Positions 1-36,986 of a stretch of DNA of 36,986 nt are shown here, in pieces. Each line of letters opens with the position of its first letter. Within the stretch, counting starts at the first letter, position 1. Source of the stretch: Bacteroidetes bacterium RIFCSPLOWO2_12_FULL_35_15 (GTDB lineage: Bacteria; Bacteroidota; Bacteroidia; 2-12-FULL-35-15); assembly GCA_001769385.1 (NCBI GenBank), contig MEPB01000104.1:1-36986 (forward strand). Reading direction: 5' to 3'. The notes under the pieces are model-generated. The model ran no database searches and was not told the origin of the DNA. It saw nothing but the letters and a program-made list of their open reading frames with translations. The translations under genes were made by a program, and so were the position numbers.

Positions 1-55
1 AGATGAGATTTCTCCCAGAGTTTATCCTGAGCAAAGTCGAAGGAGTCGAAAATGA
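1..55. repeat. Degenerate dispersed intergenic repeat
   Basis: This segment carries GAGATTTCTCC (5-15) and CCTGAGCAAAGTCGAAGGA (26-44), words typical of dispersed non-coding repeats in Bacteroidota genomes. The first word recurs exactly, in reverse complement, at 22844-22854. A related but diverged sequence lies at 35003-35075. No coding potential was seen. Confidence 0.4.
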
Positions 56-149
56 CTTATAAAACATTTTTAGTAAAACTTAAACAGCGTCTAAATTTGT
101 AAATCAGGTACTAAAACGTAACAACGGACGTTTTCATCTAAAAAAACAA

Positions 150-833
150 ATGAAATTTCGTAAAGCATTAAAATATACCCTACGAATAATTGCTGTATTT
201 TTTCTACTTATCCTCTTGTATCTTCTTGTTGCTTTCATTTTATCCTACATTCCCGTTAATTCAAATTTTGTTTCCTGTAAAGAAAACTCGATAGAAATTT
301 ACATTCAAACAAATGGAGTGCACACCGATCTGGTAATGCCTTTAAAAAACGAAATAAAGGATTGGACCCAGGCGGTAAACCCAGCAACTACTAAATCAGG
401 GAACCTGGCGGTACAATTTGTTGCTTTCGGCTGGGGCGACAAAGGTTTTTATTTAGAAACTCCTGCCTGGGCCGACTTGAAATTTACGACCGTTTTTAAT
501 GCCCTTTTTAACCTTGGCTCTTCAGCCATGCATGTAACGTTTTATGAGAGATTAAAGGAAGGTGAATCCTGCATAAAAATTTGTATCAGCAAAGATTGTT
601 ATGAAAAAATATGTCACTATATAGAAACTTCCTTTGTGTGTGATAAAAAAGGGAAGTGCTGTCAGATAAAAAACGCCTGTTACGGAGTAAATGATTCTTT
701 TTATGAAGCCAAGGGGAGTTATAGCTTGTTCCAGACTTGCAATACATGGGCAAATAATGGATTAAAAGCCGGCAATCTAAAAGCCTGCCTCTGGACACCT
801 TTTGATAAAGGAATTTTCCATCAATACAAGTAA
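150..833 (+). CDS. DUF2459 / TIGR02117 family membrane-anchored protein
   Basis: This 227-aa protein has one N-terminal membrane segment (about residues 8-34) followed by a soluble, probably periplasmic, domain. The motifs QTNGVHTDLVMP, FGWGDKGFYLETPAWADL, HVTFY and CNTWANNGLKAG match my recollection of the TIGR02117/DUF2459 family, which has conserved His, Asp and Cys residues and no established reaction. The invariant-looking His in GVHTD and Cys in QTCNTW would fit a thiol-hydrolase-like fold, but that is inference. The ATG follows an AT-rich leader, and a -7-like TAAATTTG lies at 92-99 without a clear upstream TTG. It stands alone, with 184 bases before the next gene. Family assignment is fairly secure; function is unknown. 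Confidence 0.8.
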   Translation: MKFRKALKYTLRIIAVFFLLILLYLLVAFILSYIPVNSNFVSCKENSIEIYIQTNGVHTDLVMPLKNEIKDWTQAVNPATTKSGNLAVQFVAFGWGDKGFYLETPAWADLKFTTVFNALFNLGSSAMHVTFYERLKEGESCIKICISKDCYEKICHYIETSFVCDKKGKCCQIKNACYGVNDSFYEAKGSYSLFQTCNTWANNGLKAGNLKACLWTPFDKGIFHQYK

Positions 834-959
834 TGATAAATGTAACGCTTTAATGATTAAATGGCCATGCCAGCGCCAAAAAGAGATGTTTCCTTTCCAA
901 CTTTAATTCCTTAACAAAAATTAACAAGCGCCACCCGATAAATTGAACGTAGATTTATT

Positions 960-988
960 TTGATACATCGTAATAATAGCTACATTTG
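960..988 (+). promoter_or_regulatory. Bacteroidota-type promoter for the PpiC-like gene
   Basis: TTG (960-962), an 18-base spacer and TACATTTG (981-988) fit the TTG / TAnnTTTG promoter pattern of this phylum. The start codon lies 30 bases downstream. Confidence 0.6.
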
Positions 989-1017
989 TTACCCAAAATA
1001 AAAAAACAAAATCAATT

Positions 1018-2985
1018 ATGAACAAACAAATTTTCTTAAAAACATTAATTCTTCCCTTAGCAATGCTTTCTGTTAGCAACCTTATTGCTCAGGATAATAA
1101 AGATGCTGTATTAATGACAATTGGCAACACTAAAGTTACCGTATCAGAATTTGAAAATGTGTATCACAAAAACAACACGAAAGAGGTTGTGAATGATAGT
1201 AAATCATTGAATGATTATGTTGATCTATATGTAAATTTTAAATTGAAAGTTAAGGAAGCCGAAGAGTTGGGTCTTGATACTGCTAAATCATTTATTGATG
1301 AATTAAATGGATACCGCAAACAACTGGCTCAGCCTTATTTAACAGATAAAGATGTTAATGAAAAATTATTGAAAGAAACATACGATCGCTTAAAGGAAGA
1401 TATTCATGCTTCTCATATTTTAGTAAAAGTAGCTGAAAATGCATTGCCTAAAGATACTTTGGAGGCATACAACAAGATCATGAAAATTCGTGCCAGAATT
1501 CTTAAAGGAGAAGACTTTAACAAAGTTGCTTCTGAAAAAGGGATCTCAGATGATCCGTCATCAAAAGACAATGGTGGCGATTTAGGCTATTTTACGGCCT
1601 TACAAATGGTTTATCCTTTTGAATCGGCAGCTTTCAGTACTAAAGTTGGTGAGATATCAATGCCCGTGCGTACACGTTATGGATATCATATTATTAAAGT
1701 TATTGATAGAAGAAAAGCACAAGGGGAAGTGTTGGTCGCACATATCATGGTGAAAACGGCACCGGCAAACTCAAAAGATGATTCGACAAATACGAAAACA
1801 AAAATTGATGAGATCTATAGCAAATTGAAGGCAGGGGCTAAGTTTGAGGAACTTGCTCAACAATATTCTGATGATAAAGCTTCTGCAAAGAACAAAGGTG
1901 AATTACCTTGGTTTGGAACAGCTAAAATGCCTCTGGAATTCGAAAAAGCAGCATTTGCCTTGGTTAATAAAGGAGATTTTACTCAACCAATGCAAACCAA
2001 ATACGGTTGGCACATCATTAAATTAATTGACAAAAGAGGCCTGGCTTCATTTGAGGAAATGAAAAGCGACCTGAAAGCAAAAGTTACCAAAGATTCACGT
2101 TCACAAGTTGGTCGTACTTCTTTGATAGCAAAAATAAAAGCAGAGAGTAAATTTAAAGAATCCATTAAAGCACGTGATGAGTTTTATAAAGTGGTGGATA
2201 CAACTATTTTTGATGGACGCTGGGATGCAGCAAAAGCTGCTGGATTGAAAAAGCCGATGTTTAATCTGAATGATAAGATTTATACCCAGAGTGATTTTGC
2301 AAATTATATTTCTTCTCACCAAAGCAAGCGTGCAAAAACAGATGTTCAAATGGTGATCAATCAGTTGTATAATCAGTTTGTTGACGAAAGTGTTATTGCT
2401 TTTGAAGAATCCCGTTTGGATAAAAAATATCCTGAGTTTAAAGCCTTGATGCAAGAATACCGTGATGGGATTTTATTGTTCGAATTAACAGATCAAAAAG
2501 TTTGGTCAAAAGCAGTAAAAGATACTTCCGGTTCAAAAGAATTTTACGATGCTCACAAAACAAATTATATGTGGGACGAACGTGCTGATGCTTCTGTTTA
2601 TTCATGCTCAGATGATAAAATTGCAGCACAGGTTAGAAAATTATTATTAAAAAAGAAAACAGAAAAAGATATCTTAACCGAAGTGAATAAAAATTCTCAA
2701 TTAAATCTACAAGTAGAAGCTCGTTTATTTACTAAAGGTGAAAATGAATTTGTAGATAAAAACTGGAATCCGGGAACTTCTGCAAACCTGATATCCGAAA
2801 AAGATAAAAAAGTAATTATTGTTGTTACAACAAAATTATTAAAACCGGAGCCTAAAGCATATAATGATGCAAAAGGTATGGTAACAGCTGACTATCAAGG
2901 GTTTTTGGAAAAACAATGGATTGATTCTTTAAAGAAAAAATATCCCGTAACAATTGATAAAAACGTTCTTTCAACTGTAAGATAA
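1018..2985 (+). CDS. Periplasmic parvulin-type peptidylprolyl isomerase (PpiC/SurA-like), two rotamase domains
   Basis: This 655-aa protein has a Sec signal peptide (residues 1-25, ending in LIAQD) and an N-terminal SurA-like helical region with an IGNTKVTVSEFENVY segment. Two tandem PpiC rotamase domains follow: about 128-230 (ASHILVK ... GGDLGYF ... TRYGYHIIKVIDRR) and 239-345 (VAHIMVK ... KGELPWFGT ... TKYGWHIIKLIDKRG). The C-terminal ~300 residues have no motif I recognise. The family catalyses prolyl isomerisation and chaperones outer-membrane proteins in the periplasm. It is first in a run with a SurA-like lipoprotein and a second SurA-like protein, suggesting a shared envelope-folding role. 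It has its own promoter (960-988), and a strong hairpin follows its stop, so it may be transcribed separately from the next two genes. Confidence 0.9.
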   Translation: MNKQIFLKTLILPLAMLSVSNLIAQDNKDAVLMTIGNTKVTVSEFENVYHKNNTKEVVNDSKSLNDYVDLYVNFKLKVKEAEELGLDTAKSFIDELNGYRKQLAQPYLTDKDVNEKLLKETYDRLKEDIHASHILVKVAENALPKDTLEAYNKIMKIRARILKGEDFNKVASEKGISDDPSSKDNGGDLGYFTALQMVYPFESAAFSTKVGEISMPVRTRYGYHIIKVIDRRKAQGEVLVAHIMVKTAPANSKDDSTNTKTKIDEIYSKLKAGAKFEELAQQYSDDKASAKNKGELPWFGTAKMPLEFEKAAFALVNKGDFTQPMQTKYGWHIIKLIDKRGLASFEEMKSDLKAKVTKDSRSQVGRTSLIAKIKAESKFKESIKARDEFYKVVDTTIFDGRWDAAKAAGLKKPMFNLNDKIYTQSDFANYISSHQSKRAKTDVQMVINQLYNQFVDESVIAFEESRLDKKYPEFKALMQEYRDGILLFELTDQKVWSKAVKDTSGSKEFYDAHKTNYMWDERADASVYSCSDDKIAAQVRKLLLKKKTEKDILTEVNKNSQLNLQVEARLFTKGENEFVDKNWNPGTSANLISEKDKKVIIVVTTKLLKPEPKAYNDAKGMVTADYQGFLEKQWIDSLKKKYPVTIDKNVLSTVR

Positions 2986-2991
2986 TTACGA

Positions 2992-3025
2992 ATAAACGAT
3001 CCCGGTAGCCATCGGGATCGTTTAT
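2992..3025. terminator. Strong hairpin after the PpiC-like gene
   Basis: Perfect 13-bp inverted repeat: ATAAACGATCCCG at 2992-3004 and its complement at 3013-3025, with an 8-base loop. No T-tract follows directly, so it may be a processing or attenuation hairpin, or one copy of a dispersed palindromic repeat with a CCCGAT-type core. A second hairpin with the same core follows at 3051. Confidence 0.6.
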
Positions 3026-3050
3026 CTGTAACTAATGATTTGTTAATCCG

Positions 3051-3079
3051 TCCCGATATAATCGGGATTCGTTTTTTTT
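3051..3079 (+). terminator. Rho-independent terminator with CCCGAT core
   Basis: TCCCGAT (3051-3057), loop ATA, ATCGGGA (3061-3067), then TTCG and eight T (3072-3079). It lies just upstream of the TTG start at 3114, separating the PpiC-like gene from the lipoprotein gene. Confidence 0.7.
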
Positions 3080-3113
3080 AGACTCTTTATATTCAAAACC
3101 AGATTTATATTCT

Positions 3114-3983
3114 TTGAAAAATATACTTGTATATAGCTTTCTGTTTTTATTGCTCGCTTCTTGCGATAATGGACCAAAAAAAGACAAGGGCAGAGTTATC
3201 ATTGCTCGTGCCGGTGAGAAGTATTTTTATTCCGATGAAATAAAAGACATTGTCCCAAAAGGAACTTCTGCAAATGATAGCATCGGATTAATTAAGAAGT
3301 ATATCGATAACTGGATCCATGAATCATTGGTAATTCAAAAAGCAGAAAATAATCTTACTGATGCTCAAAAAAATGTCGAAAAACAATTAACCGATTACCG
3401 TAATTCGTTAATCACATATACCTACGAAAAAGAGCTTGTAAAACAAAAACTGGACACAGCCGTTACTCAAGAGGAAATTGAACAGTATTATAATGCAAAT
3501 CAAGCTGATTTTCAATTGAAGGACAATATCATAAAAGTAATTTATATCAAAGTGGATAAGAATGCTCCGGGAAAAGAGAAACTCAAGAAATGGTACGTTT
3601 CAGAGAATCCCAAAGACAGGGAACAACTTGCCAGTTATTGCCATCAGTTTGCCGAGAACTTTTATTTAGATGATAACTCCTGGTTGCTATTTGACGATTT
3701 GTTGAAAGAAATCCCAATCCAAACCTATAATAAAGAGTTATTTTTGCAAAACAATCGCATCGTGGAAGTCAGCGATTCATTAAATAATTATTTTCTGAAT
3801 ATAAAAGGATTTAAGATCAGAAATAGTCTTTCTCCTTTAGGGTTTGAAAAAGAAAATATTAAAAATATTATTTTAAATAAACGCAAATTGGAGCTCATCA
3901 CTAAAATGAAAAATGATGTTTACAATGATGCAGTAAATGATAAAAATGTTGAAATCTATATCGATGATAAATCTAAAAAATAA
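3114..3983 (+). CDS. SurA-related lipoprotein without a recognisable rotamase domain
   Basis: This 289-aa lipoprotein starts at TTG; I chose this start because only it retains the complete lipoprotein signal (MKNILVYSFLFLLLASC, lipobox LASC, Cys17). The mature part resembles the SurA/PpiC N-terminal helical region (YFYSDEIKDIVPKG, then YIDNWIHESLVIQKAENNL, an EIEQYYNANQADFQL segment). The central part (IIKVIYIKVDKNAPGKEKL) sits where a parvulin domain begins, but the GG-L-G and YG-H-I-I signatures are absent, so isomerase activity is unlikely. It overlaps the next gene by 20 bases and is probably co-translated with it. I infer an outer-membrane-anchored chaperone partner of the neighbouring SurA-like proteins; no direct evidence of function is visible. 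Confidence 0.8.
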   Translation: MKNILVYSFLFLLLASCDNGPKKDKGRVIIARAGEKYFYSDEIKDIVPKGTSANDSIGLIKKYIDNWIHESLVIQKAENNLTDAQKNVEKQLTDYRNSLITYTYEKELVKQKLDTAVTQEEIEQYYNANQADFQLKDNIIKVIYIKVDKNAPGKEKLKKWYVSENPKDREQLASYCHQFAENFYLDDNSWLLFDDLLKEIPIQTYNKELFLQNNRIVEVSDSLNNYFLNIKGFKIRNSLSPLGFEKENIKNIILNKRKLELITKMKNDVYNDAVNDKNVEIYIDDKSKK

Positions 3984-5322
3984 GTTTTTCCCTCTTGCTT
4001 TTTGCCTTTTTGGAGTTGTTGGAGCAAATGCACAAGGAAAAGTAATTGACCGTATTATTGCTGTTATTGGTGAAAACACTATTTTGCAATCAGAGCTTGA
4101 AACACAATATCAACAGATGGTGGCAGCACAAGAACCTGTTGATCAAAATAGCCATTGCAAATTAATGGAGGAACTATTGTACCAGAAATTGTTACTTGCT
4201 CAGGCCCAAAAAGATAGCTTATTTGCTACCGAAACTCAAATAGAACAAGAGCTGGACAGACGTTTACGTTTTTATATTCAACAATTTGGTTCAGAAGAAA
4301 AATTCAGCGCATTTTATGGGAAATCTATTGACGATTTTAAAACAGATCTAAAAGACAATGTCCGTGATTTGTTAATGGCCCAACAGATGCAAGGGAAAAT
4401 TACCAATGATATTACGGTTACTCCAAACGAAGTACGGACATTCTTTAATGACATTCCTTCCGATTCTATTCCACTTATTAATGCAGAAGTTGAAGTTGGA
4501 CAAATTGTAAAAATGCCCTCCATAACCGCAGAAGCAAAAAAAGAAGCTAAAGAGAAAATAGCAGGAATTCGTCAGCGCATTCAAAAAGGGGAGAGCAGCT
4601 TTTCAGCGATGGCTGCATTGTATTCTGAAGACCCTGGGTCAGCAAATAAAGGTGGTTTGTATGAAAATATTCAACGCGGACAGTTTGTTCCTGAATGGGA
4701 TGCATGGGCCTTTAAACTTAAAAAAAATGAAGTTAGCGAAGTGTTTGAAACCATGTATGGTTATTTTATCATTCAGCTTATTGAACGAAGAGGAGATGCG
4801 GTTGATGCCCGTAGTTTATTAATAGCACCAAAGGTGGATGTTCAGGATCTGTTAAGGGCAAAATTATCATTGGATACTATTTATACTAAACTTACAAAAG
4901 ATACTATCTTATTTTCTGATGCTGCTGCAAAATATTCGAATGATGAAGAAAGTAAAAACAGCGGAGGATTAATTTTAAATCCATATACCGGTTCATCACG
5001 TTTCGAGATGGATGAAATAGGGCAAATGGACCAAAATGTGGCTTTTGCGATCGAAAAATTAAAAGTGGGAGAGTTCACCAAACCCATGCCTTTCACAACA
5101 AGAGATGGCAAACAAGCGTATCGCATCTTATATTTAAAAACACGAACATTGCCTCATCGCGGGAATTTAATTGATGATTATCAGCGTATTCAAGGTATGG
5201 CGCTTGTTAAAAAACAACAGGATGCTATTCAGGTTTGGATAAAGAAAAAAGTTGGGAACACTTTTATAAGCATTGTGGATGATTATAAAAAATGTTCCTA
5301 TACTAATAAATGGGTGAATTAA
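3964..5322 (+). CDS. surA: SurA-like periplasmic peptidylprolyl isomerase
   Basis: I place the start at the ATG at 3964 (452 aa), because this Met begins a clean Sec signal peptide (MINLKNKFFPLAFCLFG to ANAQG). The upstream in-frame ATGs at 3937 and 3946 would add charged residues before it. After KVIDRIIAVIGENTILQSEL, the typical SurA N-terminus, comes a helical domain, then a PpiC domain at about 175-275 (YSEDPGSANKGGLYENI, MYGYFIIQLIERRG) and a second, more degenerate one at about 278-390. In the family this is the main periplasmic chaperone for outer-membrane beta-barrel proteins. It overlaps the preceding lipoprotein gene by 20 bases and is followed by a MoxR ATPase gene 122 bases on. 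Confidence 0.9.
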   Translation: MINLKNKFFPLAFCLFGVVGANAQGKVIDRIIAVIGENTILQSELETQYQQMVAAQEPVDQNSHCKLMEELLYQKLLLAQAQKDSLFATETQIEQELDRRLRFYIQQFGSEEKFSAFYGKSIDDFKTDLKDNVRDLLMAQQMQGKITNDITVTPNEVRTFFNDIPSDSIPLINAEVEVGQIVKMPSITAEAKKEAKEKIAGIRQRIQKGESSFSAMAALYSEDPGSANKGGLYENIQRGQFVPEWDAWAFKLKKNEVSEVFETMYGYFIIQLIERRGDAVDARSLLIAPKVDVQDLLRAKLSLDTIYTKLTKDTILFSDAAAKYSNDEESKNSGGLILNPYTGSSRFEMDEIGQMDQNVAFAIEKLKVGEFTKPMPFTTRDGKQAYRILYLKTRTLPHRGNLIDDYQRIQGMALVKKQQDAIQVWIKKKVGNTFISIVDDYKKCSYTNKWVN

Positions 5323-5444
5323 AACTATCAGTTTTCTTCTTTTAAAGAATAATTTTGGAGTAATTTAATTGAAAATGTTCGTGTTTTTTTAATACAAAAA
5401 TTCACAGATTTGTAAATTCGTATAAATTCGTAATTCAAAGTAAT

Positions 5445-6407
5445 ATGTATAAAACAGATGTAGAAGCCGTTGACGCCTTTGTTGTAAAATATAAAGAGTT
5501 AAATGCTGAAATTGGAAAAATAATTATTGGCCAGGATGAAGTTGTTAAAGATGTTTTGATTTCGATTTTCAGTAGGGGCCATTGTTTATTAATTGGTGTT
5601 CCCGGTTTAGCAAAAACCCTATTAGTAAACACCATTTCCGATGTTTTAGGTTTGTCGTATAACCGAATTCAATTTACACCGGATCTAATGCCTTCAGATA
5701 TCATTGGTTCTGAAATTTTAGGAGAGGACCGTCATTTTAAATTCATCAAAGGACCTCTCTTCGCTAATATTATTTTAGCCGATGAAATAAACCGAACCCC
5801 TCCAAAAACACAAGCCGCATTGCTTGAAGCCATGCAGGAACGTAGCATTACCACAGGAGGAAAACATTATGAATTAGGCAATCCGTTTTTTGTTTTAGCA
5901 ACCCAAAATCCGATAGAGCAGGAGGGGACCTATCCTTTACCTGAAGCGCAATTGGACCGTTTTATGTTTAATGTCTGGTTGGATTATCCGGCTTATCAGG
6001 ATGAATTATTGGTGGTGAAGAACACTACTGCTGATCTAAAAGTGGACCTGAAAAAAATATTAACCGCGGAAGAAATAATTTATTTTCAGAATCTGGTTCG
6101 CAGGATCCCAATCGCTGATAATGTTCTTGAATATGCTGTAAAATTAGCGTCCAAGAGCAGACCAAACACAAAATTGGCAGCTGATATATCTAACAATTAT
6201 TTATCATGGGGAGCCGGTCCCCGAGCTTCACAATATCTCGTTATCGGAGCAAAATGTCATTCATTGATAAAAGGAAAATATTCTCCGGATATCGAAGATG
6301 TAAAAGCTATTGCTGCAGCGATCCTTCGTCATCGTATTGTTCGTAATTACAAAGCGGAAGCGGAAGGAGTAAGCGTTGATAAAATTATTGAAGAATTACT
6401 GAAATAA
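5445..6407 (+). CDS. MoxR-family AAA+ ATPase
   Basis: This 320-aa protein has a Walker A GVPGLAKT (about residue 50), a Walker B and following helix ILADEINRTPPKTQAALLEA (about 110-130), a sensor-1 region FFVLATQNPIEQEGTYPLPEAQLDRF and a C-terminal lid domain. MoxR ATPases act as chaperones in maturation or assembly, usually with DUF58 and von Willebrand factor A proteins encoded next to them. Here no such partner follows: a bidirectional terminator and a convergent mutase gene do. The upstream gene is surA, an arrangement I recall from other Bacteroidota. A -7-like TAATTTTG sits at 5350-5357 without a good TTG partner. Family is certain; the client is unknown. Confidence 0.92.
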   Translation: MYKTDVEAVDAFVVKYKELNAEIGKIIIGQDEVVKDVLISIFSRGHCLLIGVPGLAKTLLVNTISDVLGLSYNRIQFTPDLMPSDIIGSEILGEDRHFKFIKGPLFANIILADEINRTPPKTQAALLEAMQERSITTGGKHYELGNPFFVLATQNPIEQEGTYPLPEAQLDRFMFNVWLDYPAYQDELLVVKNTTADLKVDLKKILTAEEIIYFQNLVRRIPIADNVLEYAVKLASKSRPNTKLAADISNNYLSWGAGPRASQYLVIGAKCHSLIKGKYSPDIEDVKAIAAAILRHRIVRNYKAEAEGVSVDKIIEELLK

Positions 6408-6427
6408 TTTTTTTGATAATGAAATGA

Positions 6428-6465
6428 TAAAAAAAACACCACTTGGTTGAGTGGTGTTTTTTTAT
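6428..6465. terminator. Bidirectional rho-independent terminator
   Basis: CACCACTT (6437-6444) pairs with GAGTGGTG (6449-6456, one G-T pair) around a GGTT loop. A-tract precedes it and a T-tract follows, so it can end both the MoxR transcript (+) and the convergent mutase transcript (-). Confidence 0.8.
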
Positions 6466-6529
6466 TGAATAAATTTGCAAGGGCATTTAAAAATTCAATT
6501 TTTAATAGATTTTTTTAATGAATATCACC

Positions 6530-7936
6530 TTATCCCAAAAGCTCTTTTTCAGCTGCTTTTAAAATTGCAAAAGCTTTTTCAGTAGTTTCCGATTCAGCAT
6601 AATTTCGCAATACTGGTTCTGTTCCCGATGCACGAATCATCAACCAATCACCGTTTTCAAAGAAGTATTTCCAACCATCAATAGTTTCTACATGATCTAT
6701 TTTATAGGGTCCGAAAGCAGTGTATTTATTCGCTTTGCAGTTTTCTACAATTTTATTCTTTACTTCTTCTTTCAGGTGCATATCACTGCGCTCAAATTTA
6801 AATGCTCCAACAATTTTATACACTTCCTGAATCAATTCATCCAAGGACTTACCGGATTTTACCATGTATTCCCAAATGGTTAATCCCATCCAAATGCCAT
6901 CCCGCTCAGGGATATGTCCTTTAATAGCGATACCTCCGCTTTCTTCTCCACCTAATAAAACATCTTCTGTGATCATTATTCCGGCAATATGTTTGAATCC
7001 AATTTTTACAACTTGGTATTCCAGACCGTAGTGTTCACACATTTTTTTAACACGCGGTGTTACCGAAAAAGCATTAACAATTTTCCCGGTAAATTTTTTC
7101 TCTTTTACCAGATAGTTGATCAATAAAAGGATGATATGATGTGAATCTACAAACTCTCCTTTACTGTTGTATAAACCAATTCTATCAGCATCTCCATCTG
7201 TAGCTAACCCGCAATCAATATCACCGGACTCTGAAATCAAATGCGAAAATTCCTGTAAATTTTTGTGAATAGGTTCCGGTGCTTGCCCATCAAAACCCGG
7301 ATTATAATCGCAATGCAAAAAAGTAATATCAGGTAACAATCTACGCATCACATTTTGCCCTGCACCATACATTGCTTCATAGGCAAAATTCATTTTTGTA
7401 TTTCGGATGGCATCCATGTCGAAATTTTTCTCCACATGATCTACATACATTGTTTCTAAGTCGATGTATTCAATTAAACCTACTTTAACAAAATCTGCGA
7501 TCGAAAGTTTTTCAACATCTATTGAATTTTTATCAGGGATCGCATCTTCAATTATTTGAATATCATCAGATAATAAAGGTCCGCCAAAACTTCCTTTTAG
7601 TTTAAATCCATTATAGGATGGAGGATTGTGTGAGGCAGTGATGATAACTCCTAATGATGCTCCTTGTTTTTTTGTTCCTAAAGAAACCATTGGAGTAGAA
7701 ACAAAGTCTTTTGCCAGGTAAACTTTTACACCGGCATTCGCAAGTACCTTTGCTGTTGTTTCAGCAAATAATTCTCCTGCAAACCTGCAATCATGGCCAA
7801 CCACAACACTTGGCTTTTCAAAATTTTGCTTTACCCATCCTGCAGTTGCTATTGCAACGCGGGCGACATTATCAACTGTAAAATCTTTTGCAATAATAGC
7901 TCTCCAGCCATCGGTACCAAATTTAATTTTTGTCAT
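6530..7936 (-). CDS. Phosphoglucomutase/phosphomannomutase family phosphohexomutase
   Basis: I use the ATG at 7936 (468 aa), which gives the family N-terminus MTKIKFGTDGWRAII; a longer reading would add an 11-residue non-conserved stretch. Visible motifs are the phosphoserine loop ITASHNPPSYNG (catalytic Ser102), the metal-binding DGDADRIG, the sugar-binding GGEESGG and the phosphate-binding RASGTEPVLR. All four alpha-D-phosphohexomutase domains are present. The enzyme interconverts hexose 1- and 6-phosphates in the cytosol; sequence alone does not separate glucose, mannose or glucosamine specificity. A -7-like TATATTTG lies just upstream on this strand (complement of 7950-7957). Monocistronic: divergent from the DUF4328 gene, convergent with the MoxR gene. 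Confidence 0.9.
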   Translation of the reverse strand: MTKIKFGTDGWRAIIAKDFTVDNVARVAIATAGWVKQNFEKPSVVVGHDCRFAGELFAETTAKVLANAGVKVYLAKDFVSTPMVSLGTKKQGASLGVIITASHNPPSYNGFKLKGSFGGPLLSDDIQIIEDAIPDKNSIDVEKLSIADFVKVGLIEYIDLETMYVDHVEKNFDMDAIRNTKMNFAYEAMYGAGQNVMRRLLPDITFLHCDYNPGFDGQAPEPIHKNLQEFSHLISESGDIDCGLATDGDADRIGLYNSKGEFVDSHHIILLLINYLVKEKKFTGKIVNAFSVTPRVKKMCEHYGLEYQVVKIGFKHIAGIMITEDVLLGGEESGGIAIKGHIPERDGIWMGLTIWEYMVKSGKSLDELIQEVYKIVGAFKFERSDMHLKEEVKNKIVENCKANKYTAFGPYKIDHVETIDGWKYFFENGDWLMIRASGTEPVLRNYAESETTEKAFAILKAAEKELLG

Positions 7937-8010
7937 ATTTATTTTTTTACAAATATAATTTTTTTTCAAAGGTTTTTGTCGTTATTTGTTTAACAAATGC
8001 AAATAATTTT

Positions 8011-8736
8011 ATGATGCCAATTAAAAATAATTCTGTTCGTGCAAATAGTGCCAAAGTCATTTTCTATATCATGATGATGATGTCAATTATCTCCTTATAT
8101 TCTGATTACTTACAATACCAGTTACTAAACTCTGCCGAAGCCGGGATCCCAATATCGGAGGACTATGCAAACAGCAATGATACCCGACAGCGCATTATTG
8201 GAATAGTTTCAATAATAGTTGCAATTGCATCCATCATCATTTTTATTATGTGGTTTTACAGAGCATACAAAAATTTGCATGCATTGAAAATTCCTTCTTT
8301 AAATCATACACCAGGATGGGCTATTGGAGCTTGGTTTGTTCCCATCTTGAATTTAGGTCGCCCATATGTGATTATGAGGGAAATTTGGGATGAAACTCAA
8401 TATTTTGTTCTCGATAAAAATGAAAAGCAAAATGTTAGTTCCAATTCAATTGTTGGATGGTGGTGGGGGTTATGGCTGTTGCATAATTTTTCAGGAAGAA
8501 TATATGCCCGCATAGCTTCAGGAGCAACAACAATAGCCGAACTAAAAACATCTACCGGAGTAGCGATAATAATCGAACTTATTGAAATGGTTACCATGAT
8601 TGTAACACTTATGATGCTTAACCGAATGTTTGATTATGAAAATAAATTTTTCGAATTTGTAAGCAATCAGCGGTCTCAACCATTATCCGGGGAGAAAATA
8701 GTATCCCCGCAATCAATGGATGTTACGGGCATTTAA
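8011..8736 (+). CDS. DUF4328 family integral membrane protein
   Basis: I prefer the ATG at 8011 (241 aa); the open frame extends back to 7930, but that would overlap the mutase start and add a Phe-rich stretch. There are about four membrane segments: two in the first ~90 residues, one near IGAWFVPILNLGRPYVI, and one near the C-terminus. The block FYRAYKNLHAL ... HTPGWAIGAWFVPILNLGRP ... IWDETQ is the DUF4328 signature, a family without known function. The last 24 bases overlap tail-to-tail with mltG on the other strand. No partner gene suggests a role. Confidence 0.78.
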   Translation: MMPIKNNSVRANSAKVIFYIMMMMSIISLYSDYLQYQLLNSAEAGIPISEDYANSNDTRQRIIGIVSIIVAIASIIIFIMWFYRAYKNLHALKIPSLNHTPGWAIGAWFVPILNLGRPYVIMREIWDETQYFVLDKNEKQNVSSNSIVGWWWGLWLLHNFSGRIYARIASGATTIAELKTSTGVAIIIELIEMVTMIVTLMMLNRMFDYENKFFEFVSNQRSQPLSGEKIVSPQSMDVTGI

Positions 8737-9768
8737 TGCATCATGATATTTTTTTGCATAGATCAGGTGCTGTTCGTATGTTTTAGAAAAATAATGTTTA
8801 CCCGATAAATTCTCTTTGGCACACATATAAATATAATCGTTTTTATCATGATCAAGCACGGCATCAATTGAACTTGCATGAGGAAATCCAATTGGACCGG
8901 GGGGTAAAGCGGAAACAAGATAGGTGTTGTATGGAGATCTTACCTGTTTATCTTCATAGGACACACGTTGGATCGTAAAATCACCGATCGCAAAAATCAC
9001 TGTCGGATCAGATTGTAAAGGCATATTTTGTTTTAACCGATTAATATATAAGCCGGCTATTATTTTTTTTTCTTCATTGTCGCAACATTGCTCCCCTTGA
9101 ACGATGGATGCTAAAACACTTACCTCGGTTTGTGAAAAACCCATTGCATTTGCTTTTTGCTTTCGGGTATCGGTCCAAAAGGTCTTGTATTCTTTTGCCA
9201 TTCGGTCGAAAAAATCATCAACAGAAGTGTTCCAATAAAATTCATATGTATTTGGAATAAACAATGCCTGAACATTATCCTCATTAAATCCATATTTACT
9301 TAAATAACCAGTGTCATTAATAGCTTGTTGCAGTGATGCGGAATCTGCTTCAATACGTCTGCCAACGCGTGTTATTAGTTCATTCACAGTATGCAACCCA
9401 TTGAAATTTATTTCAACCGGTTCCTGTATTCCTGCACGTAATAAATTGATCAGTGCATTATTGCTCATATTTGCCAGGATTCTGTATTTACCCGGCTTTA
9501 TAGCATTTTTATAATGTTTTTTTTCTGCCAGAAATTCAAAAGTGGAAGGATTTTCTAAAATATTATTTTCACACAAAATTTTCATAACATCAGCAAATAT
9601 TGAACCTGTAGGGATGTAAATAATTTGAGACTTTTTATGACCTAAATTAATGTTTGCCTGGTATATTGTTTTGTACGCAAAATATCCCCCGACTCCACCA
9701 ATAATAAGTAGAAGCAGAAATATAGAAATGACAACTTTTTTGAAAAAAGATTTTTTTTGTTTTACCAT
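8713..9768 (-). CDS. mltG: MltG endolytic murein transglycosylase (YceG-like)
   Basis: The ATG at 9768 is chosen (351 aa); the frame extends eight residues further to a TTG that looks non-coding. The protein has a short Lys-rich cytoplasmic tail, one membrane anchor (about residues 11-33), a LysM-like region and the YceG catalytic domain. The motif LASIVQGEQ contains the expected catalytic glutamate (Glu226), followed by AGLYINRLKQNMPLQSDPTV, YNTYLVSALPPGPIGFP and a C-terminal HYFSKTYEQH. MltG cleaves nascent peptidoglycan glycan strands at the inner membrane and sets strand length. The Thr usually following the catalytic Glu is Gln here. It is the last gene of the minus-strand run that begins with the hypothetical gene at 14667. 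Confidence 0.93.
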   Translation of the reverse strand: MVKQKKSFFKKVVISIFLLLLIIGGVGGYFAYKTIYQANINLGHKKSQIIYIPTGSIFADVMKILCENNILENPSTFEFLAEKKHYKNAIKPGKYRILANMSNNALINLLRAGIQEPVEINFNGLHTVNELITRVGRRIEADSASLQQAINDTGYLSKYGFNEDNVQALFIPNTYEFYWNTSVDDFFDRMAKEYKTFWTDTRKQKANAMGFSQTEVSVLASIVQGEQCCDNEEKKIIAGLYINRLKQNMPLQSDPTVIFAIGDFTIQRVSYEDKQVRSPYNTYLVSALPPGPIGFPHASSIDAVLDHDKNDYIYMCAKENLSGKHYFSKTYEQHLIYAKKYHDALNARNIH

Positions 9769-9866
9769 TTTTTTCTTTTGGTTAGTGGTCAAATAAGTTA
9801 ATTAGGTTATTTGGGATTCTGTTTACGATGCATTCTCACTCTTCATTTAACCTGTTTTACCCATTT

Positions 9867-9890
9867 ACCAATTAACCAATTAACCAATTA
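9867..9890. repeat. Short tandem repeat (8 bp x 3)
   Basis: Three exact copies of ACCAATTA (9867-9874, 9875-9882, 9883-9890) lie between mltG and the cytochrome gene, in an AT-rich 141-base spacer that also contains ATTTAAC-like words. It could be a slippage-prone spacer; no function is evident. Confidence 0.6.
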
Positions 9891-9909
9891 CCTCATTTAA
9901 CTCAATTAA

Positions 9910-11940
9910 CTATTTATTCAAATTAACTATTTTACTTAATACTTCCTTCGCTTGTTCATTCTTCGGATTGTTTTTCAAAACAGTTTTTAAAATAATTTTT
10001 GCTGCTTTGTAATCCTTCTTAAAAATGTAAAGCCCGGCAACATTCATTAATAAAGGTTCGTAATCAGGATCAAGGAGGAGTGCTTTTTTATACAATTTGT
10101 CTGCATTTTCAGCATTTCCGGAGATCAAATTTGCATAACCTAAATTATTAATTGCCGGTACAAAGTTACGATCCTCTTTTATAATTAATTCAAAAATAGG
10201 TATTGCTTCCTGAACTTTGTTTTGTGCCATTAGTGAAGCACCTAATTTATTTTTGAATTCAGGAATAAATGAAGCGAGTTCATCTGCTTTTTTATAAAAC
10301 AGATATGCGTTTAAAATATCTCCTGTAGTATAATAGGATTCACCGATGCGATAAAGTGTCCATGCTTGTGAATTGTCCCATGATTTACTTACTAAAACGG
10401 TCTTTAATAAATTTTCTTTTCCAATTTGTTTAACATACTCTATAATTTTTGAAAAGTTATGTTTCATAAAATTTACGTGAACTAATAATTCGAAATTATT
10501 TCGTACATCAGATGCCGATCTGTCGGAAAGAAATTTTTGTGCAGAATCAAGGAAAATATCGTTTTTTTCAAATTTATCATACTGTTGAATATAGGCTCTT
10601 GCTTTTAATTCATTGCTTGGGTTCTTTTCATTAACAGCATATAAGCCAATAAATTCTTTCACTTTTTCAGCTTCTTCTTTTTTGATGGGTTTGCGAATGT
10701 AATGATCATGAACACTTACATGCGGAATGTCAATTGCCCCTGAAGCCGGCATATGGCAACTGACACAATTATCCTGAACAATGTTTCGTAATTCTTCTTT
10801 CTCTGTACAGGACCCCTTAACTGTTTTTATATTATGGCAATTTCTACATGCAGTATTATATATTTCTTTTCCTGTTTCTTTAACACTTAGATGTGGATTA
10901 TGACAAGTTACACAGGTGAGGGAATTTTTATACGGACGAAGGGAAGTTGAATCCGTTTCGGGCTTAAAACTTTTTATGAAACATTTGCTTTGCTTTAATC
11001 TATCAGCATGTGAAGCCATGATAAATTGATCATCCGAATCCTTATAACGGGGCAAAAATGTAGTTATAAAATCCGATAATTTCATTCCGGGTTTGAAATC
11101 CAAAAAAGATTTCCCTTCTTTCAACACTGCATTGCCTTGTAGATGACATCGTTGGCAAACATCAAACTGTTTATCTATTGGAAGCTTTCCGGGGTTTACA
11201 ATCGAATAATCAATGTATTTTGAGGTATCAATTTTTATGCCCATCTGTCGTTGTTGAACATGAATACTGCCTGGTCCGTGACAACGTTCACAATTAATTC
11301 CTTCAGGTATTTCATTGAATTTGTTTTCTGAGCCTTCTACAAAATCCGGATATGAATTATGGCAACTCATACACTCTAATCCAATTTTTCTCGAAAATCG
11401 TGTGTTTGCACCATTTTCAAACCCCGGAGGAAGATCCCATTTTCCTTTTTGGGTATAATACGTCATTGGCATTTGGTGCAAATAACCACTTGTATTGTAT
11501 ATATGTGAATTAGTATGTTGTCCTGAACCTATAATATAATCAACCTGTTCGATGCGTTTATAGATGGTGTCTTTCCCTTTCAACCTGAACTCCATTATTT
11601 TCATTTCAGCTCCATCCCAAAATGGATGGTAATAAAATTCTTTATAGCTATCGTAAATTACAGTGTGTTCATCAAACTTAGCGGAGCTTTTTTGTTTGCT
11701 TGCACGATCAAAACTTTTTCCCATTCCTGTTTGAATATAGGAATCATAAATTGCGGGATGGCATTGTCTGCAAGTGTTTATGCCAACGTATTTGGCTGTG
11801 TCACTATGGTTCAGATATTGGTTATTGGCTGATGACTTTTGGTTGTCAGAAGGAGTGCAATGCATTATCAATAAAAAAATTATTGATAATGAAAATAGAA
11901 GGATCGTTTTTTTCGTAAAGGAGTTTCTTAAACTTATCAT
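9910..11940 (-). CDS. Heptaheme c-type cytochrome with C-terminal TPR repeats
   Basis: The ATG at 11940 (676 aa) is used rather than a TTG six bases upstream. A hydrophobic N-terminus ends in Cys28 (IMHC), a poor lipobox (His at -1), so it is either a lipoprotein or signal-anchored. Seven CxxCH heme sites begin at Cys57, 190, 217, 262, 343, 365 and 392, with conserved-looking blocks IIGSGQHTNSH, GKWDLPPGFENG and ERCHGPGSIHV between them. Residues from about 560 to the end form TPR-like helices (FVPAINNLGYANLISGNAEN). The heme part resembles the cytochrome c554/multiheme class, so periplasmic electron transfer is likely, but substrate and partner are unknown. It sits between GNAT and mltG genes, neither obviously respiratory. 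Confidence 0.85.
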   Translation of the reverse strand: MISLRNSFTKKTILLFSLSIIFLLIMHCTPSDNQKSSANNQYLNHSDTAKYVGINTCRQCHPAIYDSYIQTGMGKSFDRASKQKSSAKFDEHTVIYDSYKEFYYHPFWDGAEMKIMEFRLKGKDTIYKRIEQVDYIIGSGQHTNSHIYNTSGYLHQMPMTYYTQKGKWDLPPGFENGANTRFSRKIGLECMSCHNSYPDFVEGSENKFNEIPEGINCERCHGPGSIHVQQRQMGIKIDTSKYIDYSIVNPGKLPIDKQFDVCQRCHLQGNAVLKEGKSFLDFKPGMKLSDFITTFLPRYKDSDDQFIMASHADRLKQSKCFIKSFKPETDSTSLRPYKNSLTCVTCHNPHLSVKETGKEIYNTACRNCHNIKTVKGSCTEKEELRNIVQDNCVSCHMPASGAIDIPHVSVHDHYIRKPIKKEEAEKVKEFIGLYAVNEKNPSNELKARAYIQQYDKFEKNDIFLDSAQKFLSDRSASDVRNNFELLVHVNFMKHNFSKIIEYVKQIGKENLLKTVLVSKSWDNSQAWTLYRIGESYYTTGDILNAYLFYKKADELASFIPEFKNKLGASLMAQNKVQEAIPIFELIIKEDRNFVPAINNLGYANLISGNAENADKLYKKALLLDPDYEPLLMNVAGLYIFKKDYKAAKIILKTVLKNNPKNEQAKEVLSKIVNLNK

Positions 11941-11957
11941 CTTCAATTCTGAGGAAA

Positions 11958-12476
11958 TTACCGAACCAATTGCAGGATCAATTCATCTTTATATTTATCT
12001 CCATCACGAATCCATTGTTTTTTTATTCCTGTTATCTGAAAACCATGTTTTTGGAATAAGAGGATGCTGGTTTCATTATCAGTAGTGATGTTGCAGTAAA
12101 TCTGATGTAAGTTTAAACTAAAAAAACAGTAGTTAGTCAGCAAACTCAATGCTTCCGAAGCATATCCTTTTTTTCTGTCTGTTTTATCAGCAATCAAGAT
12201 CCCGATACCTGCCCGTAAATGGTTTGGTTCAAAATCAAATAGATCAATGCTTCCAATAGCTTTATTTTCTGGATCACAAATTATTAAACGTAATTGTTTA
12301 ACAGAATAAATATCTTCATGGGCTGTTGCAATATATTGCTCTAAAACAAAACGTGAAAAAGGAGTCTGGGTGTTTGAAACGGTCCAGTTCTCTGTATCGT
12401 TTTCCCATTGATAAAGTAAATCAATGTCTTGTGGCTCGATGGCTCTTAATGATATTTTTTCTCCGGTTAATTTCAT
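11958..12476 (-). CDS. GNAT-family N-acetyltransferase (RimJ/RimL-like)
   Basis: This 172-aa protein has the GNAT fold layout: N-terminal LRAIEPQDIDLLYQWEND, a core strand GSIDLFDFEPNHLRAGIGILI, the acetyl-CoA pyrophosphate loop DRKKGYASEAL (variant of Q/RxxGxG/A) and the C-terminal IYCNITTDNETSILLFQKHGF typical of the RimJ/RimL (Acetyltransf_3) subgroup. It transfers an acetyl group from acetyl-CoA to an amine; the acceptor (protein N-terminus, polyamine or other) cannot be told. It lies 17 bases upstream of the cytochrome start and 10 bases downstream of the 193-aa gene, so it is probably in the same transcript. Confidence 0.88.
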   Translation of the reverse strand: MKLTGEKISLRAIEPQDIDLLYQWENDTENWTVSNTQTPFSRFVLEQYIATAHEDIYSVKQLRLIICDPENKAIGSIDLFDFEPNHLRAGIGILIADKTDRKKGYASEALSLLTNYCFFSLNLHQIYCNITTDNETSILLFQKHGFQITGIKKQWIRDGDKYKDELILQLVR

Positions 12477-12486
12477 CGTTATATAT

Positions 12487-13068
12487 TTACTCCCTCTCCT
12501 TCGGAGAGGGCAGGAGTGATTTCCTTTTATCTATTTTTGCATTCTCAATTCCTTCATTAATTTCAGCAAAGGAGTAAATTGGAAGTTGATAATTTTTTTC
12601 ATCTATGAATAACGAACTTGCACTTTCAATTAATCCTTCTGATTCTAAAAGAGGCAATAGTTCATACAAATAATTTATAGTATTCATTGGAACATTAAAT
12701 ACTTCATCTAAGAATAATTTTATCGGACTCAAACAGGTAGCAATACCAATATCAACAATAGGGAACTGCTTCACATTCGAAATAAAATGTTCGCTTAAAT
12801 AGCCGGCACTAAAAATGGGATGTTTCTTTATTTTAATAAACAGACTTGGAATTTTTCGCTGATTGGTATTTCTGATCAACACTTCAACGGGAACATTTAT
12901 TTCATGTCCTTTTATAGTTAAGGAATGATAGTGTTTATCAGCAATAATTCCAATATGAGGTGGGATGCGTGTCGCATGAATTACTACAACATATACTCCT
13001 TTCAACAGATCTTCTTCGCTGAATTGATTGTTAATATTCAGTTTATATGAGGCAGTTAAACTTTCCAT
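12487..13068 (-). CDS. Conserved-looking protein of unknown function (193 aa)
   Basis: I do not recognise the family. It has no signal peptide or membrane segment. Notable segments are YVVVIHATRIPPHIGIIADK, HYHSLTIKGHE and IATCLSPIKLFLDE; a His in PPHIG followed much later by a Cys in ATC would fit a circularly permuted papain-like (NlpC/P60-type) fold, but this is speculation. Its ATG overlaps the dapF stop as TAATG, implying translational coupling, and the GNAT gene follows 10 bases later. The last nine codons (SLLPSPKERE region) are made of a dispersed palindromic repeat (12492-12510), so the C-terminal tail is probably a recent, non-functional extension. Confidence 0.75.
   Translation of the reverse strand: MESLTASYKLNINNQFSEEDLLKGVYVVVIHATRIPPHIGIIADKHYHSLTIKGHEINVPVEVLIRNTNQRKIPSLFIKIKKHPIFSAGYLSEHFISNVKQFPIVDIGIATCLSPIKLFLDEVFNVPMNTINYLYELLPLLESEGLIESASSLFIDEKNYQLPIYSFAEINEGIENAKIDKRKSLLPSPKERE
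12492..12510. repeat. Palindromic dispersed repeat inside the 3' end of a gene
   Basis: CCCTCTCC (12492-12499), loop TTC, GGAGAGGG (12503-12510): a perfect 8-bp hairpin. Closely related palindromes lie at 19289-19309 and, degraded, at 35528-35543. This copy supplies the last codons and lies directly before the stop of the 193-aa gene. Confidence 0.7.
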
Positions 13069-13850
13069 TAAATAGAAATATCTCCTTTAAATACAAATGT
13101 TGCAGGTCCTTCTAACCAAATATCAGTAAATGAATTATCAGGATGTTTTTTGAATTTTACTTTTAAATTTCCACCTAAGGTTTTTATATCACAATAATCC
13201 TGTGCAGTGGAAACACTTTTCAGGGAAGCAACTAAAGCAGCCGCTGTAACACCCGTTCCACAAGAAAAAGTTTCTGCTTCTACACCACGTTCATAGGTAC
13301 GAACAAAAAGATCATTGTAGTGTTTTTCAACAAAATTTACATTTACACCTTCCTCTTTAAAACGTTCACTATAACGTATTTTTTTTCCTTCTTCAAAAAC
13401 ATTATACCCATTTACATTGTTTACAAAAGCTACATAATGCGGGGAACCTGTATTTAATAAAGAAAAATTCGCAGCTAATTCAATATGACTCACATTGTTC
13501 ATTTTTAAACTGATAAATGATGGTTTTACCAGTGCTTCGTGTTCTCCATCTGTAGCCAGAAAATTAGCTTTATCCTTTACTAATCCCAATGTTCTGGCAA
13601 ATTCAACAATACAGCGACCTCCATTACCGCACATGCTGCTCTCTTTTCCATCTGAATTATAATAAACCATTTCAAAATCATAATCCATACAATTTTGCAA
13701 TAACATCAATCCATCTGCACCAATTCCAAAACGCCTGTCGCAAAGTTTCGCGACTAACGTATTATCTGAACGGTTAAATGTTTTTTCACGGTTATCAATT
13801 ATGATAAAATCATTCCCTGTTCCTTGATATTTGTAAAAATTGATCTGCAT
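13068..13850 (-). CDS. dapF: Diaminopimelate epimerase
   Basis: The ATG at 13850 (260 aa) is chosen because it gives the family N-terminus INFYKYQGTGNDFIIIDNR; an upstream in-frame Met at 13910 would add 20 unconserved residues. Both catalytic cysteines are present: Cys74 in MCGNGGRC and Cys197 in SCGTGVTAAAL. It converts LL- to meso-diaminopimelate in the cytosol, the last shared step toward lysine and the peptidoglycan crosslinking residue. The gene follows a membrane-anchored hypothetical (91-base gap) and overlaps the next start by one base (TAATG). Together with mltG at the far end of the same run, it gives this operon a cell-wall flavour. Confidence 0.96.
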   Translation of the reverse strand: MQINFYKYQGTGNDFIIIDNREKTFNRSDNTLVAKLCDRRFGIGADGLMLLQNCMDYDFEMVYYNSDGKESSMCGNGGRCIVEFARTLGLVKDKANFLATDGEHEALVKPSFISLKMNNVSHIELAANFSLLNTGSPHYVAFVNNVNGYNVFEEGKKIRYSERFKEEGVNVNFVEKHYNDLFVRTYERGVEAETFSCGTGVTAAALVASLKSVSTAQDYCDIKTLGGNLKVKFKKHPDNSFTDIWLEGPATFVFKGDISI

Positions 13851-13941
13851 GATTAAAATTTTCTTGATGTCATTTGTGATTTCGCGTATTAAAGCCTTCC
13901 GTGTAAACATCGCGAAAAATCTCTTTCCCGGACCTCCTGCA

Positions 13942-14667
13942 TTATTTTAGTTTACTAATAATGTTTTCATCGGTAATATGCTCATACGACTTAAATTCGC
14001 TGGAATAATCCAGTTTATATACGGTGGAATTTTTTTTCAAATAAATAAGATCATCTACTTTGAATATTTTTAATCCTTCAGGTGATTCAATACCATATAA
14101 AATAATTTTATACTTACTCATCTTGTAACCTTTGTAATTCAATGGTGATTGCCAAAATTCAATATTAAAAAACTGCTGACTAACATTTTTATCATCTTTT
14201 ATTCCACTAATTTTTTGAACTAATGAGTCTTTGGCATTATTGCGACTGGCCAAAGGATTTAAGTTTACTACATCAACTGTTTTTGTGGAAAGTAATTCAT
14301 CTTTTCGAACAATAATATCATCTGAATTTTCGCTTTGTAAAGCCAACGAATCCTTCGACATATGATTTTTCAGTGTGTCAGAATCTAAAACAAAATCGGT
14401 TTTTGAGCTAGAATCATCTGTTTTGGATCTTTTATTTTGATTATTTGCTGTATTTGATCTTTTTCCTTTATTGTTTGCTGTATCTTCTGTTTTTATCGGA
14501 GATTCATTAATTTTAGAATCCGTAGAAAAAGTTTTTGAAATACTTTTATAAAAATTCAGTTCTTTAAAATAATCATCCAGTTTCAAAATAAAAAAACCTC
14601 CGGCAACAATTAGTCCGGCCATTAAACCAATAATAAATACTTGTGCCTTATCCTTAAAACTACTCAT
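13942..14667 (-). CDS. Membrane-anchored hypothetical protein
   Basis: This 241-aa protein has an N-terminal signal anchor (about residues 8-29), a long hydrophilic Ser/Asn/Lys-rich linker (about 45-160) and a small C-terminal domain (about 165-241; FFNIEFWQSPLNYKGYKMSK, DDLIYLKKNSTVYKLD) that could be a compact beta domain. The linker contains a 10-residue imperfect tandem duplication (TANNKGKRSN / TANNQNKRSK). I recognise no family with a defined function. It is the first gene of the minus-strand run leading to dapF and mltG and is divergent from the HtrA gene 214 bases away, which suggests an envelope role. Confidence 0.75.
   Translation of the reverse strand: MSSFKDKAQVFIIGLMAGLIVAGGFFILKLDDYFKELNFYKSISKTFSTDSKINESPIKTEDTANNKGKRSNTANNQNKRSKTDDSSSKTDFVLDSDTLKNHMSKDSLALQSENSDDIIVRKDELLSTKTVDVVNLNPLASRNNAKDSLVQKISGIKDDKNVSQQFFNIEFWQSPLNYKGYKMSKYKIILYGIESPEGLKIFKVDDLIYLKKNSTVYKLDYSSEFKSYEHITDENIISKLK
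14422..14481. repeat. 30-bp imperfect tandem duplication within a coding region
   Basis: Two adjacent 30-base units (14422-14451 and 14452-14481) encode TANNQNKRSK and TANNKGKRSN on the minus strand. The reading frame is preserved; the repeat lies in the low-complexity linker of the anchored hypothetical protein. Confidence 0.65.
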
Positions 14668-14729
14668 TAATTAAATGGAATTATTTTTGATATTTCATAT
14701 TCGTTTACAAAGTTAAACAACCTTTGCAA

Positions 14730-14760
14730 TTGCAGTTAATTTATGTTAAAAATAAGTTTG
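14730..14760 (+). promoter_or_regulatory. Possible promoter for the HtrA gene
   Basis: TTG (14730-14732), a 20-base spacer and TAAGTTTG (14753-14760) fit the phylum's promoter pattern. The start codon is about 120 bases downstream, so a leader of roughly 115 bases is implied. Confidence 0.4.
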
Positions 14761-14881
14761 AACAGAAATAAAGGAACAAAATTTGTGTTATATGATTAAG
14801 TAATTTTAAACGACTCATTAATTTTACTACTTAATTTCTTAATCAAAACAATTAATAAATAACAATTTCTAACATTTATTT

Positions 14882-16348
14882 ATGATGAAAAAAATCGTAA
14901 GCGTATTTGTAATCGCAAGTATAGGAGGAATAACCGCTTTAGGTCTTAATCATTTATTTGAGGATCAACCTGCAAAAGTATTTTCTCAATTAGCTTATCA
15001 GCCGCCTGTAAAATATGTAAATATGCCGGGTGCAACAACTGAAACGTCTGTGGATTTTATTTCAGCAGCCGAAATGTCAGTCCATTCTGTTGTTCATGTT
15101 AAAACAACTTATGGTTTGCAGAGTAATCAAGGCCAGTATTTTTATGATCCTTTCCGTGACTTTTTTGGTCAACATGCACCTCAGCAGAGAGAGGCACCAA
15201 CAGCAAGTGGTTCGGGTGTAATTATTTCGCAAGACGGTTATATCGTAACAAACAATCATGTGGTGGATGGCGCAGAAAAGGTAGAAGTAACTCTTAATGA
15301 TAAACGCAGTTATATTGCTGAAGTGATTGGAAAGGATCCGACAACTGACTTAGCTCTTTTGAAGATCAAGGAAAACAATCTGTCATTCATGAATTATGGA
15401 AATTCGGACAATGTAAAAGTTGGGGAATGGGTTTTGGCAGTTGGTAACCCTTTTAATTTGACTTCAACCGTTACAGCTGGTATTATCAGTGCTAAGGCGC
15501 GAAATATTAATTTACTGAATAGTGATTTGTCGAAAGGCCTTAACCCGGTTGAATCTTTTCTTCAAACCGATGCAGCCGTGAATCCCGGAAACAGTGGTGG
15601 GGCTCTTGTTAACACGAAAGGTGAATTGATAGGAATTAACTCTGCAATAGCATCAACTACGGGGTCTTATTCAGGATATTCATTTGCTATTCCGGTAAAT
15701 ATGGCAAGGAAAGTAGTTGCCGATCTTTTGGAATATGGGGAAGTTCAAAGGGCATTTATTGGAGTAAGTATCATTGACCTGGATGCTAAACTTGCTCAGG
15801 AAAAAAGCATTAATGAAATTAAAGGAGTTTATGTAAAAGGTTTGACAGCTGGTGGAGCAGGAGAGGAAGCAGGAATAAAAGATGGAGATGTAATTACTAA
15901 AATTGACGATGTAAACGTTAATAATGTTCCTGAGTTGCAAGAGCAAATCAGTCGCCACCGTCCGGGAGATAAAGTAAATCTGGCTATAAAGCGCAACAAT
16001 CAGGAAAAACTGTTGACCTTGGTTCTTAAAAACAAAAACGGAAATACAGATGTGGTCGAGAAGCCTAAAATAGAAGTAGTTTCTGCTTTAGGAGCTTCAT
16101 TTGAGCCAATCAATGCTACGGATATGAAAAAGCTGGGTATCGAAAATGGTTTACGAATTAATAAGTTGAGTGCAGGTAAATTATTAAGTGCCGGAATAAA
16201 AGAAGGCTTTATCATTACCAATGTGGATAAAAAGAAAATCTCTTCCATGGAAGATATCAAAGCTACCCTTGAAAATAAAAAGGGTGGAGTCCTGATCGAA
16301 GGTGTTTATCCGAACGGAATGAGAGCATATTATGGTTTTGGAATGTAA
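14882..16348 (+). CDS. degP: HtrA/Deg-family periplasmic serine protease with two PDZ domains
   Basis: This 488-aa protein has an N-terminal signal or anchor (residues 1-25), a trypsin-like domain (about 95-285) with the full triad His126 (TNNHVVDGA), Asp156 (TTDLALLK) and Ser238 (NPGNSGGAL), a first PDZ domain (about 290-385; AGGAGEEAGIKDGDVITKID) and a shorter second PDZ (about 400-488; SAGIKEGFIITNVDKKKI). The family degrades or refolds misfolded envelope proteins as an oligomer. ATG codons at 14882 and 14885 are both possible. The gene is monocistronic, next to rpoD and divergent from the dapF-mltG run. A stress-responsive promoter would be expected, but only an ordinary TTG/TAAGTTTG pair is seen (14730-14760). 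Confidence 0.95.
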   Translation: MMKKIVSVFVIASIGGITALGLNHLFEDQPAKVFSQLAYQPPVKYVNMPGATTETSVDFISAAEMSVHSVVHVKTTYGLQSNQGQYFYDPFRDFFGQHAPQQREAPTASGSGVIISQDGYIVTNNHVVDGAEKVEVTLNDKRSYIAEVIGKDPTTDLALLKIKENNLSFMNYGNSDNVKVGEWVLAVGNPFNLTSTVTAGIISAKARNINLLNSDLSKGLNPVESFLQTDAAVNPGNSGGALVNTKGELIGINSAIASTTGSYSGYSFAIPVNMARKVVADLLEYGEVQRAFIGVSIIDLDAKLAQEKSINEIKGVYVKGLTAGGAGEEAGIKDGDVITKIDDVNVNNVPELQEQISRHRPGDKVNLAIKRNNQEKLLTLVLKNKNGNTDVVEKPKIEVVSALGASFEPINATDMKKLGIENGLRINKLSAGKLLSAGIKEGFIITNVDKKKISSMEDIKATLENKKGGVLIEGVYPNGMRAYYGFGM

Positions 16349-16492
16349 TTTTATCAAGAGAGTATAAAAATCTTATCGATGAAAAAAAAGCTTTTGTTGA
16401 ATCATTTAAACTCTTGGTCTAATAAAATACAATTTATTAACAATCAGTAAGTTGAATCGGATTATCATAATTGGAAATAAATGTGAAATAAG

Positions 16493-16523
16493 TTGCTTTA
16501 AAAGGCGTTTTAGAGTACTTTTG
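16493..16523 (+). promoter_or_regulatory. Bacteroidota-type promoter for rpoD
   Basis: TTG (16493-16495), a 20-base spacer and TACTTTTG (16516-16523). The start codon is 37 bases downstream of the -7 element, giving a short leader. Confidence 0.65.
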
Positions 16524-16560
16524 TATTCTATCAAAATAAAAATAAATCTATAAAATAAAC

Positions 16561-17424
16561 ATGAGACAACTCAAAATAACCAAATCAATTACCAACCGCG
16601 AAAGTGCATCCTTAGATAAATATCTTCAGGAAATTGGCAGGGAGGAATTGATTACTGCAGATGAAGAAGTTATCTTGGCGAAGAAAATAAGAGATGGAGA
16701 TCAGGCTGCATTAGAAAAATTAACAAAATCAAATTTACGCTTCGTTGTTTCTGTGGCAAAGCAATATCAAAATCAAGGTTTAAGTCTTCCCGATCTGATT
16801 AATGAAGGTAACTTAGGTTTGATAAAAGCAGCAAAACGTTTTGACGAAACCCGCGGATTTAAATTCATTTCATATGCTGTTTGGTGGATACGTCAATCCA
16901 TTTTACAAGCTTTAGCAGAACAGTCCCGTATTGTACGTTTACCGTTAAACCAGGTAGGTTCTTTAAATAAGATCAACAAAGCCTTTTCGAAATTAGAGCA
17001 GGAATTTGAGCGGGAACCAAGTGCTGAAGAATTATCAGAGGTTCTTGAATTACCTCAGGATAAAGTTGCTGATACCATGCGTGTTTCTGGTCGCCACGTT
17101 TCAATGGATGCGCCTTTTGTAAATGGTGAAGAAAACAGCTTATTGGATGTATTGGTAAATCATGATTCACCACGTGCGGATAATATGTTAATGAACGAAT
17201 CATTACAACGTGAAATTGAACGTTCACTTTCTACATTAACCGAAAGAGAACGTGATGTGGTAAAATTATTTTTCGGAATAGGAATTAATCATGGATTAAC
17301 CTTAGAAGAAATTGGTGCTAAGTTCGACTTAACACGAGAACGTGTTCGTCAGATAAAGGAGAAAGCGATACGCAGATTACGTCATAACTCCCGAAGCAAA
17401 CTTTTAAAAACTTATTTAGGATAG
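16561..17424 (+). CDS. rpoD: Primary sigma factor RpoD (sigma-70, short Bacteroidota form)
   Basis: This 287-aa sigma factor lacks region 1.1 and the large non-conserved insertion, as is normal for the Bacteroidota housekeeping sigma (sigma-ABfr type). Region 1.2 begins at [20 protein letters not shown]. Regions 2.1-2.4 follow ([56 protein letters not shown]), then region 3 and a helix-turn-helix region 4.2 ([20 protein letters not shown]). It directs core RNA polymerase to TAnnTTTG promoters, several of which are visible in this window. It has a matching promoter at 16493-16523 and a terminator at 17452-17505, so it is a monocistronic unit. Confidence 0.96.
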
Positions 17425-17451
17425 CATTTAAAAGTTAGAAGAGATGAAAAT

Positions 17452-17505
17452 CGCAAAGGACATCAGTTGAAAATAAATTTCTCTGATATTCTTTGCGGTT
17501 TTTTT
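17452..17505 (+). terminator. Rho-independent terminator of rpoD
   Basis: CGCAAAG (17452-17458) pairs with CTTTGCG (17491-17497), with an inner ATCAG / CTGAT stem (17462-17466 / 17483-17487) across a 3x3 internal loop, followed by GG? T-tract at 17499-17505. Confidence 0.75.
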
Positions 17506-17598
17506 GTTTTTATTATCCACTATTCTTAAATAAAATTGAAAAATGAAATTTTTAGCAAACAAATCATAATTAAATAACATTTTTAAACAAACATTATT

Positions 17599-19080
17599 AT
17601 GGCACTGGAAACTTTAAAACCTACAAATGGAAAAGTAAAAAGCTCGTATGAGACTGAGCTTAATGATTGGATTCAACAAGAAAAAGCTGCGATCGATCTG
17701 ATTGGAGCAATTGGTACGCTTTGGTTCGAAAAATCGATTGAACTGATCATCTTCCGAAATCAGTTAGTGGATAGAAGCGCAAGCGAGATCATGAACTTGC
17801 ATCAATATGCAAAGAACATTGTAAAACAACCAATTGAAGTAAAAGATTCGTTACAGATTGCAAAAGAAATTCTTAAAATGGAAGTGGTGCCTTCCCGTAT
17901 CGATATTGGCAGATTGGCTTCTGAATTTACTCAGGAAAAAGGAAAATATAAAACAACATTTGATTTTGTTACTGATAAATTAAAAGATCTTATTGGAAAA
18001 GAAAAACACAGCATTACTCCAAAAGATGTAGTATTGTATGGTTTCGGACGAATAGGCCGTTTAGCTGCCCGCGAATTAGTTTCACAAGCAGGAAAAGGAG
18101 AGCAATTACGGTTAAAAGCAATTGTTACACGTTCAAATTCTGATGAAGATATTACTAAACGTGCCGATCTATTGCGTCAGGATTCTGTACACGGTCCTTT
18201 CCCCGGAACTATCATTGAGGATTTTGAAAATAAAGCCCTGATCATTAATGGTCATACTATTAAGATGATTGCAGCAAACAAACCTGATGAAATTGATTAT
18301 ACCGCTTTTGGCATAAACGATGCTTTGTTGATTGACAATACCGGTATTGCACGTGACCGCGAAGGATTAAGTAAACATTTGGTTTCAAAAGGAATTGGAA
18401 AAGTGTTATTGACAGCACCCGGCAAAGGTGATATTCCTAATATTGTGCATGGTATCAATCACAATGAATACAATAAGGATGAACAAATTTTTTCTGCAGC
18501 ATCTTGTACCACCAACGCTATTGTACCAGTATTGGCTGTAATCGACAGAACATTGGGTATTTCCCGCGGACATATCGAAACAATACATTCCTATACCAAT
18601 GACCAAAACTTGTTAGATAATTATCATCCAAAATACCGCAGGGGACGTGCAGCTGCATTAAATATGGTAATTACTGAAACGGGTGCTGATAAAGCAGTTG
18701 CTAAAGTATTACCACAGCTTGCAGGGAAAATTTCTGGTAACTCTGTTCGTGTACCAACACCTGATGTTTCATTGGCTATTTTGAATCTTACTTTAAATAC
18801 TGAAACTACAAAAGATGCATTAAATGAAATTATGAAAGATGCTGCTTTGAAAGGAAATCTGGTAGAACAAATTCAATATTCTTTCTCCAATGAATTAGTT
18901 TCTACAGATTGTATCGGTAATCCTTGTGCTGCAATTTTTGACAGCCCGGCAACAATACTTTCTAAAGATGGAAAAAATGCAGTATTGTATGTTTGGTATG
19001 ACAATGAATATGGATACACCCGCCAGGTAATGCGTTTAGCTAAAAAAATATCAAATGTAAATCGTCTGAGATATTACTAA
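17599..19080 (+). CDS. gap: Glyceraldehyde-3-phosphate dehydrogenase with long N-terminal extension
   Basis: This 493-aa protein has an N-terminal region of about 140 residues (mostly helical, charged) absent from ordinary ~335-aa GAPDHs, then a complete GAPDH. The Rossmann motif GFGRIGR starts at Gly148; the catalytic Cys303 lies in SAASCTTNAIVPVL; HSYTNDQNLLDNYHPKYRRG and the C-terminal WYDNEYGYTRQVMRL are intact. The enzyme oxidises glyceraldehyde 3-phosphate with NAD(P). I recall such extended forms as a recognised Bacteroidota lineage often coexisting with a short GAPDH; whether this one runs in glycolysis or gluconeogenesis is not visible. It is monocistronic with a strong terminator. 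Confidence 0.94.
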   Translation: MALETLKPTNGKVKSSYETELNDWIQQEKAAIDLIGAIGTLWFEKSIELIIFRNQLVDRSASEIMNLHQYAKNIVKQPIEVKDSLQIAKEILKMEVVPSRIDIGRLASEFTQEKGKYKTTFDFVTDKLKDLIGKEKHSITPKDVVLYGFGRIGRLAARELVSQAGKGEQLRLKAIVTRSNSDEDITKRADLLRQDSVHGPFPGTIIEDFENKALIINGHTIKMIAANKPDEIDYTAFGINDALLIDNTGIARDREGLSKHLVSKGIGKVLLTAPGKGDIPNIVHGINHNEYNKDEQIFSAASCTTNAIVPVLAVIDRTLGISRGHIETIHSYTNDQNLLDNYHPKYRRGRAAALNMVITETGADKAVAKVLPQLAGKISGNSVRVPTPDVSLAILNLTLNTETTKDALNEIMKDAALKGNLVEQIQYSFSNELVSTDCIGNPCAAIFDSPATILSKDGKNAVLYVWYDNEYGYTRQVMRLAKKISNVNRLRYY

Positions 19081-19111
19081 GTTTATCAACTTCGAATAAA
19101 TAAAATTTACA

Positions 19112-19148
19112 AATCAGTCTCGAGTAAAATCGGGGCTGATTTTTTTTA
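19112..19148 (+). terminator. Rho-independent terminator of gap
   Basis: AATCAGTCTCGA (19112-19123) pairs over 12 positions (two G-T) with TCGGGGCTGATT (19130-19141) around a GTAAAA loop; the T-tract continues to 19147. Confidence 0.85.
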
Positions 19149-19240
19149 GAATGCAGGTGAAATAATACTACCTACAGTGTCTTGCTTTTCTATACTTTTA
19201 CTGAAACCCAAAAGGATCCAATACAGTCCACCTTTTTTTT

Positions 19241-19343
19241 ATACCATTAGCTTATATAAAACAGTTTTTTTTCTGACCTCACCCTTAATCCCTCTCCGAA
19301 AGAGAGGGAAATAATTGGTATATTTTATATAAGCTAATAGTAT
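19241..19343. repeat. Nested inverted repeat with inner palindrome
   Basis: The outer arms are 21 bp (19241-19261 and 19323-19343) and match at 20 of 21 positions. The left arm begins ATACCATTAGCTTATA. Between them sits a second hairpin, TCCCTCTC / GAGAGGGA (19289-19296 / 19302-19309, loop CGAAA), related to the palindrome at 12492-12510. The right arm ends exactly at the stop codon of the minus-strand membrane-protein gene. It could act as a terminator or be a small non-autonomous element. Confidence 0.7.
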
Positions 19344-20932
19344 TATTTCTTTAATGAATAGATATTTAAGAAATGAATTGAATCAGTTTTTATTAAAGAA
19401 TAATTATTTTGAGAATCCCAAATTGATTTCGTTTTTTCATCAGCTTCAATTGATCCTATACTTAATAAAATCTCAGGCTTATAATTCCAATTTTGCTCAA
19501 ACTGATCAAGTTTAAAATATTCAAGTTTCCCCTTTTTAATAATCGGGTCCCAAATAAATTCTGAGTTTTTCCATTCTTTCCATATTATTGGAAAATAAGA
19601 AGCCATAAATGCACTATTTGCTTCGTAATTGTGTAATGTAACCACATTATGTTTTATGGCAATGTAATTGTCAAGATTGGACATTAAATCAATATAACTG
19701 TGCATTTGATATTCACCTATAAAACCTTGAACATTTTTATAATGTATGGTGCTGAAAACAGAATTTGAAGGAATCAGATTTTCAGATAATTCAATAACAT
19801 GTTTACATTGAAGGGCACCACACGTTATCACGCTCCATCGTAAATAAAGAAATGGCAAGCTGATCAAATAAAAAATAATAATTAAAGATTTAATATATTT
19901 TGATAGTGGCTGACAAGACAGCCAAACAATCCAAAATAAGAAAAACATCAGATTAACTCTAATAAGGATGATTCCTCCTCCTGCAGCGTAATCAGGTATA
20001 AACAAATAAATAAGAAAATAGACCAGAAATAAAATGAATGACGGAATAAAAATATTTTTCTTTTCCCTCCAGTGATAGTAAAAAAACAGAATAGTTAAAA
20101 TAAATAAAATAATGTAAAACAATTTGAGATAAAAACTTTCGGCATAACCTGAAAAGAAAAGGGAATCAATCTGAAACCATAATTGAGATAATCGCTTTAA
20201 TAAATTATATCCTTCATCATAAACTATATCGGAAGATTTTTGTTGATAAAGATAAATTAGAAAAAGTAGTGCCCCCGGCAAAAAAAACAACATTGATTTT
20301 AAAGCAAAAATGAGAACCTGCTTACTCAATTTTTTAGGATTATCAATTACTATTCTTATGAAAACATATAGCACAGAAAGTACAAAAACGAGCGCATGTG
20401 AATAAAATATAAGTATTGACAATATCGCGAGATGTATAATTTGCAGATGCCCTAATTTTAATTTATTTTTTTCATATAACCCTATTAACCAAAACATTAA
20501 AGCTAATCCTATTAAAAAATTATAAAAACCCCAAAATAAAACCGTATTAAAAATAAAAGGGAATATCAATAATGAATACCAATCAGAATTTGAACTTACC
20601 TGTTTCAATAAAAATCTAAAACCAAAACTGAAGATTAAAACATATAAGGCAACCAGAATTTTTTCAGCCCATAAAAAAGGCACAATAAGTTGCAGGAAAC
20701 ACAAGACAAAATATCCAATAAGATTAGGCTGAGACCAATTGGGATTAAATGTGTGATATTTTTCATAAATCGTGTTACTTGAAAATAAAATTTCATTTAT
20801 AACATGTGAATTATAAAGATGAGATGGGCCATCATGCGTAACAAAGGCATAGGGAACTAGCGTAACGATGACATATAAGGCAACCGTACCATAAAACACA
20901 ACTCTTAAAAAAGGTATTTTCAAATTAACCAT
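19343..20932 (-). CDS. Polytopic membrane protein, possible GT-C-fold glycosyltransferase
   Basis: This 529-aa protein has about 10-12 membrane segments across residues 8-380 and a soluble C-terminal region of about 150 residues (ENLIPSNSVFSTIHYKN onward). The first extracytoplasmic loop contains THDGPSHLYNSHVI, whose acidic residue after membrane segment 1 is where GT-C lipid-linked-sugar transferases carry their catalytic Asp/Glu; this layout is the only hint of function. It stands alone on the minus strand, with 277 bases to the narK stop, and its stop codon coincides with the end of an inverted repeat arm. It could equally be an uncharacterised transporter-like protein. Confidence 0.7.
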   Translation of the reverse strand: MVNLKIPFLRVVFYGTVALYVIVTLVPYAFVTHDGPSHLYNSHVINEILFSSNTIYEKYHTFNPNWSQPNLIGYFVLCFLQLIVPFLWAEKILVALYVLIFSFGFRFLLKQVSSNSDWYSLLIFPFIFNTVLFWGFYNFLIGLALMFWLIGLYEKNKLKLGHLQIIHLAILSILIFYSHALVFVLSVLYVFIRIVIDNPKKLSKQVLIFALKSMLFFLPGALLFLIYLYQQKSSDIVYDEGYNLLKRLSQLWFQIDSLFFSGYAESFYLKLFYIILFILTILFFYYHWREKKNIFIPSFILFLVYFLIYLFIPDYAAGGGIILIRVNLMFFLFWIVWLSCQPLSKYIKSLIIIFYLISLPFLYLRWSVITCGALQCKHVIELSENLIPSNSVFSTIHYKNVQGFIGEYQMHSYIDLMSNLDNYIAIKHNVVTLHNYEANSAFMASYFPIIWKEWKNSEFIWDPIIKKGKLEYFKLDQFEQNWNYKPEILLSIGSIEADEKTKSIWDSQNNYSLIKTDSIHFLNIYSLKK

Positions 20933-21209
20933 TTGCTATTAACGAAATGAAACAAAAATAATAATTATTGTTAGCAGCAGATGCTCCGCTAAAAAAACAT
21001 CAAACATATTTTACAGGACTATTTTTTTAAGCTTTTTTATTCAATTGAAGGCAGTTAAGAATGAAAAAGTAGTTTTAAAATATCAAAAATGTGCATTTTT
21101 TATTGGCTCTTGAATTTGGAAATTCTTTTTAAGCTCCCTTTTGAAATAGTTTATTGATTTTTCTTTCTTGTAGATTGCAGCTGAATAACCCCTGCAATTG
21201 CAATGAAGT

Positions 21210-22667
21210 TTAATGAACAGCTTCATCTTTATGAATAGCTTTATTCATCCACCACAAACATAAAACAGATAGTGCAAGGATAAACATCCAGCAGCTTGTC
21301 CACAATCCGGTACCTTCCAATAAATAACCAAAAATGATCGGGCAAACAAAACCACCCAAACCACCTATTAAACCAACCATTCCGCCAACAACACCCATTT
21401 CGTTGGGAAAATAATCGGGGATATGTTTATAGACAGCAGATTTTCCAATGCCCCAGACAATTCCCAGGATCAATACCAGAAAAGCAAATATCATGATGTT
21501 GGCCTGAAAAGAAATTCGTGTTTCTCCTTTTGCTAAAAGTTGTTTTGCAATTACCTGATCACCTGTTTTTACTAATGGAATATGCCAATTGTCTTTAACA
21601 GGTAAAATATCGGATTGGGAGTTTTCAGAATTAAAATGTTGTTTTTTTTGATTTAGCTTATATTCCAGCTCATCCACCTTTATCAATGAATCAGAAGCAA
21701 AAGTTATTGTTCCTTTTTTCAGTGCCATGATACCTTTTCCGGGAGATACCATTTCCATTTTAGGAATTACCAACAATAAACTGATGAATACAGATAATCC
21801 AAGTACGGAGTATAATATTTTCCGGGCACCGAATTTATCAGACATCCATCCTCCAAGTATTCGGATGATGCCGGAAGGAAAGCTGAACAGAGAAGCAAAT
21901 AATCCAGCGGTTATTAAAGATACAGCGTAAACATTTATAAAATAGGGAATGAGCCATTGTGAAAAAGCGACAAAGCAACCGAAAACTAAAAAATACATTA
22001 ATCCGAAACGCCACACTCTGATGTTACGGAGTGGAGAAAGCATGGCACCAATTGTTTTAATGGTTTGTGCAGGTTTTTTATTTTCTGTAAAAAGAAGAAA
22101 AAGTATCCCCATCAACACTAAAGAAGCAGCATAAATCTGTGGCAGTAATCTCCAGTTTTCAAGTTCCGTCCCGTTGTTTGTGAGTGACTTTAAAAGCGTT
22201 GGTGCTAATAAAGTAGTGATTGCAGCTCCGGCATTTCCTGCCCCAAATATTCCTAAAACTAATCCTTGTTTGTTATTTGGGTACCACACAGATGTATTGG
22301 CAATACCAACAGCAAAGCTTGTTCCGACAAGACCATAACAAAAACTCATGAATGCAAAACCTGCAAAACCAGTTACATAGGAAAGTAAAAAAAGAGGGAT
22401 GGCACACACTAATAATAACAATCCGAAAACCCATTTGCCGCCATATTTATCAGTTAACATACCAATGGGTAATCTAAAGATGGAACCCGAAAGAATTGGA
22501 ATTCCGAGCAACCATCCAATTTCAACAGGGCCCCATTTATAAATATCATTATCAACCAAAAAAGCTACCAGTACGCCATTTAACATCCATACAGCAAAAC
22601 AAACGGTAAAAGCAAGTGTATTAAAAAACAGCATCTTATGCGCTTTGATGGTTACTGTATTTTCCAT
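21210..22667 (-). CDS. narK: NarK-family nitrate/nitrite MFS transporter with periplasmic insertion
   Basis: This 485-aa MFS protein has 12 predicted membrane segments. The two nitrate-signature segments are visible: GLVLGIFGAGNAGAA (helix 5) and GVVGGMVGLIGGLGGF (helix 11). Substrate-contacting arginines are likely in helix 2 (SIFRLPIG) and helix 8 (GIIRILGG). Unlike minimal NarK proteins, a soluble stretch of about 90 residues (about 295-385) sits between helices 9 and 10, on the periplasmic side. It contains TGDQVIAKQLLAKGETRI, reminiscent of a barrel-sandwich (lipoyl-like) turn. No nitrate reductase genes are in the window. A perfect 8-bp inverted repeat lies upstream (22740-22768). A weak hairpin follows the gene (21174-21198). 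Confidence 0.9.
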   Translation of the reverse strand: MENTVTIKAHKMLFFNTLAFTVCFAVWMLNGVLVAFLVDNDIYKWGPVEIGWLLGIPILSGSIFRLPIGMLTDKYGGKWVFGLLLLVCAIPLFLLSYVTGFAGFAFMSFCYGLVGTSFAVGIANTSVWYPNNKQGLVLGIFGAGNAGAAITTLLAPTLLKSLTNNGTELENWRLLPQIYAASLVLMGILFLLFTENKKPAQTIKTIGAMLSPLRNIRVWRFGLMYFLVFGCFVAFSQWLIPYFINVYAVSLITAGLFASLFSFPSGIIRILGGWMSDKFGARKILYSVLGLSVFISLLLVIPKMEMVSPGKGIMALKKGTITFASDSLIKVDELEYKLNQKKQHFNSENSQSDILPVKDNWHIPLVKTGDQVIAKQLLAKGETRISFQANIMIFAFLVLILGIVWGIGKSAVYKHIPDYFPNEMGVVGGMVGLIGGLGGFVCPIIFGYLLEGTGLWTSCWMFILALSVLCLWWMNKAIHKDEAVH

Positions 22668-23020
22668 AAAATCTATTTTTATTTTTTAGAAAAATATTTT
22701 AATTATCTGTTTTCCTTGCCAGATAAATGTATAAAAATCATTTGATATCCACCTAATTTCTATCAAATAAGAGTCTATTTAAATTCGATTTATTTAAGTA
22801 CTGAATAACAGAAATGGGAGAGGTCAATTCATTTCGGCCAAAAGGAGAAATCTCTTTTTATTCCAATTCCATTGAGATTTTTCGATTCCGCTCAAAATGA
22901 ATGCGTGTTTGTCATTGTAGAGTTCTGCATTGAAACATACTTACCGAGACAGTGCGGGCTTTTTTTTAATAAAAAAAATGATAGTAAAGAGACAATACGG
23001 AGAGGGAATGAAATTAAAAT
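22668..23020. other. 353-base non-coding region between narK and the UbiA-family gene
   Basis: The part near narK (22668-22768) is AT-rich and holds the inverted repeat described separately and a -7-like TACATTTA on the minus strand. The middle (22841-22920) is a degenerate dispersed repeat: GGAGAAATCTC at 22844-22854 matches the window start, and TTGAG (22871-22875) / CTCAA (22891-22895) form a short dyad around ATTTTTCGATTCCG. Near 22950-22970 a GCGGGCTTTTTTTT word resembles the 3' half of a terminator without its 5' partner. No coding potential was seen. Confidence 0.6.
22740..22768. promoter_or_regulatory. Inverted repeat upstream of narK, candidate operator
   Basis: ATTTGATA (22740-22747) and TATCAAAT (22761-22768) form a perfect 8-bp dyad with a 13-base spacer, 73-101 bases upstream of the narK ATG. 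The half-site resembles an FNR/CRP-type TTGAT, but the spacing (4 bases in the classic site) does not fit, so the regulator is unknown. Confidence 0.4.
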
Positions 23021-23893
23021 TTAAAAATACAAACCGATCAATACAAACACAGCAAACACAACACTTGCAATTCCATTTGTAGTAAAAAAAGCGAGATTAA
23101 CTTTGCTTAGGTCTGTTGGTTTTACGAGTGTATGCTGATAAAAAAGTAATCCTGTGAAAACAAAAACTCCTATCCAGTACCAAAAATTGAAAGCTGCAAA
23201 TATTCCTGCATAGATAATAAAACCTGAACTTATCAAATGAAAAACAGTAGATAAGATCAATGCTCCTTTTTTACCCAACCATACCGGAATGGATTTTAAA
23301 TTTTTTGATTTATCAAATTCTTCATCTTGTAAAGCATATATAATATCAAAACCACTTACCCAGAATAAAACTGCGAAAGAAAAAAATAATGGAAGCCAGT
23401 CAAATTGTCCTGTAACTGCTAAATAAGCACCAATAGGAGCAAGTGATAAGCCTATGCCTAATACTACATGACACAAGGATGTGAATCGTTTGGTAAGGCT
23501 ATAACCTAACACTACAGTCAAAGCAACAGGTGATAAATAAAAACAAATGGAATTAATATAAAATGTGGTGGCAACAAAAAGAATGCAATTAACGATCACA
23601 AATATGAATGCAGCTTTTGCTTTTACTGTTCCAGCCGGAATTTCACGAACGGCTGTTCGTTCATTTTGTTCATCTATTTTCCGGTCAATAAATCTATTAA
23701 ATGCCATTGCTGCACTTCGTGCGAAAACCATACATAAAACGATTAATCCAAATAATTTTAAACTAAAAGGCGAATGAGTAACATGTATTGCCAAAAAATA
23801 ACCTATTACTGCAAAAGGCAAAGCAAAAATAGTATGGCTGAATTTTATGAGAGATAAATAATTGTTAATGGTAGTCTTCGGTTGAGGGCTCAT
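23021..23893 (-). CDS. UbiA-family prenyltransferase (TIGR01475-like, possible MqnP)
   Basis: This 290-aa protein has about nine membrane helices and both Asp-rich motifs: NRFIDRKIDEQNERT (from residue 66) and DIIYALQDEEFD (183-194). These bind Mg-prenyl diphosphate. The NRxxD form of the first motif and the PFAVIGYFLA N-terminus point to the UbiA-like group found in bacteria that make menaquinone by the futalosine route (MqnP), rather than to MenA; this is inference because no mqn gene is in the window. It would attach the isoprenoid tail to a quinone head group in the inner membrane. Its ATG overlaps the stop of the upstream 89-aa gene (TAATG), so the two are coupled. Confidence 0.85.
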   Translation of the reverse strand: MSPQPKTTINNYLSLIKFSHTIFALPFAVIGYFLAIHVTHSPFSLKLFGLIVLCMVFARSAAMAFNRFIDRKIDEQNERTAVREIPAGTVKAKAAFIFVIVNCILFVATTFYINSICFYLSPVALTVVLGYSLTKRFTSLCHVVLGIGLSLAPIGAYLAVTGQFDWLPLFFSFAVLFWVSGFDIIYALQDEEFDKSKNLKSIPVWLGKKGALILSTVFHLISSGFIIYAGIFAAFNFWYWIGVFVFTGLLFYQHTLVKPTDLSKVNLAFFTTNGIASVVFAVFVLIGLYF

Positions 23894-24162
23894 TAAAAAC
23901 CAAATTTTTGTTTGAGGATAAAAAATAAAATAAAAAGAACAGGAGTTGAACTCAGCAATAATCCGATAAGACCCGGACTGAACAATTTTTTATTGATCTG
24001 ATGGCGGGTATTTAAAAATATATAAATATTGCTAACCAGCAGACCCAGAAATCCAACCATGATGGCAAATAAAATTCCTTTGTTCGGTAATAAACACAAT
24101 AATGCTGATGTGATACCCAAAACCACAGAAATGGTTCCTAAAATTGTAACTGTTTTTTTCAT
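23893..24162 (-). CDS. Small membrane protein (89 aa) coupled to the prenyltransferase
   Basis: It has three hydrophobic segments (about residues 5-25, 30-52 and 63-83) with a short basic loop NTRHQINKKL between the second and third. I recognise no family. The TAATG overlap with the UbiA-family gene indicates translational coupling and a shared context in the membrane. The gene starts 31 bases after the subtilase stop; a -7-like TAATTTTG (complement of 24197-24204) lies inside the subtilase 3' end, but no TTG is suitably placed. It is short, but the coupling and the clean membrane pattern make it a likely real gene. Confidence 0.65.
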   Translation of the reverse strand: MKKTVTILGTISVVLGITSALLCLLPNKGILFAIMVGFLGLLVSNIYIFLNTRHQINKKLFSPGLIGLLLSSTPVLFILFFILKQKFGF

Positions 24163-24193
24163 AATGAATAATTCTGTTCTTTTCAGAATACGG

Positions 24194-26317
24194 CTACAAA
24201 ATTACCAATTTTTCTGAGCTTAATTTGATTCCGTTCACAATCAAATTACAAAAATAAATCCCTGATCTGAATGAACTATTAATTTCGACAATTGAATTTG
24301 TTATCGTAATTATTTTTACTAATTCACCTAGGGTGTTAACTATTTCGATTTCGGCTTTGTCGCTTTTCTTGATCTGATATCCATCTATATTTATTGAAAA
24401 TCGGCTGGATGATGGATTAGGGAAAATTCGAAAAGCAGATTCGCTGGCTAAATTATTTTCAGAAATATTCGTTGAACAATTTGTTAAGGCTCCAAAAGCA
24501 TTTGGTTTTCCGTATCCATAAGAGTTATCGGGTAAATTTGTTCCTGTAAACTGATCGGTTTTTGTACAATTGAAAATAGCTTGTTTAATATCCATTGCTG
24601 ATGCGTTAGGATTTTTTTGTAAATACAATCCGGCTACCCCTGCAATTACAGGGCAAGACGCAGATGTTCCGGTACCAACGGCATGATATCCGCCCGGATC
24701 ATAATTATCGGGATAATCAATTGCATCAACAGCACTAAATGATAATACTGCACAAGACATGATATAATCACCGGGAGCTGCAATATCTGGTTTTATCCTA
24801 CCATCCCGGGTTGGACCGCGGCTTGAATTGAAGCGTAGTAAACCCGGAACACGATTAGTATCCACAATCAAAATATTATTATAATTAATGGAACTTCTTC
24901 TGTTTGTATAATTTCCAACCGTGATCACATTATCAAGACATTGAAAACTACTTACAATGGTCTGGTTTTTATCAGGGAGCTTATAAAAAATGCTGTCGGG
25001 CATCGTACTGTTTGATGGAGGATTACTAACAACACTAAAATTCCATAGATCAAACTTGCCCGAACCTGTTGTTATCAATCGCCAATTGTAGGAGGTGGAA
25101 TCAGGAATGATATTGAACTCCATGGAATATGTTCCACCGATCAGATCACCATAACTTTGAATTACACCTAAGCGATTTCCATTGTTATAAAGTGTATCGT
25201 TTTTTAAAAAACCAAGATGATCTGAAATAGAAGAGAAACCTGTTTTACCTCTAAAAGAGTGTGAAGGATTTATTTTATCAGCTCCAATAGCAAAATCAAC
25301 ATTTTTAAAGTCATTGGTATCAGCCCAAATTTGCATGTAAATACTCGAACCGGGATAGGAGAATAATGTAAAATTAGTATCAGAAGTAACATTATAACCA
25401 AGATGAAAAGGAGTTTGTCCGGAATTTCCTGCAGCTGCAATAAAAGATCTTCCGTTTTGCTGATTGATCAGGTTATTTATGAGCTGTGCCTGTAGATCTT
25501 TACCATCATGAGATCCCATATAATCACCAAGACTAGCATTAATGACACAAGGTTCTCCTAATGCCTGGGCTTTTGAGTAAATATAATAGGCGGCATCTGC
25601 AATTATTGTTGCTGAAGAACTACCAAAATTAAGTGCAACCATAATTATATCTGATTTTGGTGCAACTCCTTTGAAATTCCCGTTAGCCAAACCATTTCCG
25701 GATCCAATTCCTGCCACATTTGTTCCATGCCCTTCGTCTTGATGAGCAATGGCCAATCCATTATCTATTTCAGTATTGCTCCATTCCTGACCATAATTAA
25801 AGGGTAATGGGGTATTTGCAGCAGTTGCCAGATTTTGATCCCATAAAAATTTTATTCTGCTTTTTCCTAAGCTGTCTTTAAAATCAGGATGAGTAAAATC
25901 AATTCCGGTATCTATATATCCGATTACAACACCTGAACCATCATAGGCTTGTGTTAAAGGCCAATTACCGGTATGAACAGGTATAACATTGCAATTAACA
26001 AGCATGGTATCATTCATGGGAGCAATATGAGGAGTATAGGCTTCAATACGAGTAATGGATGGCTCTAAGGCCAGTTCCTTTATTTTGTTTCCAGATAATT
26101 CAATAACTGCAACATCCCCGGCAGAATACTTGAAATTTCCACCAAAATTACCGGTACGCGCCTTAATGATCTCTACATTCCCCTTTACAAATACACTGAT
26201 CGTAGTATTCGAAACTAAACCCGAATTTAATTTTTGGACAAGTTCAAAATTCATTTTGCTTTGCGAAAAAACGGAGCTACCCACAGCAATTAGAATTAAA
26301 GAAACTAATTTATTCAT
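24194..26317 (-). CDS. Secreted S8 (subtilisin-like) protease with T9SS C-terminal sorting domain
   Basis: This 707-aa protein has a signal peptide (about 1-18, ending VFSQS), a short prodomain, and a subtilase domain with the triad Asp136 (GYIDTGIDFTHPDF), His197 (DEGHGTNVAGIGSGNG) and Ser552 (GTGTSASCPVIAGVAG). The oxyanion Asn lies in FIAAAGNSGQT. An insertion of about 200 residues between His and Ser forms a beta-rich accessory region. The last ~75 residues (FRIFPNPSSSRFSINID ... LVKIITITN ... SGIYFCNLI ... EKLVIL) are a type A sorting domain, so the protease should cross the outer membrane by the type IX system and be retained at the surface or released. It is divergent from the hypothetical gene at 26368. 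Confidence 0.93.
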   Translation of the reverse strand: MNKLVSLILIAVGSSVFSQSKMNFELVQKLNSGLVSNTTISVFVKGNVEIIKARTGNFGGNFKYSAGDVAVIELSGNKIKELALEPSITRIEAYTPHIAPMNDTMLVNCNVIPVHTGNWPLTQAYDGSGVVIGYIDTGIDFTHPDFKDSLGKSRIKFLWDQNLATAANTPLPFNYGQEWSNTEIDNGLAIAHQDEGHGTNVAGIGSGNGLANGNFKGVAPKSDIIMVALNFGSSSATIIADAAYYIYSKAQALGEPCVINASLGDYMGSHDGKDLQAQLINNLINQQNGRSFIAAAGNSGQTPFHLGYNVTSDTNFTLFSYPGSSIYMQIWADTNDFKNVDFAIGADKINPSHSFRGKTGFSSISDHLGFLKNDTLYNNGNRLGVIQSYGDLIGGTYSMEFNIIPDSTSYNWRLITTGSGKFDLWNFSVVSNPPSNSTMPDSIFYKLPDKNQTIVSSFQCLDNVITVGNYTNRRSSINYNNILIVDTNRVPGLLRFNSSRGPTRDGRIKPDIAAPGDYIMSCAVLSFSAVDAIDYPDNYDPGGYHAVGTGTSASCPVIAGVAGLYLQKNPNASAMDIKQAIFNCTKTDQFTGTNLPDNSYGYGKPNAFGALTNCSTNISENNLASESAFRIFPNPSSSRFSINIDGYQIKKSDKAEIEIVNTLGELVKIITITNSIVEINSSFRSGIYFCNLIVNGIKLSSEKLVIL

Positions 26318-26320
26318 GGT

Positions 26321-26367
26321 ATTTGATTAAAAATATATTTACGAAATTTACAGTTTATAAATCAAAT
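26321..26367. promoter_or_regulatory. Inverted repeat in the divergent subtilase/hypothetical promoter region
   Basis: ATTTGATT (26321-26328) and AATCAAAT (26360-26367) form a perfect 8-bp dyad filling the 50-base gap between two divergent start codons. Each half contains TTTG oriented inward, so they could be mirrored -33 elements or a shared operator. Confidence 0.3.
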
Positions 26368-27003
26368 ATGAAAATTCATTTTTCAATAGTATTGTTTTTT
26401 ATTTCTCTTCTTTGTTCTTCACAAAATGATTCAGTTGCTTATTCACGGGATTATGAATTTAAGGAAGGAATTTATTTAACAGCAGATCAGTTTCAGAAAA
26501 ACAATCCAATTCCTAAATCGGCAATTGTTTCAAGTTATCCGAAAACAGAGTCAGATTTTCTGACACAGATGTTTACTCAAAAATATATTGTTATTAAAGA
26601 TTCTCTCGGGAAAGAGCAAAAGATAGAATCGGCAACGGTTTTTGGGTATTGCCAGAATCGTTCTGTCTATATCAATTTCGACAAAGAATTTAACCGGTTA
26701 AATGTTATTGGAACATTTTGTCATTTTACAGCAACAGTTACAACTAATAATGGTTATCGTGATCCAATGGATGCTAATTACGCAATAAATACTTCTGCAA
26801 ATGAATTGCGTCAATTTATTTTTGATACACGAACAAATAAAGTGCTTGATTTTAATGTAAAGAACATGGAAGTACTTTTGAAAGACGATATTGATTTATA
26901 TAATCAGTTTATGGGCTTGAAAAAAAGAGAAAAATCGAATGTTATTTTTATCTATTTACGTAAATACAATGAGAAACATCCTTTGTATTTACCTGCTAAA
27001 TGA
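26368..27003 (+). CDS. Secreted hypothetical protein
   Basis: The ATG at 26368 (211 aa) is chosen because it starts a clear signal peptide (MKIHFSIVLFFISLLCSSQN); the open frame reaches back to 26323, but that would bury the signal. The mature protein has YEFKEGIYLTADQFQKNNPI and YCQNRSVYINFDKEFNRL, a pattern I associate with Bacteroidota proteins of unknown function, with a C-terminal region ending LRKYNEKHPLYLP. The Cys in LLCSS has a poor lipobox, so ordinary secretion is more likely than lipidation. It is divergent from the subtilase and 77 bases upstream of ettA. No function can be assigned. Confidence 0.75.
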   Translation: MKIHFSIVLFFISLLCSSQNDSVAYSRDYEFKEGIYLTADQFQKNNPIPKSAIVSSYPKTESDFLTQMFTQKYIVIKDSLGKEQKIESATVFGYCQNRSVYINFDKEFNRLNVIGTFCHFTATVTTNNGYRDPMDANYAINTSANELRQFIFDTRTNKVLDFNVKNMEVLLKDDIDLYNQFMGLKKREKSNVIFIYLRKYNEKHPLYLPAK

Positions 27004-27080
27004 GTTTTTTTTTCGTTATAATTTACGATATTTGCATTCCCAAAAAATAAATCAGTATTCATTAATTATTTTATCCAAAC

Positions 27081-28757
27081 ATGTCAGAAGGCAGACAAAT
27101 TATTTTTTCGATGGTAAATGTGAGTCGCACATTGCCAACAGGTAAAACTATTTTAAAAGATATTTATTTATCATTTTATTATGGTGCAAAGATCGGTATT
27201 CTTGGTTTAAATGGTTCCGGTAAATCCACGCTGTTGAAGATCATTGCCGGTGTTGAAAAAAATTATCAAGGAGAGATCCATTTTTCTCCCGGTTATAAAA
27301 TCGGCATGTTGGAGCAAGAGCCTGAGTTGGATAATTCTAAAACGGTAATTGAAATTGTTCGCGAAGGTGCTCAGGAACATGTAAATATTTTAAAAGAATA
27401 CGAAGATGTAAATAATAAATTTGCTGAGGAAATGAGTGCTGATGATATGGATAAACTCATCAATCGTCAGGCAAGATTACAGGATTTGATAGATCAATAC
27501 GACCTTTGGAATTTGGATAACCGCCTGGAACAAGCAATGGAAGCATTGCGTTGCCCGGAAAGTGATGCACCGGTGAAAAATTTATCAGGTGGAGAACGCA
27601 GACGTGTTGCATTGTGTCGCTTATTAATTCAGGAACCCGAAATTTTATTATTAGATGAACCTACCAATCACTTGGATGCTGAGTCGGTTGACTGGTTGGA
27701 GCAGCATTTAAAAAATTATAAAGGAACGGTGATCGCAGTAACCCATGATCGTTATTTTCTTGATAATGTAGCAGGTTGGATTTTAGAGTTGGACAGGGGA
27801 GAAGGTATCCCCTGGAAAGGGAATTATTCTGATTGGCTGGAGCAAAAACAAAAACGTTTAGCACAAGAAGAAAAAACAGAAAGCAAGCGTCAGAAAACAT
27901 TATTGAGAGAATTGGATTGGGTTCGTCAAGGTGCAAAAGGGCGACAAACAAAGTCGAAAGCCCGTTTGGAGAATTATGAAAAAATGTTGGGTGCGGATGC
28001 AAAAACTTCAGAAGAAAAATTAGAATTATTTATTCCGAATGGTCCGCGTCTGGGTAATGAAGTAATTGAAGCGATTGATGTTTCGAAAGCTTTTGGTGAT
28101 AAATTATTATACGAACATTTGAATTTTAAATTGCCTCCTGCCGGAATTGTTGGCATCATTGGCCCTAACGGTGCAGGAAAAACGACTTTGTTCCGAATGA
28201 TCATGGGAGAAGAAAAACCCGATTCAGGAGAATTTAAAGTCGGTTCGACTGTAAAAATTGCATATGTTGATCAAAGCCATGCTGAAATTGATGCAAATAA
28301 AACAATATATGAAGTATTAACGGGTGGTCATGAAAACATTGTTATTGGAGGACAAACAATGAATTCGAGAGCTTATGTTTCGAAATTTAATTTCAATGGT
28401 CAGGATCAGGGAAAAAAATGCGGAATACTATCAGGTGGTGAACGTAATCGTTTACATTTAGCATTAACCTTGAAAAAAGAAGCGAATGTATTATTGCTCG
28501 ATGAGCCGACAAATGATTTAGATGTTAATACGCTCCGTGCATTAGAAGAAGGCTTGGAAAATTATGCCGGCTGTGCTGTAATTATTTCCCATGATCGTTG
28601 GTTCCTGGATCGTGTATGTACCCATATTCTTGCATTTGAAGGTGATTCGCAGGTTTATTATTTTGAAGGAGGTTATTCTGAGTATGAAGCGAACCGTAAA
28701 AAGCGTTTAGGAAATGTAGAGCCGAAGCGTGTGAGGTATAAAAAATTGACAGTTTAG
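27081..28757 (+). CDS. ettA: Energy-dependent translational throttle protein EttA (ABC-F ATPase)
   Basis: This 558-aa ABC-F protein has no membrane segment and two nucleotide-binding domains. The first has GLNGSGKST, NLSGGERRRVALCRLL and ILLLDEPTNHLD; the second has GPNGAGKTT, ILSGGERNRLHLALTL and VLLLDEPTNDLD. The interdomain linker (about residues 240-320) is long and charged, and the first domain carries the EttA-type arm (about 95-150), the feature that separates EttA from other ABC-F members. It binds the ribosomal E site and gates the first elongation step according to the ATP/ADP ratio. Length and motif order match the family (about 555 aa). It is probably monocistronic. Confidence 0.95.
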   Translation: MSEGRQIIFSMVNVSRTLPTGKTILKDIYLSFYYGAKIGILGLNGSGKSTLLKIIAGVEKNYQGEIHFSPGYKIGMLEQEPELDNSKTVIEIVREGAQEHVNILKEYEDVNNKFAEEMSADDMDKLINRQARLQDLIDQYDLWNLDNRLEQAMEALRCPESDAPVKNLSGGERRRVALCRLLIQEPEILLLDEPTNHLDAESVDWLEQHLKNYKGTVIAVTHDRYFLDNVAGWILELDRGEGIPWKGNYSDWLEQKQKRLAQEEKTESKRQKTLLRELDWVRQGAKGRQTKSKARLENYEKMLGADAKTSEEKLELFIPNGPRLGNEVIEAIDVSKAFGDKLLYEHLNFKLPPAGIVGIIGPNGAGKTTLFRMIMGEEKPDSGEFKVGSTVKIAYVDQSHAEIDANKTIYEVLTGGHENIVIGGQTMNSRAYVSKFNFNGQDQGKKCGILSGGERNRLHLALTLKKEANVLLLDEPTNDLDVNTLRALEEGLENYAGCAVIISHDRWFLDRVCTHILAFEGDSQVYYFEGGYSEYEANRKKRLGNVEPKRVRYKKLTV

Positions 28758-28900
28758 TTTTTTATTTTAATCAGAAATAAAAACGTAATAGAATGTTAGA
28801 GTTTGTATAAATTTAATTTAAAATAATTTATATCATACCTAAAGGGGGAAAGTTCTTTTTTTGTCTTTACTACCACTGATAGCTCCTAACAAAGCAAAAT

Positions 28901-28975
28901 ATAGTCCTAGCGGGACGTGATTTTGGTAGAAAATTATATCAACATTTAAGATTTAGTCCCGTATGGGACGACATA
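28901..28975. repeat. Palindromic dispersed repeat (two GTCC...GGAC hairpins)
   Basis: GTCC/GGAC (28904-28907 / 28913-28916, loop TAGCG) and a perfect GTCCC/GGGAC (28956-28960 / 28965-28969, loop GTAT) are separated by an AT-rich TGGTAGAAAATTATATC segment. This paired-hairpin layout resembles REP-like intergenic elements of Bacteroidota. It lies in the 273-base gap after ettA, where I see no gene. Confidence 0.5.
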
Positions 28976-29030
28976 CAATAAGTTTTGATTAAATTTAAAC
29001 AGGCTCTTACTTTTATAAACACATAATTCA

Positions 29031-29846
29031 ATGAAAATGAAAAAACTAATTCTTGGAATTATAATTGGCGGAATTGTTGGAGCTGTTTTAATTTTGTTGA
29101 TCATCGTGTTATTTAACAGGCATAGATCTGATGATAGAGGGGGATTACGATTAGTAAAAATTGATTCAACTTCAACAGCCGAGATTAAAAACCAACAAAT
29201 ATTGGTATATGGGGATTATTTGGATCTGGATAGCACAGATTATTTATTGATTCCGCTAGGAATGAAAACCATTGATGGTGGTGAAGGAAAATCTTTACGG
29301 TCAAAATCCCAGGATGAATATTCTGAAAGTTACACAGGAAGTTCCAGAAGTTATAAATATAATTTTTACTCCCTGGATTTCGGTAATTGTAACAACATTA
29401 TTTTCTATAACAAAAAGAATGATGAAACACATTTAATGTTGCAAAATCCGGCTATTATATCTCAATTTTATTTTCCGTATTACAATAAAGAATATGTTGG
29501 AGAAAAATATTATTTCATTTTAGTTGGAATTAGAGGAGATGATACCAATGCTGATGGGTATATCAACAGTGAAGATGCCGAGAAAGTGTATATCTCAGAT
29601 TTGTCGGGCAAAAACTTGTATCAGATAACTCCGGATAATACTCAGTTGGTTGACTGGTTCATTGATGTAAAAACAAATAATATTTTGATGAAGGTGCGTT
29701 TTGATACCAATAAAGATCAGAAATTTAATTATTATGATGAAATAGAAATATTGAAAACATCTATCAAATCTCCTGTTCAGGGAAAGGAAATTATCAGTAA
29801 AGAAATTAAAATCAATATCAAAAAAATTCTGGATAAGATTAAATAA
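29031..29846 (+). CDS. Membrane-anchored protein with two EF-hand-like loops
   Basis: This 271-aa protein has an N-terminal anchor (about residues 4-28) and an extracytoplasmic domain. Two 12-residue loops fit or nearly fit the EF-hand/dockerin calcium pattern: DTNADGYINSED (171-182; canonical, with Gly at position 6) and DTNKDQKFNYYD (225-236; Gln instead of Gly). Between them lies SDLSGKNLYQITPDNTQLVDWFIDVK, which resembles a WD/TolB-like blade. I do not recognise a named family. ATGs at 29031 and 29037 are both possible. It lies 222 bases upstream of the propeller-SpoIIE gene, but no promoter evidence links them. Confidence 0.72.
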   Translation: MKMKKLILGIIIGGIVGAVLILLIIVLFNRHRSDDRGGLRLVKIDSTSTAEIKNQQILVYGDYLDLDSTDYLLIPLGMKTIDGGEGKSLRSKSQDEYSESYTGSSRSYKYNFYSLDFGNCNNIIFYNKKNDETHLMLQNPAIISQFYFPYYNKEYVGEKYYFILVGIRGDDTNADGYINSEDAEKVYISDLSGKNLYQITPDNTQLVDWFIDVKTNNILMKVRFDTNKDQKFNYYDEIEILKTSIKSPVQGKEIISKEIKINIKKILDKIK

Positions 29847-30068
29847 ATTCAGTCTTTATCAAATGCCCATTAATTAACAGGAAACATTTTTCTGATCATA
29901 ATGCAACACCCTTAACCTGTTTTTCTTATCTTTTCTACAAACTTCATTGCTTTTTAGACCGGTTCAAAGGCAATAGAATATAGCATTTCTAACATTCTTT
30001 TGATGTCCCGTTCAGTAAATTGGTAGTTCTTTGTTATAATTACTATTTTTACTTATCATTTATTCAAT

Positions 30069-33000
30069 ATGGTTAGATTCATACACATTGTCATTATTTT
30101 ATGTTTTGGATTGCTTTCTTATACTGGCAATGCACAACAATACAATTTCAGGCAGTACAATGTGCAAAATGGTTTAGCTCACTCTCAGGTAACATCCATA
30201 ATTCAGGATCACAAAGGTTACATCTGGTTTTCTACTTATGGTGGCGGAATAAGCAGGTTTGACGGAAAAACATTTGTTACGTTTACCGAAAAAGAGGGTT
30301 TGCCGAATAATATTATTCAGCGGATAATTGAAGACAACAAAGGCAATTTGTGGCTGGGGACAATGGGAAGCGGAATTTGTAGGTTCGATGGTAAAACCTT
30401 TACTACTCTTAAAGATACACTTACACCCATCAATTCAAAAATTTATGCCATCACTCAGGACAGAAATAATGTTATTTGGTTTGGAGCGGATAATGGTCTT
30501 TACAGTTATGACGGCAAACATGTCAAACATTTTACTGTAAAGGATGGGATCCCTGAAGTTCCCATCATGCGCGTGTTCCAGGATAGCAAAGGCTTGATCT
30601 GGGTAGCTTCCTGGGAACAAGGAGTATTTTGTTTTGAGCCTTTCGCTTTGCTGAGTGATGGTTCCCGATCAGTTAAGAACTTTACCCAAAAAGATGGCTT
30701 GAGTTTTCATACCGTAATGACTATCTATGAAGATTCAAAAGAAAATATCTGGTTAGGTACTTTTAAAGGACTTACTAAAATTATCCGCAAAGCTGATGGA
30801 CAATTTAATTTTTCCAGTTCATTCCATCCCGATCTGGATAGTAACCTGATATATTCGGTATTAGACGATAATAAAGGAAATATTTGGTTGGGCACTCAGG
30901 AGAAAGGTTTGATAAAGTATGAAGTTTCTGAAAACAGGTTTACAAAAATAAATTCAAAGAATGGAATGCCCGGAGATATTGTGCTTACAATGATGCAGGA
31001 TCGTGAAGGTAATTTATGGTTAAGTAACTGGGGTTTGGGTGTTCTCGAATTTAAGGATGAAAAATTTGTTCATTATACACATAAAGAAGGATTAGGAAGC
31101 GATCTGATCACTTCCGTGGTTGATGATAGAAAAGGCGGGATGATCATTAATACTTCCAAAGGAATTTATTCATTCTCGAAAGAAAAAGAAATTCAATTAT
31201 TGGATAAACAATTATCCGGTTTTTCTGCTTCAGCAATTTGTACGGATGAAAAAGGTGTATTGTGGATAGGTACAAGTAAAACTTTATACAGGTACGATGG
31301 GAAAAAACTCAAAAAATATACAGTAGCGGATAGCATTGGTGCTTTCCCGATCACATGTGTTACCAGCGATTTAAATGGTACGATCTGGTTGGGCTCATGG
31401 GGAGGTGGTGTTACCGCTTTCAATGAAACAAATTCAATAAATTATAATTTGAATGATGGCTTAAGCAGTCCTTACATTTATGCTATTTATAAAGACAGCA
31501 GAAATCGAATTTGCATCGGTACATGGGATGGAGGCATAAGTATTTTTGATCCAAAAGGGAACGGAACGATTGGAAAAAGATTTACTGTTTTCAAAAAGGA
31601 ACAAGGTTTACCATCTAATAATATAATGAGTATTGCTGAAGATGCTCAACATCATTTATGGCTCGGGACCTTTGGTGGCGGAGTATGTAAGTTTGATGGA
31701 AAAACGTTTAAAACAATTTCAAGTAAAGATGGTTTAAGTGATGATGCAGTGAATGCATTGATCTTTGATTCAAAACAGAACTTATTTATCGGAGCAAGCA
31801 AAGGACTTAACCGATTAAATGTAAAGGAATACAATACTTCGGGAAAGATACAGATCCGTTTTTATGGGAAGGAGGAAGGTTTTGCCGGAATTGAATGTTC
31901 GCGTAATGCTGCATTAAATGATAGAGAAGGGAATAGTTGGTTTGCTACAAAAAACGGGTTGACAAAATATAACCCTGCATTTGATAAACTAAATGAGATC
32001 GAGCCTTTGACTCATATCACTGATGTGAAGTTGTTTTTTGAGAAAACAGACTGGTCAAAATTCTGTGATAGTATAAGCCCTGAAACTAATTTGCCCTATA
32101 ACCTTTCACTGAAATATAATAACAATCATTTGACATTTAACTTTATAGGAATAAGTACTACCATTCCTGAAAAGGTGCGTTATCGTTATATGTTGGAAGG
32201 TATTGATAAAGACTGGACACCGGCAATGGATAAAACAGATGCAACCTATTCCGGAATAGCACCCGGTAATTATGTGTTTAAAGTGATGGCCTGCAATAAT
32301 GAAGGAGTGTATGATCGATCACCTGCAACATTCGAATTTACAATATTAGCTCCTTTCTGGCAACGCACCTGGTTTAGGATACTTGTGGTTGTTTGTTTGT
32401 TGCTTTTGATCATGATCACATTCAGGGTTCGTACACGCCAATTATTGAAACGGCAAGCAGAATTAGAACAGACAGTGCTTGAACGTACTGCAGAAGTGGT
32501 AAAACAAAAAAGCGAACTGGAGGTTGCGTATCATGAAATTGAAGAAAAAAATATTATCGTAGTACAAAAAAATCGTGATATAACTGATAGTATTAATTAT
32601 GCCAGAAGAATTCAACAGGCTATCTTACCGCTGGATACCGACATACAAAAAGGTTTGCCGCAATCATTTATTTTGTTTAAACCCAGAGATATTGTGAGCG
32701 GTGATTTTTATTGGTTTACCGAAATTCCATTACAAAATGATAGCGAAAAAATTGGAAAAGATAAAAGAACCAAGATCATTATCGCTTGTGCAGATTGCAC
32801 CGGACATGGGGTTCCTGGTGCATTTATGAGTATGATAGGGAATTCATTACTCAATGAAATTGTGTATGAAAAAAAGATCTATCAACCTGCTAAAATTTTA
32901 AATTATCTGAATGAGGGTGTTCATTTATCGTTAAAGCAAAACCTGAAGGATAATGAAACACATGATGGGATGGATATTGCAATGATTTGTCTGGAGTCAG

Positions 33001-33386
33001 GTACAGCATATTCAGAGAAAACAACCATTGAATATGCAGGTGCACATCGTCCTTTATATATATTTAAAAATGGGATCCTTGAAGAGACAGCAGCAGATAA
33101 ATTCCCGATTGGTGGAATACAATCGGATGAAAAGCGGGAGTTTACAAATCATTCAATAACCCTTGAAAAAGGCGATACCTTGTATATGTTCAGCGATGGG
33201 TATGTAGATCAGTTTGGTGGAGAAAAAGGGAAGAAATTTATGGCAAAACGCTTCCAGGAACTACTCAGGAATGTCCAGGAAAAAACAATGGAGGAACAGA
33301 AAAATATTTTAAATCATACCATTGAGCAATGGAAAAAGAATATTGAGCAGGTGGATGATATTTTGGTGATTGGGGTTAGAGTTTGA
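30069..33386 (+). CDS. Two-component-type beta-propeller sensor fused to SpoIIE/PP2C serine phosphatase
   Basis: This 1105-aa protein has a signal peptide (1-22, ending NAQQ) and 14 Reg_prop-type repeats over about residues 25-640 (e.g. DNKGNLWLGT, DSKENIWLGT, DLNGTIWLGS), enough for two seven-bladed propellers. A Y_Y_Y domain follows (about 680-760; YRYMLEGIDKDWTPA, ATYSGIAPGNYVFKV), then one membrane helix (about 768-790), a coiled coil (about 790-838; LEQTVLERTAEVVKQKSELE) and a SpoIIE phosphatase (838-1105; IVSGDFYWF, ACADCTGHGVPGAFMSMIGN, MFSDGYVDQFGG). The periplasmic half matches hybrid two-component sensors; the output is a metal-dependent Ser/Thr phosphatase instead of a histidine kinase. 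The likely target is an anti-anti-sigma-like phosphoprotein encoded elsewhere. It converges on a lipoprotein gene six bases away. Confidence 0.93.
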   Translation: MVRFIHIVIILCFGLLSYTGNAQQYNFRQYNVQNGLAHSQVTSIIQDHKGYIWFSTYGGGISRFDGKTFVTFTEKEGLPNNIIQRIIEDNKGNLWLGTMGSGICRFDGKTFTTLKDTLTPINSKIYAITQDRNNVIWFGADNGLYSYDGKHVKHFTVKDGIPEVPIMRVFQDSKGLIWVASWEQGVFCFEPFALLSDGSRSVKNFTQKDGLSFHTVMTIYEDSKENIWLGTFKGLTKIIRKADGQFNFSSSFHPDLDSNLIYSVLDDNKGNIWLGTQEKGLIKYEVSENRFTKINSKNGMPGDIVLTMMQDREGNLWLSNWGLGVLEFKDEKFVHYTHKEGLGSDLITSVVDDRKGGMIINTSKGIYSFSKEKEIQLLDKQLSGFSASAICTDEKGVLWIGTSKTLYRYDGKKLKKYTVADSIGAFPITCVTSDLNGTIWLGSWGGGVTAFNETNSINYNLNDGLSSPYIYAIYKDSRNRICIGTWDGGISIFDPKGNGTIGKRFTVFKKEQGLPSNNIMSIAEDAQHHLWLGTFGGGVCKFDGKTFKTISSKDGLSDDAVNALIFDSKQNLFIGASKGLNRLNVKEYNTSGKIQIRFYGKEEGFAGIECSRNAALNDREGNSWFATKNGLTKYNPAFDKLNEIEPLTHITDVKLFFEKTDWSKFCDSISPETNLPYNLSLKYNNNHLTFNFIGISTTIPEKVRYRYMLEGIDKDWTPAMDKTDATYSGIAPGNYVFKVMACNNEGVYDRSPATFEFTILAPFWQRTWFRILVVVCLLLLIMITFRVRTRQLLKRQAELEQTVLERTAEVVKQKSELEVAYHEIEEKNIIVVQKNRDITDSINYARRIQQAILPLDTDIQKGLPQSFILFKPRDIVSGDFYWFTEIPLQNDSEKIGKDKRTKIIIACADCTGHGVPGAFMSMIGNSLLNEIVYEKKIYQPAKILNYLNEGVHLSLKQNLKDNETHDGMDIAMICLESGTAYSEKTTIEYAGAHRPLYIFKNGILEETAADKFPIGGIQSDEKREFTNHSITLEKGDTLYMFSDGYVDQFGGEKGKKFMAKRFQELLRNVQEKTMEEQKNILNHTIEQWKKNIEQVDDILVIGVRV

Positions 33387-33392
33387 TTTTTA

Positions 33393-33878
33393 TCATTCAA
33401 AATAAATGTGAAACAGTTTAAAAGAAGCTTCAATCTCCTGAAATGAATGTGTAGCCTCATCGCTATTTTTTGATTTGCTAAATTTATCCACCATATCAAT
33501 ATAAGGTAATAGCCATTTGTGCAACTCATCATGTGCTTTTCCTTCCATGGTGCAATTGGAAGTCAATAGCTCAATATTTTTCTGCAAACTTGCTCCGAGT
33601 TGCATGAAATCCGTTAACTCTGTATGTTGAGTTTCACCAAAGTGTTTCACATCCGACTCCATATTTTTGATGTATTCCATCATCTCCGGAACAACTTTCC
33701 ATTTAGCACCATTGTTCAGTTCTATTGAATCACTTGAAGAATGGCTGTGTTCATTTACCGTGGATGAATCCTGTAATTGAACTTTTGCATCCTCCTCATT
33801 TTCTTTTTTAACGGAATCTTTGCAGCCGTAAACAATACTTGTAAAGGCTATAATTGTTGCTATTACTTGTTTTTTCAT
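33393..33878 (-). CDS. Small hypothetical lipoprotein
   Basis: This 161-aa protein starts with a lipoprotein signal (MKKQVIATIIAFTSIVYGC, lipobox VYGC, Cys19), followed by an acidic Ser/Glu/Asp-rich linker and a helical domain (about 60-161). The domain contains MMEYIKNMESDVKHFGE and CTMEGKAHDELHKWLLPYI; the Cys plus His-Asp-x-x-His pattern could bind a metal, but this is speculative. I recall similar short Bacteroidota lipoproteins only as hypothetical proteins. It is monocistronic and convergent with the propeller-SpoIIE gene (six-base gap). Confidence 0.75.
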   Translation of the reverse strand: MKKQVIATIIAFTSIVYGCKDSVKKENEEDAKVQLQDSSTVNEHSHSSSDSIELNNGAKWKVVPEMMEYIKNMESDVKHFGETQHTELTDFMQLGASLQKNIELLTSNCTMEGKAHDELHKWLLPYIDMVDKFSKSKNSDEATHSFQEIEASFKLFHIYFE

Positions 33879-33999
33879 GAGTTTTTTTTATATTTTAAAA
33901 GAGCTAACCTCCAAATGGACTGCCATTTTAATTTACCGGAAGTGTTATTTCAATATCTATTAAGAACGGATTCAGATAAAAAGGATTAATCATAATTTT

Positions 34000-34041
34000 T
34001 TAATCCAACGAATTAATAGTTACCCAATATTTATAAGCAAT
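34000..34041. repeat. 42-bp direct repeat, distal copy (orphan gene 3' end)
   Basis: This copy matches 34775-34816 at 38 of 42 positions, and all four differences are T/C. On the minus strand it encodes IAYKYWVTINSLD plus stop, the C-terminal end of the 48-aa protein at 34775-34921, but the frame closes upstream and the rest of the gene is missing. It is either an attachment-site half or a gene remnant. Confidence 0.75.
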
Positions 34042-34124
34042 AAATCTAATACAGGTGTTGTTTCATCTGCATTTATTGAATGATGAATTGTTTGTTTGTG
34101 AATAACACTGACGAAGGCTGAAAA

Positions 34125-34439
34125 TTAATAACCGAATGGTTCCCTACTTGTATGCTTTATTCTAATAATACGGATTTCTTTTGTTGCTGCTTTTATTTGG
34201 TAAGTTATTCTATAACTATAAATAACGAATGCTCTAAATTCCTTATTCGGATTATCTTTTAGTTTATCCATTTCGAAAACAAAAGCGTTCTTTTTTACAT
34301 CGTCCAACCGCGACAATATTCCTTCTTTTACTATTTTGGGAGCTTGAAGACTTTGTTTTGATAAGAAACTTAATATGTCTTTAAAGTGATCGAGAGCAAT
34401 TCTATCCCAAATGATGGTATAGGATTTTTGTTTTACCAT
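34125..34439 (-). CDS. Type II toxin, RelE/ParE family
   Basis: This 104-aa basic protein has the RelE/ParE layout: YTIIWDRIALDHFKDILSFL at the N-terminus, a central helix-turn (KIVKEGILSRLDDVKKN), then EFRAFVIYSYRITYQIKAAT and IRIIRIKHTSREPFGY. RelE members cut mRNA at the ribosome; ParE members poison gyrase; sequence alone does not settle which. It starts 7 bases inside the antitoxin gene, the normal antitoxin-first arrangement with coupled translation. The pair lies between 42-bp direct repeats. Confidence 0.88.
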   Translation of the reverse strand: MVKQKSYTIIWDRIALDHFKDILSFLSKQSLQAPKIVKEGILSRLDDVKKNAFVFEMDKLKDNPNKEFRAFVIYSYRITYQIKAATKEIRIIRIKHTSREPFGY

Positions 34440-34663
34440 TTAGATAATTCATTAAGGGCATCTTCGTGTTTAACAAAATTTCCTTTTTCAATTCGGTCAA
34501 CAGCTTCTGTTATTTCTTTATTGTATTGTTTCCGTGTAATTCGCTTTGCATCTTTATCAACATTTAAAAAACTTTTAACCATTTCTAAAAGTAAAGTTTG
34601 CTGTTTATTCGATAATAATGGCAAATAACCGTCAAGTTGTTTTTTTATTGCTGTTGTAGTCAT
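34433..34663 (-). CDS. Antitoxin partner of the RelE/ParE toxin
   Basis: This 76-aa protein precedes and overlaps the toxin by 7 bases. It has an N-terminal helical part (KKQLDGYLPLLSNKQQTLLLE) and a charged C-terminal part (RKQYNKEITEAVDRIEKGNF, then HEDALNELSKW), which would wrap around the toxin. I assign it by position, size and the C-terminal pattern common in Bacteroidota antitoxins; no clear ribbon-helix-helix or helix-turn-helix is obvious. A palindrome overlapping its promoter (34672-34686) suggests autoregulation by the complex. Confidence 0.78.
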   Translation of the reverse strand: MTTTAIKKQLDGYLPLLSNKQQTLLLEMVKSFLNVDKDAKRITRKQYNKEITEAVDRIEKGNFVKHEDALNELSKW

Positions 34664-34671
34664 TTCTTTCT

Positions 34672-34711
34672 ATTTGAAAATCAAATTTACAAAAAATGGG
34701 TTAAACTCCAA
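34672..34711 (-). promoter_or_regulatory. Promoter and palindromic operator of the toxin-antitoxin operon
   Basis: On the minus strand, TTG (34711-34709), a 19-base spacer and TAAATTTG (34689-34682) form a good phylum-type promoter. A perfect palindrome, ATTTGA-AAA-TCAAAT (34672-34686), overlaps the -7 element and lies 9 bases before the antitoxin ATG, where a repressor would block transcription. Confidence 0.55.
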
Positions 34712-34774
34712 AATCAAATAAAGTGATATTTCTTTACAACAGATGAAATTTGAGAATGTTGAGAAGTAGTAAAA

Positions 34775-34816
34775 TTAATCCAACGAACCAACAGTCACCC
34801 AATATTTATAAGCAAT
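34775..34816. repeat. 42-bp direct repeat, proximal copy (3' end of the 48-aa gene)
   Basis: The second copy of the 42-bp repeat; it forms the last 13 codons and stop of the intact 48-aa gene (IAYKYWVTVGSLD). Similarity to the distal copy stops abruptly at both edges. Confidence 0.75.
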
Positions 34817-34921
34817 CAGGGCTTTTTCCCATTTTTTGAGATTTTTTAGGTCTCGGGAATAATATTTTGGTAAAATCGCCTTATTAAATTTAGCTAAGCT
34901 TTTAAAAATTATCTTTTTCAT
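34775..34921 (-). CDS. Conserved-looking 48-aa basic protein
   Basis: ATG at 34921 to TAA at 34775 encodes 48 residues: MKKIIFKSLAKFNKAILPKY, then a Lys-rich middle (RDLKNLKKWEKAL) and a C-terminus IAYKYWVTVGSLD. I recall short Bacteroidota proteins with this pattern (N-terminal LAKxNKxxLP, C-terminal YxVTxxxLD), sometimes labelled SsrA-binding protein, a label I would not trust. It is strongly basic; function is unknown. A -7-like TATATTTG (complement of 34926-34933) ends only four bases before the ATG, so the transcript may be leaderless. Its last 42 bases are one of the two direct repeats around the toxin-antitoxin operon. Confidence 0.6.
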   Translation of the reverse strand: MKKIIFKSLAKFNKAILPKYYSRDLKNLKKWEKALIAYKYWVTVGSLD

Positions 34922-35002
34922 ACGGCAAATATAGGAATAGGAAGCAATTTTTAAAAAATTAGTGTTTAGAATTCAGGCCATGATAAAAAGATTATTTCTT
35001 AT

Positions 35003-35075
35003 AGAGATTCTTCATTTCATTCAGAATGACATTCCTTGGTTTTGTTATATTGAGCGCAGCGAAATATCTTTTTGG
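35003..35075. repeat. Degenerate inverted dispersed repeat
   Basis: Two diverged, inverted arms, AGAGATTCTTCATTTCATTC (from 35003) and TATTGAGCGCAGCGAAATAT (from 35048), resemble the dispersed GAGATTC/GAGCGNAGCGAA-type intergenic repeats of Bacteroidota and could fold into a long imperfect hairpin. It occupies part of the gap between the 48-aa gene and rpmE. Confidence 0.45.
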
Positions 35076-35137
35076 AGGCAGATGCTAATTATTTTGAATA
35101 AAAACTGGCCAGTTTTTTAGTTTTTAGAATTTTTTTA

Positions 35138-35145
35138 TATCTTTG
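35138..35145 (+). promoter_or_regulatory. Possible -7 element for rpmE
   Basis: TATCTTTG fits TAnnTTTG and lies 28 bases upstream of the rpmE ATG. No TTG is found at the expected distance upstream, only T-rich sequence. Confidence 0.4.
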
Positions 35146-35173
35146 CAGTCCTAAAAATAAAAATTAGAATAAA

Positions 35174-35434
35174 ATGAAACCAGGAATACACCCAGAAAAT
35201 TACCGTTTAGTGGTATTTAAAGATTTGAGTAATGATTATGCTTTTATTACAAAATCATGCGTAGAAACAAAGGAAACCATCAAATGGGAAGATGGAAATG
35301 AATATCCAATTGTAAAATTGGAGATCTCTCATATGAGTCATCCTTTTTATACCGGTAAAGTTAAATTGGTAGATACAGCAGGCCGTGTGGATAAATTCCG
35401 TACTCGTTACGCTAAAAAAGAAACAAAAGAGTAA
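35174..35434 (+). CDS. rpmE2: 50S ribosomal protein L31, type B
   Basis: This 86-aa protein starts [20 protein letters not shown] and contains [35 protein letters not shown] and a C-terminal [10 protein letters not shown]. This is the type B (zinc-independent) L31: the four zinc-binding cysteines of type A are missing, with only one Cys present. It sits at the central protuberance bridging the two ribosomal subunits. The gene is monocistronic with a strong terminator and a probable -7 element just upstream. Confidence 0.96.
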
Positions 35435-35455
35435 TTTAAAATACTATTTTAAAAA

Positions 35456-35488
35456 CCCCTCAGCAAGAAATTGTTGAGGGTTTTTTTA
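35456..35488 (+). terminator. Rho-independent terminator of rpmE
   Basis: CCCTCAGCAA (35457-35466) pairs with TTGTTGAGGG (35471-35480, one G-T) around a GAAA tetraloop, followed by seven T. Confidence 0.9.
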
Positions 35489-35527
35489 TGCTGAAATTAA
35501 AATGGAATTACAAAAACACAGCCCTAA

Positions 35528-35543
35528 CCACTCTCGAGAGGGG
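35528..35543. repeat. Degenerate copy of the CCCTCTC-type palindrome
   Basis: CCACTCTCGAGAGGGG is an almost perfect palindrome preceded by CCCTAA, similar to the copies at 12492-12510 and 19289-19309 but without a separate loop and with one mismatch. Confidence 0.4.
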
Positions 35544-35613
35544 AATTCGAAATCCTGATATAACTATCATACTTCATTAAATAAAATTCCTTGCATAAAT
35601 TCGGCTGAACTGT

Positions 35614-35643
35614 TTGTATTCAACAATAAAAAACATACTTTTG
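35614..35643 (+). promoter_or_regulatory. Bacteroidota-type promoter for sucC
   Basis: TTG (35614-35616), a 19-base spacer and TACTTTTG (35636-35643). The start codon lies 28 bases downstream. The -7 octamer is identical to that of rpoD. Confidence 0.65.
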
Positions 35644-35671
35644 GAACTCGAAAATAAAAAACACAAGCATT

Positions 35672-36883
35672 ATGAATATACACGAATATCAAGGAAAAAC
35701 CGTATTAAAGGGGTTTGGCGTAGCAATACAAGAAGGCATTGTAGCTGATACACCTGAAAAAGCTGTTGAAGCAGCAAAAGAATTACAAAAACAAACAGGT
35801 ACCGGCTGGTGGGTTATAAAAGCTCAGATTCATGCAGGTGGGCGTGGTAAAGGAAAAATAAAAGGAACAGAACAACGCGGTGTCGCTCTTGCAAAATCAT
35901 TGGAGGATGTGAAAACTATTTCTGCAAATATCTTGGGAAATGTTTTAGTAACAGCTCAAACAGGAGAAAAGGGTCGTAAAGTAAATAAGGTATTAATTGC
36001 TCAGGATGTATATTATCCGGGAGAAACACCAACAAAAGAATTTTATATGAGTGTTTTGCTCGACCGTGCAAAAGGTCGCAATACCATTATCTACTCAACT
36101 GAAGGTGGAATGGATATTGAAACAGTAGCACACAATACACCTCATCTGATCTTTAAAGAAGAAATTGATCCGAAAGTTGGATTACGTGATTTTCAATGTC
36201 GCAAAGTTGCTTTTAACCTTGGTTTGAGTGGCGAAGCATTTAAACAAATGACAAAATTTGTTGCCTCCTTATACAAAGCATATGAAGCCACAGATTCTTC
36301 TATGTTTGAGATCAATCCGGTTTTAAAAACTTCCGATAATAAGATCATTGCTGTGGATTCAAAAGTATCATTGGATGGAAACGGTTTATTCCGTCATCCT
36401 GATCTACTTGCTTTACGTGATATTGGAGAAGAGGATCCAACAGAAGTGGAAGCAGGAGAATATGATTTGAATTATGTGAAATTAGATGGTAATGTTGGCT
36501 GTATGGTGAATGGCGCAGGTTTGGCAATGGCTACCATGGATATCATTAAACTTTCAGGTGGTGATCCTGCAAACTTCCTTGATGTTGGAGGTACTGCAAA
36601 TGCTGCTCGTGTAGAACAAGCATTCCGTATCATCTTAAAAGATCCAAACGTAAAAGCGATCCTTGTAAATATTTTTGGTGGTATTGTTCGTTGCGACCGT
36701 GTTGCACAAGGAATTGTTGATGCCTATAAAAACATGGGTTCAATTAATGTGCCTATTATTATTCGATTACAAGGAACCAATGCTGTTGAAGCGAAAAAAA
36801 TTGTTGATGAATCAGGCTTGAAAGTTTATTCAGCAATAACATTGCAAGAAGCTGCTGACCTGGTAACGAAAGTATTGAGTTAA
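35672..36883 (+). CDS. sucC: Succinate-CoA ligase, beta subunit
   Basis: This 403-aa protein has an N-terminal ATP-grasp domain (MNIHEYQGKTVLKGFGV; WWVIKAQIHAGGRGKGKIKG; FEINPVLKT; AVDSKVSLDGN) and a C-terminal CoA-ligase domain (MVNGAGLAMATMDIIKL, GGDPANFLDVGGTA, LVNIFGGIVRCDRVAQGI, IIRLQGTNA). It forms the nucleotide-binding half of the TCA-cycle enzyme that converts succinyl-CoA to succinate with ATP or GTP formation. The alpha subunit gene sucD is not next to it: a terminator follows at once, so the two subunits are encoded separately here. Length is slightly above the usual ~390 aa. Confidence 0.96.
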   Translation: MNIHEYQGKTVLKGFGVAIQEGIVADTPEKAVEAAKELQKQTGTGWWVIKAQIHAGGRGKGKIKGTEQRGVALAKSLEDVKTISANILGNVLVTAQTGEKGRKVNKVLIAQDVYYPGETPTKEFYMSVLLDRAKGRNTIIYSTEGGMDIETVAHNTPHLIFKEEIDPKVGLRDFQCRKVAFNLGLSGEAFKQMTKFVASLYKAYEATDSSMFEINPVLKTSDNKIIAVDSKVSLDGNGLFRHPDLLALRDIGEEDPTEVEAGEYDLNYVKLDGNVGCMVNGAGLAMATMDIIKLSGGDPANFLDVGGTANAARVEQAFRIILKDPNVKAILVNIFGGIVRCDRVAQGIVDAYKNMGSINVPIIIRLQGTNAVEAKKIVDESGLKVYSAITLQEAADLVTKVLS

Positions 36884-36909
36884 CAAAATCATTTTTAAAA
36901 AAAAAAAAG

Positions 36910-36941
36910 AGGCTGTCTCAAAAGTGAGATGGCCTTTTTTT
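36910..36941 (+). terminator. Rho-independent terminator of sucC
   Basis: AGGCTGTCTCA (36910-36920) pairs with TGAGATGGCCT (36925-36935, two G-T pairs) around AAAG, followed by a T-tract to 36941 and preceded by an A-tract. Confidence 0.85.
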
Positions 36942-36986
36942 ATTCCTTTATTGACAAACAGTTAAGAAATCAACGATATTTTGTTA

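What the first reader, a model, noticed from the sequence alone, without database searches (positions are those of the whole stretch)
34000..34816. Toxin-antitoxin operon sits between two copies of the 3' end of a 48-codon gene
The 42-bp direct repeats at 34000-34041 and 34775-34816 are 38/42 identical. The proximal copy ends an intact 48-aa gene; the distal copy is an orphan 3' end. Between them lies only a RelE/ParE toxin-antitoxin pair. Genomic islands that integrate into gene 3' ends leave exactly this geometry, but at 817 bases with no recombinase this would be a minimal, non-autonomous addiction cassette. A 3' end of a tiny protein gene, rather than a tRNA, would be an unusual target.
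Basis: partly seen in the sequence, partly recalled or inferred. Interest (0 to 1): 0.7.

Follow-up and report, generated by a model that had tools for sequence, protein, structure and literature searches.

The report
Toxin-antitoxin insertions duplicating gene ends
In a little-known group of bacteria, small toxin-antitoxin gene pairs repeatedly sit right behind a host gene whose tail end has been duplicated on their far side, which suggests that these selfish-looking pairs travel on their own and slip in behind genes without breaking them.

Summary
In detail: 34000-34041 and 34775-34816 match at 38 of 42 bases, similarity stops sharply on both sides, and a ParE/RelE-type pair lies between. 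The insertion idea is partly supported. The 48-aa gene's end is not a shared integration site: 27 other genomes of the genus hold the gene and a degenerate pattern finds one copy in each; no recombinase lies between the copies. But the arrangement recurs. Of 104 ParE-family loci tested (24 of 36 genomes), 31 are flanked by direct repeats at most 1,100 bp apart (1 of 172 size-matched ORFs). In 11 the repeat is the 3' end of an ORF facing the TA (0 of 172; 7 of 1,000 random cores). Five of these are clean, each with a different gene: the 48-aa gene, SDF symporter, M3 peptidase, cinA, FtsX/MacB permease. For cinA the window's own genome has the apparent empty site, and the orphan side carries the native downstream DNA. 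I read these as TA-only insertions with long target duplication, a kind reported for restriction-modification systems. The likeliest mechanism, recombination anchored in the gene with an illegitimate far end, is inferred. A vestige of the mksE tail behind the intact window copy fits a donor resembling the nearest relative.

The parts
34775..34921 (-). host gene, 48-aa conserved protein of unknown function (called sm48 here)
   Evidence: ORF; 28 of 36 genus genomes including the window's; L31 lies in the fetched flank in 18 of 28 loci
34775..34816 (-). intact-gene copy of the 42-nt repeat, ends at the TAA
34732..34772 (+). vestige of the 3' end of mksE (convergent neighbour of the 48-aa gene in G023), 36 of 41 aligned bases plus a 5-nt gap
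   Evidence: score 42, 0 of 500 shuffles reach it; MksE by Pfam; context. Against the own genome's mksE end alone the score is not significant (45 of 500 shuffles)
34122..34698 (-). TA block that aligns with G001:C12:102-679 (81%), i.e. the TA operon plus about 35 bp upstream
34433..34663 (-). antitoxin-position gene, 76 aa
   Evidence: 88% identical homologue beside the toxin homologue in G001; no Pfam/NCBIfam/PADLOC family
34125..34439 (-). ParE/RelE-superfamily toxin, 104 aa
   Evidence: PF05016 36.2 bits
34000..34041 (-). orphan 3' end of the 48-aa gene
   Evidence: encodes IAYKYWVTINSLD, nearer the genus consensus than the intact copy
33393..33878 (-). 161-aa gene next on the orphan side; candidate native downstream gene
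   Evidence: 5 of 36 genomes match, the window's included
35174..35434 (+). ribosomal protein L31 type B, conserved neighbour of the host gene
35672..36883 (+). ATP-grasp/CoA-ligase domain protein (named sucC by recall), conserved neighbour

Best explanation
The TA operon was inserted as a small unit directly behind the stop codon of the 48-aa gene, in an event that duplicated the gene's last 42 nt: the gene kept a complete 3' end and the displaced original end became the orphan on the far side. The likeliest route (inferred) is horizontal transfer of a fragment [gene 3' end + TA] from a relative: homologous recombination inside the host gene on one side, illegitimate joining a little upstream of the recipient's own stop codon on the other. 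The gene becomes a donor/recipient hybrid, the TA lands behind it, and the recipient's old 3' end stays downstream. Addiction by the TA (inferred) then favours keeping the insert although direct repeats could delete it. Shown: the geometry, its recurrence around related TAs with different genes, mostly TA-sized inserts, one apparent empty site at a sister locus. Inferred: direction of transfer, recombination mechanism, addiction.
For: Recurrence: direct repeats at most 1,100 bp apart flank 31 of 104 PF05016 loci, against 14 of 500 and 57 of 1,000 random cores and 1 of 172 size-matched ORFs (Fisher p 6e-14). Gene 3' end facing the TA: 11 of 104, against 7 of 1,000 and 0 of 172 (p 1.5e-5). Stop codon exactly at the repeat edge: 6 of 11 (chance 1.6e-6), among them 3 of the 5 clean cases. 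Insert size: median spacing 757, middle half 648-830 among the 31. Clean host genes besides the window's: SDF symporter 101 nt, M3 peptidase 240 nt, CinA about 100 nt, FtsX/MacB permease 39 nt. Divergence between copies in those four: codon positions 11/4/33, 36 of 48 changes synonymous, as for alleles from two genomes. Apparent empty site: G000:C10 cinA runs into DNA that matches what follows the orphan in G023:C137 (downstream part alone score 55, 0 of 1,000 shuffles). Window: orphan resembles the genus consensus, and the mksE tail behind the intact copy matches G023's context.
Against: No empty site for the window's own locus. The window's four differences are 3 nonsynonymous and 1 synonymous, so it does not itself show the coding-like pattern, and more than half of the pooled differences (26 of 48) come from one gene, the M3 peptidase. 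The gap after the toxin domain is small (median 64 nt); random fragment ends should carry more cargo more often, which hints at a defined unit (though the 1,100-bp limit favours small inserts: in 8 of 35 loci the best repeat pair lies further apart). Of the 11 gene-end cases four are T9SS sorting-domain ends, a dispersed sequence, and two rest on ORFs of 63 and 50 aa; 3 of the 6 exact stop edges are T9SS cases. Inverted repeats are enriched too: 6 of 104 against 0 of 500. The 31 cases come from 15 genomes, 8 from G019, and were counted as independent. At the cinA empty site a 28-nt promoter-like stretch matches the TA side instead (2 of 1,000 shuffles). The other four joined queries gave no match well across the join outside their own genome, but only 8 candidates per genome were scored. 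CinA and one T9SS pair align 5 and 8 nt past the stop.
Confidence: 0.6

Rival explanations
1. A discrete TA-only mobile cassette is inserted by an unidentified recombinase acting in trans that prefers gene 3' ends and terminators; the long duplication is its target-site signature.
For: Most inserts are TA-sized and the ends lie close to the TA operon; both 3' ends and terminator-like hairpins are duplicated, and some terminator-like repeats recur at several loci; some TAs lie in arrays with repeated spacers (G022:C57).
Against: The gene-end repeats of the five clean cases are unrelated gene sequences; repeats vary from 34 to 251 nt; the TA faces the same way as the host gene in 9 of 11 and the other way in 2; divergence between copies looks allelic rather than post-insertional. 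No recombinase lies between the window copies.
Confidence: 0.25
2. Classical integrative island or phage remnant using the 48-aa gene's 3' end as attB, reduced by deletion to a TA.
For: Geometry of intact gene, insert, orphan 3' end.
Against: Single copy of the 3' end in all 27 other genomes with the gene at up to 1 mismatch to the pattern; no integrase between the copies; two exact patterns absent from viral contigs; related TAs sit behind other genes.
Confidence: 0.05
3. A rearrangement scar: the window joins two synteny blocks, and the 42-nt orphan is a templated filler copied from the nearby gene when the TA-bearing end was joined to the 161-aa-gene side.
For: In G035 the homologues of window 26.4-29.8 kb and the sm48-L31-sucC block lie on different contigs; an mksE tail remains behind the gene although intact mksE is elsewhere in the genome.
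Against: Does not predict that 31 of 104 related TA loci carry such repeats, nor stop codons at repeat edges.
Confidence: 0.1
4. Local gene duplication and decay, with the TA inserted between by chance.
For: The orphan is more like the intact copy (59 bits) than like any relative (best 54.5 bits).
Against: No trace of the rest of the gene upstream of the orphan (9/40 identity and no better than shuffles), no two-copy relative, TA enrichment.
Confidence: 0.03

Closest known systems
Insertion with long target duplication of restriction-modification systems in Helicobacter pylori (Nobusato et al. 2000; seen here only as cited in passages of PMC3874152 and PMC1643837)
   Same: Addiction-type gene unit inserted unlinked to a known mobile element, with long and variable target duplications of the order of 100 bp (passage in PMC3874152; passage in PMC1643837)
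   Different: Cargo here is a ParE/RelE TA operon, the host is a Bacteroidota lineage, and repeats are in part gene 3' ends that stop at or near the stop codon; I have not seen the original paper, so cannot say whether gene ends were noted there
Homology-facilitated illegitimate recombination, as proposed for T6SS effector-immunity modules and Rhs orphan 3' regions (PMC5361080 passages; PMC3240628 abstract)
   Same: One homologous anchor plus one illegitimate join; displaced 3' ends left downstream
   Different: There the effector or its 3' region is replaced by a different one; here the new 3' end encodes almost the same tail and the novelty is the TA behind it
pdif/XerCD modules of Acinetobacter plasmids (listing and abstract openings) and integron TA cassettes (passage in PMC2654758)
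   Same: Small units flanked by short sites; complete TA operons occur as integron cassettes
   Different: Those are flanked by one defined recombination site; here each clean locus has its own repeat derived from its host gene
Tyrosine-recombinase islands at gene 3' ends (recalled, general knowledge)
   Same: Gene end restored, displaced end downstream
   Different: No recombinase between the copies and no shared site

Membership tests
Insertion with long target duplication | Insert bounded by long direct repeats of target sequence | tested here: met
   42 nt in the window; 31 of 104 related TA loci have direct repeats at most 1,100 bp apart
Insertion with long target duplication | Empty site with one copy in a relative | tested here: inconclusive
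   Apparent for the sister cinA case (G023 versus G000); for the window's own locus relatives have one copy but other downstream DNA
Insertion with long target duplication | Insert is an addiction-type unit with no recombinase | tested here: met
   Only the TA ORFs and short non-coding stretches lie between the copies; addiction itself not testable here
ParE/RelE type II toxin-antitoxin | Toxin matches the family above its cut-off and is paired with a small upstream gene | tested here: met
   PF05016 36.2 bits, cut-off 23; overlaps the 76-aa ORF by 7 nt. Against: TIGR02385 RelE_StbE is below its cut-off (18 against 27.9) and the 76-aa ORF has no family hit
ParE/RelE type II toxin-antitoxin | Toxicity neutralised by the partner | not testable with these tools
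   needs expression assays
Site-specific integrative element at a gene 3' end | Same attachment site occupied in other genomes | tested here: not met
   0 of 27 other genomes with the gene have a second copy at up to 1 mismatch to the pattern
Site-specific integrative element at a gene 3' end | Recombinase in or beside the element | tested here: not met
   None between the copies; 7 ORFs around the site scanned with Pfam show none; the rest of the window only read by eye
Homology-facilitated illegitimate recombination product | Copies differ like alleles of two genomes (mostly synonymous) | tested here: inconclusive
   Pooled over four sister cases 33 of 48 differences at third positions, 26 of the 48 from one gene; not seen in the window (1 synonymous of 4)
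Integron or pdif cassette | Same recombination site in all cassettes | tested here: not met
   Repeats of the clean cases differ from locus to locus; attC or dif models not run
Diversity-generating retroelement | Template and variable repeats beside a reverse transcriptase | tested here: not met
   Orphan has A where the gene has G at 4 of 4 differences, but the 6 RVT_1 places in the genome are all on other contigs

The most novel reading that the evidence does not exclude
ParE/RelE TA operons in this lineage are self-contained mobile units of about 0.6-0.9 kb that insert behind host genes by a dedicated, still unknown process that copies the host gene's 3' end up to its stop codon, so that the host gene is never broken; selfish TA spread would then not need plasmids, phages or transposons.
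Probability: 0.25. Interest if true: 0.85.

Novelty: new variant of a known kind. Interest (0 to 1): 0.62.

Why it matters
How chromosomal TA systems spread without plasmids, phages or transposons is an old question (recalled). A genus in which 31 of 104 ParE-family loci carry flanking direct repeats, with repeats that can record gene identity, donor divergence and join point, makes that question directly testable, and links TA spread to the long-target-duplication insertions reported for restriction-modification systems, another addiction-type unit. In my library searches (open-licence PMC papers only) no listed title or passage that I read reported TA operons flanked by duplicated gene 3' ends; I read passages of four of these papers and not the others.

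Tried and rejected
Site-specific hotspot: rejected (two searches found no viral contig). Defence-island hotspot behind the 48-aa gene: G023's neighbour looked like Wadjet to me at first, but it is MksE by Pfam, with matches in 30 of 36 genomes and no PADLOC hit, and the downstream ORFs of other relatives read like ordinary genes (by eye). Diversity-generating retroelement: rejected. TA on plasmids: no tblastn match at E 1e-5 in the plasmid collection. Solved structures: only a chance-level match. Source of the DNA on either side of the orphan: nothing beyond the repeat itself and scattered short hits of 18 to 60 nt (up to 21 candidates scored per genome). A family-wide scan added nothing because the family holds only this genus. 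Rows dropped: of 105 PF05016 matches summed, G029:C28:11-151 was left out because it has almost no flank; 104 were tested, some with flanks cut by contig ends.

Full report
What is there. The 42-nt direct repeat is real: 34775-34816 is the 3' end of an intact 48-codon gene on the minus strand and 34000-34041 is an orphan copy, 38 of 42 identical. Identity falls to 9 of 40 before the block and 8 of 40 after it, and the block ends at the TAA. Between the copies lies a ParE/RelE-type toxin (PF05016, 36.2 bits) with a 76-aa partner. The assembly holds only these two copies at up to 3 mismatches.

The host gene. The 48-aa protein matches no Pfam or NCBIfam family above cut-off but occurs in 28 of 36 genomes of the genus, the window's included, and in Marivirga and other records. 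L31 lies in the fetched flank in 18 of 28 loci. A degenerate 3'-end pattern (up to 1 mismatch) gives exactly one place in each of the 27 other genomes and two in the window's. Downstream DNA differs widely among relatives. So this gene end is not a shared attachment site.

Vestige. In the nearest relative by sucC (G023, 97% aa), the gene is followed by convergent mksE. The window keeps about 41 bp of that gene's tail right behind the intact copy (36 of 41 aligned bases plus a 5-nt gap; score 42, maximum of 500 shuffles 38), although intact mksE is on another contig. The match to the own genome's mksE end alone is not significant (45 of 500 shuffles). The intact copy therefore sits in a G023-like context. 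The orphan encodes the more consensus-like tail (WVTINSLD against WVTVGSLD).

Recurrence. Scanning related toxin loci gave the surprise: 5 of 14, the window included, were flanked by strong direct repeats. In G011 the repeat is the last 101 nt of an SDF symporter gene; in G001 it is the end of an M3 peptidase gene. I then tested 104 of the 105 PF05016 matches in the genus: 35 have a direct repeat across the toxin within 1.5-kb flanks and 8 an inverted one. With spacing at most 1,100 bp the numbers are 31 and 6. Controls at that limit: direct 14 and inverted 0 of 500 random cores, direct 57 of 1,000, direct 1 of 172 size-matched ORFs. In 11 of 104 the repeat is the 3' end of an ORF facing the TA, against 7 of 1,000 and 0 of 172. 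In 6 of the 11 the stop codon is exactly the repeat edge.

Quality of those 11. Five are clean: window, SDF symporter, M3 peptidase, CinA, FtsX/MacB permease; the stop is exactly at the edge in the first three. Four are T9SS sorting-domain ends, which are dispersed in these genomes, so two different genes could match by homology. Two rest on ORFs of 63 and 50 aa. The other 20 of the 31 repeats include terminator-like hairpins, intergenic blocks, one that reads like a gene's 5' end, and loci cut by contig ends. The 31 cases come from 15 genomes, 8 of them from G019, so they are not all independent; the controls come from other loci of the genus, not from the TA loci. Inverted repeats are also in excess (6 of 104 against 0 of 500, p 2e-5).

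Empty site. Joined flanks of five sister insertions were searched in the genus (only the best 8 candidates per genome were scored). For cinA in G023 the window's own genome gave a match running across the join: in G000:C10 cinA continues into sequence that matches what follows the orphan in G023. The downstream part alone scores 55, with 0 of 1,000 shuffles reaching it; its core motif occurs only 5 times in 869 kb of fetched loci, so it is not a common repeat. Further on, a 28-nt promoter-like stretch of the G000 site matches the TA side instead (score 36, 2 of 1,000 shuffles), which I cannot place. In G023 the orphan carries gaps of 6 and 1 nt relative to the gene, as expected of a displaced, decaying end. 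The other four queries gave no match reaching well across the join outside their own genome.

Mechanism. Inserts are mostly TA-sized (median spacing 757, middle half 648-830 among the 31; in 8 of 35 loci the best pair lies further apart). In the four clean sister cases the copies differ mostly at third codon positions (11, 4, 33) and 36 of 48 changes are synonymous, as expected if both copies evolved as coding DNA in different genomes; 26 of the 48 come from the M3 peptidase. I therefore favour transfer of [gene end + TA] from a relative with one homologous and one illegitimate end. The same scheme would explain repeated terminators when the join falls between stop codon and terminator (inference). 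The window's own four differences (3 nonsynonymous) do not show this pattern. A defined TA cassette moved by an unknown enzyme stays open because the inserts carry so little besides the TA.

Comparison. [quoted passage not shown]; the original paper not seen). Orphan 3' ends by homology-facilitated illegitimate recombination are proposed for T6SS modules (passages in PMC5361080). Membership in the first is supported except that the window's own empty site is missing.

Noticed in passing
L304 1580-3170 (G022:C57), L043: Array of small TA-like pairs separated by a repeated spacer of about 180 nt with hairpins, terminator and promoter-like sequence (by eye); looks like a cassette array.
   Followed up: partly
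window 34991-35104 and 28796-29054: Dispersed repeats with several further copies in the window's own genome.
   Followed up: no
G032:C8:49136-49399 beside 48631-48774 (L273): A ParE-family match lies within 400 bp of the 48-aa gene, on its upstream side, in another genome.
   Followed up: no
L077 1-1919 (G001:C12): Closest relative of the window's TA (toxin 86%) lies near an ORF that reads to me like a reverse transcriptase (not searched); no flanking repeat found, but the TA is about 100 bp from the contig end.
   Followed up: no
window 34013-34021 versus 34788-34796: All four differences between the copies fall within 9 bp and are A in the orphan, G in the gene (coding strand).
   Followed up: partly
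window 34775-34921: Conserved 48-aa protein of unknown function; LPKY, RDL and WE are invariant among 15 homologues.
   Followed up: partly
L229 1128-1227 (G027:C82): Repeat around a TA that reads like the 5' end of a small gene rather than a 3' end.
   Followed up: no
window 33393-33878: 161-aa lipoprotein-like gene found in only 5 of 36 genomes of the genus.
   Followed up: no
L323 (G000:C10, cinA site): The site matches the orphan side of G023 for about 62 nt and then the TA side for 28 nt; unexplained mosaic.
   Followed up: partly
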